A DNA stretch of 62,518 nt from NCBI RefSeq assembly GCF_024449025.1, contig NZ_JAHLKM010000017.1, positions 1-62,518 of the forward strand. The letters run 5' to 3'. This document shows, piece by piece, positions 1 through 62,518 of the stretch. The position numbers were made by a program, and so were the translations under genes. Origin of the DNA: Natronomonas aquatica (lineage in GTDB: Archaea > Halobacteriota > Halobacteria > Halobacteriales > Haloarculaceae). The notes under the pieces are model-generated. The model was not told the DNA's origin. It searched no databases and was given only the letters and a program-made list of their open reading frames with translations. Every line of letters begins with the position of its first letter. Position 1 is the stretch's first letter.

Positions 1-1068
1 AAGAACCAAGCGTGCTGGAAAGATTTGAACGCCCAATCAAGTCAGGCAATCGTCGAAGAATTGGCTGGCGCTTTCCACTCCTGGTTCGAACAAGACGACC
101 CAGACGCTAACCCGCCGGGCTACCGGAAAGACGGAGACGAACGACCGCGTAGCACTGTCACCTTCAAAGAAGATGGCTTCAAACTCGACCCCAACCACCA
201 GCAGGTCCGACTGTCGAAAGGCAAGAACCTGAAAGACGGGTGGGCTGATTTTATCCTCTGTGAGTATGAAACAGGCCCAGACGCTGATCTGACCGACGTT
301 GAAGAGGTCCAGCAGGTCCGTGCTGTCTGGAACGGACAGCAGTGGGAATTGCATTTCGTCTGTAAGGTTGCCATCGATGCAGCCGACCGATCTGGTGAGA
401 AGACAGCAGGTGTCGATCTCGGGATCTGCAACACGGCGGCTGTCTCTGTTGGTGAGGAGACACTGCTGTATCCGGGCAATGCGTTGAAAGAAGACGCCCA
501 CTACTTCCGGCAGGTTGAATACGACACGGAAGGCGAGAACGGCCCCAGCAACCATGCTGAGTGGGCTCGAGACAAGAAATCCCGGAGGCAAGATCACTTC
601 CTGCACGCCCTCTCGAAAGATATTGTTGAGCAGTGTGCAGACCGTGCTGTTGGAACGATTGCAGTCGGTCACCCGAAGAACATCCGCGGGGATGAAGACT
701 GGGGCAGGCACGGAAACAAGCGCCTCCATGACTGGGCGTTCGAAACCCTGCTCAGTCACATTGAGTACAAGGCAGAAGAACGCGGAATTGACGTAGAGCG
801 GGTTGATGAATACGAGTTGGCTACGTCGATAACGTGTTGTGAGTGTGGCATGAAAGCCGATTCAAACCGTGTTGAGCGAGGGTTGTACGTCTGCGAAGAG
901 TGTGGCTTGGTTGCGAATAGCGACTGTAATGCGGCTGAAAACATGCGAACGACGGTAACTCCGAGTCCTGCAACGGATAGGAGTAACGGCTGTCTGGCCC
1001 AGCCATCGGTCCGCCTGTTCGATAAACAGACGGGGAGAGTCGCCCCACAAGAGCAGGTACGACCGTAG
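1..1068 (+). CDS. tnpB: IS200/IS605-type TnpB, 5' truncated by window edge
   Basis: RNA-guided endonuclease-like TnpB of an IS1341-type element. The frame is open to base 1, and the reading through the first bases (KNQACWKDLNAQ) looks like an ordinary TnpB N-terminal segment, so the TTG at 25 is not the true start. The C-terminal half shows the first RuvC Asp (VDLGIC), a four-Cys zinc finger (CCECG, CEECG) and the last Asp (NSDCNAAEN). The position where the second RuvC Glu is normally seen reads AVGHPKNIR, so the canonical Glu is not visible there. A hairpin right end follows at 1109. No tnpA is present in the window. The family call is firm; activity is doubtful. Confidence 0.85.
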   Translation, partial: KNQACWKDLNAQSSQAIVEELAGAFHSWFEQDDPDANPPGYRKDGDERPRSTVTFKEDGFKLDPNHQQVRLSKGKNLKDGWADFILCEYETGPDADLTDVEEVQQVRAVWNGQQWELHFVCKVAIDAADRSGEKTAGVDLGICNTAAVSVGEETLLYPGNALKEDAHYFRQVEYDTEGENGPSNHAEWARDKKSRRQDHFLHALSKDIVEQCADRAVGTIAVGHPKNIRGDEDWGRHGNKRLHDWAFETLLSHIEYKAEERGIDVERVDEYELATSITCCECGMKADSNRVERGLYVCEECGLVANSDCNAAENMRTTVTPSPATDRSNGCLAQPSVRLFDKQTGRVAPQEQVRP

Positions 1069-1108
1069 ACCAGCAAATATCCCAACGCTTGCAGTGCGGT
1101 TCGGGAAG

Positions 1109-1135
1109 CCGCGTCCTTCAGGACGCGGAGGAGGT
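1109..1135. repeat. Right-end hairpin of the tnpB element
   Basis: A perfect 8-bp stem, CCGCGTCC (1109-1116) and GGACGCGG (1121-1128), with a TTCA loop is followed by AGGAGGTCA. This layout is typical of the right end and guide-RNA scaffold of haloarchaeal IS1341-type elements. The Fic reading frame resumes immediately afterwards, so this marks the insertion junction. Confidence 0.75.
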
Positions 1136-1137
1136 CA

Positions 1138-1601
1138 CCTGCTCTCGATGCCGAGGACTTTAAACTCCGGAATACCAAGTTTCTCCGAGGAAACACGGAA
1201 TACGAACAGACCGGGAACGAGTCACTCGAGAACCTCCGGCACCAGATCTGGGCGACTCGGAACGGGGACCTCCGGCGCGTCCTCTATCAGTTCCCGATGA
1301 AGTGGCCCCTCGAAGAGCAGTGTGCCGGCTGGATGCACGCGGTTGTCGGCAAACACTTTTTCCTGATGCGAACCACCGGACAGCCGTTGCGCTACTCCGA
1401 CGACTCTTAGCTGAGAACAGTATCGAGTACGCCGACTGGTCACTAAGTCGACTGCGGGAAGCCCGAAAGGAGTCACACACTGTTCGCCGTGAGATCGAGA
1501 CGATTCGGCTGGACACGCTCTATCGAAAAGACGAACTCTACGATGTTTGGGTGCGGTTTTTCGATGACGAACTTCGGGTCGTCAACGCAGAAGAACAGTA
1601 A
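1138..1601 (+). pseudogene. Fic/Doc-family gene, 5' end lost to IS insertion and frameshifted
   Basis: Two frames together encode the C-terminal part of a Fic-fold protein. Frame 1 runs from the IS right end (DAEDFKLRNTKFLRGN) to VVGKHFF. The frame then changes at the T-run 1357-1361, and the next frame continues PDANHRTAVALLRRLL to the stop at 1599. Joined, this gives HFFPDANHRT, matching the Fic motif HxFxxAN(x)R that binds ATP and carries the catalytic His. The break fits loss of one base. The 5' part is missing because the tnpB element ends directly against the frame. Fic/Doc proteins AMPylate or phosphorylate targets and are often toxins; this copy should be inactive. Confidence 0.7.
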
Positions 1602-1700
1602 CTATTCGTCGTCGGATTCGTCGGCCAGCACGGCATACAGGTCCGCGTTTTCCTCGACATCGCGGTCCATCTCGCGTTGCGCCTCCCAGTTCACCGGCAT
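1602..1700 (-). CDS. Small acidic ORF, 32 aa
   Basis: ATG at 1700, stop at 1602; the product begins MPVNWEAQREMDRDVEEN and ends DESDDE. It converges on the Fic pseudogene with no gap. A TATA-like stretch (minus strand CTATATCG, around 1710-1735) lies upstream. It has the acidic, helix-forming composition of small haloarchaeal proteins. Function is unknown and it could be a remnant. Confidence 0.3.
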   Translation of the reverse strand: MPVNWEAQREMDRDVEENADLYAVLADESDDE

Positions 1701-1739
1701 ACTACTACGTCTATAATGAATCGATATAGACCTTTCGCG

Positions 1740-1808
1740 TCACTCTAAATCGAGTTCGTCATCGACACGCCTGTACCGAACGACCTTCTGGGTCGGTGTT
1801 CTCGCCAT
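1740..1808 (-). CDS. Very small ORF, 22 aa
   Basis: ATG at 1808 reads MARTPTQKVVRYRRVDDELDLE and stops at 1740, 39 bases before the next small ORF on the same strand. A basic N-terminus with an acidic tail resembles the N-terminal piece of small haloarchaeal DNA-binding or antitoxin proteins. It may be a decayed fragment. The remaining sequence from 1809 to 2075 shows no supportable gene. Confidence 0.2.
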   Translation of the reverse strand: MARTPTQKVVRYRRVDDELDLE

Positions 1809-2075
1809 TCAACAGCCGGGCTACTGCGGCCCGCGATACCGACAACGTATGTGACTGTATCACTAGTTGACACTACCGGCGCCCGATCAAAAAACCGAGC
1901 CGGTTGCGAATCGGGCCGCCGCAATCTAGCGGTTGTGGAAGATCGTGTCGGCTTCCTTCCTGCCCTTCTTTCCCGCCCTGAGTCGGAACACGTCCACAAT
2001 CCGACAAGGCGGTGAAAAACCGTCAATACAGAGCCGTTGCAAAGATATTTGCGCCTACAGCGCATATATTCGAGC

Positions 2076-2612
2076 ATGTCCGACTTTGGTCCAGAACCAG
2101 ACGAGGCTGCGCTCACCGAAGAACGCGAGGACTGGACAAACTCACAGGACACGCAAGAACGGATTCGGGCTGTGATCACGGGTCTCCAAGAGCCAGCGAC
2201 TGCCGCAACGATCGCAGAGCGGGCAGCGTGCTCACCAAACGCCGCCCGGAAGCATCTGGATGCATTCGTTACGCTCGGCGTTATTCGGAAGCGTGAGAAC
2301 AGCCGCGGAGCACGGTACGTCCGTAATGATGCGTATTTTCGCTGGCGACGAGCGAACGAACTCGCGGAGAATCACACGGTAGAGGAACTCCTCGACGCCG
2401 TTGCCGATTTAGAAACGCAGGCTGAGCAATTTCAACAGCAGTTCGATGCCCCAACGCCAGAGGATGTCGATCTCCCGGGAGAAGCAACGCATGCCGAACT
2501 GGAAGATCGGTTAGAGAGCCTCTCGATATGGCACTCGATTCGTGAATCGATCGATCGCCACAAAGAAGCCCTCCGAATTGCCCGGCGAGAAGACAGCCAA
2601 CTTCCGGCATAG
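2076..2612 (+). CDS. Winged-helix regulator (DUF7342-like), first gene of a two-gene module
   Basis: 178 aa. The N-terminal third is a helix-turn-helix: ERIRAVITGLQEPATAAT followed by AERAACSPNAARKHLDAF and a wing (IRKRENSRGARYV). The rest is a predicted helical region with heptad-like Glu/Leu spacing. The ATG at 2076 is preferred over upstream alternatives because the conserved sequence begins there and TATA-like CATATATTC lies just upstream. It resembles a haloarchaeal family often labelled DUF7342 (name recalled, not searched). A paralogue lies at 4812-5363. The next gene starts 2 bases after the stop, as in an antitoxin-toxin operon. Role as autoregulator is inferred. Confidence 0.65.
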   Translation: MSDFGPEPDEAALTEEREDWTNSQDTQERIRAVITGLQEPATAATIAERAACSPNAARKHLDAFVTLGVIRKRENSRGARYVRNDAYFRWRRANELAENHTVEELLDAVADLETQAEQFQQQFDAPTPEDVDLPGEATHAELEDRLESLSIWHSIRESIDRHKEALRIARREDSQLPA

Positions 2613-2614
2613 CG

Positions 2615-3046
2615 ATGTCCGGCTCTGTCGCTCCGGTTGACGACGCTGTGCTACGGAGCATCCGCGACCGAGTCCGAACGCATCCGGTGATCGACACCGT
2701 CACGGCCGAACGAACGGGCGGCCTGCTTTCGATGATCCAAGCAGCATGCGATCCCGACCGCTATCCGGCCCACATTACAGCGGCGAGACTCGAGATACGG
2801 TGGTATACAAACGATGACTACAATTTCCACTACATCGAGACGCATGCCGGCGGAACCTGGCAATGCCGTTGGGACCGCCATCCGAATCCCCATACGGAAC
2901 GGACACACTTTCACCCGCCACCCGACGCACGGTCAACAGACGCAATCGCGGACACGCCGCCCGAACAACATCCTGCCGCGATGCTCACCCGGACGCTTGC
3001 CAATATTCGAGACCGGATTGAGACACTTTGGAAAAACACCGAATGA
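2615..3046 (+). CDS. His-rich small protein, partner of winged-helix gene
   Basis: 143 aa, coupled to the preceding regulator by a 2-base gap. The centre carries CRWDRHPNPHTERTHFHPPP, a cluster of Arg, Asp and spaced His that parallels the RYDN-H-HxH core of TumE-like toxins. A short helical tail (AAMLTRTLANIRDRIETL) follows. I recall similar haloarchaeal hypothetical proteins beside winged-helix genes. A toxin or nuclease role is inference from layout and the histidine cluster; no characterised homologue is recognised. Confidence 0.55.
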   Translation: MSGSVAPVDDAVLRSIRDRVRTHPVIDTVTAERTGGLLSMIQAACDPDRYPAHITAARLEIRWYTNDDYNFHYIETHAGGTWQCRWDRHPNPHTERTHFHPPPDARSTDAIADTPPEQHPAAMLTRTLANIRDRIETLWKNTE

Positions 3047-3079
3047 TATCCTCCCTGGCGTGAACGCTGAGTTCTCCCG

Positions 3080-3496
3080 CTAGGCACTCGCAGGGGCGCT
3101 ATCGGCGTCGTCGCGATCGATGAGCGGGTAGTCAATGTGAACCTCGATTCGATCGAACGGGACGACGGGTTGGATCGCGCCGCTGGGGCCGCCCGCTTCG
3201 AGGGTGAGGATACCCAGCACTTCGAGCTGTTTTAGATCCGAGTGGACATCCGACACGTCGCGATCAACGAGGCGGGCCGCCTCACGCATACTTTCGGGGG
3301 ACCCCTCTGCGATCGCTCGGATGAGCTCAAGCCGGAGTGGGGTGAGACTGTCGACGAAGTCGTTGTAGGTTCCGAACTGGAGCGTCGCTTTCCCATCTCG
3401 GCTGTCGAGATCGTCGGCGTCGGCATCTTGGACGAACTGGAGCGCGTCTTGGCGGAGCTGGTCTCGGTCGCCAACGGTGATGTGGAGCGTGGTCAT
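3080..3496 (-). CDS. TumA-like HTH antitoxin (HVO_A0114 family)
   Basis: 138 aa, ATG at 3496. A winged helix in the middle (LRLELIRAIAEGSPESMREAA, then DVSDVHSDLKQLEVLGIL) is followed by a C-terminal strand pair ending PFDRIEVHIDYPL. This matches the HVO_A0114 family of putative DNA-binding proteins, the usual antitoxin partner of TumE-family proteins. It lies 33 bases downstream of a TumE-like gene on the same strand, so the order is toxin then antitoxin. A second, homologous antitoxin is at 7965-8399. Confidence 0.75.
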   Translation of the reverse strand: MTTLHITVGDRDQLRQDALQFVQDADADDLDSRDGKATLQFGTYNDFVDSLTPLRLELIRAIAEGSPESMREAARLVDRDVSDVHSDLKQLEVLGILTLEAGGPSGAIQPVVPFDRIEVHIDYPLIDRDDADSAPASA

Positions 3497-3529
3497 TGTC
3501 AGGATATCGGTGGGTCGGGTGGTGTTCGA

Positions 3530-3847
3530 TCAGTGTGGTCGGGGCGGGGCGCCGCCAACGGCCTCCCAGTACTCGTCTGCGCTCGCCCAGAACTCGACGA
3601 GTCGGTCTTCCGTCCCGGGAAATTCGACATCGGCCCTGTCACCGGCTGCGGTGTGGTGTTCGTGGCCCTTCGTGTCCTCATGGGAGTTGTCGTACCGGAC
3701 GAGCGTAAGGTCATCGAGGGTGCCCAAGTGGAGCGTGTACTTCCAGCCCGAGGGGTATGTCTCGGTGTCAGCAGTCGGCCGAAGCACGACGTTCTCGACG
3801 AGGCCGGCCTCGACGTGCGTGTACTGGAAGAGCGGCTCCTGCGGCAT
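3530..3847 (-). CDS. tumE: TumE-family toxin (DUF6516-like)
   Basis: 105 aa, ATG at 3847. The core LVRYDNSHEDTKGHEHHT is the RYDN-(S)H...HxHH signature of TumE-family toxins, flanked by beta strands (YTLHLGTLDDLTLV). A TATA-like ACTTATGC lies about 30 bases upstream. TumE proteins are putative ribonuclease-like toxins neutralised by a DNA-binding TumA. The antitoxin follows 33 bases downstream. The copy at 7670-7972 is a diverged paralogue, so the island carries two independent pairs. Confidence 0.75.
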   Translation of the reverse strand: MPQEPLFQYTHVEAGLVENVVLRPTADTETYPSGWKYTLHLGTLDDLTLVRYDNSHEDTKGHEHHTAAGDRADVEFPGTEDRLVEFWASADEYWEAVGGAPPRPH

Positions 3848-3904
3848 TCCCTACGTGTTGGGATGGCAGCCAACAGCATAAGTGTTGGGCGAGACTCCAA
3901 CAAG

Positions 3905-4040
3905 ACCCGAAAAGCACCCGGCTTTTTTCTGGCCGATGATTCTCGCGACGCACCGAGATCGGCGTATCCCTCGTAGCCACACGAACACCAGAACACGTCG
4001 CCGTTTCGACCCGCATCAAGCAGTGCGGCAAGTACACGAA
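3905..4040 (-). pseudogene. tnpB C-terminal zinc-finger fragment
   Basis: The minus strand reads GRNGDVFWCSCGYEGYADLGASR, the second half of a TnpB zinc finger plus the last RuvC region, then degenerates. The same segment occurs at 15949-16240 and the two share the boundary near CGTTTCGACCCGCA. No start, RuvC core or element ends are visible. It is a relic of a tnpB type different from the one at position 1. Confidence 0.55.
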
Positions 4041-4303
4041 AGAAGATTTTCTTGAAATCCTCTCTCGTATCGTCTTCGATCAGAAGTTCACAAATACGAG
4101 TGGCAAGACGCTCCAACTGGATCGTCAAGAACAAGTCGATATCACGTCCACTGCTCGGAGTCCTCTCGCAGAGATAGCAGGCAGAGTACCTTGGGGCTTG
4201 ACACCGAGGCGGTTCACGTTATCTCCACGATAATATTATCGTACGTATAACCATCAACCGCCGCTCTGAGCTTGAGTGGCTCACCCCGATCTCACTTGGC
4301 GGT
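4041..4303. other. Non-coding spacer
   Basis: I see no convincing gene here. The minus strand stays open to 4134 and joins the tnpB relic, but the extra sequence (ICELLIEDDTREDFKKIFF) has no recognisable family. An AT-rich stretch around 4225-4250 (GATAATATTATCG) is palindromic. Confidence 0.4.
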
Positions 4304-4792
4304 CTAGACTGGCCATGTCGGGAGCGAGGGGGTGCCATCGTCCCAGCGGATCGAATCGACTGCTGATGGAAGTTGCTGGATGCGGGCCTCGAGCACGGAG
4401 AGTGGATGCGCATCGAGAACGGTCGCCGGATACCGATCGACGGGCGTGTCTTCGTAATTAAGCTGGATATGACAGGGGCCGAGATCATCGTGATCCGCAT
4501 CCCGATGAAAGCCGAGCATGAAGTGCCGCTTCGGTTCGATCCAGTTGATGCGGTAGTATTCGTAGTCCACACCGGCAGGATACCAGAAGCGGACGTCCAC
4601 CCGTGCGTTCTCACCGTCATACGATTGACCCAGGAACGTTGTCGGTACGATATCTGCAATCACGTACCGAGGTCGTCGTCGAGAAGGGCGGTACCGAACC
4701 TCTTCACACCCAGCCTGCTTCGTCAATCGGTCGCGAATATCTCGGAGAAGGGTACGCTGTGTATACCGGTCACGCCCAGCGAGGAAAATCAT
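4304..4792 (-). CDS. His-rich small protein, partner of winged-helix gene
   Basis: 162 aa from ATG 4792; a TTG start at 4834 overlapping the upstream gene is possible. The centre shows FMLGFHRDADHDDLGPCHIQ, an Arg-Asp-His cluster laid out like the one in the gene at 2615-3046, followed by a helical tail. It sits 19 bases after the winged-helix gene at 4812-5363. The repeated pairing supports a two-gene functional unit of toxin-antitoxin type. No catalytic activity is known to me. Confidence 0.5.
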   Translation of the reverse strand: MIFLAGRDRYTQRTLLRDIRDRLTKQAGCEEVRYRPSRRRPRYVIADIVPTTFLGQSYDGENARVDVRFWYPAGVDYEYYRINWIEPKRHFMLGFHRDADHDDLGPCHIQLNYEDTPVDRYPATVLDAHPLSVLEARIQQLPSAVDSIRWDDGTPSLPTWPV

Positions 4793-4811
4793 GATGCGAG
4801 TGAGATAACGG

Positions 4812-5363
4812 TTAGCTCCTAGCGCGGTCGGCAACGTTCGTCAGCTGTTCACGGGCAGCTTCGACATCCGAGTAGAGTTTCAACGCATGTTTGATGAGCC
4901 GACGATCCGCCTCGTTTTCTTGCCAGAATGCAATCACGTCCCGGCGTTCGCGGATCTCGACACTTGAGAGATCACTATCAGCAAGTGACTGTTCGAGCTC
5001 CTCCCACGTCTCGACCTCGTAGGTGTTTTGCCATGTCTCGATCTCGTCGGTGATCGCCGCAAGTTCGTCACGAAGCTCCTCGCGCGTGTTCTCCTCGATG
5101 AGCGTTCGGATCTCGTCGAAAAGCAACCGCGTATAATCCGGCTGATAGAGCGTTGTCTCGCCCGCCTCGACACGGCGAAGCTGTCCCTGCGTGACGAGTT
5201 CTTGCAGTTCCTCGTTGGTCGTACTCCACGCGGCATCGGCCTGGTCGCTGATCCAATTGATTGATCGCGGTTCCTGAAGCGTTTCAGCGACTGACCGGAT
5301 GCGTTCGCGAGCGCTCATTGACTCGGTCCACGACTCGATGCCGTCCCGTGAGGACTCGGACAT
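4812..5363 (-). CDS. Winged-helix regulator (DUF7342-like)
   Basis: 183 aa, ATG at 5363 (MSESSRDGIESWTESM). The helix-turn-helix spans roughly residues 17-75: ARERIRSVAETLQEPRSI, ISDQADAAWSTTNEELQEL, then a wing GQLRRVEAGETTLYQ. A long C-terminal helical part (EENTREELRDELAAITDEIE) follows. It is the paralogue of the gene at 2076 and has the same downstream partner arrangement. A longer ORF begins at 5426, but the conserved part starts at 5363 with TATA-like sequence upstream (around 5385-5405). Confidence 0.65.
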   Translation of the reverse strand: MSESSRDGIESWTESMSARERIRSVAETLQEPRSINWISDQADAAWSTTNEELQELVTQGQLRRVEAGETTLYQPDYTRLLFDEIRTLIEENTREELRDELAAITDEIETWQNTYEVETWEELEQSLADSDLSSVEIRERRDVIAFWQENEADRRLIKHALKLYSDVEAAREQLTNVADRARS

Positions 5364-5487
5364 ACTGGGCACCTCTTTCGATATCGTTCGCCCTCGATAC
5401 GCATATATGTTTGTACCTTCTTGCATAATTGAAAGATTATCGGGAACACGGTGTGAAACGACTCACGTACCAGTTCAGTGATCAGGG

Positions 5488-5838
5488 TCAAGAGTCGCCG
5501 CCGACGTCGGCAGTTGAGTGCTCGGCGGCAACTGTCTGCAACTGCTCGGCGAGGGCCTCAGCGTCGGGGGCCGACAACAAGGCAGTAACGTGACCGCTTG
5601 CGGTCGTCAACTGCAGCCCGATCGCATCCTCATACGGAGTGACTGAGATCTCGACCTCGGTCGTCGGCGAACTCGAGACCACGAAACTGCCACGCGTCGA
5701 GAGTGGCGTTGATTCCGAGGCAGTGTCAGTTACGAGGCTCCCGCCATCGGTACGAGGACCATTGGTCGAATCGAAAAGGCGCTTAAGGACGGCAGCCGCC
5801 GCTAACCACGGCGCACTGGAGGGCTCCTCGCTCGTCAT
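5488..5838 (-). CDS. Conserved haloarchaeal protein, copy A of three
   Basis: 116 aa. The family pattern is an Ala-rich helix (SSAPWLAAAAVLKRLFDST), the strand motif LSTRGSFVVSS, then PYEDAIGLQLTTASGHVTAL and a helical end (DAEALAEQLQTVAAEH). The pattern is kept in the copies at 11721 and 15272 while surrounding residues vary, so the proteins look under selection. The start ATG overlaps the stop of the upstream small ORF as ATGA. No domain is recognised and function is unknown. Confidence 0.6.
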   Translation of the reverse strand: MTSEEPSSAPWLAAAAVLKRLFDSTNGPRTDGGSLVTDTASESTPLSTRGSFVVSSSPTTEVEISVTPYEDAIGLQLTTASGHVTALLSAPDAEALAEQLQTVAAEHSTADVGGDS

Positions 5839-5963
5839 TGGGGCCCCTCCAGATCGAGTGATTTGGGCAGTTCTAGGACATCAACACTCAACGAGTCACA
5901 GTAGTTGGGCGATGACCGATACACAGACTGGGACGTCGGCGTTCGACGGAGTAAGACATTCAT
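5835..5963 (-). CDS. Small 42-aa protein coupled to the repeated gene, copy A
   Basis: ATG at 5963 gives MNVLLRRTPTSQSVYRSS and ends LPKSLDLEGPQ. The ATGA overlap with the following gene (5835-5838) occurs in all three copies, pointing to translational coupling. The pattern M(N/T)VLL..(T)P(T)S.(I)QSVYR...ESL(D/E)LE is kept between copies. A longer frame to 6101 is open but is out of phase with the other copies because of a one-base indel, so the internal ATG is chosen. Confidence 0.5.
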   Translation of the reverse strand: MNVLLRRTPTSQSVYRSSPNYCDSLSVDVLELPKSLDLEGPQ

Positions 5964-6153
5964 TGTACTGTCAATCGACGAGTGCTCGTCGGCACCCGCC
6001 GGACGGCCACGATGTGGAGAGCCACTAGAGCGACACGAGCCACTCACCGCAAGCTGGCAGCTACCCGACACCGGACCACGACTCAATCCAAAAAAATACA
6101 CGCTTAACCCGTGACCCAGCCTCTCGAACCGGTAGTCGCTGGATGGCTACCGT

Positions 6154-6624
6154 TCACTCTATATCGCCGGCAGGGGGTTCCTCAAATTCAAGCGCCTCTC
6201 GGACGGGAGCCGGAAGCGATGGTCGTGGCGCCGTTTCATGCCGGCGAGTCTTTGCTGACTTGGTCGTCTCTTCGTAGACTGCGCGAGCAACCGGCACACC
6301 GCGAAGGAAGTTGTGCTCATACAGCACTTCGACGCCGCGCTCAGTTGGCCCCCAAAATCGCGACGGCAGATCACGTGTCGATTCGTTCGGCTCATGTACG
6401 TACACGTCCACGAGCCCGGCCTCTTGGAGCGTCTCAAGCTGGTCGAGAATCGCTCCGTCGTTTTTTTCGATCATATAGGCGAGTTCGGCCAGCGACGCAA
6501 GGTGCTGCGGGTGGCCCAACAGACACTGGACGATCAGATGGCGGGTTTCTTGGGAGAGCAATGCTCGCATTTCGCGTTGCTCGGCGAATGGATCCTCAAA
6601 GGCGTCGCCCGCCGTATGGCTCAT
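6154..6624 (-). CDS. Winged-helix transcriptional regulator
   Basis: 156 aa, ATG at 6624. A winged helix occupies about residues 20-85: LLSQETRHLIVQCLLGHPQH, LAELAYMIEKNDGAILDQLE, and wing AGLVDVYVHEP. The fold is that of ArsR/MarR-like haloarchaeal regulators, with a charged tail. It is divergent from the gene at 6738; the 113-bp gap holds a TATA box for each. It is a likely local regulator of the divergent gene, by position only. Confidence 0.6.
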   Translation of the reverse strand: MSHTAGDAFEDPFAEQREMRALLSQETRHLIVQCLLGHPQHLASLAELAYMIEKNDGAILDQLETLQEAGLVDVYVHEPNESTRDLPSRFWGPTERGVEVLYEHNFLRGVPVARAVYEETTKSAKTRRHETAPRPSLPAPVREALEFEEPPAGDIE

Positions 6625-6737
6625 AGTGAATTATATCATGGCACGGCATATAATGTTTTGGTGTAACTAAGTGAGTAATTTGCAAATTGGCTAAGTCAAT
6701 CGAAAAGCGTATTACTGAGTTGGTCGTGGGTCGTTGT
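6625..6737. promoter_or_regulatory. Divergent promoter region
   Basis: On the minus strand CATTATATG (about 6650-6658) lies 26 bases or so upstream of the ATG at 6624. On the plus strand GCGTATTACT (about 6704-6714) lies about 28 bases upstream of the ATG at 6738. Both spacings fit haloarchaeal leaderless transcription. Confidence 0.5.
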
Positions 6738-7517
6738 ATGCCAGTCCCGTCTGTACCGCCGAACGCCGGCCAGATTATGCGAGCGGTTCGTCGCGCACTT
6801 CGCGAGGTTGAGATCAATCCGGCAGAGGCGATGGATATTCTTTCGTGGGCTCACGAAGAACTCCCAGCGATCTACGAACGCGATCAGACGGCGTATCTCG
6901 TCTTGGGCAGCTATCGGTCCCCCTATATCCGACGGGTTCGATCAGTGAGCGACCGACTCAATCGCCGCTATGGGACCTATGCGTTTTTGATCGGTGATTT
7001 AGGTGATATCGGGATCCCGCGAATACCAGAATTCCGAGTGAAATTCCACCTCACAGCAGCGCTCGCTGACTATGTTGCGAGTGTTATTGAACAGGACGCC
7101 GGCGGCGAAATTAATGAATTAGGAAAACTGTCCGAGACCGAATATTTCAGCAAAGCGTATGTTCTCCCGCGAGGTTACCACTGGGAAACGGAGCCCAAGC
7201 TGCAGGAGAAAGAAGATGTCTTCCTTGCAGCGGCCCAAATCGAGACGGCGACCGACGTTGATGAGGAGACAAAACAGTCCGAACTCACAGCGCTTGTCGA
7301 CCGGGCGAGTGCCACTGGGATCGAGGTGACTGTCGAGGAACTCACAGCGTGGCTGGCCGAACAGAAGCCGGAGGTCCCGTCCTACAGTTGGGTCCAGTTG
7401 AACGATTTCCGGCTTTTCGAACTGCAAGATCGGTGTTATCCGTGGCTGACGACAGATGAGTTATTAGAACAAACTGACGAGTTACCGGGACCTCCGCGAC
7501 CGAAATGGGAGCAGTGA
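6738..7517 (+). CDS. Putative TIR/deoxyribosyltransferase-like fold protein
   Basis: 259 aa, ATG at 6738; an ORF start at 6687 lies upstream of the likely promoter. After an N-terminal helical part the middle looks like a Rossmann-like alpha/beta unit: strand AYLVLGSYRSPYIRR, helix RVRSVSDRLNRRYG, strand AFLIGDL, then ADYVASVIEQDAGGEINELG. The last segment resembles the strand plus helix of nucleoside 2-deoxyribosyltransferase and TIR-like domains, where a Glu before ELG is catalytic. A helical C-terminal region with conserved-looking Trp residues follows. The gene stands alone on its strand, divergent from a regulator. NAD or nucleotide hydrolysis is inference; it could also be an unrelated Rossmann protein. 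Confidence 0.45.
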   Translation: MPVPSVPPNAGQIMRAVRRALREVEINPAEAMDILSWAHEELPAIYERDQTAYLVLGSYRSPYIRRVRSVSDRLNRRYGTYAFLIGDLGDIGIPRIPEFRVKFHLTAALADYVASVIEQDAGGEINELGKLSETEYFSKAYVLPRGYHWETEPKLQEKEDVFLAAAQIETATDVDEETKQSELTALVDRASATGIEVTVEELTAWLAEQKPEVPSYSWVQLNDFRLFELQDRCYPWLTTDELLEQTDELPGPPRPKWEQ

Positions 7518-7608
7518 CTGAGACGACAGGAGAAATCGCCCGGCTACAGTTTAAATACGATGGCCAGCATATGGAGTAGTTGGTATCCCACGCCACAATC
7601 GATTTGAT

Positions 7609-7625
7609 ATAGGCATATAGCCTAT
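7609..7625. promoter_or_regulatory. Palindrome upstream of TumE/TumA pair
   Basis: ATAGGC-ATATA-GCCTAT is a perfect 6-bp inverted repeat with a 5-bp spacer. It lies just upstream of the TATA-like AATTTATAC (about 7635-7643) that would place transcription start near the ATG at 7670. It is a plausible operator for TumA autoregulation. Confidence 0.4.
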
Positions 7626-7669
7626 AGCCCAATAATTTATACTTGATCGGCTTATAATTAGGACTAGAG

Positions 7670-7972
7670 ATGGCGGATGGCGATGTTTTGGTTGATGCCG
7701 AACACACTCTCCGGGACGGAACTCGAATCCGGCTCTTTGCCGTCGAAAGTTCCGCGTATCCCGGCGGTGTGAACTACCGGTTCCACTACTATGACCCGAC
7801 GACTGGCGACAGTCTCCTTCGGTATGACAATTCCCAGGTCCCGACGCACGGTGCGGGCCACCACCACCGCCACGAATGGGTGGCTGGTGACGAAGAGGTC
7901 TCAGAGCTCGAATTCGAGGATCTCGACAGCCATCTTGCTGCCTTCGAAACCGAGGTGAAAAACTATGAATGA
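7670..7972 (+). CDS. tumE: TumE-family toxin, second copy
   Basis: 100 aa. The core LLRYDNSQVPTHGAGHHHRHEW is the RYDN...HHRH signature of TumE-family toxins and is more complete than the copy at 3530. Beta strands precede it (GTRIRLFAVESS, NYRFHYYDP). The stop overlaps the following antitoxin gene by 8 bases, so the two are co-translated. Leaderless start is supported by the TATA spacing. Confidence 0.78.
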   Translation: MADGDVLVDAEHTLRDGTRIRLFAVESSAYPGGVNYRFHYYDPTTGDSLLRYDNSQVPTHGAGHHHRHEWVAGDEEVSELEFEDLDSHLAAFETEVKNYE

Positions 7973-8399
7973 GAACCCGAACGCCCACGAACTGGATGCA
8001 AATGGCGCAGAAACCTACCCGGAAACGCTTCGAATAACCGTTGAGTCTGCCGCCGATGTCTTCGAGGAGGCACGCGACCAGTCGACGACAGACGGTGTTG
8101 CAAATGTGGCCGTCAGATCGTTCGAAAGCATTGCCGATGTCCGGCAACTACTGACCGATCGCCGCGTTGAGGTGATGCGAGCCATCATGACCGACACGCC
8201 CGAGAGTATTACCAGTCTCGCTGACCGTCTCGACCGGAACTACGCCGATGTGCACAGCGATGTCCAGGTGCTCGCAGATCATCACATCGTCTATTTCGAG
8301 ACAGATGGGCGGTCGAAGCGGCCCATGATCCCGTATGACCGCGTCCATCTCGATATCGAAATAGCCGGCGATACGGCCCCCGACCGTGTATTGGCGTAA
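7965..8399 (+). CDS. TumA-like HTH antitoxin, second copy
   Basis: 144 aa, homologous to the gene at 3080-3496. It has a winged helix (RRVEVMRAIMTDTPESITSLA, then NYADVHSDVQVLADHHIV) and the shared ending IPYDRVHLDIEI. It overlaps the toxin gene by 8 bases. It is assigned as antitoxin and autorepressor from the family and operon layout. A tnpB relic on the opposite strand begins immediately downstream. Confidence 0.75.
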   Translation: MNENPNAHELDANGAETYPETLRITVESAADVFEEARDQSTTDGVANVAVRSFESIADVRQLLTDRRVEVMRAIMTDTPESITSLADRLDRNYADVHSDVQVLADHHIVYFETDGRSKRPMIPYDRVHLDIEIAGDTAPDRVLA

Positions 8400-8402
8400 A
8401 CG

Positions 8403-8455
8403 ACCCCATCCTACTTCGCTCGGGGGCAACAGCCCCGCTCGCTCGTTGAGGGTGG
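8403..8455. repeat. Right-end inverted structure of tnpB relic
   Basis: CCCCATCCTACTTCGCTCG on the left and CGCTCGTTGAGGGTGGGG on the right form a long imperfect stem around GGGGCAACAGCCCCG. This is the usual 3' end of haloarchaeal IS1341-type elements. A diverged version occurs at 13555-13610. Confidence 0.6.
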
Positions 8456-8477
8456 GGCTTTCGCGTGGACTCCCGTT

Positions 8478-9440
8478 TTACGCCTCGGATGAGGCGGGAA
8501 GAGTGTACTCTCCACTCACGTTCAACGTCCCGCGATTCAAGCGCACGTCTACGGGTGCGCCTCCGTCGTCTGCGTTTTGCCGACGCCGGAGATACTGCAA
8601 ACCGATGTTCTTCGCCGCGTTGTAGTCAGCGTGGTTCTCATACCCACAATCCAGACACGCAAATTCATCGCCGTGGCGGTTCTCGTTGTGGGTAACCCAC
8701 AACTCGAACACCGCTTCGACGTGTTCCGTGGATCTACTTGCACGGCCTCGACGCCCTGCTCGTTGGCCTTGTATTCGACGTACTCGACAAGGCGACGGAA
8801 CGCCCACAGATGCTGCCACGATGCCTCTGGAATGTTCTCACGAATGTCCGTCAAGTCCTCGAATACGATGTGCGAACAGTCGTGTTCAACTGCTTCGGCT
8901 ACAATCTCGTTGGCGACACGGTGTAGCAATATCTCGAAGCGTCCATCCTCCTTGCACTTGACACCTGCTATCGCCTCATGTGCCGCCCGTATGCCGCACT
9001 GTTGCAGATCGCCACGCCGTTTCTCGTATTCTCGCTTCCAGTGGTTGAACTCGGCTGCCGACCAGAACCGTCCGGTCGAAGCGACCGCGAGTTGATTCAC
9101 ACCGAGGTCCACACCGAGGACTGTTCTGTGCCCGGTGCCGGTGTCAGTGTCGTCGTCTTCTTTGAGCATCGACGCGTGGAGATACCAATCGCCGTTGCGT
9201 CGATGGAGCGTCGCCCGCCGGAACTCGTAGTCCTCATTGGCAACGTACTTTGTTGGCGGTACGTCGGCATCGTCGGGGAGGATGTAGTCGCACTCGATAC
9301 GTCCGTCCACAGTTGACAGCGACATCGAACACGCCGAAGCCGATCTTCGAAGCGACCGAGTAATTGGGGTTCGATCCAGCCGTCTCGCTTCGCGAGGGGC
9401 TTGACCGAACGGTCGGGTGGTACCGGGGCCGTTGACAATG
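8478..9440 (-). pseudogene. Degraded tnpB (IS1341 type)
   Basis: The minus strand encodes most of a TnpB in at least two frames. The RuvC parts VLGVDLGVNQLA and [12 protein letters not shown], then [10 protein letters not shown], are in one frame. After a one-base loss near 8695 the next frame continues [17 protein letters not shown] and [11 protein letters not shown] to the stop at 8478. All three catalytic acidic residues can be found once the frames are joined. The N-terminal third is scrambled (LAKRDGWIEP, LSTVDGRIECDYILPD in different frames). The element should be inactive as a protein. Confidence 0.8.
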
Positions 9441-9557
9441 GATCGTATCATTCGATTTCTTTGCACCGGAGAGAGCTATTGAACGGCAGTCGCTTTCTCT
9501 TACACGGCGAATGTATCCGCGAACTGACGTGGATTGGGCTTGTTCCACAAAAAGAGA

Positions 9558-9788
9558 CTACTCGTCACGGAGCCGATCTCGAGCAGCGGCAAACCGAACA
9601 GGATCCGTGTCACCGGAGAGCGCCATCTCGTTTGCCGACTGGAGCTGAGAATTGATAAGCCGATTTTGCTGACGCGACCACTCACTATCGTCGTGTGTCC
9701 GAACGTACGCAGCCCACTGTTTGATCATCGCACGCCGACGCTCCGTATTTTGCCGTTGATCGGCGTCAAACGTTTCTGAGTTCAGCAT
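9558..9788 (-). CDS. Small hypothetical protein after a nucleotidyltransferase remnant
   Basis: 76 aa, ATG at 9788, rich in Arg, Gln and Asp (NTERRRAMIKQWAAYVRTHD, SEWSRQQNRLINSQLQSANE). It overlaps the end of the upstream reading frame by 23 bases, so it was the second gene of that operon. I recall the same small protein following DUF6036-type genes in other haloarchaea, which suggests a toxin-antitoxin-like pair. Its partner is now broken. Confidence 0.5.
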   Translation of the reverse strand: MLNSETFDADQRQNTERRRAMIKQWAAYVRTHDDSEWSRQQNRLINSQLQSANEMALSGDTDPVRFAAARDRLRDE

Positions 9789-9960
9789 AGTAGTCCTCTA
9801 CTCCGAGGTTCTTAATGTAAGATTCGAGCTGCTCCATATTAAATTGTTCCTTGAATGTCAAGTACAAGTGGAGAGCATCTTCGAAATCCTTCCCGCTGTG
9901 GCTACCCGCCGCTTGCGCGAGCCGGAGTTTGTACGCAAGTTGGAGTTCGAGCGGACCAAT
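9766..9960 (-). pseudogene. 3' remnant of a DUF6036-type nucleotidyltransferase
   Basis: The minus strand reads IGPLELQLAYKLRLAQAAG, KDFEDALHLYLTFKEQFN and ends VEDYYAELRNV. This is the C-terminal part of haloarchaeal DUF6036-family nucleotidyltransferases (family from memory). The frame closes directly upstream at the duplicated AATTTAATC flanking the MITE, and no N-terminal half exists beyond it. The gene was therefore truncated before or during the MITE event. Confidence 0.5.
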
Positions 9961-9966
9961 TTAATC

Positions 9967-10093
9967 TGCTGTGTTGAATAGCGATGTTGACTAGTACGGT
10001 CGGAATTTGAGTTGGTGTATCAGAGGCTGATACCAGTAGTCTCAAAATCGGTGTCGCTTCACCGTGGCTCAGAGACCGCTATTCAACACGGCA
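9967..10093. mobile_element. 127-bp MITE
   Basis: Terminal inverted repeats of 17 bases (TGCTGTGTTGAATAGCG at 9967-9983; CGCTATTCAACACGGCA at 10077-10093, one mismatch) flank a non-coding core with an internal hairpin (TATCAG/CTGATA). The flanks carry an 8-bp direct repeat ATTTAATC at 9959-9966 and 10094-10101. An 8-bp duplication fits ISH1/IS5-type transposases acting in trans. The region from 10102 to 10272 is AT-rich and shows no gene. Confidence 0.8.
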
Positions 10094-10272
10094 ATTTAAT
10101 CAAACACAGAACTAATATTATACCACCTAACTTACTATTTGTCCTATATTTACCAAGGTATTTAAATAATGCTCAGACAATTTTGAGATAATATGATAAG
10201 AAAGCGATGATTCTGGGTTCTCACAGCACTTGACGCTCCAAAGGGTCGTCAGGAGCTGGCGGACGAATTAGA

Positions 10273-10785
10273 TTACTTTCGCTCGCCACAGCTGCACCGC
10301 GAGTGGGCGTCGGCAAACTCAACGAGATACTGATGAACTTTTTCCGCCAAATCATGCATCGCAATAGCGAAGTCTCGACCGGGTCGGTCGATATCATAAT
10401 AAAACCGTGAATGATGTTCAGACCGGAAAGCTTCGATCCGATCGGCGACATCCTCATCAGAGAAGACATTTCGTGCCGCGATGTCATCGAACACTTCCTC
10501 GTGTTTTCTGTAGTCTGCGGATTCCGTCGCTGTCATCTCGACAAGGTAAAACTGGAACGATCGCTCGATCGCGTTGAACGAGAGTTCGACGATGCTCACG
10601 TAGTTGTTCGTTCCCTGCCGAAGTTGCCGACACGTCCCTAGCATCGCACACGCCTTCCCGAGTTGGATGTCAGCGTCATCGTCAGCCCGCTGCCAGGACA
10701 GTGAGTCCTGTGCAGGCCCGGTTTCGCCATCTTCTAACAACTGTTCGGCACGTTCGAACGCGTCGACGACCTCATGCAGACCCAT
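10273..10785 (-). CDS. HEPN-domain toxin of a HEPN/MNT pair
   Basis: 170 aa, all-helical, beginning MGLHEVVDAFERAEQLLEDG. The C-terminal part RFYYDIDRPGRDFAIAMHDLA contains the R-x(n)-H type motif of HEPN ribonucleases. It overlaps the end of the nucleotidyltransferase gene upstream, the classic HEPN-MNT order reversed (MNT first). The start at ATG 10785 is fixed by a strong Shine-Dalgarno sequence 8 bases upstream, rather than the TTG at 10791. HEPN toxins cut RNA and are silenced by MNT-mediated modification. Confidence 0.7.
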   Translation of the reverse strand: MGLHEVVDAFERAEQLLEDGETGPAQDSLSWQRADDDADIQLGKACAMLGTCRQLRQGTNNYVSIVELSFNAIERSFQFYLVEMTATESADYRKHEEVFDDIAARNVFSDEDVADRIEAFRSEHHSRFYYDIDRPGRDFAIAMHDLAEKVHQYLVEFADAHSRCSCGERK

Positions 10786-11464
10786 TTCCAAACACCTCCT
10801 GTTTCACCGCCTCAAGTGCCGGCGACTCTCGGAGCGTCAGTCCTTCGACGAAAATAGCCTCAATCCGATCGTGGTTTGCGGCCGACGATTGGGGTTCGAC
10901 GATGATGTGTGCCTCGTACCGATCGCCGTCAAATTCCTCCTCAGCGATCTCTTGTTCGATGGCGTGGGCTTCACGCTGTGCCTGCATGCGGTTGCCCTCG
11001 ACAACGACGAACAGGTCAATGTCGCTCGTTCGATCAGCGCTTCCTCGTGCGACGCTACCGAAGAGGACGACGCCGATATCGTTACCAACCCGTTCTTCGA
11101 GTCTATCGAGAATCGTTCTGACTGGTGCCTGATATGCTGCTTGTGGGATGGTCGTGACTGGATCATCGGCTTTGACAAGCGCCGCTGGATTCATCTGAAC
11201 ACCGTTCGCCCGGCCAGATCGATTGACAGTGATCACGCCAAGTGCTTCGAGCGTATCGACGGCAGCATTTACACTACTCAATCCGTTCTCCGTTACTCGG
11301 TAGAGTTCCCGGTTCGTGAAGGCTCGATCCGGGTTGTCGACGAGGATGTGTAAGATATCAGCAGTTGCCCCGTATCGGAATGCCTCCGGCTCACCGAGCG
11401 GGACTGGAAGCCGAACGTATGATCCCGCTTTTGGCTCTCTGTTTTGAATAGTTTCAACGTTCAT
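10772..11464 (-). CDS. MNT-type nucleotidyltransferase antitoxin with N-terminal winged helix
   Basis: 230 aa, ATG at 11464. Residues 30-90 form a winged helix (ATADILHILVDNPDRAFTN, LSSVNAAVDTLEALGVI). The nucleotidyltransferase core is VVLFGSVARGSADRTSDIDLF: GS followed by DxD, the metal-binding signature of MNT proteins. A TATA-like GATTTTAAT lies about 28 bases upstream. The HEPN gene follows with overlap. The likely role is to adenylylate and silence the HEPN toxin, with autoregulation through the winged helix. Confidence 0.8.
   Translation of the reverse strand: MNVETIQNREPKAGSYVRLPVPLGEPEAFRYGATADILHILVDNPDRAFTNRELYRVTENGLSSVNAAVDTLEALGVITVNRSGRANGVQMNPAALVKADDPVTTIPQAAYQAPVRTILDRLEERVGNDIGVVLFGSVARGSADRTSDIDLFVVVEGNRMQAQREAHAIEQEIAEEEFDGDRYEAHIIVEPQSSAANHDRIEAIFVEGLTLRESPALEAVKQEVFGNGSA
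10793..10800 (-). promoter_or_regulatory. Shine-Dalgarno site for the HEPN gene
   Basis: The minus strand reads AGGAGGTG, 7 bases before ATG 10785, inside the end of the MNT reading frame. Strong SD sites are uncommon in this mostly leaderless gene set, so internal re-initiation is likely. Confidence 0.55.
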
Positions 11465-11720
11465 GAATGGTTTACTGGTTCAAACAATTAAAATCTTGCT
11501 CGGCTGCCGAGCACGCTTAGAGATGCTCTCCGAGTGGGTTAACAAAGCTAATTAGCGCAAAGCGCATCCTTCCCTCGATCTAGGTCTGTCGTTCATCAGT
11601 GGCTTAATCAGAAGACTCCGCGGAAGACAGCGCTACGGCGAACCCATGGCTGCTGTTGGCCCCTCGGCGAGGGGCCGCTCACAGGACCACTCCCGTCAGG
11701 ACAAAAGTTCCCACTCATAG

Positions 11721-12077
11721 TCAGGGCCAAGAGTCGCCGCCGGCGTCGGCAGTCGAGTGCTCGATAGCGGCTGTTTGCAACTGCTCGACGAGAGCCTCAG
11801 CGTCGGTCGCCGACAACAAGGCGGTGACGTGACCACTCGTGGTCGTCAACTGTAGCCCGATCGCATCCTCGTACGGAGTAACGGAAACCGCAACGTCGGT
11901 CGTCGGCGGACTCGAAACCACGAAACTGCCACGCGTCGAAAGCGGCGTCATCCCAGACGCAGTGGCAGTTATGAGGCTCCCGCCGTCGGTACGAGGACCA
12001 TCAGTCGAGTCGGGAAGGCGCTCGAGGACGGCGGCTGCCGCCAACCACGGCGCACTGGAGGGCTCCTCGCTCGTCAT
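11721..12077 (-). CDS. Conserved haloarchaeal protein, copy B of three
   Basis: 118 aa, aligned end to end with copies A and C: SAPWLAAAAVLERLPDST, LSTRGSFVVSSPPTTDV, PYEDAIGLQLTTTSGH and DAEALVEQLQTAA. Start ATG overlaps the upstream small ORF as ATGA. On the same strand beyond the stop a short frame (MSGNFCPDGSGPVSGPSPRG) is partly shared with copy C but diverges quickly. Function unknown. Confidence 0.6.
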   Translation of the reverse strand: MTSEEPSSAPWLAAAAVLERLPDSTDGPRTDGGSLITATASGMTPLSTRGSFVVSSPPTTDVAVSVTPYEDAIGLQLTTTSGHVTALLSATDAEALVEQLQTAAIEHSTADAGGDSWP

Positions 12078-12202
12078 CGGTGGGCCTCCAGGTCGAGCGA
12101 CTCAGTTGGTTCCTCGACAGGGGCACGCAACGAGTCACAGTCGTTGGGCGATGATCGATACACGAATTGAATCGTCGATGTTGGACAGAGTAAAACAGTC
12201 AT
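12074..12202 (-). CDS. Small 42-aa protein coupled to the repeated gene, copy B
   Basis: ATG at 12202: MTVLLCPTSTIQFVYRSS, ending ESLDLEAHR. A GTG frame from 12316 is open but lies about 10 bases upstream of where the TATA box would start the RNA. About 100 bases of leader therefore precede the ATG. The ATGA overlap with the next gene is conserved. Confidence 0.5.
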   Translation of the reverse strand: MTVLLCPTSTIQFVYRSSPNDCDSLRAPVEEPTESLDLEAHR

Positions 12203-12530
12203 TGTACTGTCAACCGGCGAGTGCTCGTCGGCACCCGCGCGGCCACGGTGTGGAGAGCCACCTCGAGCGACACAGGCCGCTTGCCGCAGGCTGGCAGCCA
12301 ACCGACACCGGACCACGACTCAATTCTATAAATACACTCTCAGGGATCGATGAACCACTCTCCGCTACTTCCTTCAGGGACAATACTCCCACTCGCCCGT
12401 CGATGCCGAGATCTGTCATGAATGGCTGAACCTCTCCGGGGCGATCATCGGCGTCCATACTACGCACAACGGCAGTAAGTGAACTGGCTCGAAGAGTTGA
12501 AAACGGGAGACAGCATACACAAAAACACGA

Positions 12531-12629
12531 ATGGCACTGAAAGACCGTCCCGAAGACGAAACCGCTGACGAGAAACTCGATCGCCTTGTTGAGGAAGATC
12601 GAGAAATTCTCGACGCGCTCGACGAATAG
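12531..12629 (+). CDS. Small acidic ORF, 32 aa
   Basis: ATG at 12531, stop at 12627: MALKDRPEDETADEKLDRL then VEEDREILDALDE. The composition is strongly acidic and helical with haloarchaeal codon choice. It is the same length and character as the ORF at 1602-1700. It lies 100 bases upstream of the SWIM gene on the same strand. Function unknown; an antitoxin-like role is possible. Confidence 0.4.
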   Translation: MALKDRPEDETADEKLDRLVEEDREILDALDE

Positions 12630-12729
12630 ACGGCTCGCGGCGACGCTGACGATGGCGCTGGCCGATCCGAGTCGGCAGGCCGCCGGTTCGGCACCGAAAT
12701 CGAATTTACCTCCACCTAAAAGACGAGAT

Positions 12730-13530
12730 ATGAACGTTGACAGGGAGACGATCCGGAGTCGGAGCACCGATGCAGTGTTCGAGCGCGGGGAAAACTACCG
12801 CGACGAGGGACGTATTCAGCGACTCAACCGATTTGATGAAATCGTGACTGCGACCGTCAACGGATCGAAACTGTACGACGTGATCGTCGAGTTCGGCGGG
12901 CGGAGCATCGACACACGGTGTACCTGTCCGTACGATGGCGGTGGTGAGTGTAAGCACGTCGTCGCGGTTTGGCTGGACATTGCCGCAAACCCGCCACAGG
13001 ACGAGAGCGAGGATATCGAGACGATTCTCGAGGACGTATCGGCCGATGACCTGCGTGGATTCGTCCGTGACGCACTTGCCGAACACGCTGCGTTGCGCGA
13101 CCAGTTTCTCGCACGCTTTGGCGAGGACCACAAATCGGTCAACGAGTACCGCGAAGAGATCGCGAAACTTTTCGAGCAACACGCCGACCCGGTCGTGTTC
13201 GAGGCCATCGATTTCTCCCGGTTTTTCGATATCGCTGAGCAGTACCGCGACCGCGACCGATACTTGGCCGCTGCGACCGTCTATCGAGCGGTGTTTGAGG
13301 AAGTCGACGAGAAATCGAACTGGATCGATGGAGCATACGACCACTACGCACGGACCATCCAGACAGCTATCGATGGGTACGCCGACTGTATCCTTGCCAC
13401 CGACCCGACTCCTGAAGAATTCGACAGGTATGCGGGCGTGCTGGAAGCACGAGCAACGTCGGAGCCACCGATCAACAGTGACCAGTTCTGGCGCGAACTC
13501 GACAATCTCGAAGAGCGATACAATGAGTGA
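12730..13530 (+). CDS. SWIM zinc-finger protein
   Basis: 266 aa. The N-terminal part carries the SWIM motif CxCxnCxH as TRCTCPYDGGGECKHVVAVWL at about residues 59-79. The rest is helical, with acidic stretches. ATG 12730 is chosen because AATTTACC sits about 25 bases upstream. SWIM proteins bind DNA or protein partners and often stand beside SNF2-type helicases. Here the next frame starts within the last codons (ATGAGTGA) but is cut off after 11 codons by an IS relic, so a partner gene seems to have been lost. Confidence 0.75.
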   Translation: MNVDRETIRSRSTDAVFERGENYRDEGRIQRLNRFDEIVTATVNGSKLYDVIVEFGGRSIDTRCTCPYDGGGECKHVVAVWLDIAANPPQDESEDIETILEDVSADDLRGFVRDALAEHAALRDQFLARFGEDHKSVNEYREEIAKLFEQHADPVVFEAIDFSRFFDIAEQYRDRDRYLAAATVYRAVFEEVDEKSNWIDGAYDHYARTIQTAIDGYADCILATDPTPEEFDRYAGVLEARATSEPPINSDQFWRELDNLEERYNE

Positions 13531-13554
13531 GACAACAGACCGATTCGTCAACGA
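13522..13554 (+). pseudogene. 5' stub of a gene cut by an IS relic
   Basis: ATG at 13522 overlaps the SWIM stop and encodes MSETTDRFVND before the sequence becomes the right end of a tnpB element (CACCCTACTGCGCTCGGG). The tight overlap is typical of a true operon partner. Only this stub remains. Confidence 0.35.
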
Positions 13555-13785
13555 CCTCACCCTACTGCGCTCGGGCAAATCAACTACCACTCGCTTGTTG
13601 AGGATGGGGCTTGTCGGTGGACACCCACTCCTGCTCGGCAAACTCGCCGGCTGGTGAGAGTGTCCCCGACACTAAGGCCAGGTGACTCGTGGCCTGCCCG
13701 GACGAACGCTTGTGGCTCGCCGGGCTGGATAGGTCCTCACTCAGATACCGGAATCCGATGTTCTTCGCCGCATTATAAAACGTTC
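13555..13785 (-). pseudogene. tnpB C-terminal fragment with right end
   Basis: The minus strand from 13785 reads [14 protein letters not shown], then LVSGTLSPAGEFAEQEWV, matching the C-terminus of the tnpB relic at 8478 ([27 protein letters not shown]). Near 13555-13610 lies the diverged right-end stem (CCCTACTGCGCTCGGG / CGCTTGTTGAGGATGGGG). The N-terminal three quarters are gone. Confidence 0.65.
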
Positions 13786-13932
13786 CTGAACACCTGGCAC
13801 ATGGCCAGGCTCTTCGACGAGCCTGTCGGTGACGAAAAGGCCGACCACGCTGCCGTGCCGGTATGTGCGTCTCCGAACGATATCGAGACCAGCAAAGAAA
13901 GTTTGAAATTCAAGGACTTCGTATTAGAGAAT

Positions 13933-14556
13933 ATGGCTCCGCATCCTCTCTCGGAGACGCCCCCACAGGATTTCGAAGCCGGGATCAATCAACTTGCCAC
14001 CGTCGGGCGGCTGTTAGATCATCCAGAACTCGCGCGTGTCTATGTGTATGTTTGCTACTATGGGCCAGTTACTCGACCGCAGATCAAAGCCGCATTGAGT
14101 ATCCCGAAGACCACGGTGTACGATCACGTTGAGACACTTGAGACACTCGGTGTCATTACGATAGAGGGAACACGACCGATGGAAGTGACAGCGGACCCAG
14201 TCCGAATCACCACTGATGGCCACGTGGTGACGCCGACACACCTCCATGCCGTTGCGCTACAGGAAGTCGACGAAGACATTTCATACTTCGTTGAGCGACA
14301 CGGTGTTGGAAAACTCGCTGCTGCGGTTCGACAGGCCGGGCTTCATTATGGAGACCGGACTACCCAGCGGATGGCCGCTGATCCACTTGGTATCTCAACT
14401 GGTGAGGCGATCAGTATTATCCTCGCACTCAAGCCAGCGATCGCTGCCGGACGCGAATACGACCCTTACTTCGACGTGATTTTCCCGGAGCTTGCAGACG
14501 ACATCGAATTCGAGACTGACATTGACGTGACTGCGTCGCTGCCAAACGCTGAATGA
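13933..14556 (+). CDS. Winged-helix regulator paired with PIN-domain gene
   Basis: 207 aa from ATG 13933 (MAPHPLSETPPQDF); an in-frame ATG at 13801 would add 44 residues. The winged helix is LARVYVYVCYYGPVTRPQIK, then IPKTTVYDHVETLETLGVI. A C-terminal helical part follows. AT-rich TTTGAAATT lies about 25 bases before 13933, supporting that start. The PIN-domain gene begins 12 bases after its stop, a regulator-toxin arrangement. Confidence 0.65.
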   Translation: MAPHPLSETPPQDFEAGINQLATVGRLLDHPELARVYVYVCYYGPVTRPQIKAALSIPKTTVYDHVETLETLGVITIEGTRPMEVTADPVRITTDGHVVTPTHLHAVALQEVDEDISYFVERHGVGKLAAAVRQAGLHYGDRTTQRMAADPLGISTGEAISIILALKPAIAAGREYDPYFDVIFPELADDIEFETDIDVTASLPNAE

Positions 14557-14568
14557 TCAATCGAGCTA

Positions 14569-15105
14569 ATGGGAAGTTCATCTCCGCTCTCCGCTGAACA
14601 CGCCACATTGGTCGATGCGAACGTGTTCATCAGTATTGGGAATCCAGGAACCGCCAAACATCGTCGGTTTCGTCGCGTTGTTCGGCGTGCCGGCGTGACG
14701 CTGCTGGTTCCTGCTCGGGTCGAAGAGGAGATCGAACAAGGAAACGTCAAACCAGCATTGGAGCGTGCTCAAGATGAGGGATGGGCGAAGGTTATAACAG
14801 CACCAACTGTCGCACACAGCAAGGCGACGACAGCCCAAGATATCGTCCGGCGAGCAATCGCCTCGAAATCAGCCGAAAAAGACGAGCACGATGTTGAAAA
14901 AGCCGATCCAGTGTTTGCCGGGCTTGCTGTCGAATACATTCTCAATGAGAAACAGCCCGAAAACGTGACAGTGATCACCGCTGATCGGCTTGCTCGAGAG
15001 GCAATCGAAACCGCAATAACATCATTAGGATATGACGACCAGGTTTCAACGGTTACACTCTGGGATCTCATTGATCGCGACGATGATGACATCACACTCA
15101 TTTGA
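14569..15105 (+). CDS. PIN-like domain protein (VapC-type ribonuclease)
   Basis: 178 aa. PIN-type acidic residues can be picked out in order: LVDANVFIS near the N-terminus, VPARVEEEIE, EKADPVFAGLAVEYI and VTVITADRLAREA near the C-terminus. This matches the Asp-Glu-Asp-Asp arrangement of the PIN fold, which chelates Mg for RNA cleavage. It is longer than a minimal VapC (about 130 aa). The upstream winged-helix gene would act as antitoxin or regulator. Repeat copy C begins directly after the stop. Confidence 0.65.
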   Translation: MGSSSPLSAEHATLVDANVFISIGNPGTAKHRRFRRVVRRAGVTLLVPARVEEEIEQGNVKPALERAQDEGWAKVITAPTVAHSKATTAQDIVRRAIASKSAEKDEHDVEKADPVFAGLAVEYILNEKQPENVTVITADRLAREAIETAITSLGYDDQVSTVTLWDLIDRDDDDITLI

Positions 15106-15271
15106 CTCAAAGCGCAGCTTCCTCTCGATCCACGTCTATTGTTCATCGGTATCTTGCTCAGAAGGCTCCGCGGAAGAGGGCACTACACCGAGCTCATCGC
15201 TGGCTGTTGCCCCCTCGGCGAGGGGCCGCTCATAGAATCACTCCCGTCGGGACGGAAGTTCCCAATCATGG

Positions 15272-15625
15272 TCAGGGCCAGGACTCGTCGCCGACCTTGC
15301 CAGTCGAGTACTCGGTGGCGGCGACCTGCAACCGCTCGGCGAGGGCCTCGGCGTCGGTGGCCGACAACAAAGCGGTGACGTGACCGCTTGCGGTCGTCAA
15401 CTGCAGCCCGATCGCATCCTCGTACGGGGTAACCGAGATTTCGACGTTAGTGGTCGGTGGACTGGAAACCACGAAACTCCCACGCGTCGAGAGCGTCTTC
15501 GCCGTCGCGGTGTCAGCTGTGCGGCTCCCACCGTTGGTACGAGGACCATTGGTCGAATCAGAGAGGCGCTTAAGGACGGCAGCTGCCGCCAACCACGGCG
15601 CACTGGAGGAATCCTCGCTCGTCAT
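15272..15625 (-). CDS. Conserved haloarchaeal protein, copy C of three
   Basis: 117 aa: SSAPWLAAAAVLKRLSDST, LSTRGSFVVSSPPTTNV, PYEDAIGLQLTTASGH and DAEALAERLQVAATEY. Three-residue indels between copies keep the frame, consistent with selection on the protein. ATGA overlap with the upstream small ORF. Function unknown. Confidence 0.6.
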   Translation of the reverse strand: MTSEDSSSAPWLAAAAVLKRLSDSTNGPRTNGGSRTADTATAKTLSTRGSFVVSSPPTTNVEISVTPYEDAIGLQLTTASGHVTALLSATDAEALAERLQVAATEYSTGKVGDESWP

Positions 15626-15750
15626 CGGTGACCCTCCAGTTCGAGCGATTCGGTCAATTCCTCGACGTCGGCACTCGATGAATCACGGTGGCTGAAGGGT
15701 AATCGATACACGGATTGAATCGTCGATGTTGGACAGAGGAGTACGTTCAT
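15622..15750 (-). CDS. Small 42-aa protein coupled to the repeated gene, copy C
   Basis: ATG at 15750: MNVLLCPTSTIQSVYRLP, ending ELTESLELEGHR. It is closest to copy B. A GTG frame from 15873 is open, but the shared internal ATG is preferred as in the other copies. Confidence 0.5.
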   Translation of the reverse strand: MNVLLCPTSTIQSVYRLPFSHRDSSSADVEELTESLELEGHR

Positions 15751-15948
15751 CGTATTATACGGCGGCGAGTACTCGTCGGCACCCGCCGGATACGGACGGC
15801 CACGATGCGGAGAGCCGCCAAGAACGGCAGGGGTCGCTCGCCGCGGGCTGGCAGCTAACCGACACCGGACCACGACTCACTTCCATAAATACGCTCTCAG
15901 GGATCGGTGAGCCAACCTATCGAACCGGTTGACTGGAGTTCCACAACC

Positions 15949-16240
15949 TCAGGACCGTTGTTGGCGATTCGGTAAATAAGTCGGTGAGCGATTCTTTTCA
16001 CGGACTGATCGACGAGAGTCGATATTTAAAAAACGAGGCGGAGCCGAGCGAGTAGATTTCCAACGCGCATTTGATAACGCCGACCAGTTGTGGTCGTCCC
16101 ATTGGAGGTGCCCGAGCCGTACCATCAACCCGAGTGCGGTTTCGTCAGCCTGGCGTTCGAGGAGCCTCCGCGACGTACCCAAATCGACGTATCCCTCGTA
16201 GCCACACGAACACCGGAACACGTCGCCGTTTCGACCCGCA
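15949..16240 (-). pseudogene. tnpB C-terminal fragment
   Basis: The minus strand reads AGRNGDVFRCSCGYEGYVDLG, then LERQADETALGLMVRLGHL and QWDDHNWSALSN, the C-terminal zinc finger and tail of a haloarchaeal TnpB. It is the same type as the relic at 3905-4040. No RuvC core or element ends are present upstream. Confidence 0.6.
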
Positions 16241-16319
16241 CAACACCGGTATCAACTGGATATATGTGAGTACTTTTGTAAATTAGTGACGGGTTATTGA
16301 TAGGTTTCTCGATCGAGAA

Positions 16320-17300
16320 TTATCGGGATTCGACGGAGCCGTGGAGAGACATGTTCAGGACGTCGAATTCCTGACCTGTGATATGAGCTTCATTAAGAAC
16401 GAATTGTTGCTGTTCGGCTTCAGTTACTGGTAGACTGTCTGAGATGTGCATAAAAACATGCTCTGGCTGTTGGCACTCGTCGGATGTGGTTTCAAGTAAG
16501 CCGTTGGCGAACGGGTTCTCGATGCTGACTGCTTTCACCAACGGTTGGTTTACCCCTTCAGTGGTGACATATTCATCATGGGTCTGCTCAACCGGGTGGG
16601 ATTCGGTCGTGCTATGGAGTTGGCCGGTGAACTCTGTGGGGGGAGTGATACGCGTTCCAAGATGGTTGAAAATAGTCGGGATGATTTTTTGAATTCCGAT
16701 CGGAAGGTACATACTGAACGCGCGGACGCTGAGGTCGCGAACTTCGTCGAACTCTGGTATATACGTTCCAGACAGACTAATCGTGCCGGTTTCGCAATCA
16801 AAGATGAAGCCGAATGTTTCTCGTTCCATCTGCTCGAACGGTGAGTGTTGGTAGCGGTGTATTGGTTGCTCAAGCGCAGCGATGAAGTTTCCAAATTCAA
16901 AGCCGGCCCAGAGCCCGCGGGGTCGGCGAATACAGAACGCTGCATTATCGATATCAACTTGCGTGTATCGGCCGATCGTTCGAAGTGCGTTGGTGAGTTC
17001 GGAACTCTCGAGCGAACGCTGGTTGGCAGAATACGTATAGTCGAGACGTAAACGGTTCTTTAATCCTCGGTAGAAGGTGATTGGGGTTGAGAAAGTACTG
17101 CGATCCGAATGACTCTCGATAAATGTGCAGGCGTATTCACCGTCCGGTACCACGATCGAGTCTTCGGGGACGGCGGTATATTTTAATCCGCGTTTGATAA
17201 CCGCGGTATACGCAGCGTTAAGATCCCCATCAAAACGGGCCTTGGCTAAATCTTTGATCGGACCGTGGCATCCCCAGTCGATATCGATGTTTGGTCTCAC
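16320..17300 (-). CDS. Hypothetical protein, 326 aa
   Basis: GTG start at 17300. No signal peptide, membrane segment or known motif is visible. The sequence is mixed alpha/beta with several aromatic-rich strands (RLRLDYTYSANQ, FGFIFDCETGTISLSG, YIPEFDEVRDLSV). It is less acidic and lower in GC than core genes. It is divergent from the membrane protein at 17533; the roughly 230-bp gap is AT-rich with promoter-like TTTTAAATATTT. It may belong to the transfer-like module by position only. Confidence 0.5.
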   Translation of the reverse strand: MRPNIDIDWGCHGPIKDLAKARFDGDLNAAYTAVIKRGLKYTAVPEDSIVVPDGEYACTFIESHSDRSTFSTPITFYRGLKNRLRLDYTYSANQRSLESSELTNALRTIGRYTQVDIDNAAFCIRRPRGLWAGFEFGNFIAALEQPIHRYQHSPFEQMERETFGFIFDCETGTISLSGTYIPEFDEVRDLSVRAFSMYLPIGIQKIIPTIFNHLGTRITPPTEFTGQLHSTTESHPVEQTHDEYVTTEGVNQPLVKAVSIENPFANGLLETTSDECQQPEHVFMHISDSLPVTEAEQQQFVLNEAHITGQEFDVLNMSLHGSVESR

Positions 17301-17532
17301 TCTCGGATCAAAGATCTGAAAGAGTAAAGTTCTGTATTATCAATCGGGACCAACTCGAACAGGGGGATTTGCTGGTCTCTAATACATATAATCGCTTCCA
17401 CCTTTTAAATATTTTGGGGATAAAAAGATCGGGGCGTATATAATAGAAATAATATATACATTACGTCCCCAAGTTCAAGAGGACGAAATAGAACCAGATT
17501 TTAAATGTGAGGGCCCAGTATATTGTCGTACG

Positions 17533-19023
17533 ATGCGGAAGCCCAATCATGACGATGAAACGTCAGCAGAGGAGACAGACGGTTTCAAACTCGACGCTCA
17601 TGGGGTGGCGATCGATTCGACGCAACTCAAACAGGCTGGGAAGCAGCTGACTGGCCACCGAACGAACGACAGCCGAATCAGAAACACTCTCACCTGGATT
17701 CTCCGCTCAAGTACAAGAAGAGGTATTACGAGCGGACTCGTCGGACTCCTGATCGCACTCGTAGCCGTCATCGGGGCAGAACGATTTTTCCCCGGTCGCT
17801 ATCCGTTAGCGTTTTCTGGAGGAGCCATCCCGATGTCGTACGAAATACAACTATCTGTCACGGTCTTCATCACGTCGATAATTCTATTCGGACCGACGTG
17901 GTTGCTGTTGTCGCTGATTGTGAATCTGAAACCATACGATACTCAGGGTGGTGATCGAGCTACACTGCTGCTCGGAAGTGCAAGGTCTGGCAAACTTACC
18001 GCCAGATATGAGCGTAAAAACGGAAGTAACGAAACAATCAAAAGAGCACTTGAAGAGGTCCACACAGACGCAATTCCCCTGCACAACACAGATGATTCGA
18101 CTGAGGAATTCATAAACGAATACCTCTCGGAGGCGGAGGGATCACTGTATGGCATGGAGTGTTCTATCACCGAAAAAAAGCCTCGGGATACACTGACAAA
18201 AGGAGAGCCGGCGAAAGAGCTGCTGGCCGGAGAAAACGATCGCGGACTTCCGATTGATAATGTGGCTGGCGTGCTTGCGTCCGGCGATTTCAGCGCTGTG
18301 GTACAGGTCACCTTTGCGCCACGAAACAAGTCGGATATCGTCTACGAAAATCATAAAACTCGGGTCGAAAGCGGAGCCGATCAGTGGCTGCCAATCAGGA
18401 CGATCGGCCTCTTATTGGAGGACGAAAGCGACAGCGACAGCGACGGGGACAATCACCCACGAAATCCGCAGCGTCTGGAGTCGATCAAGGAACTCAACGG
18501 GTCGTCACTGTTTGATATCAACATTCGTGTCGTCCTCACTGCAGACGATGAGGCTCAAGCAGAACGGACCTTCGAGCAGATCACCACCATGATCGACGCC
18601 GCCAGCTCCGAAAGGTATCAAATTGAGCGAGTTGATTCGATCGACACCGGGTGGTTGTCGTGGGGTGACGTCGACGCCGACACTGTCCGCGAGCGTATGT
18701 ACAATCACGAGCTGATAACCAATCACCGGTACTACGTTCCGCTGCAGCGAAAACGAACGAACCTGACAGTCGACAACGAGACGATCTGGAATTTCATCTT
18801 GCTCCCTGGTAAAGGAAATCGTGACACCCAGCGCGGGCTCAACACGACGTCTCGTGCTCAGGTCCCGACGGATCGGCCGACCGACACTCAGATGGACGCA
18901 CTCCGAGCAGAACCGGCTGACGACACACCACAGGACACAGCCTCAACCGCATCCGACGACGAAGAGCAAAATGCTGCTGGAGCCGACACGGACACCTCAC
19001 CTCAGCGATCGGACGAAGAATAA
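17533..19023 (+). CDS. Membrane-anchored protein upstream of TraG/HerA-like ATPase
   Basis: 496 aa. Two transmembrane segments lie near residues 57-77 (GLVGLLIALVAVIGAE) and 97-125 (VTVFITSIILFGPTWLLLSL). The following large domain (FSAVVQVTFAPRNKSD, IRTIGLLLED, FDINIRVVLTADDEAQAERT) resembles N-terminal domains that precede VirB4/TraG-type ATPases. An SD-repeat acidic linker (about residues 297-305) and an acidic tail complete it. AT-rich ATTTTAAATG lies about 27 bases upstream. The ATPase gene follows after 110 bases. A role as the membrane component of a DNA-transfer machine is inferred. Confidence 0.55.
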   Translation: MRKPNHDDETSAEETDGFKLDAHGVAIDSTQLKQAGKQLTGHRTNDSRIRNTLTWILRSSTRRGITSGLVGLLIALVAVIGAERFFPGRYPLAFSGGAIPMSYEIQLSVTVFITSIILFGPTWLLLSLIVNLKPYDTQGGDRATLLLGSARSGKLTARYERKNGSNETIKRALEEVHTDAIPLHNTDDSTEEFINEYLSEAEGSLYGMECSITEKKPRDTLTKGEPAKELLAGENDRGLPIDNVAGVLASGDFSAVVQVTFAPRNKSDIVYENHKTRVESGADQWLPIRTIGLLLEDESDSDSDGDNHPRNPQRLESIKELNGSSLFDINIRVVLTADDEAQAERTFEQITTMIDAASSERYQIERVDSIDTGWLSWGDVDADTVRERMYNHELITNHRYYVPLQRKRTNLTVDNETIWNFILLPGKGNRDTQRGLNTTSRAQVPTDRPTDTQMDALRAEPADDTPQDTASTASDDEEQNAAGADTDTSPQRSDEE

Positions 19024-19133
19024 AAACACCAAAAATCAAATAAGAATGGAAAAGTACTGACCAGAACCCGACGCTCCCGAAACATCTACAGACATACCAA
19101 ACATGGGAAACCAAACGCAGACATAGTGTTCAG

Positions 19134-21599
19134 ATGACACAAGAGACACTAATTCTTGGCCGTGAACTCGACCGAAACAATCAGATCCATGGTTTCGTCG
19201 GGCTGCCCCGTGAGGCTTGGAACCGACATCTCCTCATCGCTGGCGCCTCGGGCAGCGGCAAATCCACGACCGCAACCCACGCCGTCACAAGCGGGCACGC
19301 CGCCACCGACGGCGCCACGGTCGTGATCGATCCCAAAGGCGACGGCTGGCCAACACAACTCCTCCGGGCCCACTACAAACAACACGGCAGCCTCGAGAAT
19401 GTCTATTATTTCGATCTCGAAGCGGCGGTCCCGGCGATCTCGTTTTTCGATCTCCGCCCGCACCTCGATGCAGGCATCCACCGAGAATTCGCCATCAAAA
19501 AACTCAACGATCAGTTCCTCGAGTTGCTTGATCACGTCAAACCCAGCGGCTTCGACGCGATCCGGTCGCCGGACGTCATCCGGTATCTCGTCCGCGCGTT
19601 ATTCGACCCGGTCCACGGTGAGGACGCCTTCCCGATCACACATCTCATCGAAGCGGCGTATCAACTCCGCCGCAACGGTACTGTCCCGGAGGTCAGCACC
19701 GACGTCGACGATGCCCTCGTCACGAGCCTGACCGACGGCCCCGAACACACCCGCGATCAAATTCTGCAAGGCGCGGTCACCCGCATCGAGAAATTCTACG
19801 GTAACGGCGCCCTCCGACCGATGTTCGAACAGTCATCAGCCGACCCTGCTGATGCCTTCCGGTTCGATCGATTCCTCACCGAAGACGCGTTGCTTGTTTT
19901 TGATCTGGGTGGCCTCTCTAACGACGGCCAACGCGTCATCGCGAACACACTGCTGTCACAGCTGTGGTGGGCACTCAAACGGCGCACCCGGCGCGCCGAA
20001 AACGAACCACCAACCGTCCTTGCGTTCATCGATGAAATTGCACAACTCCACGTTGAATCACGCCTCGAAGCGCTCATCGCCCTCGGCCGCGGCCACAAAC
20101 TCGGGCTCATCCCGATGCTGCAGTTCCCCAGTCAGCTTGAAACCACCGAAAGCAACGCCGAAGCCGAAGTACTGACCAACATTCAAAGCTACCTGCTCGG
20201 ACAGGTTCCTAACGACGACGCGCTCGTCGCCCGGCTCGCCGACAGCACCATGAGCGAAGCCGAACTCAGGAACCGACTCACGGAACTGCCCTTAGACCGC
20301 TGGCTATTCAAACCCGCCTCAATGCGCGAAATCGGGTCGATCCCGCCACACATGATCGCCGAAGCACCACTACCGGCAGGCCACCCCGACGGCCCCACCC
20401 CGTTGACGGACGCCGAAGAAACCCAATTCGAAGACGCCCTTGATCAGTGTCGAACCCGCACCGACGACCACTACACCGTCTCCTATGGCGCCACCACAGA
20501 CACAGCGACAGAGACAGCCGCCGGCACTGAGCCAGGCACGGAAGCCCCGCATGAATTCGACGCGGCAACCCTCAAGACACTGGACACAACCGGGTACACG
20601 ACCACCCTACCGTTCGTCGACGAATTACCTGATCCGATCGCGTACGACCCCGACCGCAACGCCATCACCTGCACGACGTGTGATCGGACCTACACCGCCG
20701 ACATCAACGGCATCCGTGAGAGTATCACGTGTCACGCCACCCGCGACGAAATCGATGCCGCAACAATCCCGCCTGTCAAACTCGGGGTAACACTCACACC
20801 CGATGAAATCGATGCCGCACCAGTCACCACCAAACAACTCTGCGCCCTCCAACTCCTGTACAACATCGCAGAAAAACGGCACCAACAATGCGAACTCGAC
20901 CTCGTACACAACCAGCTAACCGCCGTACTGCGCCGGTTGAGTATCGACACCGACACCCTCAACCCGCTCGTTGAGGCCGGCTATCTCACCCGCGACCAAC
21001 TCAAACAATACGTCTACTACACAGTCACCGCTGAGGGCAGAGACATACTCAACGAGTCCAACCGCAAAACCATCGACTGGGGCGACGGCACCGGCGATCT
21101 CACCGAATCGCTACTCCATCGCGTGATGGTCGAAGCACTCTTCCGCTACGTTAAGCAACACTACGTCGACGAAACCACCTCTCCCGTCACGTCAGTCCAA
21201 CCATACTACGAACTCACTCCCGAACAAGCCGACGCGGCCGACCTAGACGGCCGGGTCAGACTCGATATCGCCGGCTTCGATACCGATGGCGATCTCTGTC
21301 TCGCCGGCGAAGCCGAACGCAAAAACAACGACTACCGAACCGCCGCCGTCACCGATTACGACCAACTCGCTGCGCTTGACGTTGATCACGCACTCTGGGT
21401 CGTCCCAAGCAGTTCCCGCGGCCAAACCGCCGTCCTCCAACCATTAGGCGACCCGCCCGACTCACTCAACGACCCAAGCCCACGCATCAAACAGTACAGC
21501 CCCAACACGCGAATCGAACAGATCAGCGGCATCGACGCCCCAGGCATGACCGACATCTTCACACTCAATGAGCTTCGAGCAGCCCTGACAGCCGAATAA
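19134..21599 (+). CDS. TraG/HerA-like conjugative ATPase with C-terminal nuclease-like domain
   Basis: 821 aa. Walker A is GASGSGKST at residues 37-45 and Walker B LAFIDE near 297. Together with VVIDPKGDG this is the layout of type IV coupling or HerA-type ATPases. After about residue 500 come a Cys pair (CTTCDRTYTA...ITCH), a winged-helix stretch (LVHNQLTAVLRRL), and near residues 700-760 a segment RLDIAGF...LAGEAERKNND...LWVV that resembles a PD-(D/E)xK nuclease core. Codon use is strongly C-rich and G-poor on this strand. It likely moves or processes DNA at the membrane with the gene upstream. Confidence 0.7.
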   Translation: MTQETLILGRELDRNNQIHGFVGLPREAWNRHLLIAGASGSGKSTTATHAVTSGHAATDGATVVIDPKGDGWPTQLLRAHYKQHGSLENVYYFDLEAAVPAISFFDLRPHLDAGIHREFAIKKLNDQFLELLDHVKPSGFDAIRSPDVIRYLVRALFDPVHGEDAFPITHLIEAAYQLRRNGTVPEVSTDVDDALVTSLTDGPEHTRDQILQGAVTRIEKFYGNGALRPMFEQSSADPADAFRFDRFLTEDALLVFDLGGLSNDGQRVIANTLLSQLWWALKRRTRRAENEPPTVLAFIDEIAQLHVESRLEALIALGRGHKLGLIPMLQFPSQLETTESNAEAEVLTNIQSYLLGQVPNDDALVARLADSTMSEAELRNRLTELPLDRWLFKPASMREIGSIPPHMIAEAPLPAGHPDGPTPLTDAEETQFEDALDQCRTRTDDHYTVSYGATTDTATETAAGTEPGTEAPHEFDAATLKTLDTTGYTTTLPFVDELPDPIAYDPDRNAITCTTCDRTYTADINGIRESITCHATRDEIDAATIPPVKLGVTLTPDEIDAAPVTTKQLCALQLLYNIAEKRHQQCELDLVHNQLTAVLRRLSIDTDTLNPLVEAGYLTRDQLKQYVYYTVTAEGRDILNESNRKTIDWGDGTGDLTESLLHRVMVEALFRYVKQHYVDETTSPVTSVQPYYELTPEQADAADLDGRVRLDIAGFDTDGDLCLAGEAERKNNDYRTAAVTDYDQLAALDVDHALWVVPSSSRGQTAVLQPLGDPPDSLNDPSPRIKQYSPNTRIEQISGIDAPGMTDIFTLNELRAALTAE

Positions 21600-22752
21600 C
21601 ACCGCTCGAACCCGCACCCGAACCCAGCCACACACCACAGCTACCCACACAGACACCCTACTTCTCAACGCCATACTCAACCACCGCAACGCCAACCAAC
21701 CAAACAGCCGACCGTCTACAGCAGCCTCACACAGACCCACCCCGCCGTACACAACCACCACATAGCCCGCAAGAACACGCCCAGAATACGTTTGTGTCAC
21801 CCCAAAACCACCACACAAACACAGTGTGTAATATCTCGTAAACCGTCATTCGATACGATCTATCTCACTGACACCTATCGATTTTATATCAACAACCCAG
21901 ATCAAAACAGCAAGATCCCGTGGTAGCACCCATCAGTCAACGCGATCAATCGCAACGTACAGAGCGTATCGTAACAAGCCATCGCCCCACGGAGAAGCGA
22001 GACACTGCGGCGAATGGAAAAGATCGAACCTACCGGTTGGCAAGTATTCCCGAGTAGTTAATCAGCCTGCTCTATCGAATCCGACCGATAGAGGGTCTCC
22101 GAGACAATCATCGTGTTCTGCGAAAGACCGACACATAACATCAAAGGGTGCCGACGATGATCCCCACGAACGGAACAATAGCACTACCCCAAGCGCCAGC
22201 AAGCGAACTCGCTGATAAAAACCCATGTCGATAGACCGCTGGCCTACGATGGTACGTTCCAACCACTCGACATGAAACACCAGATAAAACTACTTAGAAA
22301 GGTGGTCAACGCGGGTTGAATAAACGCTCAGACATCCACGATCGCCCACAGACCCCAACCAAGTTAGTTCGGAGAGAGGATCAACACTCTATGAAAACCC
22401 GTCCTACACAATCATCCTGAAAGCGGTGTCACAGTCATACTTGCGGGTGATGAATCGGTTGTGTACCGAGGATCATGTGCACCAAGATAGGCTCGGAGGT
22501 GAGGTTACCGGCTACGAACTGCAATCACGTGTATGAGACAGGAGCATCGAATACTGTTAGATAGAAGTCACATGAGTGTGCAAATGACTCAAGACAACAT
22601 GTGGCAAGTACATCGCGAGGGGAATCTGTTAAAATGAATTCGACAAATAGCGTAAGGCTTCCATGGCATACACAAACATGTGTTTATTTATTGATCCTTG
22701 GCGGAGAAACGGCACTCAGATGTCTCCCCGAACAACGAGGTAATAAATTACA
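21600..22752. other. 1.15-kb stretch without a convincing gene
   Basis: The first 230 bases continue the strong C-over-G bias of the preceding gene but have no long frame. The rest is of mixed composition. One short minus-strand ORF is listed separately. I see no direct-repeat iterons, CRISPR repeats or tRNA. A replication or transfer origin cannot be excluded. Confidence 0.4.
22062..22226 (-). CDS. Small putative membrane ORF, 54 aa
   Basis: ATG at 22226: MGFYQRVRLLALGVVLLF, then APFDVMCRSFAEHDDCLGDP. One hydrophobic segment near the N-terminus is followed by two Cys. TATA-like GTTTTATC sits upstream around 22295. It is only weakly supported. Confidence 0.3.
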   Translation of the reverse strand: MGFYQRVRLLALGVVLLFRSWGSSSAPFDVMCRSFAEHDDCLGDPLSVGFDRAG

Positions 22753-23334
22753 ATGACTCAACCCCCAAATGATGACTTGTCCAGTTCACAAACTGACCGG
22801 TGGTCGGAATACAAAACGACGGCCACCGCTCTCCTCAAAAACTACGGCCCGGAACGATACGAATTCATAAACATTGGAGACTGGCCCGATGAAATGCAAC
22901 TCCACAGGCTTGTACTGAGTAACCCAGCAAATGATGCAGCGGTTGCCAGACTCGACAGAGACGCCGTTCCGGACGGAACCGACGCGGCTGCGATCGTCCA
23001 GCCGGCGGATTATACGGCCCCGATTCTCTGTTCGCCATTCTCCGAGATCGATGATCCGGAAACACTGAGTGACGCTGGCACACTAGTGTATGAACTACTT
23101 GAGATACTCACATTCATCGTCACTAGCCCCCATCCCGAGAACGGGAATCGAAGCGAGATGGCAAACCTAGTCCGAAGGTTGCATGAAACACACGAGTACC
23201 CACTCGCTGATATCAAAGAGCGGCTCATCCCGCTTGCCCAGCAACGTGGTGATCTTCCTTTGGGTTATTGGGAAAGGGATACTACTGTACATGCTGTAAC
23301 AGTAGACATCGTACTGAACTGCCTATCCGAATAG
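22753..23334 (+). CDS. Hypothetical protein, 193 aa
   Basis: An acidic soluble protein with a Ser/Asp-rich N-terminus, a central strand-rich part (YEFINIGDWPDEMQLHRLVL) and helical C-terminal half (LVYELLEILTFIV, EMANLVRRLHETHEYP). AT-rich GGTAATAAATTACA directly precedes the ATG, and TTTATTTATTGA lies further upstream. No family is recognised. It stands alone between two gene-poor stretches. Confidence 0.5.
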   Translation: MTQPPNDDLSSSQTDRWSEYKTTATALLKNYGPERYEFINIGDWPDEMQLHRLVLSNPANDAAVARLDRDAVPDGTDAAAIVQPADYTAPILCSPFSEIDDPETLSDAGTLVYELLEILTFIVTSPHPENGNRSEMANLVRRLHETHEYPLADIKERLIPLAQQRGDLPLGYWERDTTVHAVTVDIVLNCLSE

Positions 23335-23449
23335 GAAACCAACAGTCACGATTGCTCGTGTGTGGATGATCAAGCGTTAGGGTGCTGTAAGGAGGACACA
23401 CATCGCTGTTCTGTCGGTGGACGAGTACTCTCGTAGATTCCACCTCTAG

Positions 23450-23626
23450 ATGGACCAACTACTACACACGAAGCACCCTGCTTCACTCAAAACCCAGATA
23501 ATGAGAGATCCAGCATACGCCCAGCCAGTCGTACCGCCAGCCAAAACGTCTCGATCAGTCGTCGCCGAAGCAAGAGAGCTCCGATTGCTCGTCAGCGAGG
23601 AGGCAAGCAGCGAAGTAGAGGAGTGA
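23450..23626 (+). CDS. Small ORF, 58 aa
   Basis: ATG at 23450: MDQLLHTKHPASLKTQIMRD, ending EARELRLLVSEEASSEVEE. The acidic helical tail is typical of haloarchaeal proteins, but no promoter or homologue is recognised. It could be fortuitous. The remaining bases to 23803 show no other gene. Confidence 0.25.
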   Translation: MDQLLHTKHPASLKTQIMRDPAYAQPVVPPAKTSRSVVAEARELRLLVSEEASSEVEE

Positions 23627-23803
23627 CACACAAAGCAGTGAGTCTACATCGATGCGGACGATCCCCTACCATATTCTCCGAGCGAAGTCGTAAGCACTCT
23701 TGTTACGTCCTACGTTGCGACCACATCGGATCTCGACGTTACCTGAACAGAATCCCGGATATCACCAAGACGTGCACGCGTGAAAGCCATCGTACGTGGT
23801 CGT

Positions 23804-24028
23804 CTACCGCGGATCGTCAACCAACTCATAGACCCCGGTATCAAACAGGTTCTCGATGTGATCGTGTTCAGCGAGCCGTTTCATCCGCATATTCACATAC
23901 TGTCTAGAGAACTCGTGATCATCGGCGGCAAGGGATTTCTGGACCAACGTTGGAGTCGCCCGCCCGTCAGCCAGCACATCCAAAATCAGATCGTCGACAT
24001 CGTTGAGTTGCTCGGGCGTGAGAGACAT
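23804..24028 (-). CDS. Small winged-helix repressor (phiH1-repressor-like)
   Basis: 74 aa from ATG 24028: MSLTPEQLNDVDDLILDVLA, then a helix pair (RATPTLVQKSLAADDHEFSRQ, VNMRMKRLAEHDHIENL) and wing GVYELVDDPR. The size and layout match haloarchaeal phage-type winged-helix repressors. CTATACCC lies about 25 bases upstream of this ATG, favouring it over the GTG at 24037. It is divergent from the nuclease-helicase operon and nested palindromes lie between them. Confidence 0.65.
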   Translation of the reverse strand: MSLTPEQLNDVDDLILDVLADGRATPTLVQKSLAADDHEFSRQYVNMRMKRLAEHDHIENLFDTGVYELVDDPR

Positions 24029-24088
24029 ATTCGGCACTCACACATCGGGGGGGTATAGATGTGTCTCTCAGCAGTTTCGAAATGTTGT

Positions 24089-24139
24089 TGCTAATAGAAC
24101 TTTACATTAGAAAGTTCTAAATGTTTGCAACTATTAGCA
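24089..24139. promoter_or_regulatory. Nested inverted repeats between repressor and helicase operon
   Basis: The inner repeat AGAACTTT (24096-24103) and AAAGTTCT (24111-24118) is perfect with a 7-bp spacer. The outer repeat TGCTAATAG (24089-24097) and CTATTAGCA (24131-24139) is also perfect. This is a good candidate operator for the divergent small repressor. The stretch to 24301 shows no gene. Confidence 0.5.
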
Positions 24140-24301
24140 GAGGTATGCACAGGCCACGAGCGATACCTCACCGGGCTATCGGCGGTCGGCAGGACTGCGG
24201 GTATCGGCGCCAAGCAATACTGCTCACCACAGCAGACGTCGAGCAGGAAGACGAGCCGGCGCCGATCTGTCCGGTCTCAGTAAACGATATTGATAGAAAC
24301 A

Positions 24302-27300
24302 ATGAGTAACCACGATACCGACCCTCTAGATCCGAGCGGGATCGCACAGTTCATCCAGCACGACCGGTGCCGGCGGTATCTCAAACAGCGGGTTGACCCC
24401 GGCGATGAGCCCGAAGCTCGCGAGTGGACGGAAGCCTTCAGCGCTATGAATGCCGGGCTCCTCGGCGAGGGCCAAGAGTTCGAAGCAGTCCAAATAGAGG
24501 CCCTTGCAACAAACGCAGCGCGAATTATCGGCCCGGAGCGCGACGCGACGGGGAAAGCCGGTGTTCCGGGGATCGATATCGATGCGACGTGGGCAGAGTC
24601 CACAACAGGCCGTAGACGACAGCTGCAAGAGGCCGCTGAGGCGGCTCGACAGCTCACAACGGACGGAGAGCTTTCCTACATCCTGTGTTATCAGGCTCCC
24701 CTTGGCGGGCAACTCGGCGCTGAAGCTGTCTGGGGCGAAGCGGATTGTCTCGTGTTCGCGCCGGCACAGGCCGAAGAGATCGACGTGGTGGCCCGCGTTC
24801 TAGAGATCAAAAGCGCCACCGAGCAACAGCGTGCCCATCGCGTACAGGTCGCTATCTACAGCGCACTGCTAGACGAGATCCTCAGCGAAACTGATGGCTA
24901 TCGCATCGAGACAAGCGTGCTCACGCGGCCGGATGCGGCTGCCACCGGTGAGTCGCTGGACCCGTTTGCCGTGCCGACGTTTTCCCGGGAGAAGTGGGTG
25001 GTGTTCGCCGAGCGGCTGCTTGCAGCCGATGGCCCGGTCGAGTCAGCACTAGCTGATGATCTTGAAGACCTGCCGTTTGCGTTGGATCAGGTCTGTAACA
25101 ACTGTGCCTACCGGGAGGCCTGCGCAACACGGGCCATCGAGGACCCGACTGCTGCCTCCAGCCTGGCGTTGTTGGGGGTAGATGCCAGCGTCCAACGCGC
25201 GCTCAAAGAGTGCGATATCACGAACCTCCGGGAGCTCTCGGAGTTGATGCCACGCGTCTCGGATCCACAGCCTACGGACCCGCCGCCAGAGCTTGATCTT
25301 GCCCCCGCCCGACAGCGGAAACTTGAGCAAGCACTGCCGGGGCCGGTCCACCGGATCGTCCAGCGGGCACAAGTGCTCCGCGGCGAGATCGACCCGAAGT
25401 ATTCGGCCATGACTCGTCCGCCAGCCTACCGCGGCCAACAGTGGGTGCCACTTCCGGACGACCGGGTGGCCGGTTGGGGCAATATCGACACGGCAGCCCC
25501 CGGGGAGCTGATCCACGTCGCCGTGTTCGTCCGTCCGGACTCGACGATCGACCGGGTCGGTGCGCTCGGAGCGTGTGTCTACGCTGCCGAGGACGGCACC
25601 TATCATACTGTCAGCGAAACACTGGACGCCGTCCCCAAGACGGCTGCCGCGGCTGACGAACTCGAGGCGGCGCTGTTCGATCGGTTCTGCCGGCAGGTGT
25701 TTGACGCGATCGAGACGGTCGGCGAGGCTCTCGGGAACTCGTCCGCAGCGCTGCACTGGTACACGTATACCAAGCACGAACTCGACGCTCTCGCCGAGGG
25801 GCTCGAGCGACATCCCGAACTCGACAACGCACAGGCGCTTCGCAACCTGCTGAATCTACATCGGGACGGCCACACCGAGACCGATCAGGAGATGGCTACG
25901 GCGGTCCAGCCGATCGTGAACGAGTACTTTGCACTGGCGTATTCCTCGCAGGGGCTGTTTGCCGTCGCCGAGCAATTCATTCCCGGGTGGACGATCGAGG
26001 CGTTCGATCCGCTGGATGCACGTGGTGAGACGCCGCCGCTGCGATCGATTTTCGGGTATCAGTTCATACGTGAGCAGGTGCCGTATCTCGAGGCTTCAGA
26101 TCGGATCCGACTGCATTTGGCTCGCAGGCCCCTCGCCGAGGGGCCGGCCGCCGCAGCCGTTGGTGACGATGAGACACGGTCAACGCCGGATGGGTGGTAC
26201 CCGATCCGGAAACGGGCCGGCGGACAGTTCCCGATCGAGTATCTTTGGGCAGCGTTGCCGGCCACGCCGGGAGCCGAGACGCCACGGCTCACCCCAAACC
26301 GGGTAACCGAATGGACGGCTGATGCTGACACGCAGGCGCTGTACCGCCAGGAACTCGAGGGATTTTATTATCGGACTAAGAACAAAGACGACCCGATCCA
26401 GCGATCGGACATCGAGTATCTCTGTGAGCGTCTCAGCTACACGCTGTGTCGACTCGTCGAGTCGATTCCATACAAGGACACATATTTTGAGAAACAATCG
26501 CTTGAGACGGGGACGCTCTCGGAGTTCGAGGTGCCGGTAACCGACCTGCCCAGCGCCGCCCGCGATTACCTCCAGATGGAACACGGTGCCCGCCGGGAAG
26601 CCACTTTAGAGCACTACCGACAACCGCTGCGAGACCGGGCCCGAAGCGGGCGGTCAATCCTGATCGAGTGTACCGGCGTCGAAACCAACACGGATGGATC
26701 CCTCTCGATTACGGGGACGTTGGCATACGAGTCGGTGTTCGAGGCTACTGCAGCCGATCAGATCGCTCGCCAGGCGCGTATTCGTGGCGATGATGGCTCG
26801 GGCGGTGGGAGTTGGCGTATCCTGACGCGGCTCAACCCGACCACAGACGACACGCCGGGAGCTGCATCGAGCACCTACGCCGAAGCCGGTATCGAGGCCC
26901 CAAAGGAGATCCAACACTCCCCGCCGGTCCAGATCGACTCTCTTAATCAGGCGACCGGGTCGATCCAGCTGACAGCGTTTCCCCACCGGTTCAAACGGAA
27001 TTACACCGCCTTTCGGGTCGATCACTGTGGCTGGCGGTCGCCAGACAGCGATAATCTCGATGATCCCACGACAGCGCCGGCCGACCGCGACGGCGTTATT
27101 GCGGCCCGACCACCCGTTGCGATCGAGCCCGGCGCCCGGTTCGTGCTCGATCCGATGGTCGATGAGTTCGGCGCGCCGAAAGCAAACCGGGCGCTCCAGC
27201 CGCCGACGATCCAGGCAAACGTCCTGTATCAACATCTCAAATTCATCGACCAGACAGGCCAACAACCCCCTGCGATGGCCGCCCCACCGACGGGTGTCGG

Positions 27301-28174
27301 TCGGTTCTGTGAGCGGCTCCGTGAGGCCCCAGCCTGTCTAACGCCGAACGAGCGTCAACAGGCGTTTATCAACGCGACCGATCGGGCGATTGTCCCGCTG
27401 CAGGGCCCGCCCGGGACCGGCAAAACACGCGGTGCGATCGCCCCAGCCGTACTCGGGCGAGCGTTTGCCCACGCGGAGCAATCAACCCCATTCGTTGGGT
27501 TTGTGGTAGCGCCGTCACACGAGGCCGTTGACGCCGCGCTTGAAGGCGTGGTTGCGACGCTCGCAGAATGGCGACACACGGAAACCGGGTTAGCAACGCT
27601 TGAGCTCCTTCGCGTGCAGCCGTCATCCCCACCGGACGAGACGGCCCGCGTTGATGCTGACACGGCAGCTGTCGAGGTCACGTACTGTAATTATCATGAC
27701 AGCGAGGATGCGGCGACGCTGGGTCAGATCGCAGAGGAAACAACCGGCGAAGCAACCGGCAGTGACGCCTCGCCCGGGCAGTATCTGCTGTTCATGACGC
27801 CAACGACGCTGTACCAGACGCTCGGGACCATCGCCGAGTCGGTCACGGCGATTGACGGCACCTCGGCGCCGGCGGCGATGCGGCATGAGCCAGGGATCGC
27901 TGACGTCCTTTGTGTCGATGAGGCGAGCATGCTGGACGTCCCGGCTCTTTTGTTGGCCGGCAGCGCCCTGAAGCCGAGTGGGCAGACCCTGTTGATCGGT
28001 GATCACCGACAGTTGGCGACGATTACAGCCGTCGACTGGCAGGAAACCCTCCGGCGATCGGTTACCGACGCTGATGCCCACCGGTCGGCACTTGATTACG
28101 TCCGACGGCTCGTTGGGACGGCACCGCAGGCTGGCTGTGCCGACCGAACTGGAGGTGACACCGATGCCGACTGA
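24302..28174 (+). CDS. Cas4/Dna2-like nuclease fused to SF1 helicase N-terminal half
   Basis: 1290 aa, ATG 24302 (MSNHDTDPLDPSG). The N-terminal RecB-type nuclease resembles TM0106/Cas4 proteins: a first Cys in HDRCRRYL, the active-site VLEIKSAT near residue 170, and CNNCAYREAC near 265, together the four Cys of an Fe-S cluster. A long middle region follows. The helicase core begins near residue 1030 with Walker A QGPPGTGKT, then Walker B LCVDEASM and motif III LLIGDHRQLA. The ORF ends soon after motif III, so the second RecA domain is in the next ORF. Acts on DNA ends or R-loops by family analogy; a defence role is possible. Confidence 0.75.
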   Translation: MSNHDTDPLDPSGIAQFIQHDRCRRYLKQRVDPGDEPEAREWTEAFSAMNAGLLGEGQEFEAVQIEALATNAARIIGPERDATGKAGVPGIDIDATWAESTTGRRRQLQEAAEAARQLTTDGELSYILCYQAPLGGQLGAEAVWGEADCLVFAPAQAEEIDVVARVLEIKSATEQQRAHRVQVAIYSALLDEILSETDGYRIETSVLTRPDAAATGESLDPFAVPTFSREKWVVFAERLLAADGPVESALADDLEDLPFALDQVCNNCAYREACATRAIEDPTAASSLALLGVDASVQRALKECDITNLRELSELMPRVSDPQPTDPPPELDLAPARQRKLEQALPGPVHRIVQRAQVLRGEIDPKYSAMTRPPAYRGQQWVPLPDDRVAGWGNIDTAAPGELIHVAVFVRPDSTIDRVGALGACVYAAEDGTYHTVSETLDAVPKTAAAADELEAALFDRFCRQVFDAIETVGEALGNSSAALHWYTYTKHELDALAEGLERHPELDNAQALRNLLNLHRDGHTETDQEMATAVQPIVNEYFALAYSSQGLFAVAEQFIPGWTIEAFDPLDARGETPPLRSIFGYQFIREQVPYLEASDRIRLHLARRPLAEGPAAAAVGDDETRSTPDGWYPIRKRAGGQFPIEYLWAALPATPGAETPRLTPNRVTEWTADADTQALYRQELEGFYYRTKNKDDPIQRSDIEYLCERLSYTLCRLVESIPYKDTYFEKQSLETGTLSEFEVPVTDLPSAARDYLQMEHGARREATLEHYRQPLRDRARSGRSILIECTGVETNTDGSLSITGTLAYESVFEATAADQIARQARIRGDDGSGGGSWRILTRLNPTTDDTPGAASSTYAEAGIEAPKEIQHSPPVQIDSLNQATGSIQLTAFPHRFKRNYTAFRVDHCGWRSPDSDNLDDPTTAPADRDGVIAARPPVAIEPGARFVLDPMVDEFGAPKANRALQPPTIQANVLYQHLKFIDQTGQQPPAMAAPPTGVGRFCERLREAPACLTPNERQQAFINATDRAIVPLQGPPGTGKTRGAIAPAVLGRAFAHAEQSTPFVGFVVAPSHEAVDAALEGVVATLAEWRHTETGLATLELLRVQPSSPPDETARVDADTAAVEVTYCNYHDSEDAATLGQIAEETTGEATGSDASPGQYLLFMTPTTLYQTLGTIAESVTAIDGTSAPAAMRHEPGIADVLCVDEASMLDVPALLLAGSALKPSGQTLLIGDHRQLATITAVDWQETLRRSVTDADAHRSALDYVRRLVGTAPQAGCADRTGGDTDAD
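28151..28158 (+). promoter_or_regulatory. Shine-Dalgarno site at the helicase split
   Basis: GGAGGTGA ends 5 bases before ATG 28164, while the upstream ORF is still being read (stop at 28172). This supports re-initiation of the second helicase ORF rather than a simple frameshift error. Confidence 0.5.
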
Positions 28175-29039
28175 CCAGCCGCCGGAGGAACTCGACGGTG
28201 CCGACGAGACGCTCCCGATGACGGTCGAGCGGTTGGCTGAATCCTACCGCTTCGATAGTGAGATGGCTCGCCTGCTGACACAGTTGGAGTATCAGGCGGA
28301 CGGGATCACCCTGACAGCCGCCGAAAACCGACCGCTTCCAGACCGGGCGATCGACGCTACGAGCCCGGGGCTTGCGACCGTCTTCGAGAGCGATGCCTCA
28401 GTAGTGCTCATCACATATGATGAGCGATCCCACCGGATGGTGAATCCGATCGAGACGACGCTTATCGGTGCACTGGCCGGTGCTGTACGCACGGATAGCT
28501 CCGAGGAGACAGTGCCGGACGGCGGGACCGTTGGAAGCAATAAAAAAGAGCAGGCCAACAGAGCAACCACAGAAGACTTTGATTCCCTCGATTTCGGGGT
28601 TGTCACGCCACACAACGCCCAGCGAGGCGCCTTGGAGACGGCTTTGCCCGCCACGGTAACGGCCAATACCGTCGAAAAATACCAGGGTGGCGAGCGAGAC
28701 GTTATCGCTGTCTCTGCGACGGTTTCGGATCCGGAGTTCGCACGCCGCGAGGAGCAATTCCTGTTGGACCCACGCCGGCTGCTCGTCGCTATCTCCCGGG
28801 CGCGGCTCCAGACCATCATCGTTTGTAGCACGGCGCTGTTCGAGGTCGCCCCAATCGATAGCGATCGGTTGGATGACGGACCGGTTTGGGCACAGCTGTT
28901 TACTCAAGCCGTGGGGCGACAGGCCGAGCCAGCCTGGCGTGGATCGCTCGGTGAATTCATCCAACAGCCGGCTGTGGCACACGCGACGGTTCCCGTCGCG
29001 GTGTATCCGAGCACGATCAGTAACCACGACACCCAATGA
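28164..29039 (+). CDS. SF1 helicase C-terminal half
   Basis: 291 aa from ATG 28164 (MPTDQPPEELDGADE). It contains the second RecA domain: LAESYRFDSEMARLL, VVTPHNAQRGAL, VEKYQGGERDVI (motif V) and RRLLVAISRAR (motif VI with the arginine finger). It overlaps the upstream ORF by 11 bases in another frame and has its own SD. Joined, the two ORFs make one complete UPF1/Dna2-type helicase. Either a programmed or evolved split, or a frameshift or sequencing error, would give this picture. Confidence 0.7.
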   Translation: MPTDQPPEELDGADETLPMTVERLAESYRFDSEMARLLTQLEYQADGITLTAAENRPLPDRAIDATSPGLATVFESDASVVLITYDERSHRMVNPIETTLIGALAGAVRTDSSEETVPDGGTVGSNKKEQANRATTEDFDSLDFGVVTPHNAQRGALETALPATVTANTVEKYQGGERDVIAVSATVSDPEFARREEQFLLDPRRLLVAISRARLQTIIVCSTALFEVAPIDSDRLDDGPVWAQLFTQAVGRQAEPAWRGSLGEFIQQPAVAHATVPVAVYPSTISNHDTQ

Positions 29040-29413
29040 CGAACCACGATACCACCTCCGACACCGTTGAATCGGTTACTGCGGCCCCCGCCCAACTCTT
29101 TACCGGGGTTGGGATCGGGTTGCCGTCGCTGACAGTGATCTGTTCGCGCTGTGACAAGCGTTTACAAGAGGGCGATTCGGTATCCGTCTACGCCTACCGA
29201 CCCGCTGAGGGCTCTCAATGGTATATTGGTCGGTGTTGCTGTTCGTCCTGTGCGCCCGATCAGCTCACCGCCCCGACACTCGGAACGTCTGAGTGTCGAA
29301 TCAACGCCCGATTGGCTACTGTTTCAGAGGTCACTGCCCAGCACCACAGTCTCTGTCTGATCAAGCCGGCAGTTACTGCATTCGCGTCACCGACAACCGG
29401 GACAAGATCATAA
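29036..29413 (+). CDS. Cys-rich conserved haloarchaeal protein
   Basis: 125 aa, ATG overlapping the helicase stop (AATGA), so third gene of the operon. A zinc-binding pattern is visible: ICSRCDKRLQEGD and, 40 residues on, RCCCSSCAPD. The rest (PTLGTSECRINARLATVSE) matches a haloarchaeal family I recall near such helicases (possibly DUF8112, from memory). It likely binds zinc. Function is unknown. Confidence 0.6.
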   Translation: MTNHDTTSDTVESVTAAPAQLFTGVGIGLPSLTVICSRCDKRLQEGDSVSVYAYRPAEGSQWYIGRCCCSSCAPDQLTAPTLGTSECRINARLATVSEVTAQHHSLCLIKPAVTAFASPTTGTRS

Positions 29414-29599
29414 TCCCTTCGTACCCTATCATGTCCGTCGATACCTTCGTAGTGCTTCAGACAGATATCAATCTCTCAAGCCTCCAAACCACATTCGTGG
29501 GAGATGACTTCGGCAAGCCTGCCGAAATTGCTCTTATTTTCGGGGATGTTCTAGAAAGAAATCCGCGATTTGACCATCGTATTTTCAAAAACGAGGAGT

Positions 29600-30514
29600 C
29601 TAATACGCCGAACAGACCCGTTTGATCCCTTCCTCAAACGAGATTTCGGGTTCCCAGCCGGTCACCTCGTATATTTTCGAGGGATCGGCACACGTATCGT
29701 GGACGTACACGGACTCGGGGATCGGATTGTCGACGTATTCGGGGCCGATATTCCGGCCAAGCTCGTCGTTCAGCAGTTCAACGACCTCATTAAACGAGTA
29801 GCGCTCACCAGTGCCGAGATTATACACGCCATCCAGTTCGTGCTCGGCGGCGAGTTCGAGGCCGCGAACGATATCGTCGACGTGGGTGAAATCACGCGTC
29901 TGTGTACCGTCACCATACAGGACTGGCGGCTCGCCGTTGGCGATGTCGTCGGCGAATTGGGCGATCACGTTCGCGTATTCGCCTTTGTGGGCTTCGGCGC
30001 CGCCGTAGCCCTGATACACCGAAAAGAAGCGGAGGCCGGCCATCGACATATCGTAGTGGTTCGAAAAGTACTCGCCGTACCGCTCGCGAGCCATCTTCGA
30101 GGCTTCATACCCGGTGTTCACAGAGACGGCCATATCCTCGGGCGAGGGGTCGGTACGACTCCCATAGATCGAGGACGTCGACGCGTAGACAACGGTCTCA
30201 CAGCCGTCCCGGCGGGCCTGCTCGACGACGTTGACGAACCCCTCAACGTTGACCCGGGCGCCCCGACAGGGGTCGTCTTCATGCATCGCATACGATGACA
30301 GTGCCGCGAGATGAAAGACGACGTCGACAGCCGTCGGAAGGTCGGCATCAAGCACGCTCGCATCGACGAACTCGACGGCATCCTCGAGGTTTTCCGGTGT
30401 GCCGAGATAGCCGTTATCTAACGCGACAACGTCGTTGCTCTCTGCTAGGTGATTCGCGATATTTGACCCGATAAATCCAGCGCCGCCAGTGACAAGCACA
30501 CGACGATCCTGCAT
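29600..30514 (-). CDS. NAD-dependent epimerase/dehydratase (GalE-like)
   Basis: 304 aa extended short-chain dehydrogenase. The N-terminal NAD site is TGGAGFIGSN, the catalytic Ser is in YASTSSIYG and the YxxxK pair in GYEASKMARERYG. RDFTHVDDIVRGLE and YNLGTGERYS are typical of UDP-sugar 4-epimerases. Likely substrate is a nucleotide sugar for surface glycan synthesis; the exact sugar is unknown. It stands alone at the border between island and core genome. Bases 29414-29599 contain only a weak plus-strand frame (ATG 29431). Confidence 0.85.
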   Translation of the reverse strand: MQDRRVLVTGGAGFIGSNIANHLAESNDVVALDNGYLGTPENLEDAVEFVDASVLDADLPTAVDVVFHLAALSSYAMHEDDPCRGARVNVEGFVNVVEQARRDGCETVVYASTSSIYGSRTDPSPEDMAVSVNTGYEASKMARERYGEYFSNHYDMSMAGLRFFSVYQGYGGAEAHKGEYANVIAQFADDIANGEPPVLYGDGTQTRDFTHVDDIVRGLELAAEHELDGVYNLGTGERYSFNEVVELLNDELGRNIGPEYVDNPIPESVYVHDTCADPSKIYEVTGWEPEISFEEGIKRVCSAY

Positions 30515-30527
30515 GTTAGTGGCGGCG

Positions 30528-30545
30528 GCGGATATAAATAAAAAC
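30528..30545. promoter_or_regulatory. Shared TATA element
   Basis: GGATATAAATAAAAACG serves as a TATA box in both directions: on the minus strand about 25 bases before the epimerase ATG (30514), on the plus strand about 30 bases before the small ORF ATG (30571). Confidence 0.5.
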
Positions 30546-30570
30546 GTTCGGGAAAGCCAAATTCGACGGC

Positions 30571-30654
30571 ATGGCTTTGTACGTGATCGTCAGCGTCTTG
30601 ATGATCCCGTTTCTCCCGCAGTGTTGCTGTGGGCTCGCTACGTGGCGCCGATAG
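30571..30654 (+). CDS. Tiny hydrophobic ORF with CCC, 27 aa
   Basis: MALYVIVSVLMIPFLPQCCC followed by GLATWRR: one short membrane-like stretch with three adjacent Cys. Placement downstream of a good TATA box supports expression. No family recognised. Confidence 0.3.
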   Translation: MALYVIVSVLMIPFLPQCCCGLATWRR

Positions 30655-30690
30655 CGGAGCGATGACCGAGAGATGGATCGACAGGCCTTC

Positions 30691-31017
30691 TCAGTGATCG
30701 TCCTCGCGCCACTTGTGGTCGCACTCGGTACAGGTGAAAAACCGCGTTTCGGACTCGTCGGCGGCGCGGATCTGCTTCATCTCGTAGCGGGCGCGGTCGT
30801 TGCCGCACTCGGGACACCGAACCGTCGTCGTCGGACCGATCTCGGCGTCGTCGACCTCGGACATATCGACCGGACCGCTGTCGGTGTCCTGGTCTTCGGT
30901 CGTCGTCATGTCCGCCTCGTTTTCGACGTCGCGGGGTTTCTCGAATCCACAGGAACCACAGACCCACAGCCCGTCGTCGCTGTGCATCATCGAACCGCAC
31001 TCGTCGCAAAATTCCAT
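30691..31017 (-). CDS. tfs: Transcription factor S (TFS), RNA polymerase cleavage factor
   Basis: 108 aa from ATG 31017; a longer ORF starts at 31098 but TTTAAATA lies about 27 bases before 31017. The N-terminal zinc ribbon is MEFCDECGSMM...CGSCGF and the C-terminal TFIIS-type ribbon is VRCPECGN...CTECDHKW. The catalytic Asp-Glu pair is in QIRAADESETRFF. TFS stimulates transcript cleavage by backtracked archaeal RNA polymerase. Confidence 0.92.
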   Translation of the reverse strand: MEFCDECGSMMHSDDGLWVCGSCGFEKPRDVENEADMTTTEDQDTDSGPVDMSEVDDAEIGPTTTVRCPECGNDRARYEMKQIRAADESETRFFTCTECDHKWREDDH

Positions 31018-31170
31018 GTCGTGGAGTCGGGGACCCGCAGTATTTAAACGGCGGGGTTCACGTCCCGTCGAGCGATACGCCGCCACGCGGCCGTTCACGG
31101 AACGGACCCGCTATCGCCGACGTTTCCGCAAGGGTGATGCGACGGCCGGCCGTCGTTCCGATTGGTTGGG

Positions 31171-32454
31171 ATGTTCGGGACGGATCGTCGTGTGGTCGTG
31201 TTGGCGCTGGCCCGGATGGCCGATGCGGTCGCGAACTCGTTTCTCATCGTCGTGTTGCCGCTGTACATCGCCAGCGGCGAACTCGCGTTACCGGGCTATG
31301 CGGGGGCGTCGATCCTCGGGTTCCCGATCACCCTCGAGTTGCTCATCGGCGTGGCGCTTTCGCTTTTCGGCTTCCTGAACAGCTTCGCCCAGCCGTTCAC
31401 CGGCCGGCTCTCGGACCGGACGAGCCGTCGGAAGGTATACATCCTGTTCGGACTCGCCGTACTCGCGGTCACGAGCGTCGCCTACGCCCTGGTGGAGAGC
31501 TACGAGGCGCTCGTGGTCGTCCGGGGGCTGCAGGGGCTCGGCGGGGCCTTCGTCATCCCGACGACGATCGCTCTGGTCAACGACCTCGCGCGAAGCGACG
31601 AAGAGCGCGGGGGCAACTTCGGGGTGTTCAACACGTTCCGGCTCGTCGGGTTCGGATTCGGCCCCGTCGTCGCCGGCCTCGTCGTCCAGGCCGGGCCGTA
31701 CGCGCTGCCCTACGCGACGCTTTCGGGGTTCGACGCCGCCTTCGGGGTCGCCGTCGTCGGCGCGCTCGTCAGCTTCACGCTCGTGACGGTCCTCATCGAG
31801 GAGCCGCCGATGACGGCTGGCGCGAGCAAGGACCTCTCGATCGCGGTGTTCGGCGACGGCGACCGATTGCTGGACCCCGTCTTCGTTCTCGGGGTCGGGA
31901 CGCTGTTCATGGCGGTCTCGATCGCGCTGTTCGCGACGCTACAGGAGCCGATCAATCGCCGGCTCGGGCAGGGGCCGACGTGGTTCGGCGTCCAGTTCTC
32001 GGCGGTCGTGATCGCCAACATCGCCCTGCAGGTCCCGGTCGGGCGGGCCGCCGACCGGATCGGCCGCAAGCCGTTCCTGCTTTGGGGACTTCTGTTGCTC
32101 GTCCCCGCAGTGTCGGTCCAGGGGGTGGTGACCTCCTCCGTGGCGATGCTTCTCGCACGGCTCGTCCACGGCGTGTCGGTGGCGATGGTGTTCGCCCCGG
32201 CGCTCGCGGTCGCCGGCGATCTCGCGGGCGAAGGCGAGTCCGGGACGACGCTTTCGGTTTTGACGATGGCGTTCGGGCTCGGGACCGCGATCGGTCCGCT
32301 GCTGTCGGGTGCGCTTTTCGGGTTCGGGTTCGCGATCCCGTTCGCCGTCGGGGCGGTCCTGGCGGTCGTCGCCTTCGTCCTCGTTTTCACGCAGGTCGAA
32401 GAAACCCTCGAGGGGGCGGTCACCGTCGGGGCGTTCCTCGGCCGGGGGGAGTGA
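31171..32454 (+). CDS. MFS transporter
   Basis: 427 aa with about 12 hydrophobic segments. The MFS loop signature GRLSDRTSRRKVYI lies between helices 2 and 3 and a second copy VGRAADRIGRKPF between helices 8 and 9. ATG 31171 is preferred over TTG 31162. A proton-linked drug or metabolite efflux carrier is likely; the substrate is not predictable. The DCC-family gene follows after 56 bases. Confidence 0.88.
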   Translation: MFGTDRRVVVLALARMADAVANSFLIVVLPLYIASGELALPGYAGASILGFPITLELLIGVALSLFGFLNSFAQPFTGRLSDRTSRRKVYILFGLAVLAVTSVAYALVESYEALVVVRGLQGLGGAFVIPTTIALVNDLARSDEERGGNFGVFNTFRLVGFGFGPVVAGLVVQAGPYALPYATLSGFDAAFGVAVVGALVSFTLVTVLIEEPPMTAGASKDLSIAVFGDGDRLLDPVFVLGVGTLFMAVSIALFATLQEPINRRLGQGPTWFGVQFSAVVIANIALQVPVGRAADRIGRKPFLLWGLLLLVPAVSVQGVVTSSVAMLLARLVHGVSVAMVFAPALAVAGDLAGEGESGTTLSVLTMAFGLGTAIGPLLSGALFGFGFAIPFAVGAVLAVVAFVLVFTQVEETLEGAVTVGAFLGRGE

Positions 32455-32510
32455 CACCCCGGTCCGGGCGAGTCGGGGGACATATAGCCCCAGCGGTCGA
32501 ACGTCCCGGT

Positions 32511-32876
32511 ATGGGTGGCGATACGTTCGTCTACGACGACGATTGCGGGTTCTGTACGTGGTGGGCGGACTTTTTCGTCCGGCGAACCGATCTGGAGGCC
32601 GTCGGCTTCGACGAGCTCACCGACGAACAGCTCGAACGGCTCCCCGAGGACTACGAGTCGTGTGCTCACCTTCTCACGGACGGGGCGGTCTACTCCTGTG
32701 GGGCCGCGATCGAACAGTCGCTCGTCCGGGCGGACCTGCCGCCCGGATCGGGGGAAATCGTCCGGTTCTTCCGGCAGTTCGAGGACTACGAGCGGCTCCG
32801 CGAGCGGCTCTACCGGGAAGTTGCCGACCGGCGGGGGTTGTGGGGACAGTTCCTCTCGAAGGACCGTCCCGAGTAG
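32511..32876 (+). CDS. DCC-family thiol-disulfide oxidoreductase-like protein (DUF393)
   Basis: 121 aa. The signature FVYDDDCGFCTWWADF at the N-terminus is the DxxCxxC motif of the DCC family. TATA-like CATATAGCC sits about 25 bases upstream of ATG 32511. Members are small thioredoxin-like proteins of unclear substrate. Confidence 0.85.
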   Translation: MGGDTFVYDDDCGFCTWWADFFVRRTDLEAVGFDELTDEQLERLPEDYESCAHLLTDGAVYSCGAAIEQSLVRADLPPGSGEIVRFFRQFEDYERLRERLYREVADRRGLWGQFLSKDRPE

Positions 32877-32903
32877 AGGCAGGGGGCCGGGGGCCGGGGG
32901 CGA

Positions 32904-33362
32904 TCACTCCGGGACGCCGTTTCTGACCTTCACGGCCATCCCGGTCTCGAAATCCGCCATCGCGTCCGCGGAGAGTTCGGCCCGCCCGACCGCGATCAGA
33001 TCGCCGTCCTCGTGTTCGACGAGCACCTCGTCGCCGGGGCGGACCGCGGGATCGACCGCCCGGACGAACTTCGCGAAGGCGTTCCGGCCCTCCCGGACGA
33101 ACGGCTCGCTGTCGTCGCCGACGACGACGCGGGCGGCCGGCGTCGGAAGGGCTGTCTGGAGCCTGTGGCCGCCCGCCACGCCGAGCGTGAAGCGGCCGTC
33201 GGTCCCATAGGAGACGACCCGGTCGCCGTCGGCGAGGATCTGCTGGGGCCGGCCCGAACTCGTTCGCTGAATGCGGACCTCGCCGGAAAAGAGCGCCGCG
33301 CCGGCGCCCGCCCCGAACTGGTAGTCCGCGACCGTCGAAAGCGCCTCGACGTCGGTCGGCAT
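32904..33362 (-). CDS. PUA-domain protein
   Basis: 152 aa, ATG 33362. The C-terminal half VVGDDSEPFVREGRNAFAK, PGDEVLVEHEDGDLIAVGRA is a PUA RNA-binding domain as in archaeosine transglycosylases. The N-terminal half (ADYQFGAGAGAALF, GRFTLGVAGGHRL) is the accompanying domain. Expected to bind structured RNA. The RraA-like gene lies 71 bases upstream on the same strand. Confidence 0.85.
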   Translation of the reverse strand: MPTDVEALSTVADYQFGAGAGAALFSGEVRIQRTSSGRPQQILADGDRVVSYGTDGRFTLGVAGGHRLQTALPTPAARVVVGDDSEPFVREGRNAFAKFVRAVDPAVRPGDEVLVEHEDGDLIAVGRAELSADAMADFETGMAVKVRNGVPE

Positions 33363-33433
33363 ACCAGTTCTGGCGTCCCGGGGGGGATACGCTTTCCGCA
33401 TTTCGGACGGCGGCGCCCGGGCGGCGAAGTCGG

Positions 33434-34111
33434 TTATTCGTCGAGGCCGACGCGGCCCTCGAAGTCCTCGTACTCGAGGTCCTCGTGGACCGCGATCGGG
33501 TCCTCCCCCTCGGCGATCCGCCGTTTGATCTCCCGTTCCTGCTCGAGGAACGTGGGGGCGATCTCGAGGACCGTCTCGACCACCTCGCCCGGAACGAAGA
33601 TCACGCCGCTGCCGTCCGCCACGACGTAATCGCCCGGCTCGACCCCGACGCCGGCACACTCGACGGGGATGTCGTAGCCGACCACCCCGGTCCGGTCTTT
33701 CACCGACGTCGTGACCGGGCCGCGGGCGTACAGCGGGACGTTCTGCGACCGGAGGTCGTCGATGTCCCGGCTGGCGCCGTCGCTGATCGCCCCCTCCAGT
33801 CCCGCCCGGTCGGCACAGAGGCCGGCGATGCCGCCGAAGGTGTTCTGTTCGAGCCGGCCGTCGTTGTCGAACAACAGGACGTCGCCGGGATCGGCCGCGT
33901 CGATCGCCTCGAGAGTGCCCGTGACGGTCGAGCCGTCGGCGTCCGGTTCGAGCTTGATCGGCATGACCCGGCCGGCGATCGACGGGCAGTCGTCCCACAG
34001 CCGCGTGATGCCGAAGGCGGTCTGCTCGGGATACCCGAGGACGTCCAGGGCGTCGGCGATATCCGGGGTCGTAAACGATCCCAGCGCGGAACCGATCTCA
34101 CTCGAATCCAT
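33434..34111 (-). CDS. RraA / HMG-aldolase family protein
   Basis: 225 aa, ATG 34111. Family motifs GGIAGLCADRAGLEGAI and ISDGASRDIDDL carry the Asp-Arg pair that binds metal and substrate, followed by GVGVEPGDYVVADGSGVIFV. Members act as 4-hydroxy-4-methyl-2-oxoglutarate aldolases or RNase E regulators; archaea lack RNase E-type targets of RraA, so an aldolase or decarboxylase is more likely. Confidence 0.85.
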   Translation of the reverse strand: MDSSEIGSALGSFTTPDIADALDVLGYPEQTAFGITRLWDDCPSIAGRVMPIKLEPDADGSTVTGTLEAIDAADPGDVLLFDNDGRLEQNTFGGIAGLCADRAGLEGAISDGASRDIDDLRSQNVPLYARGPVTTSVKDRTGVVGYDIPVECAGVGVEPGDYVVADGSGVIFVPGEVVETVLEIAPTFLEQEREIKRRIAEGEDPIAVHEDLEYEDFEGRVGLDE

Positions 34112-34233
34112 GAATCCGTCTGCCCAGTCAGTACGGCCCGATATACCCGTTCCCGAATCGGACAGTGTTGCTCCTTGCGGACGGGAGCGTAGCCTCACAG
34201 GAGTTAACACGGAGCCAGCCCTCGGGGCGAACC

Positions 34234-35232
34234 ATGAACGGACTCGCACGCGTCGGTCGTCTCGGTATCGGGCTCGCGGTCGCCGCCCTGCTTTCGGTCG
34301 CCGGCTGGGTCCTCCTCGTCCGGATCCCGGCTGACACGGCCGATCTCCTCGGCGTTCTCCTCGTCGTCGCGGTCGCCGTCGCCGGGCTCCGGATCGGGGG
34401 CAGCGTCGGGGGCAGCGTCTTTCCGGCGTACAACGCCGCGGAGGTGGCCGTCGAGGGGCCGATCACCCGCGACGGCGGCGGCGGGCTGCCTGTCTCCCCG
34501 CCCGGCTCGCCCGGCGCCGACGACATCGTCGAGTTGATCGAGCGGGCCGACGAGGACGACAACGTCGAGGCGCTTCTCGTCCGGCTGAACACCCCCGGCG
34601 GGGCGGTCGTTCCGAGCGACGATATCCGGCTGGCGGTGCAGGCCTTCGAGGGCCCGACGGTCGCCTACGCGACGGACGTCTGTGCCAGCGGCGGCTACTG
34701 GATCGCCAGCGGCTGTGACGAGCTGTGGGCCCGGGAGGGTAGCATCGTCGGCTCGATCGGCGTCCGGGGCTCGCGGATGACGGCCGCCGACCTCCTCGAG
34801 CGGGTCGGCATCGAGTACGAACAGCTCACCGCCGGCGAGTACAAGGAGGCCGGCGTCCCCTTCGATGACCTCGAGGAAAACGAGCGGGAATACCTCCAGG
34901 GGATCGTCGACGACTACTACGAGCAGTTCGTCGAGACCGTCGCCGAGGGACGCGGCGTCGACCCGGAGACGATCCGCGGGACGGAGGCGAAGGTCTTCCT
35001 CGGCGAGGCGGCCCACGAGTTGGGGCTCGTCGACGGGCTCGGGACACAGGAGGACGCCGAGACGCGGGTGGAAGAGTTGCTCGAGGAAGAAATCGAAACG
35101 AGGGAACTCGAAGCCCGGGCGGGCGTCGCCGAACGGCTCCGGAGTGGGGCCGAACGGGTCGCCTACGCTTTTGGCGCCGGGATCGCAGGCCGGGTCGCCG
35201 GGGACGGCGAGCAATTCCGGTTCCGGTTCTAA
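34234..35232 (+). CDS. sppA: Signal peptide peptidase SppA
   Basis: 332 aa. Two N-terminal transmembrane segments (residues about 9-30 and 38-55) are followed by the serine protease domain. The nucleophile is in DVCASGGYWIASG and the general-base Lys in GEYKEAGVPF; LLVRLNTPGGAV forms the oxyanion region. Cleaves signal peptide remnants in the membrane. ATG 34234 precedes the first membrane helix. The stop overlaps the convergent dnaJ stop. Confidence 0.9.
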   Translation: MNGLARVGRLGIGLAVAALLSVAGWVLLVRIPADTADLLGVLLVVAVAVAGLRIGGSVGGSVFPAYNAAEVAVEGPITRDGGGGLPVSPPGSPGADDIVELIERADEDDNVEALLVRLNTPGGAVVPSDDIRLAVQAFEGPTVAYATDVCASGGYWIASGCDELWAREGSIVGSIGVRGSRMTAADLLERVGIEYEQLTAGEYKEAGVPFDDLEENEREYLQGIVDDYYEQFVETVAEGRGVDPETIRGTEAKVFLGEAAHELGLVDGLGTQEDAETRVEELLEEEIETRELEARAGVAERLRSGAERVAYAFGAGIAGRVAGDGEQFRFRF

Positions 35233-36389
35233 AGGGTGTTTTTCAGTTTCTCGAAGAAGCCCTGCTCGACGTCGATCTCCTCGCCGCCGGCCTCGGCGAA
35301 CGCCTCCAGGGCCTCCCGCTGTTCCTCGTTCAGGCTCTCGGGCGTGACGACCCTGACCTCGACGTAGAGATCGCCCTGCCCGCGGCGCTGCAGCCGCGGC
35401 ATCCCCTTGTTCCGCAACCGGAAGACCTCGCCGCTTTGGGTGCCGGCCGGGACGTCCATCTCGACGGTGCCGTCGAGGGTTTCGACCCCGACGGTGTCGC
35501 CGAAGACCGCCTGCGGGAACGAGATCGGCTGCCGTGTCCGGAGGTCGTCGCCGTCCCGTTCGAAGGCGTCGTGATCCTCGATGTCGATCTCGACTAGGAG
35601 ATCGCCGTTCGGCCCGCCGTTCTCGCCGGGGGCGCCCTCGCCGTCCATCCGTAGCGTCTGGCCGTCGCGGATACCCTCGGGAACCTCGACCTGCAGCGTC
35701 GCCTCGTTTCTGACCTGCCCGTCGCCGCGACACGTCGAACACGTCTCGGAGTGGATCCGCCCCTCGCCGCCGCACCGCGAGCAGGTCTGGGTCTGCTGGA
35801 CGCGGCCAAGCGGCGTCTGCCGCACCGTCGTCTCTTGGCCGCGGCCGTCACACCCCGGACAGGTCCGGGAGTCGGCGTCCGGCGGGTGCCCGGCCCCCCC
35901 GCAGTCGGGACAGCGCTCCGGGCGGGTGACGGTCAGCTGTTTCGTGACGCCGCGGTAGGCGTCTCGGAGGTCGATCCGTAGCCGGGTTTTCAGATCCGAA
36001 CCCTGCCGGGGGCCGGACTGCGAGCGGGAACGGGAGCGGGAGCCACCGCCGCCGAAGAACTGCTCGAAGATGTCGTTCATCCCGCCCATGCCGCCGGCGC
36101 CACCCATGCCACCCATCCCCCCCATGCCGCCGCGACTGTCGGTGTCGGTCGCGCCGCGCTTTTCGGCCTGCTTGAACCGCTCGTGGCCCATCTGGTCGTA
36201 CATCCGGCGCTTCTCGTCGTCCAAGAGGACCTCCTTGGCCTTCTTTGCCTTCTTGAACTTCTCTTCGGCGTTCGGGTCGTCGGAAACGTCGGGGTGATAC
36301 TCCGAGGCCATCTCCCGATACGCCTGTTTGATCTCGTCCTCGTCGGCGTCCCTGGAGACGCCGAGCACCGAATAGAAGTCCTCGCTCAT
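35229..36389 (-). CDS. dnaJ: Chaperone DnaJ
   Basis: 386 aa. J domain with HPD in SEYHPDVSDD (residues about 31-33), a Gly/Met-rich linker, then four zinc-binding CxxCxGxG repeats (CPDCGGAG, CPGCDGRG, CSRCGGEG, CSTCRGDG) and the C-terminal substrate domain. Stimulates DnaK ATPase; dnaK is not in the window. A purine-rich CGAAAAG-like element and TTTTGAAG lie about 35 bases upstream of the ATG on the coding strand. Confidence 0.96.
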   Translation of the reverse strand: MSEDFYSVLGVSRDADEDEIKQAYREMASEYHPDVSDDPNAEEKFKKAKKAKEVLLDDEKRRMYDQMGHERFKQAEKRGATDTDSRGGMGGMGGMGGAGGMGGMNDIFEQFFGGGGSRSRSRSQSGPRQGSDLKTRLRIDLRDAYRGVTKQLTVTRPERCPDCGGAGHPPDADSRTCPGCDGRGQETTVRQTPLGRVQQTQTCSRCGGEGRIHSETCSTCRGDGQVRNEATLQVEVPEGIRDGQTLRMDGEGAPGENGGPNGDLLVEIDIEDHDAFERDGDDLRTRQPISFPQAVFGDTVGVETLDGTVEMDVPAGTQSGEVFRLRNKGMPRLQRRGQGDLYVEVRVVTPESLNEEQREALEAFAEAGGEEIDVEQGFFEKLKNTL

Positions 36390-36487
36390 TCGTTGTTCCC
36401 CGTAGGCGGTTGAGACACTTCAAAAGAACGGGTCACGGACGTCGCTCAGTCGCGATCGGGGGAACGGTCGGGGGACACGAACAGCCG

Positions 36488-37195
36488 TCAACGACCGCCG
36501 TCGGCCGCGAGGGGACTGACGGCGGCGGTCCCCGAGCCGATCGCGCGGGCCTTCGCGAGTTCGGCCTCGATCGCGTCGGTGACGGCCTCGTGGTCCCCGA
36601 GCGGGTCGGCATAGGCGAGGCCACCGCGGTCGAGTTCGAGCTTTTCGGGGATGGCCCGCTCGGTCTCCTCGGCGGCGGCCAGAAAGAAGGGGACGACGAC
36701 CGCTCGCTCGCCCGAGAGGTTGTATCGGAGACACTCGACGGCGGGGTTCTGCAGCAGGTACGCCGTCGTCACCTCGCCGTAGGCCGTCGTCTCCCGGAGT
36801 CGGTCGGCCTGCTGTTCGGTCGTCCGCCGGGATTTCGGGCCGGAGCTGTCGCCGAAGGCGACGAGCGCGAGTGAGGCATCCGGCGCGGCCGGCAGGGTCT
36901 CCCGTGCCCGCTCGGCGAGTGCGCGGGCGACAGCCGGACTCGTTCCGACCGGCTCGCAGTGGCGGGCCTCCGGGAGGACGCCGGGGATCGAACGCGTCGT
37001 GTCCCGATCCGGCGCGGCGGCCATCGGGACGGCGTACACGGTGCCGGCGGTGTCGGGGTCGATCTCGGCGGGATCGTCGTCGTACGTCGCGACCGAGACG
37101 CGGTCGGCGACGTCGCGGGCCCGGAGCCGGTCGGCGTGAATCCGGGCGACGTCGCGGGTGTGCGTCCGGCCGACGAGCAGTAGTGTGTCTGTCAT
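36488..37195 (-). CDS. cbiX: CbiX/SirB-type chelatase-like protein
   Basis: 235 aa. The N-terminus LLLVGRTHTRDVARIHADRL resembles the opening of CbiX/SirB cobaltochelatases with its His, and VVPFFLAAAEETERAIPEKL resembles the second repeat. It inserts cobalt into sirohydrochlorin-type rings or is a close relative. Divergent from the CobT-like gene; AT-rich AATTAAAGTAAA before its ATG is its TATA region. The cobalamin context strengthens the call. Confidence 0.75.
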   Translation of the reverse strand: MTDTLLLVGRTHTRDVARIHADRLRARDVADRVSVATYDDDPAEIDPDTAGTVYAVPMAAAPDRDTTRSIPGVLPEARHCEPVGTSPAVARALAERARETLPAAPDASLALVAFGDSSGPKSRRTTEQQADRLRETTAYGEVTTAYLLQNPAVECLRYNLSGERAVVVPFFLAAAEETERAIPEKLELDRGGLAYADPLGDHEAVTDAIEAELAKARAIGSGTAAVSPLAADGGR

Positions 37196-37319
37196 GGGCC
37201 TGAATGAAAATTTACTTTAATTAGGGCAAATGCGCTTGTACACGTCTGTGGAGCGATCGGATAAATAGGTTACGGGGGGACCCGTGGACTCAAGTGCGGT
37301 TGTGTCCAATTCAACCGTA

Positions 37320-38348
37320 ATGACACGACTGGTCCTGTGCGCCGGAACGACGCGGACGGCCGAGATCGACGGTATCAGCGCCGCCGGGGCCGACGCCGAT
37401 CTGATGGCCCACACGCCGAGCGCCGACGGCGAGATCCTCACCTACGGTCGTCCGGTCCGTGCGCCGGTCGTCCCCGTCTCTCCGACCGGCTGTCCGACGC
37501 CGGCGGTCGTCACGCGCGCGGTCGTCGAACGGCTGGGGGTCGAGACGACGGTCGTCGACGCCGGGCTCGCCGAGCCGACCGGCGCGCCGACAGTCACCGT
37601 CGGTGCCCGCCCGGGCGAGGACATCAGAGAGCGCGACCCCGTCCCGTCGGCGCCCGGCGCCTTCGTCGCGGCCAGGGAGTTCGGCAGAAAGCTCCCGGAC
37701 GACGAGCTCTATCTCGCAGAAACGGTCCCCGGGGGGACCACGACCGCGCTGGGCGTGCTGACGGCGCTCGGCGAGGCCGACGTCCTCGGCGATGGAGCTG
37801 TCTCCTCGTCGCTGCCGGAGAACCCACTCGAGTTGAAACGGCGGGTCGTCGGAGAGGCGCTTGAAGCCTCGGCGCTGGCCCCCGGCGACGCCGCGGGCCG
37901 GCCGACGGTCGCGCTCCGGCGGGTCGGCGATCCCGCCCTCGCCGTCGTCTGTGGGCTCGCCACCGGGGCGCTCGAGACCGACACCGCGGTGACACTCGCC
38001 GGTGGGACGCAGTTGGTCGCCGCCGCGGCCTGCCTCCGGCACGGCGGCTACGATCGGTCGCTGTCGCTCGCGACCACCTCGTTCGTCGCCGAGGATCCCG
38101 CGATCGATCTCGATCGGGCCGCCGCGGCGCTGGATCTCTCCGTGACCGTCACCGATCCCGGATTCACCGACGAGCACCCCGCGATGGCCGCCTTCGAGGC
38201 CGGGGAGGCAAAGGAGGGCGTCGGGATGGGCGGCGCTTTGGCGCTCGCCGAACGGACGGGGCTGCCGATGGGAGACGTCCGCGAGGGCCTGCTGGAGGTG
38301 TACGGGCGGCTCTTCGAGGGGACCGACCGGGAGGCCCCGAAACCGTGA
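37320..38348 (+). CDS. cobT: CobT-like nicotinate-nucleotide phosphoribosyltransferase (TIGR00303 family)
   Basis: 342 aa. Archaeal form of the lower-ligand phosphoribosyltransferase: [15 protein letters not shown] at the N-terminus, [34 protein letters not shown], and [23 protein letters not shown] 37320 is chosen because the conserved sequence begins there. TATA-like GGATAAATAGG lies 60 bases upstream, so a short leader may exist. The stop overlaps cbiA by 4 bases. Confidence 0.85.
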
Positions 38349-39640
38349 GGGGAGTCGTCCTCGCCGGCACTTCCTCCGGCGTCGGCAAGACGGTCGCCAC
38401 GCTGGCCGTCCTCGAGGGCCTGCAGTCGGCCGGCTACGACCCCCAGCCCGCCAAGGCGGGGCCGGACTTCATCGACCCGAGCCACCACGCCGTCGTCTCG
38501 GATCGACCGTCCCGGAGCCTCGACCCGTGGCTCTCCGGGGAGGCGGGCTGTCGCCGCAACTACTGGCGGGGGACGGGCGAGGTCTGTGTCGTCGAGGGGA
38601 TGATGGGGCTGTACGACGGGACGAACTCGACGGCGGCCGTCGCCGAAACGCTCGGGTTGCCGGTCGTGCTTGTCGTCGACGCGAAGGCGGGGATGGAAAG
38701 CGTCGCCGCGACAGCGCTCGGGTTCAAGGAGTACGCTGACGCCGCCGGTCGGGAGATCGACGTCGTCGGGGTTCTCGCCCAGCGCGCCCACGGCGGCCGC
38801 CACGCCGAAGGGATCGAGGCGGCGTTGCCCGACGAACTCGCGTACCTCGGCCGGATTCCGCCGCTGTCGGGGCTTGAGATCCCCGACAGACACCTCGGGT
38901 TACACATGGGCGGGGAGGCGCCGATCGACCGCGAGACGCTGCGGGAAGCGAGCGAACACCTCGAGGTCGAACGGCTCGCCGAGTTCGCCCGGAAACCGCC
39001 GAAACCCGAAGCGACCGAAACGGGAAAGCGAACCGACGCGACCGTCGCCGTCGCCGACGACGGCGCGTTCTGTTTCAAGTATCCGGCCACGATCGAGCGG
39101 CTCCGCGATCGGGCGTCGGTGGTCACCTTCTCGCCCGTCGCGGGCGACCCCCTGCCGGAGTGTGACGGCGTCTACCTTCCGGGCGGGTATCCGGAGCTTC
39201 ACGGCGAGGCGCTCGAGGCCGGCGGAACGCTCGAGGAGTTGGGCGATCTGGCAACCGATGGGTTGCCCGTCCTCGGGGAGTGCGGCGGCCTGATGGCGCT
39301 CTCGGAGACACTGACCGACACCGACGGCGAGACCCACCGGATGGCGGGCGTCCTCCCGGCGGACGTCGAGATGTGCGAGCGGTATCAGGCGCTCGATCAC
39401 GTCGAGTTGCGCGCGAGAGAGGACACACTCACCGCCGACGGCGGGGAAACGCTCCGGGGCCACGAGTTCCACTACTCGCGGGCCGACGTGGCGTCGGACG
39501 CGTCGTTCGCCTTCGACGTCGAACGCGGCGACGGGATCGAAAACGGCAAGGACGGGCTCGTCGCCCACCGGACGCTGGGAACCTACGCGCACGTCCACGC
39601 CGACTCGGGGGCGTTCGATCGGTTCCTCGATCGGCTGTGA
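38345..39640 (+). CDS. cbiA: Cobyrinate a,c-diamide synthase
   Basis: 431 aa, GTG start in a GTGA overlap with the upstream gene. The ATP site is [14 protein letters not shown], followed by [12 protein letters not shown] and [11 protein letters not shown]. The C-terminal glutamine amidotransferase domain has its Cys in [10 protein letters not shown] and [11 protein letters not shown]. Amidates cobyrinate in cobalamin synthesis. Confidence 0.95.
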
Positions 39641-39717
39641 ACGGCGGACGAGTATAGAAGCCGGTCCGACGGCCGGGACGGTGGCCGCCGTCGAATCGGA
39701 TCGGGGCGTCTCCTGTC

Positions 39718-39858
39718 TTACTTTTCGCGCTCTCTGAGCCGTCGGCTGCCGGAGTACCCGCGGAACGTGTCGGCGAACCATCCCGCGGCGTACACGAGTT
39801 TCGCCCACCACCGCCGCCAGCCCGTCGGGTCCGTGTCAGGGGGCTCCTCCGTGGTCAT
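39718..39858 (-). CDS. Small Trp-rich protein, 46 aa
   Basis: MTTEEPPDTDPTGWRRWWAK followed by LVYAAGWFADTFRGYSG and a basic tail. GTTTATGATG lies about 28 bases upstream of ATG 39858 on the coding strand, a good TATA. Possibly peripheral membrane. No family recognised. Confidence 0.5.
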   Translation of the reverse strand: MTTEEPPDTDPTGWRRWWAKLVYAAGWFADTFRGYSGSRRLREREK

Positions 39859-39954
39859 GCGGGATGGGTACGGATCCCACATCATAAACCTATCCCCGAC
39901 TCCGCCCCCGACCGGACGGACAGGTATCACGACACACGGAGGCCCCCGAACGAC

Positions 39955-40680
39955 TCATTCGAACCCTTCCTCGATGTCCTGTCGGGCATACGTTCCGGCC
40001 CGCCAGGCGGTATCGAGGGCGGCGGTGAGGACGCCCCCGAGGATCGCCGCACCGAAAGCGAGCGTCCGCACCGACAGGCCGATACCCACGCCGAACCTCC
40101 CGGACGCGAGGGCGAAAGCGACGAGCAGTCCCGTCGAGCCGAGGCCGACGGCGAGAACCCGCTCGCGGCCGGGCTGTGGGATCGCCCGGTTCGCCCGCCC
40201 GACGGCCGCCCGAAGCGTCGACGCATCGAGCGCCAGGGCGGGAACAACGAAGGCGTCACAGCCGACGGCGACCTCGGCGGGCGAGACGTCCTTCTCGGAG
40301 AGCAACCGATCGGCGATCGGCTCGATCGCGATCCGCGTTTTCACCCAGCGGTACAGTGGCTCGGCACGCGACCGGAGACGGTCGACCGAGCCGCCGAACG
40401 TGGCCGGCTCGCCTTCGACCCGGCTTCCGACTGCGTAGGCGACGGCGAGACTATAGGGCAACCAGACGAGGGCGGCGACAGCGACGACGGCGGCCCCGGA
40501 GACGATCGTGAAGACGAACCCGCCGAGACCGTCGAGGGCGGTCGGATCCGTGACGAACCGCGAGCTGGCGGCCACCGTCCCGATCCGGAGGGCGGCGGCG
40601 ACGACCCCGGCGACGGCGACAGTCCCCAGAAGCGTCCAGACGAGCGCGACCGGAGAGCCGAGGTACGCACGGACGCCCAT
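39955..40680 (-). CDS. Membrane protein of unknown function
   Basis: 241 aa from ATG 40680. Four or more hydrophobic segments: LVWTLLGTVAVAGVVAAAL, GGFVFTIVSGAAVVAVAAL, VLAVGLGSTGLLVAFAL and LAFGAAILGGVLTAAL, around a soluble middle (RLRSRAEPLYRWVKTRIA). The upstream TTG at 40707 is possible. Follows uvrB by 45 bases on the same strand. Confidence 0.7.
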   Translation of the reverse strand: MGVRAYLGSPVALVWTLLGTVAVAGVVAAALRIGTVAASSRFVTDPTALDGLGGFVFTIVSGAAVVAVAALVWLPYSLAVAYAVGSRVEGEPATFGGSVDRLRSRAEPLYRWVKTRIAIEPIADRLLSEKDVSPAEVAVGCDAFVVPALALDASTLRAAVGRANRAIPQPGRERVLAVGLGSTGLLVAFALASGRFGVGIGLSVRTLAFGAAILGGVLTAALDTAWRAGTYARQDIEEGFE

Positions 40681-40725
40681 ATACGGGCGATCGAACGGTA
40701 CCGACAAAAAGGCCGCCCTCGACGC

Positions 40726-42777
40726 TCAGAACTCCTCGTCGGGTGTCGGGACGCCCTCGTCCGGATCCTCGAGTTCCTCGAACGTCCCGCGGAGTTCGCG
40801 GATCCGATCGCGGATGTCGGCGGCGAGTTCGAACTCGAGGTTGTCGGCAGCCTCGCTCATCCGGCGTTCGAGCCGGTCGATCAACTCTCGGGCCTCCTCC
40901 GTCGAGTCGGCGTCGACGCCGGAGACGCCGTCGGTGTCGGTCTTCGAGCCCGGGAGGTTCGTCTCGCCGACCGGCTTCTCGATCGTCCGGGGCTGGTGGC
41001 CGTGTTCGGCGTTGAACTCGGTCTGGATCTCCCGGCGCCGACGGGTTTCGGCGATGGCCGACTCCATCGCGTCGGTAGAGTCGTCGGCGTACAGCACCGC
41101 CTTCCCGTCGACGTTTCTGGCCGCCCGCCCCATCGTCTGGACCAGCGTCGTCTCCGAGCGCAGAAAGCCCTCCTGGTCGGCGTCCAGGATCGCCACGAGG
41201 CTCACCTCGGGGATATCGAGTCCCTCCCGCAGGAGGTTGATCCCGACGAGCACCTGGATCTCCCCGAGCCGGAGCGACCGGACGAGTTCGTGTCGCTCCA
41301 GCGTGTCGGTCTCGTCGTGCATGTAGGCGACGTCGACGCCGGCACCCTCCAGGTACTCGGTGAGGTCTTCGGCCATCCGCTTTGTCAGCGTCGTCACGAG
41401 CGCACGCTCGCCCTCGGGGAGGACCTCGATCCGTTCTAGGAGGTCTTCGATCTGGCCCTCGGCGGGGACGACCTCGATCTCGGGGTCGACCAGATACGTC
41501 GGCCGGACGATCTGTTCGACGACCTGCGCGGAGTGGGTCCGCTCGTACTCGCCGGGCGTCGCCGAGACGTACAGCGTCCGGTCGGTCTTGTCCTCGAACT
41601 CCTCGAAGGTCAACGGCCGGTTGTCGTAGGCGGTCGGCAAGCGGAAGCCGTTCTCGACCAGCGAGTCCTTCCTCGATTTGTCGCCCTCGTACTGGCCCTT
41701 GATCTGGGGGATCGTCTGGTGGGACTCGTCGACGACCGTCAGGAAACCGTCGGGGAAGTAATCCAGCAGGGTGTAGGGCGGTTCCCCGGACTCGCGATCG
41801 GACATATGCACCGAGTAGTTCTCGATGCCCGAACAGTAGCCGGTCTCCTCGAGCATCTCCAGATCGAAGGTGGTGCGCTCTTCGATCCGCTGGGCGGCGA
41901 CGAGATCGCCCTGCCGCTCGAAGTAGCTCACGCGCTTTTCTTTCAGCTCCTCGATCTCCTCGATGGCCCGCTGTAGTTTCTCCTGGGGGATCGAGTAGTG
42001 CTCGGCGGGGTGGACCAAGGCGGCGGGCTCCGTCGAGACGACCTCGCCGCTCAGGACGTCGACCTTCATGATGCGGTCGATCTCCTCGCCCCAAAACTCC
42101 ACCCGCAGCGCGTGCCGTCCGTACATCGGGTAGATCTCGACGGTATCGCCCCGGACCCGGAAGGTTCCCTGCTGGAAGTCGACGTCGTTTCGCTCGTAGT
42201 TCAGATCGACGAGCCGCCGCAGGAGTTCCTCCCGGCCCACCTCGTCGCCGGGTTCGAGCCGCATCGCCATCCCCTCGTAGTTGGTCGGATCGCCGAGCCC
42301 GTAGATGGCCGACACCGAGGCGACGACGATGACGTCCTCGCGGGTCAGAAGCGACCGCGTCGCGGAGTGACGCAGCCGGTCGATCTCCTCGTTGATCGAC
42401 ATGTCCTTGTCGATGTAGGTGTCGGTCTGTTCGACGTACGCCTCGGGCTGGTAGTAGTCGTAGTAGGAGACAAAGTACTCGACGGCGTTGTCCGGGAAGA
42501 GGCTCCGGAACTCCTCGTAGAGCTGCGCGGCCAGCGTCTTGTTGTGTGCGAGCACCAGAGTGGGCTGTTGGAGCTCTTCGATCACCCACGAGACGGTGTT
42601 GGTCTTCCCCGAGCCGGTGACACCCAGAAGCGTCTGTTTCTCGGCGCCGGTCTCGTAGCCGTCGACCAGCTTTTCGATCGCGTCGGGCTGGTCGCCCGCG
42701 GGATCGAAGGGCGCCTCGACCCGAAACGGCCGATCCAGGTCGGGTCGGTCGGGCTGGAGAGGACCGGTGTCGCTCAT
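40726..42777 (-). CDS. uvrB: Excinuclease ABC subunit B
   Basis: 683 aa. Walker A is GVTGSGKT, the damage-verifying beta hairpin region is [14 protein letters not shown], helicase motif II is VVDESHQT, motif VI is [10 protein letters not shown], and a C-terminal UVR coil ([18 protein letters not shown]) binds UvrC. ATG 42777 begins the conserved sequence. Loads at UV lesions in bacterial-type nucleotide excision repair, common in haloarchaea. Confidence 0.97.
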
Positions 42778-42878
42778 TGTCGGACGGAGGGGTCTCGGAT
42801 ACTTGAGGCGTGCGCTTGCGGCGGTCGTCGCGTGCGCCGGGGGGCGTGTGATACCCAGTATCGCCACGACGGCCGTTA

Positions 42879-43685
42879 TCAATCCAACAGGCCGTATCCC
42901 CGTTTGAACAGATACGCGTCCAGCGCGATCACGGCCGCCGTCAGCCCGCTCAACACCGCAAGCGAGGCCAGCGGATCGACCTCCTGATAGCCAAGAAACC
43001 CGAACCGGACGCCGTTGACCATGTATACCATGGGGTTTAAAAGCGAGAGCGTCCGGTACAGCGGCGGCAGGATCGAAAGCGAATAAAACACCGCGCCGAA
43101 GAACACCAGCGGCCGGAGGATGAACTGGTTCATCACGGTCAGATCGTCGAAGTCGGTCGCCAGCAAGCCGCCGACCACGCCCAGCGAGGCGAAAAGCAGC
43201 GGGACGACGACCATGAACGCCGCCAGGTAGAGCGGCTCCTCGATGGGGACGGGCGTGAAGACGAGCCCGATCGCGACGATGATGAGCCCGACTGCGATCC
43301 CACGGATGGCGGCGGCGAAGATATAGGCCAGCACCATCGAGATGTAGGAAAGCGGCGACGTGAGAACCTCGTGGATGTACTCGTTCCAGCGCCCATGAAA
43401 GATCGAAAACGACGCGTTCTCGAAGGCGTTCGAGATCGCCCCCAGCACGACCAGCCCCGGCAGCAGGAAGACGATGTAATCGAAGCCGGCGACGTCCTCG
43501 ATCCGCCGACCCAGAATGACGCCGAAGACGGCGAAATACAGCACGTTCGTGATCGCCGGCGGCAGGAACGTGTTCCGCGGCCGGCGGACGAACCGGAGGA
43601 TCTCCCGGCGCAAAAGCGACCGGAAACCGACGCCGAAGAGGCCGTTCCCCCGGATCGGATCCGACCGGTCCGTGTCGGCGCTCAC
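42879..43685 (-). CDS. ABC-2 type permease
   Basis: 268 aa with six membrane spans ([57 protein letters not shown] and others) in the NodJ/DrrB arrangement. ATG overlaps the ATPase stop by 4 bases, so the two form an exporter. The substrate is unknown. Confidence 0.85.
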
Positions 43686-44629
43686 TGGATCGCCCCCAGT
43701 TTCTTCGCCGCCTCGTCCGTCCGGGTCATGTCGACGAAGACCTCCTCCAGGGAGGCCCGCCGGATGTCGAGATCGACGACCTCGTGGCCCTCGTACTCGA
43801 GAGACCGGAGCAGCTCCGGCGCGATCCGGCCGCCGCCCTGGGCGGTGACGACGAGGACGTCGCCGTCGAGCCGCGTCCCGACCACGCCGTCGATATCGAT
43901 ATCGGGAACCGACGCCGGCGCGTCGGCGAGCGTCACGAACACCTCGTCGGTGCCGCGCGAACGCAGTTCGTCGGGCGTGGCCACCTCGACGATCCGGCCC
44001 GAATCGACGATCGCGACCCGATCACAGAGCCGTTCGGCCTCCTCGATGTAGTGGGTCGTGAGCAGGATCGTCGTCCCCTCGGCGTTGAGCCGCTCGATGA
44101 CGCGCCAGAGGTCCCGGCGCAGTTGGACGTCCACGCCCGCGGTCGGCTCGTCGAGGATGAGCAACTCGGGGTCGGTGACGAGCGCACGGGCCAGGAGGAA
44201 ACGCCGCTTCATGCCGCCGGAGAGCCAATCGAAGCGGGTGTCGCGTTTCTCCCAGATGCCGACGGTCTTCAGCGCCTCCGCGGCGCGCCGTTCGGCCTCG
44301 GCAGGTGAAACGCCGTGATAGCCGGCCTTGTGCTCTAACACTTCGTGGATCGGGAAGAACCGATCGACGTTGAACTCCTGGGGGGCGAGCCCGATCCGGT
44401 CGCGGGCCTCCCGGTACTCGGCTTCGACGTCGTAGCCGAACACCTCGGCCGTCCCGCCGCTCTTCCGGACCAGCCCCACGAGGATGTTGATAAAGGTCGT
44501 CTTGCCGGCGCCGTTGGGGCCGAGCAGGCCGAAGAACTCACCGCGATCGACCTCGAAGCTCAGTCCGTCGAGCGCGACGACGTCGCCGTAGGTCTTCCGG
44601 AGCCCGTCGGCACGTATCGCGAGTTCCAT
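43682..44629 (-). CDS. ABC exporter ATP-binding protein
   Basis: 315 aa. Walker [10 protein letters not shown], signature [13 protein letters not shown], Walker [13 protein letters not shown] and the switch His in [10 protein letters not shown]. The C-terminal extension ([14 protein letters not shown]) is typical of NodI/YadG-type exporter ATPases. First gene of the pair, with CTACTTAACC about 25 bases upstream. Confidence 0.92.
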
Positions 44630-44763
44630 ACGGAACCGTCGCGTGCGAGCGGGTTAAGTAGCGTGAAACGCCGATCCGACGGCCGTCCGCGGACGACGGC
44701 TGTGACCACGGTCGGCCGGGCAGAGCCAAACACCCTTGTTTGCCCCCCACGGAATCCCGGTCG

Positions 44764-45909
44764 ATGACCGACCGGAAATACGACTTACTCACCGCCGAGG
44801 ACATCGACGAGGGACGGGCGACGGCCGCGTACTTCCTCCGGACGGAGGAGATCCTCGAGGACGTCGGCGCCGACCCCGAGGTCGTCGCGGAGCTTTCGGC
44901 ACCCGAAGGGTGGAACCTGATCGCGGGGCTGGAGGACCTCGCGCGGCTCCTCGAGGGGGTCCCCGTCGACGTCTGCGCGCCGCCGGAGGGGGCACCGATC
45001 TCCGGCGGCCCGGTCCTGCGCATCGAGGGCCCCTACCGGGCGTTCGGACGGTACGAATCCTCGATCCTGGGGTTTCTCGCTCACGCCTCCGGGATCGCTT
45101 CGGCCGCCTGGCGGGTCCGGGCGGCCGCCGGCGACCGGACCGTCCTGAGTTTCGGGACCCGTCGACAGCACCCCGCGCTCGGGGCGATGATCGAACGGAG
45201 CGCCCTGGTCGGGGGTGCCGACGGGATCGGCAACGTCGGCGGCGGCGAGACCATCGGCGTCGAGGCCGGCGGCACGATGCCTCACGCGCTCGCGATCGTG
45301 CTGGGATCCTCGGAGGCCGCCTGGAGCGCCTTCGACGACGCGCTCGGTCCGGACGTACCCCGCGTGATGTTGTGTGACACCTTCGACGACGAGGCCGAAG
45401 AGGTCCGGCGGGCCCTCGGGACGCTCGGGGAGGCGCTGGAAGGCGTCCGGCTCGATACGACCGGTTCGCGGCGCGGCGATATGCGCGCGATCGTCGAGGA
45501 CGTCCGCTGGGAGCTGAGACGGCACGACAGCGAGGACGTCGACGTGCTGGTCAGCGGCGGGATCGACGTCCCGGCGATCGAACGCCTGCGGGACGTCGCC
45601 GACGGGTTCGGCGTCGGCGGGGCGATCGCCGACGCCGACCCGATCGATTTCTCTTTGAACGTCGTCGAGGTCGACGGCGACGCGCGGACGAAACGGGGCG
45701 TCAAGCCGGGCGCGAAGACGGTCTACCGCGAGGACTACGAGGATACGGTCGTCGAACGCGACGAGACGGCCCCCGGGAGAGAGTTGCTCGAACCGCTTCT
45801 CGAGGGCGGCGAGATCGTCCGGTCGTTCGACCTCGATGACGCCCGCGAACGCGCACGGGCGGCGATCGAGCCGCTTTCGGACCGGGGCGTCTTCGATCGC
45901 GAACGGTAG
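44764..45909 (+). CDS. pncB: Nicotinate phosphoribosyltransferase
   Basis: 381 aa. Family motifs are SFGTRRQHPALGAMIE, VGGADGIGNVGGGE, TMPHALAIVLGS, VRLDTTGSRRGD and VLVSGGIDVPAIERL. Converts nicotinate to NaMN for NAD salvage. ATG 44764 opens the conserved sequence (MTDRKYDLLTAEDIDEGRA). The next gene, larB, uses NaAD derived from NaMN, so the pair makes metabolic sense. Confidence 0.93.
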   Translation: MTDRKYDLLTAEDIDEGRATAAYFLRTEEILEDVGADPEVVAELSAPEGWNLIAGLEDLARLLEGVPVDVCAPPEGAPISGGPVLRIEGPYRAFGRYESSILGFLAHASGIASAAWRVRAAAGDRTVLSFGTRRQHPALGAMIERSALVGGADGIGNVGGGETIGVEAGGTMPHALAIVLGSSEAAWSAFDDALGPDVPRVMLCDTFDDEAEEVRRALGTLGEALEGVRLDTTGSRRGDMRAIVEDVRWELRRHDSEDVDVLVSGGIDVPAIERLRDVADGFGVGGAIADADPIDFSLNVVEVDGDARTKRGVKPGAKTVYREDYEDTVVERDETAPGRELLEPLLEGGEIVRSFDLDDARERARAAIEPLSDRGVFDRER

Positions 45910-45931
45910 AGCTACCACCGAGGGACCGAAA

Positions 45932-46711
45932 ATGGCCGGTATGGAAGACGGAGACGACGGAGAGATCGCCGGGGGCGACGACGTCGAGGCCGTCCTCGAG
46001 GCGCTCGATCGGGACGAACTCACGGTGACCGAGGCCAGAGAGCGGCTCGGCGGCGTCCGCCAGCTCGGAGAGTTCGCCCGCGTCGACACCCGACAGGGCG
46101 AGCGGACCGGCATTCCGGAGGTAATCGAGGCCGAACGCAAGACAGACAGCGAACTGCTCGAGATCGGCGAGGAGCTTCTCGCCTCGATCGGGCTGGCGCT
46201 GCTCACCGGCGTACCCGAATCCGCCCGCCCGGACCTGCAGGCGGCGGCCGACGAGTGCGAGTTCTACGAGCGATCGGGGACGCTCGTCCTCCGGGCCGAG
46301 GACTACGAGCCGCCCGAAAAGCGGGGGCGGGTCGGCGTCGTCACCGCAGGGACCTCCGACATCGCGGTCGCCGAGCAGACGGCCGCGATCGCCGCCGAGA
46401 TGGGGTGTCACGTCGAGACGGTCTACGACGTCGGCGTCTCGGCGATCCACCGGCTGTTCGCCGAGCGGGAGACGCTCGAGGCGTGTGACTGTGTCGTCGT
46501 CGCTGCCGGGCGGGAAGGAGCGCTGGCGACGGTCGTCGCCGGCCTCGTCTCGGCACCCGTCATCGGCCTGCCAGTCGGGACGGGAGCGGGATACGGCGGC
46601 GACGGCGAGGCCGCGCTGATGGGAATGTTACAGTCGTGTACCTACCTGACAGTCGTGAACGTCGATGCGGGGTTCGTCGCGGGCGGGCAGGCGGCACTCA
46701 TCGCACGATAG
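45932..46711 (+). CDS. larB: LarB, nickel-pincer cofactor biosynthesis
   Basis: 259 aa (ATG 45932 or 45941). The PurE-like core is VGVVTAGTSDIAVAEQTA, VVVAAGREGALATVVAGL and PVIGLPVGTGAGYGG, with AALMGMLQSC. LarB carboxylates and cleaves NaAD in the first step of the Ni-pincer nucleotide route for lactate racemase-type enzymes. larC and larE are not in the window. Confidence 0.9.
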   Translation: MAGMEDGDDGEIAGGDDVEAVLEALDRDELTVTEARERLGGVRQLGEFARVDTRQGERTGIPEVIEAERKTDSELLEIGEELLASIGLALLTGVPESARPDLQAAADECEFYERSGTLVLRAEDYEPPEKRGRVGVVTAGTSDIAVAEQTAAIAAEMGCHVETVYDVGVSAIHRLFAERETLEACDCVVVAAGREGALATVVAGLVSAPVIGLPVGTGAGYGGDGEAALMGMLQSCTYLTVVNVDAGFVAGGQAALIAR

Positions 46712-46732
46712 GGCCGAAAACTGACGGACCGC

Positions 46733-47488
46733 TCACCGCGCGGTCGGGACGTCCTCACGCCAGTGAAACAGCCGACGTTCGGCCCCCGTCACCGCGGCCT
46801 GCAGAGCGACCATCACGCCGACGAAGAGCGCAAGCGCCGCGAGCAGTGCCGTCAGATCGCCCTCGTTGAACCAGAACCGGAACAGCGCTCCCATCCCGCG
46901 GTTCATGCCGAACGTCTCGGCCAGCACGACGATCTTCCAGACCATGCTCAACAGGTACCGGGCGCTCCCGAAGACCGCCGGGAGGATCGCCGGAAGGTAG
47001 ATTTCCCGCAGGACGGAGCGCCGATCGACGCCGAAGGCGGCGGCCATATCGAGCAGTTCCCGGTCGACGTCCGCGGCGCCCTCGTGGACGGAGACGGTCG
47101 CGAAAGGCGTCGCCGCCACGACGACGGCGGCCACGACCGAGAGGTCGCTGAAGCTGAAAAGCACCATCCCGACCAGCACGACGACGAGCGTCGGGATCGT
47201 CATCCAGAACGGCAGCCAGACCGAGACGCCGGCCTCGATGCGGTCGTCGACCGCCATGGCGACCCCGACCGGAACCGCGACGGCGAGCCCGACGGCCGTC
47301 GCGACGGCGACCCGGAGCAGGCTCCGGCCGAGGTGTGTCAGTCCGTTCCCGCCCGGACCCGACGCCACGATCTCGGGGAGCCGTTCGGCCACCGCCAGCG
47401 GTCCGGGCAGCAGCGTCGGCGCGAGCGCGCTCGCGAGCACCCAACACAAAAGCACCACGACACCGCCGCCGAGCCCGCGTCGGGACAT
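46733..47488 (-). CDS. ABC importer permease
   Basis: 251 aa, SsuC/TauC-type permease: five or six membrane spans and the EAA loop AAAFGVDRRSVLREIYLPAI. Last gene of a four-gene importer operon (lipoprotein, permease, ATPase, permease). Two different permeases imply a heterodimer. Confidence 0.87.
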   Translation of the reverse strand: MSRRGLGGGVVVLLCWVLASALAPTLLPGPLAVAERLPEIVASGPGGNGLTHLGRSLLRVAVATAVGLAVAVPVGVAMAVDDRIEAGVSVWLPFWMTIPTLVVVLVGMVLFSFSDLSVVAAVVVAATPFATVSVHEGAADVDRELLDMAAAFGVDRRSVLREIYLPAILPAVFGSARYLLSMVWKIVVLAETFGMNRGMGALFRFWFNEGDLTALLAALALFVGVMVALQAAVTGAERRLFHWREDVPTAR

Positions 47489-47489
47489 C

Positions 47490-48239
47490 TCATTCGACCT
47501 CCTCGAAGAACAGCCGCGTGAGTTCGGCCTGTGTCTCGTGGATCTCGGGGTCGTCGAACTGGCGGGGCCGACCGTGGGGGACGACCAGTTCCTCGAAGAC
47601 GGCGCCGTTCTCGTCCATCAGAGAGATCCGATCCGAGAGGACGACCGCCTCGGCGACGTCGTGAGTGACAAAGAGTACCGAGGTCCCCGTCTCCGACCAG
47701 AGATCGAGCAGGTCTTCGCGGGCCCCTCGGGCGGTCACCTCGTCGAGCGAGGAGAAGGGTTCGTCCATCAACAGCAACTCGGGATCGATCGCGAGCGCAC
47801 GCGCCAGCCCGACCCGCTGGCGCATCCCCCCCGAGAGCTGTTTCGGATAGCTGTTTCGCTCCTCGCCCAGTCCGACCCGATCGAGCCACGCCTCGATCCG
47901 GCGGTCGCGTTCCTCGGGGCCGACGCCGGCCGCCTTCAGCGCGAAGTCGATGTTCTCGCCGACGGTGCGCCACTCGAGCAGCCGGGGTTCCTGAAAGACG
48001 TATCCGATCGGGAGTTCCCCCGGATCGACGGGCTGGCCGTCGAACTCGACGGTTCCGGCGTCGGGTTCGAGGATGCCGGCGACCACGTTCAAGAGGGTGG
48101 TCTTGCCACAGCCCGACGGTCCCATCAGCGTGACGAACTCGCCGTCGGCGACGGTGAGATCGAGATCCTCGAAGACGGTGAGCGGGCCGTCCGCCCCCTC
48201 GAAGCGCTTGGTGACGCCCGCAATCCGGAGCCGGCTCAC
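47490..48239 (-). CDS. ABC importer ATP-binding protein
   Basis: 249 aa with GTG start in a GTGA overlap (48236-48239) with the upstream permease. Walker A GPSGCGKTT, Q-loop VFQEPRLLEW, signature QLSGGMRQRVGLA, Walker B LLLMDEPFSSLD, and THDVAEAV. Typical of nitrate/sulfonate/taurine or thiamine-precursor importers. Confidence 0.92.
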   Translation of the reverse strand: MSRLRIAGVTKRFEGADGPLTVFEDLDLTVADGEFVTLMGPSGCGKTTLLNVVAGILEPDAGTVEFDGQPVDPGELPIGYVFQEPRLLEWRTVGENIDFALKAAGVGPEERDRRIEAWLDRVGLGEERNSYPKQLSGGMRQRVGLARALAIDPELLLMDEPFSSLDEVTARGAREDLLDLWSETGTSVLFVTHDVAEAVVLSDRISLMDENGAVFEELVVPHGRPRQFDDPEIHETQAELTRLFFEEVE

Positions 48240-49066
48240 TCTACCATCCCCCGGACGCCGGTCGTCTCGGGTTGCCACCGGCTCGCGTATCGCTCCAGCC
48301 GCCGGAGGAGCCGGTCCGCCCCGTAGATCAGCACCATTACCGGGATCGCCCACGCGATGACCATCCCGTTTTCGAAACTCTCGAAGTGGTATTTGACGGC
48401 GACGCCGACGCCGGTTGCGGAACCGAACACCTCCGCGACGAGACACAGCTTCCAGGAGACCGCCAGCCCGATCCGGGCGACCCCGAACAGGTACGGCCGA
48501 AGTTGCGGGAGATAAACGTGTCGCCAGACCGCACGCCGGGAGGCACCGAACGCCCGGGCCATCTCCGAGAGCGACTCGTCGATGTCGCCCATCCCCTCCC
48601 AGATCGTGACAGTCAGGTAGGGAAACACCACGAGAACGACGACGAAGACCGGGACCAGAAACTCGGTCAGTCCGAACCAGATGACGCCGACGAACGCCCA
48701 CACCACCGAAGGGACGGTCAGGAGGACGAAAAGCGGCCCGGCGAGGTATCCACGGAGCGCGGTCCAAGACCCCATCGCGATCCCCCAGATCGTAGCCAGG
48801 AAAAACGAGACGGCAAACCCCACGAGTACCCGGGCGACCGTGGCGCCGAACTGGACGAGCGGATCGAAGGGCGTCCCGCCACCGACGACGAGACGGAGGT
48901 CCCCGGCGAGCGCCACCAGCCCGGGAAACCGGTAGGCGGGGAACAGAAGCGAGAGCAGCTGCCAGCCGACGAGGACGGAGAGGACCGAGACGACCGTCGC
49001 GGGCCGCGGGCGGATGCGCGCCGGGAGCGACTTGGACCGGGACCGTGACGCGCCGTCGGCGCTCAT
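48236..49066 (-). CDS. ABC importer permease
   Basis: 276 aa, ATG at 49066 overlapping the lipoprotein stop as ATGA. The EAA loop is ARAFGASRRAVWRHVYLPQL. About six membrane segments. Paralogue of the permease at 46733. Confidence 0.87.
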   Translation of the reverse strand: MSADGASRSRSKSLPARIRPRPATVVSVLSVLVGWQLLSLLFPAYRFPGLVALAGDLRLVVGGGTPFDPLVQFGATVARVLVGFAVSFFLATIWGIAMGSWTALRGYLAGPLFVLLTVPSVVWAFVGVIWFGLTEFLVPVFVVVLVVFPYLTVTIWEGMGDIDESLSEMARAFGASRRAVWRHVYLPQLRPYLFGVARIGLAVSWKLCLVAEVFGSATGVGVAVKYHFESFENGMVIAWAIPVMVLIYGADRLLRRLERYASRWQPETTGVRGMVE

Positions 49067-50073
49067 GTGTCGGCCTCGAGCTCCTCTGCGGTCCGGAACG
49101 TCGTCTCCCGGTCGCCGAGGCTGACGGCCCCGGCGTCGGCGAGCAGCTCGAAGAACGTCCAGTGGGCCTCGACGAGTTCCTCGTCGTAGTAGGCCGGGCC
49201 GAAGACGACGCCGTCCCCCATCAGCTCGACGACGGTCGCGGCCTCGTCCGAACCGGTGATGCCGGCCGCTTCGCCGAACTCCTCGAGGGCCGTCTCCGCG
49301 TTCGCCTCGAACGATTCGAGGGCGGCAGCCCAGCCGGCGAGGAAGTCCTCGACCTCGCGTCCGTGCTCCGACAGCCAGTCCGGGCGGGCGGTGAAGGCCG
49401 TCGTCGGGATCCCGACGCCGGTCCGCTGGTACCAGAGCTCGTAGGGGTCGAAAACCGTTTTGACGCCCTCGTCGGCGATCCCCCTGATGGTGAACCCCGA
49501 AAACTGCGAGATCGCATCGAGTTCCCCCTCCTGGAGGAACTCCCACAGGGCCGGCGGTTCGGCGGCCCGTGTGTCGGCGGTGTCCTCAACGATGTCGAAG
49601 CCGTACTCGTCCTCGACGAGCACCCGGTGGACGGTGCTGGTCGTCGAACTCAACGCCGCGGGGAGCCCGAACGTCTTCCCGGCGAGGTCGGTGGGATCCA
49701 CGATGGATTCGTCGTCGGCGTCGGCGAACATCCGGTTGAACATGTTCTGTTGGGGCCCGACGAACACGAGCGGCTCACCCCGATCCATGAACTCGAGTTG
49801 GGCGACCGCCGACGGGGCGCCGATATCGGCCTCGTTGTCGACGATCTGGCGGTTATACCGCCCGAACGGGGCCGTTTCGAACGAGAGATCGATCCCGCGG
49901 TCGGTCCATACCCCTTCCTGTATTCCCCACCTGAAGACGGCGACGCTGATGCTGCTTTCGACCTCGACGGTCCGGAGTGACGTCCCCTCGCCGTCGGTAC
50001 CGGAACCGAGACAGCCGCCGAGACCGGCAGATACCCCGACGCCGACCGCGCCGAGAACGGCTCGTCGCTTCAC
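49063..50073 (-). CDS. ABC substrate-binding lipoprotein (NMT1/SsuA-like)
   Basis: 336 aa, GTG start. MKRRAVLGAVGVGVSAG then LGGCLG gives a twin-Arg signal with lipobox Cys, so a Tat-exported lipoprotein. The mature part begins with a Ser/Thr-rich region and folds like NMT1-type binding proteins (FGRYNRQIVDNEADIGAPSA). TTTTAAAT at about 50100-50107 lies 28 bases upstream and drives the operon. Ligand is unknown: sulfonate, nitrate, or a pyrimidine precursor of thiamine are all possible. Confidence 0.87.
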   Translation of the reverse strand: MKRRAVLGAVGVGVSAGLGGCLGSGTDGEGTSLRTVEVESSISVAVFRWGIQEGVWTDRGIDLSFETAPFGRYNRQIVDNEADIGAPSAVAQLEFMDRGEPLVFVGPQQNMFNRMFADADDESIVDPTDLAGKTFGLPAALSSTTSTVHRVLVEDEYGFDIVEDTADTRAAEPPALWEFLQEGELDAISQFSGFTIRGIADEGVKTVFDPYELWYQRTGVGIPTTAFTARPDWLSEHGREVEDFLAGWAAALESFEANAETALEEFGEAAGITGSDEAATVVELMGDGVVFGPAYYDEELVEAHWTFFELLADAGAVSLGDRETTFRTAEELEADT

Positions 50074-50245
50074 TGTAGGTTCCTCGTAGCAGGTTCTGAT
50101 TTAAAATATCTTCGGAGAGTGTCTTTGAAAAGAGAATATCTATTGAAATCCGGATCGAACGTCAATCCTGTCACGTGTCGCTCGGAGAAGGGGGGAAAGC
50201 GACACACAGCGGTCGCTTGGGTCCGAAACGAAAAGGGCCGGGAGC

Positions 50246-50329
50246 GCCGAGGGTGAGATTTGAACTCACGAGTCCTCTCGGACAGTTGCTCTCGAAGCAA
50301 CCGCCTTGGCCGGGCTAGGCTACCTCGGC
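50246..50329 (-). tRNA. tRNA-Ser(CGA)
   Basis: The minus strand folds as a class II tRNA with a 7-bp acceptor stem (GCCGAGG/CCTCGGC), a variable arm (TGTCCGAGAGGAC) and the T arm GTGAGTTCAAATCTCAC. The anticodon stem GTTGC/GCAAC encloses TTCGAGA, anticodon CGA, reading UCG. A TATA-like CCATAAACT lies about 30-40 bases upstream. Confidence 0.95.
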
Positions 50330-50473
50330 TCGATCGTACGTCGGTGGGTGGTGAGTTTATGGGTTTCGATCCACGGGAGAAGTCGGCACTGTCGACCGGC
50401 CCGGTTTCGGGGAAATTCGTGTCCCGCAGGATATGTTCAGAAAATCGTTGTCAACAGGATGCCGGGCGAGCGG

Positions 50474-51319
50474 TCAGTCGTCGGCGGGGGTCGACTCGGT
50501 GGTCGCCCCGTAGGAGGCGCCGGAGCTGATCGTCTCGACGTTGTTGACGACGTATCTGATCACCAGGAACGAGAAGAAGTACTTCGCGACGATGTCGAAG
50601 AGGCTGTACCCCCACGACGTGACGCCGACCGACTGGACGACGGCGAGCCCCTCGTTGCCGAGCGCCCACCAGATCGTGTACCCGAACCACAGCACGACCG
50701 TCAACAGCTTCAGGGTGTTGAAGATATCGGCCGTGCCGGCGGCCCGGGCGTCCTCGGGCCACTCGAACAGCAGGATGTAGACGACGACCAGGAAGAACGT
50801 ACAGCTGATCGCGTACCAGAACCACCGCATCAGATACGAGGAGGTGGTAAGCGCCGCAGCCAGCCCGGTTATCATGATTCCGATATCGAAAACAATAGCG
50901 GTGAAGATCTTCGTCATGCTCGAGCCCGCAATAAGCCCGAGCGCAAGGAGAATAAACGGCGTCGAGAACGCCCACGTCAGGTATCGACCCCAGAGGCTGA
51001 CGGTCCCATCGACTGTCCCGCCGGTCGCCAGATTGGTTGTCGTCCCTGCCATGGGATGGCCGTCGGGCATCTCGAGGATGCTGATAGTGAGACCCGAGGC
51101 GAGCCCGGTATAGCTGGCGACCGAGACGGCCGAAACCATCATTACTGACACGACGATCAACCGGCCGCGGGGATCATCGACGCTCCGTCCGAGGTACGCG
51201 AAGAACAGCAACGACAGCCCCGCCAGTCCGATGTTTATCCATATCGAACTGCCGAGGAGTGGGTCGTTCAGTACGTGTCGGAACAGCTCCGCCTGCGATG
51301 CTTGTAGCGTGGCTGACAT
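50474..51319 (-). CDS. hop: Halorhodopsin (light-driven chloride pump)
   Basis: 281 aa from ATG 51319; an in-frame ATG at 51334 exists but GATATAC at 51346-51351 places transcription start near 51322. Seven helices. The helix C motif WGRYLTWAFSTPFILLA has Thr115, Ser119 and Ala126 in place of the proton-pump Asp-Thr-Asp, the chloride-pump pattern. Lys246 in FDIVAKYFF holds retinal. The sequence closely follows recalled Natronomonas halorhodopsin (SYTGLASGLTIS, TSSYLMRWFWYAISC). Co-located with retinal synthesis genes and a Bat site. Confidence 0.97.
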   Translation of the reverse strand: MSATLQASQAELFRHVLNDPLLGSSIWINIGLAGLSLLFFAYLGRSVDDPRGRLIVVSVMMVSAVSVASYTGLASGLTISILEMPDGHPMAGTTTNLATGGTVDGTVSLWGRYLTWAFSTPFILLALGLIAGSSMTKIFTAIVFDIGIMITGLAAALTTSSYLMRWFWYAISCTFFLVVVYILLFEWPEDARAAGTADIFNTLKLLTVVLWFGYTIWWALGNEGLAVVQSVGVTSWGYSLFDIVAKYFFSFLVIRYVVNNVETISSGASYGATTESTPADD

Positions 51320-51375
51320 TCCGATCTGTGACATAGTCCAATCAGTATATCGCGCGGTACGTTGAAAAAATAGGA

Positions 51376-51390
51376 ACCACACTAGTTTGG
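51376..51390. promoter_or_regulatory. Bat-type upstream activating site of hop
   Basis: ACCACACTAGTTTGG matches the recalled Halobacterium bop activating consensus ACC-N2-ACTAG-TT-N-G. It lies about 25-40 bases beyond the hop TATA box (51346-51351), on the strand opposite to hop; the site is nearly palindromic. Compare the site at 54025. Confidence 0.6.
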
Positions 51391-51523
51391 CCTTTCAGAG
51401 ATGTAAAACCGCCAACAGGAGGTCTTTCGGCCGGTATCGATGTCTCCCCGGCGCTCGTATCCGCACACGGAACCGGGTCGAACCGGACGTAGGCGGGCGT
51501 ACGGACGCCGACGGGACGCCCGG

Positions 51524-51949
51524 TCAGAGCCGCCGGTGGAGGTTTTCGAGCGTCGCTTCGAGTTCCCGACGGTTGATCCGGTCGGCAACTGGGCCGAGGA
51601 GCCGATCGAGAAGCGGCGGGAAACCGAGATCGTAGGTCGCGGTGTAGGTGACTCGCGTGCCGCCTTCGACCGGTTCGAAGTCCCACTCGATCCGCCCCCC
51701 GATGTCGCCGGTCAACTCGAAGACGATACGCTCGGGCGGCTCGTGCTCGACGCCGCGAACCTCGCCGCCGAAGGATAGCCCGAAGAGGCGATACGTGTAG
51801 CTGGCCCGCTTGCCGCCCGTATCGAGCGTGCCGAGCGTCTCGACCGCCGAGAGCCGCGGCGAGATCCGCGCCTGGTTCTCCGGGACGTCCATGTACTCGA
51901 AGACCGCTTCGGGCGGGCGGTCGATGACCGTCGTCGCGTTCGCCTCCAT
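51524..51949 (-). CDS. SRPBCC-domain protein (CoxG-like)
   Basis: 141 aa. TTVIDRPPEAVFEYMDVPEN, GGRIEWDFEPVEGGTRVTYT and a long C-terminal helix mark a START-like lipid or hydrophobic-ligand pocket. It follows brp by 32 bases on the same strand, so it may ride on the carotenoid operon and bind a hydrophobic intermediate; that role is inference. Confidence 0.8.
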   Translation of the reverse strand: MEANATTVIDRPPEAVFEYMDVPENQARISPRLSAVETLGTLDTGGKRASYTYRLFGLSFGGEVRGVEHEPPERIVFELTGDIGGRIEWDFEPVEGGTRVTYTATYDLGFPPLLDRLLGPVADRINRRELEATLENLHRRL

Positions 51950-51981
51950 GTGGGAGGGTTGCGGTCGGACGGGGTTAATAG

Positions 51982-53091
51982 TTAACCGCCCCGATCCGAA
52001 GCCGGGGGGTCGGCGGTCCAGAGACGCTGTTCGCGATCCATCGCCGCCACGACGACGACGTGAGGAAGCGTGAGAACGGCGATCAACGCGAGGTACGCCC
52101 CGACGAGCGAAAGCGGTTCGGCGACGGTGCCCGGCACGACGAGATACCAGAGCCCCAGGATCGCGACCGACGCCGCGGTGAGCGGGAGAGCGTCCCGGCC
52201 GAACGAGACGAGCGCGGAAATGTAACGGTTCGATTCGAGCGCCGGCGCGGCGCCGGGATCGACGGCCAAAAGCCGGACGATGTGTCGAATCGAGTGCCAA
52301 AAACAAAAGTACAGCCCGACGGCGAAGATCGGGGGAACGGTCGAAAAGAACGCGACGAGCGCGAGCGTCTCGCCGGCGTCGAGGAGCCAGGATCGTCGTC
52401 CCGCAGGGCCGGCGGTTCGGAACCCGACGGCGAGCGTCCCGACGACGAGCGCGGCGAGTGCGACCGCGACGGCGAGCCGTCCAGTCGGGGTGAACGCGGC
52501 CGAAACCGCGACGGCTGTGCCGGGATCGAACAGTTCGACGAGCGTCGTGACGACCAGCTCGTACTCGGCGGGAAACGCCACGAGAGGAACGAGCATCGGG
52601 AGCGCCCCCCGCGTGGCCGCCGTCAGGAGACGCGTGACCCGGCCGGTCGGGTGGCCCGTCCCGAAGGTGACGAGCGGGTAGACGTCGCCCTGCCCCCAGT
52701 GAGCCCACGTCAGGAGAATAAAGGAGCCGACTGCCACGGCGGGCGCGAGAAACCAGACGACGGCGTAGGCCCCGCCGACGACGAGATAGAGGCCGCCGAC
52801 GGCGGCGAGCCACCTCGGGGTGACCGGTTCCGCCCTGGTTCGCGGGATCGCGAGGTGATCGATCGCGCCGTGTGGGAGCCCGAAGAGGACGACGCTGGCG
52901 GCGAGCGGGACCAACTGATAGGAACGCGGAACCGACACGCCGGCGAGAAAGACGAGCGTCGTCACGCCGATGACGATCCACCCGGGAAGAAACGCGAGCC
53001 TCGAGAGCGCCCCGACGCCCCCGCTTTCGCCCGAACCGACACCGCCAGGCAGCAATCGCCGGTCAGGTAACCGTTCGGTCACTCTCTTCAC
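51982..53091 (-). CDS. brp: Beta-carotene 15,15'-dioxygenase, Brp/Blh family
   Basis: 369 aa integral membrane protein with about ten spans. The iron-binding His residues appear in FGLPHGAIDHL, LTWAHWGQGD, FCFWHSIRHIV and LTLPHVVVV, the pattern of Brp/Blh. Cleaves beta-carotene to two retinal molecules. Overlaps crtY by 29 bases, so the two are co-translated. Confidence 0.93.
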   Translation of the reverse strand: MKRVTERLPDRRLLPGGVGSGESGGVGALSRLAFLPGWIVIGVTTLVFLAGVSVPRSYQLVPLAASVVLFGLPHGAIDHLAIPRTRAEPVTPRWLAAVGGLYLVVGGAYAVVWFLAPAVAVGSFILLTWAHWGQGDVYPLVTFGTGHPTGRVTRLLTAATRGALPMLVPLVAFPAEYELVVTTLVELFDPGTAVAVSAAFTPTGRLAVAVALAALVVGTLAVGFRTAGPAGRRSWLLDAGETLALVAFFSTVPPIFAVGLYFCFWHSIRHIVRLLAVDPGAAPALESNRYISALVSFGRDALPLTAASVAILGLWYLVVPGTVAEPLSLVGAYLALIAVLTLPHVVVVAAMDREQRLWTADPPASDRGG

Positions 53092-53917
53092 CCCGTTCGT
53101 CCGGGTCGCCGTCGGCCACCGCGCGACGTTTGCCGGCCGGGAACAGCCCGACGACGGCGGGCGGGACGGCCGCCCGAACGTCGGGGGCGACCGTCGGCCA
53201 CTGTTCGACGAGCCACAGGTACAGAACCAGCCCCTGGACGATGAAGACGTTCGTGATCAGGAAAAAGAGCATCTCCTCGATCGGCAGCCCGAACGCCGCG
53301 ATACCGACAGTGTACGTCGTGGAAATCGTCCACAGACCGTTCGTGATCGCGTACCAGTCGACGAACCACAGATAGACGGTCGGAACGCCGATACCGAGCG
53401 CGACGGTACGCCGGGCACGGACGAGATGCGGCCAGCCGAACGCCCACTGGATCGCGAGGATCGGTCCGGCCCACACGAGGATCGCACCGAGATACAGCCT
53501 CGAGGGGTCGGCGAGCAACAGCCCGGCGCCACACGCCCCGACGGCGAGGCCGGCGACGAGGCCGGCGAGACGCGTTCGACCCGGGATCCGGAGGGATCCC
53601 TCGGTCGGGATATCGAGATTATAGAGCCACAGCGCAGCCAGGATCGGCTGGAGGACGAAGAACAGATACTCGCCGATCGGGGCGGCCCAGACGTGTGCCC
53701 TCGTGGCGCCGCTCCCGTACCACCAGACACCCTGATCGATCAGGAGGTTGTCCCACGGCGTCGTGTACAGAAACGCCAAAACGAGGACGACGAAGAGGCC
53801 GAAGAACGGGACTTTCCCCCACGTCGCGGCCGAGCGAGCGTACGTGAGGATCCCAAGGACGAGGATCAGCGGCACGACGAAGAGGAGATGGACCCCCAGA
53901 TACGTTTCCGGTGTCAT
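53063..53917 (-). CDS. crtY: Lycopene cyclase (CrtYcd type)
   Basis: 284 aa, about seven membrane spans in two repeats. The motifs YTTPWDNLL and LPIEEMLFFL are those of archaeal/actinobacterial heterodimer-type cyclases fused in one chain. Makes beta-carotene from lycopene for the downstream dioxygenase. ATG 53917 overlaps the stop of a 24-aa leader ORF as ATGA. Confidence 0.92.
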   Translation of the reverse strand: MTPETYLGVHLLFVVPLILVLGILTYARSAATWGKVPFFGLFVVLVLAFLYTTPWDNLLIDQGVWWYGSGATRAHVWAAPIGEYLFFVLQPILAALWLYNLDIPTEGSLRIPGRTRLAGLVAGLAVGACGAGLLLADPSRLYLGAILVWAGPILAIQWAFGWPHLVRARRTVALGIGVPTVYLWFVDWYAITNGLWTISTTYTVGIAAFGLPIEEMLFFLITNVFIVQGLVLYLWLVEQWPTVAPDVRAAVPPAVVGLFPAGKRRAVADGDPDERGEESDRTVT

Positions 53918-53988
53918 CGTTGCCTCGACGACGCTACTCCGGCAGGCTCGTGGTGCAGTGAGGTCGGATGCGACATCGTCGGGGCCAT
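53914..53988 (-). CDS. Possible 24-aa leader ORF of crtY
   Basis: ATG 53988 opens MAPTMSHPTSLHHEPAGV followed by ASSRQR and ends in the ATGA shared with the crtY start. TATA-like TAGATTTACT (54011-54020) would start the RNA at about 53989, almost exactly on this ATG. It would let a leaderless transcript deliver ribosomes to crtY. The peptide itself has no recognised family. Confidence 0.4.
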   Translation of the reverse strand: MAPTMSHPTSLHHEPAGVASSRQR

Positions 53989-54020
53989 AATACGAAGTTT
54001 GCCCGCGAGTAGTAAATCTA

Positions 54021-56051
54021 TCATACCCGACTAGTTGGGTCAGTTACAGGCTGAATCTCATCGAGGAGTTCCCCGATGATCTTCGATTGTGCGGCACGGA
54101 GATGCTGGTGGAACGTCGACCGGGTGATCCCCATCGAGTCGGCGATCTCCTCGCCGGAAACCGGCCGGGGCCACTCGAAGTAGTCGCTCATATACGCCTT
54201 CTGGACGGTTTCGAGTTGGCGGTCAGTCAGCTCCGTCTGTAGCGTCTCGACGACTTTCTGTCTGGCGTTTCGGTCGCGCTCGCGGCGCTGTTGGGAGGCC
54301 AGCGTGAGTCCCTCGTACTGTTCTAAGAGCGTCTGAACGACCCCACTCGGGTCGGCCGCCCCGGGGAGTTCGATCCGGATGTCCGTGTCGTCACCGCCCG
54401 CGGTGAGCGATCGGACGGAGCCGTTGTGATCGAGCACTGTGCGCACCAGCGAGTCCCCGCCGGGAAGCACCTCGAGGAGACATCCTTCCTCGTAGTCGGC
54501 GACGAGTTTCAGTTCGGGCGGGTCCGGCATCGTTTCGGCCGCATCCCGCAGCGCATCGATATCGGCGCCGGCGGCCAACACCGAAAGGGCGAACTGGCCG
54601 TCGGATCCCGAGACGGCGCCCTTGTAGGTGATCTCACAGTCGGCCCGGGCGGCCAACTCGACGAGCACCGGCCCCGGCTGGCCGCCGCTGAAGACGAGTT
54701 CGAGATACTCGTCAGTCACGAGCAGCCGCTGGTTCTGGAGGGCGTTGATACCGGTGCCGACGACGCGGCCGAGCGCTTCAAACACCGCAGTCTCGTGGTC
54801 GTCGAGGGTACGGGTCTGCGACGCGTAGACGACCAAGACGCCGTACTCGGCCTCCCGGTACCGGAGCGGGATCGCGGCGATGCCGCCATCGGGGGGCATG
54901 AACCGACGGTGTGGCGAGGACTCCGGCAGCGACCCGGCGTCGGCCACCACGACGGTGCCGGTTCGGGCCGCCTCGTTGACGGGATCGGTGTCGTCCGGCA
55001 GGACCCGTATCTCCGCCGCGGTCCCACAGCCTGCTCGCGCTTCGGCGACGATCCGATCGCTCGTCATCTGTCTGGTCCCGATCCAGGCGGCGTCGTAGTC
55101 GTTTGTCTCGATGACCGCCTTACAGATGCGCTCGTTGATTTCCGTCCGGGAGGTGCTGTTGACGGTCGCGGCGGTTACCCGGCTGACGAGACCATCGATG
55201 CGGGCGAGCAAGCGCTCGCGCATCCGGCGGTCGGCCTGCAGTTGCTCGGCCTGTCTCCGTGCGCGGAGTTCGACCTCCTTTCTGTCGGTCACGTCGGTCT
55301 GAAAACCGAGGTAGTGTGTCACGTCGCCGTCGTCGTTTCTGATCGGGGCGATATCCAGCTGGTTCCAGAACGGTTCGCCGTTCTTGCGGTAGTTGAGCAA
55401 CTCGACGGAGACCGGACGGTCGTCGGCGATCGCCTGTCGGATCGTGGCGACCGTCTCGGGATCGGTGTCGTCACCCTGCAGGAACCGACAGTTGCGGCCC
55501 AGCGCCTCGTGTTTGTCGTAGCCGGTGAGCCGCTCGAAGGCTTCGTTGACGTAGATGAGCGGCTCGTCGGGTTCGGTCGCGTCCGCGACCGTGATTCCGA
55601 CCGGCGCCTCGTCCATCGTCCGCTGGGCGAGCCGCAGGTTCGCCGCGGTCGGATCGGAGACGTCGACGGTCCTCGCGACGTGATCCTTGCGGGCCGACTC
55701 GACGGTTCGATCGACGACGCGGTCGACGTCCGAGGCCGATTCCCGGGGAACGTACGCGGTCACCCCGGCATCGATCGCCGCCGCGGCGACCTCCTCGTCG
55801 CCGTCGTCGGTGTAGATTATAAACGGGAGGTCGGCGTCGCGTTCCCTGACCGCCGAGAGCAGTTCGATGCCGTTTCGGTCCGGAAGCGAGTGATCGCACA
55901 CGACGCAGTTGGCGTCGTTCTCCCGGAGATACGAGAGCGCCTCGTCGAACCGCGAAACGACCGTCTCGACGGTGAGGTGCTCGGGGAACGCATCCCGGAC
56001 CTCCGGCGACGACGGGGCGTCCCCGACGAGGAGGACATCAAAGGCAAACAT
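54021..56051 (-). CDS. bat: Bacterio-opsin activator Bat (receiver-LOV/PAS-GAF-HTH)
   Basis: 676 aa. Order: receiver-like domain (1-125, CDHSLPD), PAS domain of LOV type (about 140-255) with GRNCRFLQG and Cys188, GAF domain (about 285-430), Bat-associated domain, and C-terminal HTH_10 (LTDRQLETVQKAY, SGEEIADSMGITRSTFHQHL). In Halobacterium Bat turns on bop, brp and carotenoid genes in light and low oxygen. The intact LOV cysteine suggests flavin photochemistry. The gene directly upstream of crtY fits that role. Confidence 0.93.
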   Translation of the reverse strand: MFAFDVLLVGDAPSSPEVRDAFPEHLTVETVVSRFDEALSYLRENDANCVVCDHSLPDRNGIELLSAVRERDADLPFIIYTDDGDEEVAAAAIDAGVTAYVPRESASDVDRVVDRTVESARKDHVARTVDVSDPTAANLRLAQRTMDEAPVGITVADATEPDEPLIYVNEAFERLTGYDKHEALGRNCRFLQGDDTDPETVATIRQAIADDRPVSVELLNYRKNGEPFWNQLDIAPIRNDDGDVTHYLGFQTDVTDRKEVELRARRQAEQLQADRRMRERLLARIDGLVSRVTAATVNSTSRTEINERICKAVIETNDYDAAWIGTRQMTSDRIVAEARAGCGTAAEIRVLPDDTDPVNEAARTGTVVVADAGSLPESSPHRRFMPPDGGIAAIPLRYREAEYGVLVVYASQTRTLDDHETAVFEALGRVVGTGINALQNQRLLVTDEYLELVFSGGQPGPVLVELAARADCEITYKGAVSGSDGQFALSVLAAGADIDALRDAAETMPDPPELKLVADYEEGCLLEVLPGGDSLVRTVLDHNGSVRSLTAGGDDTDIRIELPGAADPSGVVQTLLEQYEGLTLASQQRRERDRNARQKVVETLQTELTDRQLETVQKAYMSDYFEWPRPVSGEEIADSMGITRSTFHQHLRAAQSKIIGELLDEIQPVTDPTSRV
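54025..54039. promoter_or_regulatory. Bat-type upstream activating site of crtY-brp
   Basis: ACCCGACTAGTTGGG matches the recalled bop activating consensus fully. It lies about 5-15 bases beyond the crtY TATA-like element and inside the last codons of bat (D-P-T-S-R-V-stop). A diverged site lies upstream of hop (51376). Confidence 0.65.
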
Positions 56052-56145
56052 TACGCTATCTGGCCGCCCAATGTATAAAAGACTCCCGCAGGAGCCGCCG
56101 ACGGTTCGGCGATCGTCTGCCGGTTAGCGGTGGAGGGCACCCCCA

Positions 56146-56592
56146 TCAGTCCGCCCCGGCGGCCTGTTTGCCGCCGATAACGATGACCGGAACCGGGGCG
56201 GATTCGAGCAGCCGTTCGGCGGTGCTCCCGAGCACGAGCCGTTTAAATCCCGAGCGACCCGTCGCACCGACGACGACCGCGTCCGCGCCTTTCTGCTCGG
56301 CCACGGCGAGGATCCGATCCGGCGGCGGGCCCTCCTCGAGGGACGTGTGACACTCGACGCCGGCGTCTTCGGCCACCGTTCGGGCCCGCTCGAGCGCCTC
56401 GCGGGCGTCGGCCCTGAGGTTCTTTCGGACCTCCTCGGGGTCGATGATCGCGTTGTCGTAGGCCGTCCGGGTCTCGACCACGGAGACTGCCTGGAGCGTC
56501 GCGCCCGCCGACGCCGCCAACTCGACCGCGTGAGCGAGGGCGGCCCCGGCGTCCGAACTCCCGTCGGTCGCCACGAGCACGGTATCGTACAT
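56146..56592 (-). CDS. Universal stress protein (UspA family)
   Basis: 148 aa. VLVATDGSSDAGAALAHAVE at the N-terminus and VVVGATGRSGFKRLVLGSTAERLL near the end give the ATP-binding G2xG9GS pattern. It precedes another UspA (56719) on the same strand with its own promoter. Confidence 0.92.
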   Translation of the reverse strand: MYDTVLVATDGSSDAGAALAHAVELAASAGATLQAVSVVETRTAYDNAIIDPEEVRKNLRADAREALERARTVAEDAGVECHTSLEEGPPPDRILAVAEQKGADAVVVGATGRSGFKRLVLGSTAERLLESAPVPVIVIGGKQAAGAD

Positions 56593-56718
56593 GCGACCGG
56601 CTACGCCCGGGGATGAAATAAACCCGGTCCCGGTCCCGGTCTCCGGATGGCTGTACTGTCAGTGCCGGCGCGGGTGGCGTATCCGGACGGTGGCCCCGTC
56701 ACGAACGCCTCGTCGGTA

Positions 56719-57147
56719 TCACTCCGGTTCGGTCCGGCGGGCGACAGTGACCGGGACGGGGGCCCGACGGACGACCGTCTCGGCGACGCTGCCGAGAAGC
56801 ACACGGGAGAGGCCGTCGCGGCCGTGGCTCCCGATGACGACGTGGTCGATGTCGTGCTCTTGGGCGTACTCGACGATCTCTTGGGCCGGGCGCCCGATCG
56901 TGGATTCGGTCCGTACGTCCCGGCCGGCGGCCTCGGCCGCCTCGGCCGTCGCCTCAAGGACGGATCCGGCACGCTCCTCGGCCGCCGAGAGCCACTCGTC
57001 GCCGATGCCGGGACCCCAGGCGGTGGAGCCGTCGACCGGATCCATCACGTAAAGGGCGACGATCTCGGCGTCGTCGAACAACTTGAGGGTACGATCGAAG
57101 GCGGCCTCGGCCGGGGCCGAGCCGTCGACGGGAACGAGTACGCGCAT
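56719..57147 (-). CDS. Universal stress protein (UspA family)
   Basis: 142 aa from ATG 57147 (MRVLVPVDGSAPAEAAFDR). The ATP-binding end is VVIGSHGRDGLSRVLLGSVAE. TATTTATG-like sequence about 25 bases upstream (GATTTTATGTATCG on the coding strand) supports this start over the one at 57186. Confidence 0.92.
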   Translation of the reverse strand: MRVLVPVDGSAPAEAAFDRTLKLFDDAEIVALYVMDPVDGSTAWGPGIGDEWLSAAEERAGSVLEATAEAAEAAGRDVRTESTIGRPAQEIVEYAQEHDIDHVVIGSHGRDGLSRVLLGSVAETVVRRAPVPVTVARRTEPE

Positions 57148-57228
57148 ACGCTGGGGTTGGACGGGGCGATACATAAAATCAGCCACGACGGCGCCGGCGA
57201 AGCCGACAGGCCCGACCGGCGCGTCGTG

Positions 57229-57951
57229 TCATCGCTGTCGGTCCGCGACCGCCTCCAGCAGTTCGACGAGCGCGTCGGCCGCCGCATCCAGCAGGTCGGC
57301 GCCGAGTTCGGCGTCGCCCTCGCGGGGGTCGCCGACGGCCCCGCTGTCGGTAAATGAGTCCGAATCGTACGCGAGGTTCGTCCCCGAGACCCACTCGCCC
57401 CAGCCGTCGGCGCCGCCTTCGGCCGCCGCCTCGGTGCGGTCCTCGTGGATCAACTCCGGAGCGAGATGTCTGATCATCGACGTCTCGGCGGGGCCGGCGT
57501 GACCGATATTCTCGAAGTCGGTCGAGTTGAACCAGGTGTACTGGGCGGTGTAGACGTCGCCCTCCCGGCTCATTCGCCCACAGAGCTCTTCGAGCGCGTC
57601 GACGTTGCCGCCGTGACCGTTGACAACCACGACCCGATCGATCCCGTGACTCGCAAGGCTCTCGATCGTCTCGCCGACGTAGGCCCGGAACGTGTCCTCG
57701 GAGACCCAAAGCGTCCCCTCGAAGTTCCGGTGTTCGGCCGCGACTCCCACGGGGACGGTCGGGCCGACGAGTACCTCCGTGCCTTCGTCGGCGTAGCGGT
57801 CGGCGCCGGCTTCGGCGATCGCCTCGGCGGTCATCGAGTCGAGACCGAGGGGCGCGTGTGGGCCGTGCTGTTCGGTGCTGCCGACCGGGAGAAGGGCGAA
57901 GTCCGCCTCGACGTCACGGGCGTCGGTCCACGTCACGTCGGCCAGGTGCAT
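57229..57951 (-). CDS. Creatininase-family amidohydrolase (possible ArfB)
   Basis: 240 aa. Metal-binding motifs LLPVGSTEQHGPHAPLGLD, VVVNGHGGNVDAL and HAGPAETSMIRHL are those of the creatininase family. In archaea several members are the deformylase ArfB of riboflavin and F420 synthesis, a likely role here but not proven. Lies 10 bases after rpl10e on the same strand. Confidence 0.85.
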   Translation of the reverse strand: MHLADVTWTDARDVEADFALLPVGSTEQHGPHAPLGLDSMTAEAIAEAGADRYADEGTEVLVGPTVPVGVAAEHRNFEGTLWVSEDTFRAYVGETIESLASHGIDRVVVVNGHGGNVDALEELCGRMSREGDVYTAQYTWFNSTDFENIGHAGPAETSMIRHLAPELIHEDRTEAAAEGGADGWGEWVSGTNLAYDSDSFTDSGAVGDPREGDAELGADLLDAAADALVELLEAVADRQR

Positions 57952-57961
57952 CGACGGTTCC

Positions 57962-58495
57962 TCAGGCGATTAGCAGTTCCTCGCCGCGTTCGACTTTTAT
58001 CGTCGCTGGCGGGGAGATCTTGTTGTACGCACGGCGGAGCGCGTCCTTGGCGACGTCGGCGTCTTCGGGGTTACACCAGATGGTAAAGAGCCGCTCGCCG
58101 CGCTCGATTCGGGCGGCCGTCCCGACGATCTTGCCGAAGGCCTGCCGCATCCCGTCGGAGACACGGTCGGCGCCGGCGCCGGTCGCCTGTTTGTTCTCCC
58201 GGATGACCTGGTGGGGGAACTTCCGGAGGATCATCTTGTAGTCGCCACCCTCGCCGAGTTCCTTCAGCATGCGGCGGTTCGCCGACAGCCGGGAAGCCTC
58301 CAGCGAGCCGTGACGGATCTGGACTGCCTCATCGAGGATGAGGCTGATCTGGACCTCGTAATCCTCGGGCTCGGCGTCGAAGTTGCCCATCTTGTACTGG
58401 GCGACCTTCGAACCGGGGATGCCCGTGATGTACTCGCGCCGCGTGTACGAGGGCTTGTCGAGGTCCCTGTACATCGAGGCGGGCTTGTCACTCAT
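57962..58495 (-). CDS. rpl10e: 50S ribosomal protein L10e (L16 equivalent)
   Basis: 177 aa, start [20 protein letters not shown]. Family core: [62 protein letters not shown]. It sits near the peptidyl transferase centre. A longer frame upstream (to 58636) is not conserved. Confidence 0.97.
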
Positions 58496-58580
58496 AGTAC
58501 CCGAAAGGTGGGTCAGTTCGCTGATAAAGGCTTCGAAGCGCGGCGTTCGCGGGGGTTCAAACCGACGGGCGGGGCTGGCG

Positions 58581-59528
58581 TCATCCGTCGTCACGGCCGG
58601 CCGGCGGCGCCGCGATGTCGGTTCTGACCCCGCCACCGACCAGCCGCCCGTAGGCGACGACGCCGAGACACCCGACGAGCGTCCCGGCCAGTCCGAGAAG
58701 CCCGCCCTCGAAGCCGACCGCGCCGCCGTGAACGAGCGCGGGGCCGGCGCTGTCGGTCGCGAACAGCCGGATCCCCAGGTCCAGCCCGCTGACCGGCAGC
58801 CCGAAGACGAAGTGGGTGAGGTTCCACGCGGTGTGGAACCCGACCGGCAGCGCGAGCCGCCCCGTCAGCGCGTAGCCGAGGCCGAGCGCGGCGCCGGCGA
58901 CGGCGATCGTGCCCACGCCGAGCCCGTTCATGTTCGGGTTGCTCCCGTGGACGGCGGCGAATCCGAGACTCGAGAGCGCGACCGCGCCGAAGACCGCCGG
59001 CCGGCCCCCGAGGCGGACGGTCAGCCCCTCCGCGAGGTTCGTCAGGATGTATCCACGGAAGAGTAACTCCTCGTATACACCGACGACACACATGAGTACC
59101 GTCACGAGGGCGAACCCGCCGAGAACCGAAAGTCCCTCGGGGGCGGCCGGCGCGAAACGGGGACGATAGACCCCGAGGGCGACGCCCGCCAGATACGGGC
59201 CGGCGACGAGCACGCCGCCGAGGGCGACCCCGACGCCGAGGTCGCGCCGCCACCCGGCGTCGAACGCGACCCCCAGTTCGGGGAACGACCGACGGTCCAG
59301 GACCCTGGCCGCGACCGCGACGCCGAGAGCGACCGCGATACCGCTTGCGACCACCGAACCGACGAGTACGACCGGATCGCCGAGGCCGAGGCCGAAGAAC
59401 ATCCGAACGGCGGCGACGACGGCGAGGGTGCCGGCGACCGAGACGAGAGCGAAAAACACGGTCGCGAGGAACAACCGCCACGGCGTCCGGAGCCGTCCGG
59501 ACGGCACCCGCAGGAGCGACGTCTCCAT
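58581..59528 (-). CDS. CPBP-family intramembrane metalloprotease
   Basis: 315 aa, eight or so membrane spans. The Abi/CAAX-protease motifs are [12 protein letters not shown] (motif 1, EExxxR), [12 protein letters not shown] (motif 2, His) and [11 protein letters not shown] (motif 3). It may cleave prenylated or membrane proteins; the substrate is unknown. Start ATG 59528. Confidence 0.88.
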
Positions 59529-59633
59529 ACCGGCCGTTGCGGCGGCCGCGGAATGAACGTTCCGGCGGCGTCGACAATAGCCGCCCGACGGCCGATGGAG
59601 GGTATTTAGGCCCCCGCACACCGATAGGTCGGT

Positions 59634-60635
59634 ATGACGTGGAACGTGCTCGTTGGACGTTGCCCGCTCGAATCGATCCGCTCGGAGTACGACGACTGGG
59701 CGACGGTTACGGTCGCCGACGAATACGACAGCCCGGAAGCGCTGGAGGCGGATCTCCCGACGTTCGACGCGATCGTCCTCGGGGGGATCGAACTGACTGC
59801 CGACCGCATCGAGCGCGCGGAGAACCTGAAGGTAGTCACCTCGCCGGGCGTCGGGGTCGACCCCGTCGACATCGGGGCGGCGACCGAACACGGCGTCATC
59901 GTCTGTAACAACCTCGGCGCGAACACCCGGGCGGTCGCCGAGTACAGTATCACGGCGGCGCTGGCGGTCAGACGGGAACTCCGGCGGGCCGACCGGAACG
60001 TCCGGAACGGCGTCTGGGACAAGTTCGACTACATGAACACCGAGATCACCGAGGGGACGATGGGCGTCTTCGGCTACGGCGCCATCGGGCGACTGGTATC
60101 CGAGCTGGCACAGGGGCTCGATATGGACACCGTCGCCTACGACCCCTACGTCGAGGGGTTCGCCGAGGGCGTCGAGCCGCTCGAGAGCAAACACGAACTC
60201 TTCGAACGGGCCGACTCGGTCGGGGTTCACGCGCCGTTGACCGACGAGACCCGCGGCGCGATCGGCGAGACCGAACTGTACGCACTCGGCGAGGACGGCG
60301 TTCTGGTGAACGCCTCCCGGGGACCGCTCGTCGACACCGGAGCGCTCCTCGATGCGCTCCGGGAGGACGTGATCCACGGCGCCGCGATCGACGTCTTCGA
60401 CGAGGAGCCCGCCCCCGCCGATCACCCGCTTTTCGAGCTGGACAACGTCCTCGTGACGCCCCACATGGCGGGGTCGACGGCGACGTCCGTCCCGGCGAAA
60501 CACCGCGGTGCCGCCGAAAACATCAGGACGGTCTACGAGGGTTCGGTGCCCGAAACGACGATCAACCGCGACGAGCTCTGTCTGCGAGCCGCCCACGGCG
60601 GGGAGGGGCCCGACGGGGACGCCAGACCGTTCTGA
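59634..60635 (+). CDS. D-2-hydroxyacid dehydrogenase (SerA-like)
   Basis: 333 aa. The catalytic Arg-Glu-His set is in LVNASRGPLVD, FDEEPAPADHPL and VTPHMAGSTATSV. NAD binding is MGVFGYGAIGRLVSELA. TATTTAGG lies about 27 bases upstream of ATG 59634. It oxidises or reduces a 2-hydroxy acid; phosphoglycerate is possible but the C-terminal ACT domain of serine-pathway SerA is absent. Confidence 0.85.
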   Translation: MTWNVLVGRCPLESIRSEYDDWATVTVADEYDSPEALEADLPTFDAIVLGGIELTADRIERAENLKVVTSPGVGVDPVDIGAATEHGVIVCNNLGANTRAVAEYSITAALAVRRELRRADRNVRNGVWDKFDYMNTEITEGTMGVFGYGAIGRLVSELAQGLDMDTVAYDPYVEGFAEGVEPLESKHELFERADSVGVHAPLTDETRGAIGETELYALGEDGVLVNASRGPLVDTGALLDALREDVIHGAAIDVFDEEPAPADHPLFELDNVLVTPHMAGSTATSVPAKHRGAAENIRTVYEGSVPETTINRDELCLRAAHGGEGPDGDARPF

Positions 60636-60697
60636 TATAGGGGACGACCCGCCGACGGCGGCGGCCGTCACCGCGTCTTCACCTCGACGCCTGGAGA

Positions 60698-61429
60698 CTA
60701 CCGCCGGACGGTCGTGTGTTCGAGCGTGCCGATACCCTCGATCTCGATCTCGACCCGATCGCCGTCCGACAGCGGGCCGACGCCCTCCGGCGTTCCGGTC
60801 GCGACGACGTCGCCCGGCTCCAGGGTCATGTAAGTCGTGATCTCCTCTATGAGCTCCGGGATCGGGAAGATCAGGTGTTCGATCGACGACGACTGGCGGG
60901 TCTCGCCGTTCACCCGGAGTTCGATCGAGGCGTCAGCCGGGACCGCCTCGGGGGGTGCGATCGCCGGGCCGATCGGCGCCGCGTTGTCGAAGGCCTTCCC
61001 GCGCACCCAGTTTTGCTCCCGATCCTGGTCGTCGCGGTTCGAGACGTCGTCGAAGCAGGTGTAGCCGGCGATGTACTCCTCGGCGTCGGCCGCCGCGACG
61101 TTGCGGGCCTGTTTGTCGATCACGACGGCCAGTTCCGCCTCGTGTTCGATGTGCTCTTTGCCCGCCGGGAGCGGAACCGCCGCACCCGGGGCGGCGACGG
61201 CGCTGGGCGGTTTGAGAAACAAAAGCGGCCGATCCGGGACGTCCTCGTCGCGTTCGTCGGCGTGTTTCGCGTAGTTACGGCCGATACAGACGATCTTGGT
61301 CGGCTCGGTCGGGGCCAACAACTCGACTGCATCGCGGTCGTACGTGCGACCGGCCGCGTCGATCCGCCCGTCCGAGAGCTCACCGGTCCGGACGCTCCCG
61401 GCCGGATCCCGAAATCTGACCTGTGCCAT
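60698..61429 (-). CDS. Fumarylacetoacetate hydrolase family protein
   Basis: 243 aa. Motifs KIVCIGRNYAKHADE, LLFLKPPSAVAAPG, HEAELAVVI and MTLEPGDVVATGTPEGVGPL are those of the FAH fold, including the metal-binding Glu and Asp. Likely acylpyruvate or 2-oxo-diacid hydrolase or oxaloacetate decarboxylase. Confidence 0.9.
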   Translation of the reverse strand: MAQVRFRDPAGSVRTGELSDGRIDAAGRTYDRDAVELLAPTEPTKIVCIGRNYAKHADERDEDVPDRPLLFLKPPSAVAAPGAAVPLPAGKEHIEHEAELAVVIDKQARNVAAADAEEYIAGYTCFDDVSNRDDQDREQNWVRGKAFDNAAPIGPAIAPPEAVPADASIELRVNGETRQSSSIEHLIFPIPELIEEITTYMTLEPGDVVATGTPEGVGPLSDGDRVEIEIEGIGTLEHTTVRR

Positions 61430-61509
61430 ACCAGGGGATGAAGCCAGCCACCGTCTTATAATGGGACGGTCGAGGAGTGTTGGTGGTCTGCCGATCGGAG
61501 AGAAAACAA

Positions 61510-61584
61510 GCCAAGGGCCGGATTTGAACCGGCGTATAGTTGCTCTGCAGGCAACCGCGTAAGGCCAGACTCTGCCACCTTGGC
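61510..61584 (-). tRNA. tRNA-Cys(GCA)
   Basis: The minus strand gives GCCAAGG/CCTTGGC acceptor, anticodon arm GTTGC-CTGCAGA-GCAAC with anticodon GCA, and T arm CCGGTTCAAATCCGG. It lies just downstream of 5S rRNA in the rRNA direction, the usual haloarchaeal rrn tail. Confidence 0.95.
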
Positions 61585-61738
61585 GCGGCTACAAATAGCG
61601 GAGAGGGCGATTTAAGAGTAGCGGTACCCGCCGATCGACAGGGCGAGAGGACGGAAGTATCAGGTCCGACATGCCGCGGACCCAGATTTTTCCCACCCGG
61701 AGCGGGAGCAGATCATAAATGACAGCCTAAGCCACGGC

Positions 61739-61920
61739 ATGGGAGTTTCTGAGCGGTTTCGTCACGGGGAAACGCGGATCGTCGTGACGCTCGTTATCAT
61801 GACCGTCGCGATGACCGCCGCCACCGTTCTCGTACCCGGATGCTGTCACGCGGCGTCAAGTGGGTCCGGAGCCGGATCGACCTCGAGGCGATCGAACGGC
61901 CGCGGGGGGCCGAGGAGTAG
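61739..61920 (+). pseudogene. Frameshifted small single-span membrane protein
   Basis: ATG 61739 reads MGVSERFRHGETRIVVTLVI then MTVAMTAATVLVP, a basic N-terminus and one membrane span. Just after VLVP the sensible continuation moves to another frame at 61840: MLSRGVKWVRSRIDLEAIER, ending RGAEE at 61920. Adding one base near 61836-61839 would join them into a protein of about 60 aa. AGATCATAAATG upstream is a good TATA. Confidence 0.45.
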
Positions 61921-61944
61921 CGTCGCCACTCGCTGGATAAATAC

Positions 61945-61980
61945 AAAAAACCCCACGTAGCGGATGCTACGCAGGGTTTG
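61945..61980 (-). terminator. Terminator after 5S rRNA
   Basis: On the minus strand CCCTGCGTAGC-ATCC-GCTACGTGGGG forms a near-perfect hairpin followed by TTTTTT. It lies 8 bases downstream of 5S rRNA, so it probably ends the rRNA transcript before tRNA-Cys, or marks a processing site. Confidence 0.7.
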
Positions 61981-61988
61981 AATGAATG

Positions 61989-62110
61989 GTAGGCGGCGAA
62001 CCAGATTTCCCAGAGGCTCGCGCACTCCAGTACTCGCTGGAACGCTGGCGGGCTTATCTTCCGTGTTCGGGATGGGTACGGGAGTCGCCCCGCCGCTGTG
62101 GCCGCCTTAA
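61989..62110 (-). rRNA. rrf: 5S ribosomal RNA
   Basis: The minus strand starts TTAAGGCGGCCACAGCGGCG and contains CCCGTACCCATCCCGAACACG and GGAGTGCGCGAGCCTCTGGG, the conserved haloarchaeal 5S sequence. The ends TTAAGGCGGC and GCCGCCTACC pair. Confidence 0.97.
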
Positions 62111-62245
62111 CGCCGGCTCGCGGAATCGAACCGCGGAACGAGAAGACGTTACTTCTCGCGTCCAACACCGGTGGTGTCTTCACTACCGTCTGTACGTGCG
62201 ATCCAGTTTACGCCCGGACCCGCTTCATCGGGCGGAGCGATGGAA

Positions 62246-62518
62246 TGATTGGTGGCTTCGATCGGTTAGTGCTCGCGGGCTGAACGTCTCGTTGCCTCGA
62301 CGCGTACACCCCGAGTCTATCGAACTCCTCTTCTAGGAGAGACCTCGGCGACGCTTCTTTTCCAGGTGGGTTTCCGGCTTAGATGCGTTCAGCCGTTACC
62401 CCGTGGTGCGTAGCTGCCCGGCAGTGCCCTCTCGGACAACCGGTAAACCAGTGGCACCCAACCGTAGTTCCTCTCGTACTATACGGTCGTTCCTGTCAAG
62501 CGTCAAACACACCCAGTA
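62246..62518 (-). rRNA. rrl: 23S ribosomal RNA, 3' part
   Basis: The minus strand holds the conserved sarcin-ricin loop AGTACGAGAGGAAC (about 62466-62479) and the domain VI sequence to the 3' end at AAGCCACCAATCAT. The gene continues beyond the window edge. The 135-bp spacer to 5S (62111-62245) holds no gene. Confidence 0.95.

Follow-up and report, generated by a model that had tools for sequence, protein, structure and literature searches.

We found that a nuclease-helicase of known enzyme type, encoded in the 62,518-nt stretch of Natronomonas aquatica DNA analyzed here (the window), has its motor split across two overlapping genes, which is the new part of this system (Table 1). The best reading of the locus is a nuclease-helicase of two or three subunits, in which two chains, produced by coupled translation, would share the ATP site. 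In SF1 and SF2 helicases, the two RecA lobes normally belong to a single chain, since they bind ATP between them and their relative movement drives the motor. A first-pass annotation of the window had assigned a nuclease and helicase motifs I-III to the first gene (ORF1) and motifs IV-VI to a gene starting inside it in another frame (ORF2); both assignments held, with an intact Cas4/RecB-like nuclease and four conserved cysteines in ORF1, and AAA_12 with motifs V and VI in ORF2.

Table 1. Coordinates of the split nuclease-helicase locus and its parts within the window
Feature	Position	Strand	Description
Small divergent gene	23804..24037	-	77 aa; upstream of ORF1; no Pfam match above cut-off
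ORF1 (p1)	24302..28174	+	1290 aa from ATG; four-Cys PD-(D/E)XK nuclease at the N-terminus, then a long middle region and the first RecA-like lobe (motifs I-III); C-terminal tail of low confidence
Nuclease core of ORF1	24368..25123	+	C23, D148, E-I-K170, Q182, Y186, C265, C268, C274; conserved (39 homologues)
Walker A (motif I) of ORF1	27404..27424	+	GPPGTGK
Motif II of ORF1	27917..27928	+	DEAS
Motif III of ORF1	27998..28012	+	GDHRQ
Shine-Dalgarno for ORF2	28151..28158	+	GGAGGTGA; within 3' end of ORF1; counterparts in five relatives
ORF1/ORF2 overlap	28164..28174	+	11 nt, ATGCCGACTGA; ORF2 start and ORF1 stop
ORF2 (p2)	28164..29039	+	291 aa, ATG at 28164; second RecA-like lobe (AAA_12, later helicase motifs) and C-terminal extension
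Motif V of ORF2	28668..28694	+	TVEKYQGGE
Motif VI of ORF2	28773..28802	+	RRLLVAISRA; would supply arginine finger
ORF3 (p3)	29036..29413	+	125 aa; cysteine-rich, two CxxC-type pairs; ATGA 4-nt overlap with ORF2; candidate third subunit

ORF1, for which an alternative TTG start lies upstream at 24290, contains every hallmark of the Cas4/RecB/Dna2-type PD-(D/E)XK nucleases (D, (E/D)xK, QxxxY, one plus three Cys), and D148, K170, Q182, Y186 and cysteines 23, 265, 268 and 274 were kept in 95-97% of 39 homologues. When ORF1 was scanned alone, PDDEXK_1 and Cas4 fell under Pfam's cut-off, while 15 of 16 family members matched PDDEXK_1 at E <= 0.01; a sequence comparison of the nuclease part with the PDB gave no significant match. 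Pfam domains were AAA_30/AAA_11/AAA_19 in ORF1 and AAA_12 in ORF2. Membership of ORF1 in Cas4 (NCBIfam TIGR00372; 14.3 vs curated cut-off of 65 bits) and in the TM0106 family of RecB-like nucleases (TIGR03491; 19.4 vs curated cut-off of 97.45 bits) was rejected, as was that of ORF2 in the PLuB system helicases (NF040671; 39.5 vs cut-off of 999 bits). Walker A, DEAS, GDxRQ, motif V and the motif VI arginines were almost invariant across the same 39 homologues, split and fused members alike. The SF1B (Upf1/Dna2-like) core, comprising two RecA-like lobes with Walker A and motifs II, III, V and VI, is present but distributed over two chains; the lobes are encoded by separate ORFs in six of six split loci, although a single polypeptide is usual, if not strictly defining, for SF1B.

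Structure models of the two pieces aligned with adjacent stretches of Dna2 (611-820 and 823-1056; Z 14.5 and 19.1), Upf1 (449-695 and 699-905) and IGHMBP2 (173-433 and 438-648), with Z of 15-19 for both lobes on the latter two. This places the break in the linker between the lobes and confirms in 3D, against Dna2 and Upf1, the earlier claim of a cut exactly between the RecA domains. Of 26 fused proteins, 25 had 36-49 residues between the lobes and one had 74; the two tails of the split proteins summed to 57-86 residues. These tails were modeled with low confidence, were poorly conserved and carried no recognisable interaction domain, and no newly gained dimerisation domain was found at the break; the chains would therefore have to assemble through the native interface of the lobes and through further, unmapped contacts.

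At the junction, ORF2 lies in the +1 frame relative to ORF1, and a full-strength Shine-Dalgarno sequence, GGAGGTGA, stands five bases ahead of its ATG. The complementary 16S 3' end, GGATCACCTCCT, is present in the same genome (predicted duplex, -15.0 kcal/mol), and the 62.5-kb window has one Shine-Dalgarno with an ATG at this spacing, where chance would give 0.10. Thus, the overlapping start in another frame and its well-spaced Shine-Dalgarno, both noted earlier, were borne out. A short overlap with a Shine-Dalgarno in the upstream gene was shared by all six split loci, with overlaps of 11 (window), 4, 4, 1 or 4, 1 and 4 nt and duplexes of -8.4 to -15.2 kcal/mol.

A search of genome contigs with ORF1 alone gave no match, and the ORF2 profile recovered relatives. 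The same split, at the same place, was detected in five further loci from four other genomes and three haloarchaeal families, each with an SD-like sequence and a 1-4 nt overlap. These five are the close relatives (55-64% identity to the window), and each of the 26 fused homologues compared is more distant; in a tree including the latter, the six split loci of five genomes formed one clade (SH-aLRT 100). The first-pass annotation had named two outcomes that would refute the split, an extra or missing base or all close homologues being fused and without the Shine-Dalgarno, and the opposite was found; its two-subunit reading is supported at the gene level. Searches of the window's family, a sample of its order and further families turned up no fused protein near the split clade, no relatives appeared among IMG/VR viral contigs, and plasmid records yielded distant, fused homologues only. 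Where dS was not saturated, dN/dS was ~0.13-0.22 for both ORF1 and ORF2, an estimate that puts both halves under purifying selection. The motifs were all intact in the window and four other split loci. Elsewhere, the front of ORF1 is disrupted in the G154 relative and ORF2 is reduced to a fragment in Halovenus aranensis; therefore, the system also decays. A separate cut, between nuclease and helicase, arose independently elsewhere in the family.

The nearest known systems are single-chain haloarchaeal homologues ('bifunctional RecB family nuclease/DEAD/DEAH box helicase' or 'AAA domain-containing protein'), e.g., on Salinirubellus and Salinibaculum plasmids, which share domain order and catalytic residues over the full length at 26-30% identity to ORF1, but are one polypeptide of ~1450-1650 aa. 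Dna2 likewise joins a four-cysteine Cas4/RecB-like nuclease to an SF1B helicase, whose core the split pieces match, and is one chain without the split. Both lobes also fit Upf1/IGHMBP2 (SMUBP2)-type SF1B helicases, but these are single chains without a nuclease. Profiles of the Mokosh MkoA and PLuB_AAA helicases were matched by the Upf1-like lobes through the shared helicase core only (MkoA, helicase part only, E 8.9e-10 and 3.5e-16). An archaeal helicase-containing protein made from two genes is also known in Nanoarchaeota, where a large helicase-related protein (NEQ003/NEQ409) and reverse gyrase (NEQ318/NEQ434) are split (PMC3655853); the halves in N. equitans have distant gene numbers and so do not overlap, unlike the window pair. 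Coupled overlapping pairs in Haloferax volcanii likewise combine an overlap with a Shine-Dalgarno inside the upstream gene and often encode subunits of one complex (PMC6728339, PMC10666635), whereas here both genes derive from one ancestral protein and would share one motor. In the literature searched, which covered few subscription journals, no helicase with its two RecA lobes on separate natural chains was described.

The draft state of the genome (82 contigs), the fusion of distant homologues and the plain frameshift in one distant relative (L073; no Shine-Dalgarno, first ATG 47 nt past the stop) would suit an ordinary fused gene that was frameshifted by mutation or misread in sequencing. 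This explanation is scarcely credible and is refuted by the split relatives: five other loci at 55-64% identity share the split together with start codons and SD sequences, selection acts on both halves, and the summed linker is longer than in all fused proteins but one. By sequence comparison, the ORF1/ORF2 split is a conserved feature, a genuine gene fission and not a sequencing error. Programmed ribosomal frameshifting, described for viruses of halophilic archaea (PMC5009743), would yield the fused protein in full length, and ORF1 by itself would be the short product; however, the shift would have to be +1 in the window and -1 in the other five loci, and an SD-like sequence and start codon are present in all six. 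Moreover, in four relatives the ORF2 frame is closed by a stop just two or three codons before that of ORF1, so that a shift site would scarcely fit, and we regard this route as highly improbable.

It is similarly hard to sustain that the pair is a short-lived, decaying passenger of mobile DNA. Its patchy distribution, truncated or partly duplicated copies (G154, G099 and G098) and the nearby TraG/HerA-like gene point that way, but the low dN/dS, the motifs preserved in five loci and a single fission common to genomes of three haloarchaeal families do not. The two proteins might instead act apart, ORF1 as a nuclease carrying an inactive half-motor, ORF2 as a free regulator or in another role, which would agree with tails devoid of interaction domains and with a complex that is itself inferred. 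We consider this unlikely: the pair retains Walker A, motif II, motif V and the motif VI arginines, all of them elements that cooperate where the two lobes meet in known helicases, and the genes remain overlapped in all six loci. Neither lobe of an SF1/SF2 helicase is expected to hydrolyse ATP efficiently alone.

We therefore favor, as quite probable, the fission of a single-chain ancestor into two overlapping genes whose coupled translation would give one enzyme with a shared ATP site. The ancestor would have been a haloarchaeal RecB/Cas4-like PD-(D/E)XK nuclease joined through a middle region to an Upf1/Dna2-like SF1B helicase, cut in one lineage in the linker between the RecA lobes and kept since as an overlapping pair. 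On a single mRNA read through ORF1, the Shine-Dalgarno would hold ribosomes at the stop codon for restart at the overlapping ATG of ORF2 (termination-reinitiation), so that both chains would be made together. Such reinitiation would fit what is known of haloarchaea: 13 of 14 overlapping pairs tested in H. volcanii and E. coli were strictly coupled (PMC6728339), and short-distance H. volcanii pairs show 8.1-fold enrichment for subunits of heteromeric complexes (PMC10666635). Counting against coupling, reinitiation in H. volcanii is said to be favoured within the range -8 to +6, and the window's 11-nt overlap is longer. In the assembled enzyme, the nuclease, Walker A and motif II would come from ORF1, and motif V and the arginine finger from ORF2; neither chain alone would suffice to hydrolyse ATP and translocate on DNA, and the motor would feed or open the DNA that the nuclease cuts. 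A lineage with separate lobes offers a natural setting for three questions: is a covalent link between the lobes necessary, how is a shared ATP site put together and controlled, and can coupled translation by itself unite two enzyme halves? Independent nuclease-helicase cuts in other members show that domain boundaries in this family have repeatedly been turned into gene boundaries.

The range first annotated, to 29413, takes in a third gene without mentioning it. The overlap of this gene, ORF3, with ORF2 is exactly 4 nt in four of the six split loci, and no relative of ORF3 was found beside single-chain homologues in the stretches searched. ORF3 is likely a third subunit or regulator. The fuller proposal, a stably inherited three-gene nuclease-helicase with a motor from two polypeptides (RecA1 plus nuclease, and RecA2), a small Cys-rich third subunit and coupled translation of all three, stands in our judgement at an even chance; if true, it would amount to a naturally bipartite SF1 motor core open to reconstitution from its parts. 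The 77-aa divergent gene has homologues close to ORF1 in two other split loci and is a possible regulator.

The first-pass annotation had placed the break in this nuclease-helicase between its two RecA domains, and our domain and structure analyses agree. As it had proposed, ORF1 combines a Cas4/Dna2-like nuclease with the first helicase lobe. Its N-terminus is a Cas4/RecB/Dna2-type PD-(D/E)XK nuclease, in which D148, K170, Q182 and Y186, together with the four cysteines at 23, 265, 268 and 274, are conserved in 95-97% of 39 homologues, and its C-terminal part carries Walker A, DEAS and GDHRQ motifs. Single-sequence Pfam scores for the nuclease part alone were weak; PDDEXK_1 matched 15 of 16 family members. 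ORF2 corresponds to Pfam AAA_12. ORF1 residues 986-1290 (mean pLDDT = 81.6) and ORF2 (79.0) were modelled with AlphaFold2; when aligned with solved structures, the two models occupied neighbouring stretches of the same chains, namely 611-820 and 823-1056 of Dna2 (5ean), 449-695 and 699-905 of Upf1 (2xzo), and 173-433 and 438-648 of IGHMBP2 (4b3g), respectively, and sequence profiles gave the same lobe placement. Model confidence was low over the C-terminal 14 residues of ORF1 and the N-terminal ~24 of ORF2, as would be expected for flexible tails.

Genes of the window and close homologous loci (L-numbers) with a split helicase motor
Feature	Coordinates	Strand	Description
ORF1	24302-28174	+	N-terminal nuclease, first RecA-like lobe at end
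ORF2	28164-29039	+	second RecA-like lobe and C-terminal extension; +1 frame relative to ORF1
ORF3	29036-29413	+	125 aa, two CxxC-type pairs; 4-nt overlap with ORF2
Small-ORF pair, three copies	5488-6101, 11721-12316, 15272-15873	-	~80-88 aa and 117-118 aa
L032, Halovenus carboxidivorans			split, overlap 4 nt
L068, archaeon SHRA6			split, overlap 4 nt
L067, genome G154			split, overlap 1 or 4 nt; ORF1 front part disrupted
L124, Halonotius pteroides			split, overlap 1 nt
L125, Halonotius pteroides			split, overlap 4 nt

ORF2 indeed begins within ORF1 in another frame (11-nt overlap) and has its own well-spaced Shine-Dalgarno sequence (SD): the last base of GGAGGTGA lies five bases ahead of the ATG, the complementary 16S 3' end was found in the same genome, and the predicted duplex energy is -15.0 kcal/mol. 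This type of SD-ATG arrangement occurred once in 62.5 kb, against 0.10 expected from shuffled sequence. Homologue searches covered the window's family (146 genomes), an order sample (392) and further families (170, 125 and 3) in overlapping sets, and recovered five other close split loci, all broken at the identical point, with overlaps and SDs (duplexes at split loci, -8.4 to -15.2 kcal/mol). A further locus in Halovenus aranensis retains just a fragment of ORF2. Given the shared break and dN/dS of 0.13-0.22 among members for both ORFs wherever dS was unsaturated, sequencing error was rejected as the source of the split. In contrast, a fused-type homologue broken near 7469 of the reverse complement (L073, genome G252) lacks an SD, has its first ATG 47 nt beyond the stop, and looks from its sequence like a true, ordinary frameshift. 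Programmed frameshifting that joins the two frames is unlikely, because the required shift is +1 in the window but -1 in the other split loci, and because in L032, L067, L124 and L125 a stop closes the ORF2 frame two or three codons upstream of the ORF1 stop.

A 39-protein tree grouped all six split loci in a single clade (SH-aLRT 100), while 26 other proteins, one from Bathyarchaeota, were fused. Of the 26 fused proteins, 25 have 36-49 residues between the lobes and one has 74, whereas the two tails of split proteins sum to 57-86 residues, which places the fission within an existing inter-lobe linker, whose free ends subsequently lengthened and diverged. A second cut type, which separates the nuclease part from the complete helicase, occurs in a clade of its own (Halomicrobium katesii, Halopiger djelfimassiliensis, Halobellus inordinatus and others), where the genes overlap by 4-8 nt and SD sequences are present; this cut appears again in genome G524 without overlap or SD. 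Two such pairs (L070 and L071; G327 and G366) are almost identical, though their hosts belong to different haloarchaeal families, reflecting either recent transfer or contamination. The enzyme type is already known, and gene fission itself has a precedent in the split helicase-containing genes of Nanoarchaeota (PMC3655853); no description of a conserved break separating the RecA lobes was found in the literature searched.

Termination-reinitiation at overlapping genes is widespread in haloarchaea. Of 14 pairs examined in H. volcanii and E. coli, 13 were strictly coupled, and when the SD was removed from seven H. volcanii pairs, reinitiation fell by ~20-80% in six and rose in the other (PMC6728339). 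Closely spaced gene pairs show an 8.1-fold enrichment for subunits of a common complex in H. volcanii (PMC10666635). The window's 11-nt overlap lies slightly beyond the range, -8 to +6, given for reinitiation in that species. In the simplest model, the ORF1 and ORF2 chains would be made by coupled synthesis and come together as a single motor whose ATP site they share; this motor would feed DNA to the attached ORF1 nuclease. ORF3, for which no Pfam family was found, is a candidate third subunit. Its overlap with ORF2 recurs in L032, L068 and L067 (where its C-terminal part is no longer alignable), and in L124 a relative directly precedes ORF1, overlapping it by 8 nt. In the stretches retrieved, no ORF3 relative was seen next to homologues that are fused or split in another way; ORF3-like genes occur elsewhere in haloarchaea without the ORF1/ORF2 pair. 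Downstream of the three intact genes, L032 (G099:C1, 11746-14668) carries three extra ORF2 3'-end copies with unrelated small ORFs (HTH, nucleotidyltransferase) between; an ORF3 copy follows two of the three. The pattern suggests that insertion or recombination has occurred repeatedly at the cluster's 3' end.

The cluster sits in the contig's lower-GC half, with GC rising from ~0.56 (1-30500) to ~0.68 (30500-62518) near 30.5 kb, beside an epimerase gene. The left part holds TnpB-like, TrmB-like and TraG/HerA-like genes, the last near ORF1-ORF3; it probably derives from a plasmid or represents an integrated element. This lower-GC setting, the TraG/HerA-like neighbour and the truncated or repeated copies in relatives suggest that the split pair is mobile-DNA cargo, possibly serving defence or element maintenance; among defence families, its score was far below the PLuB helicase cut-off, and only the helicase part of Mokosh MkoA matched. 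Copies of the small-ORF pair are spread across the lower-GC half. In L067, two additional ORF1 5'-end copies (17037-18773) lie upstream of the truncated ORF1, interspersed with transposase-like genes related to the window's TnpB-like ORF.
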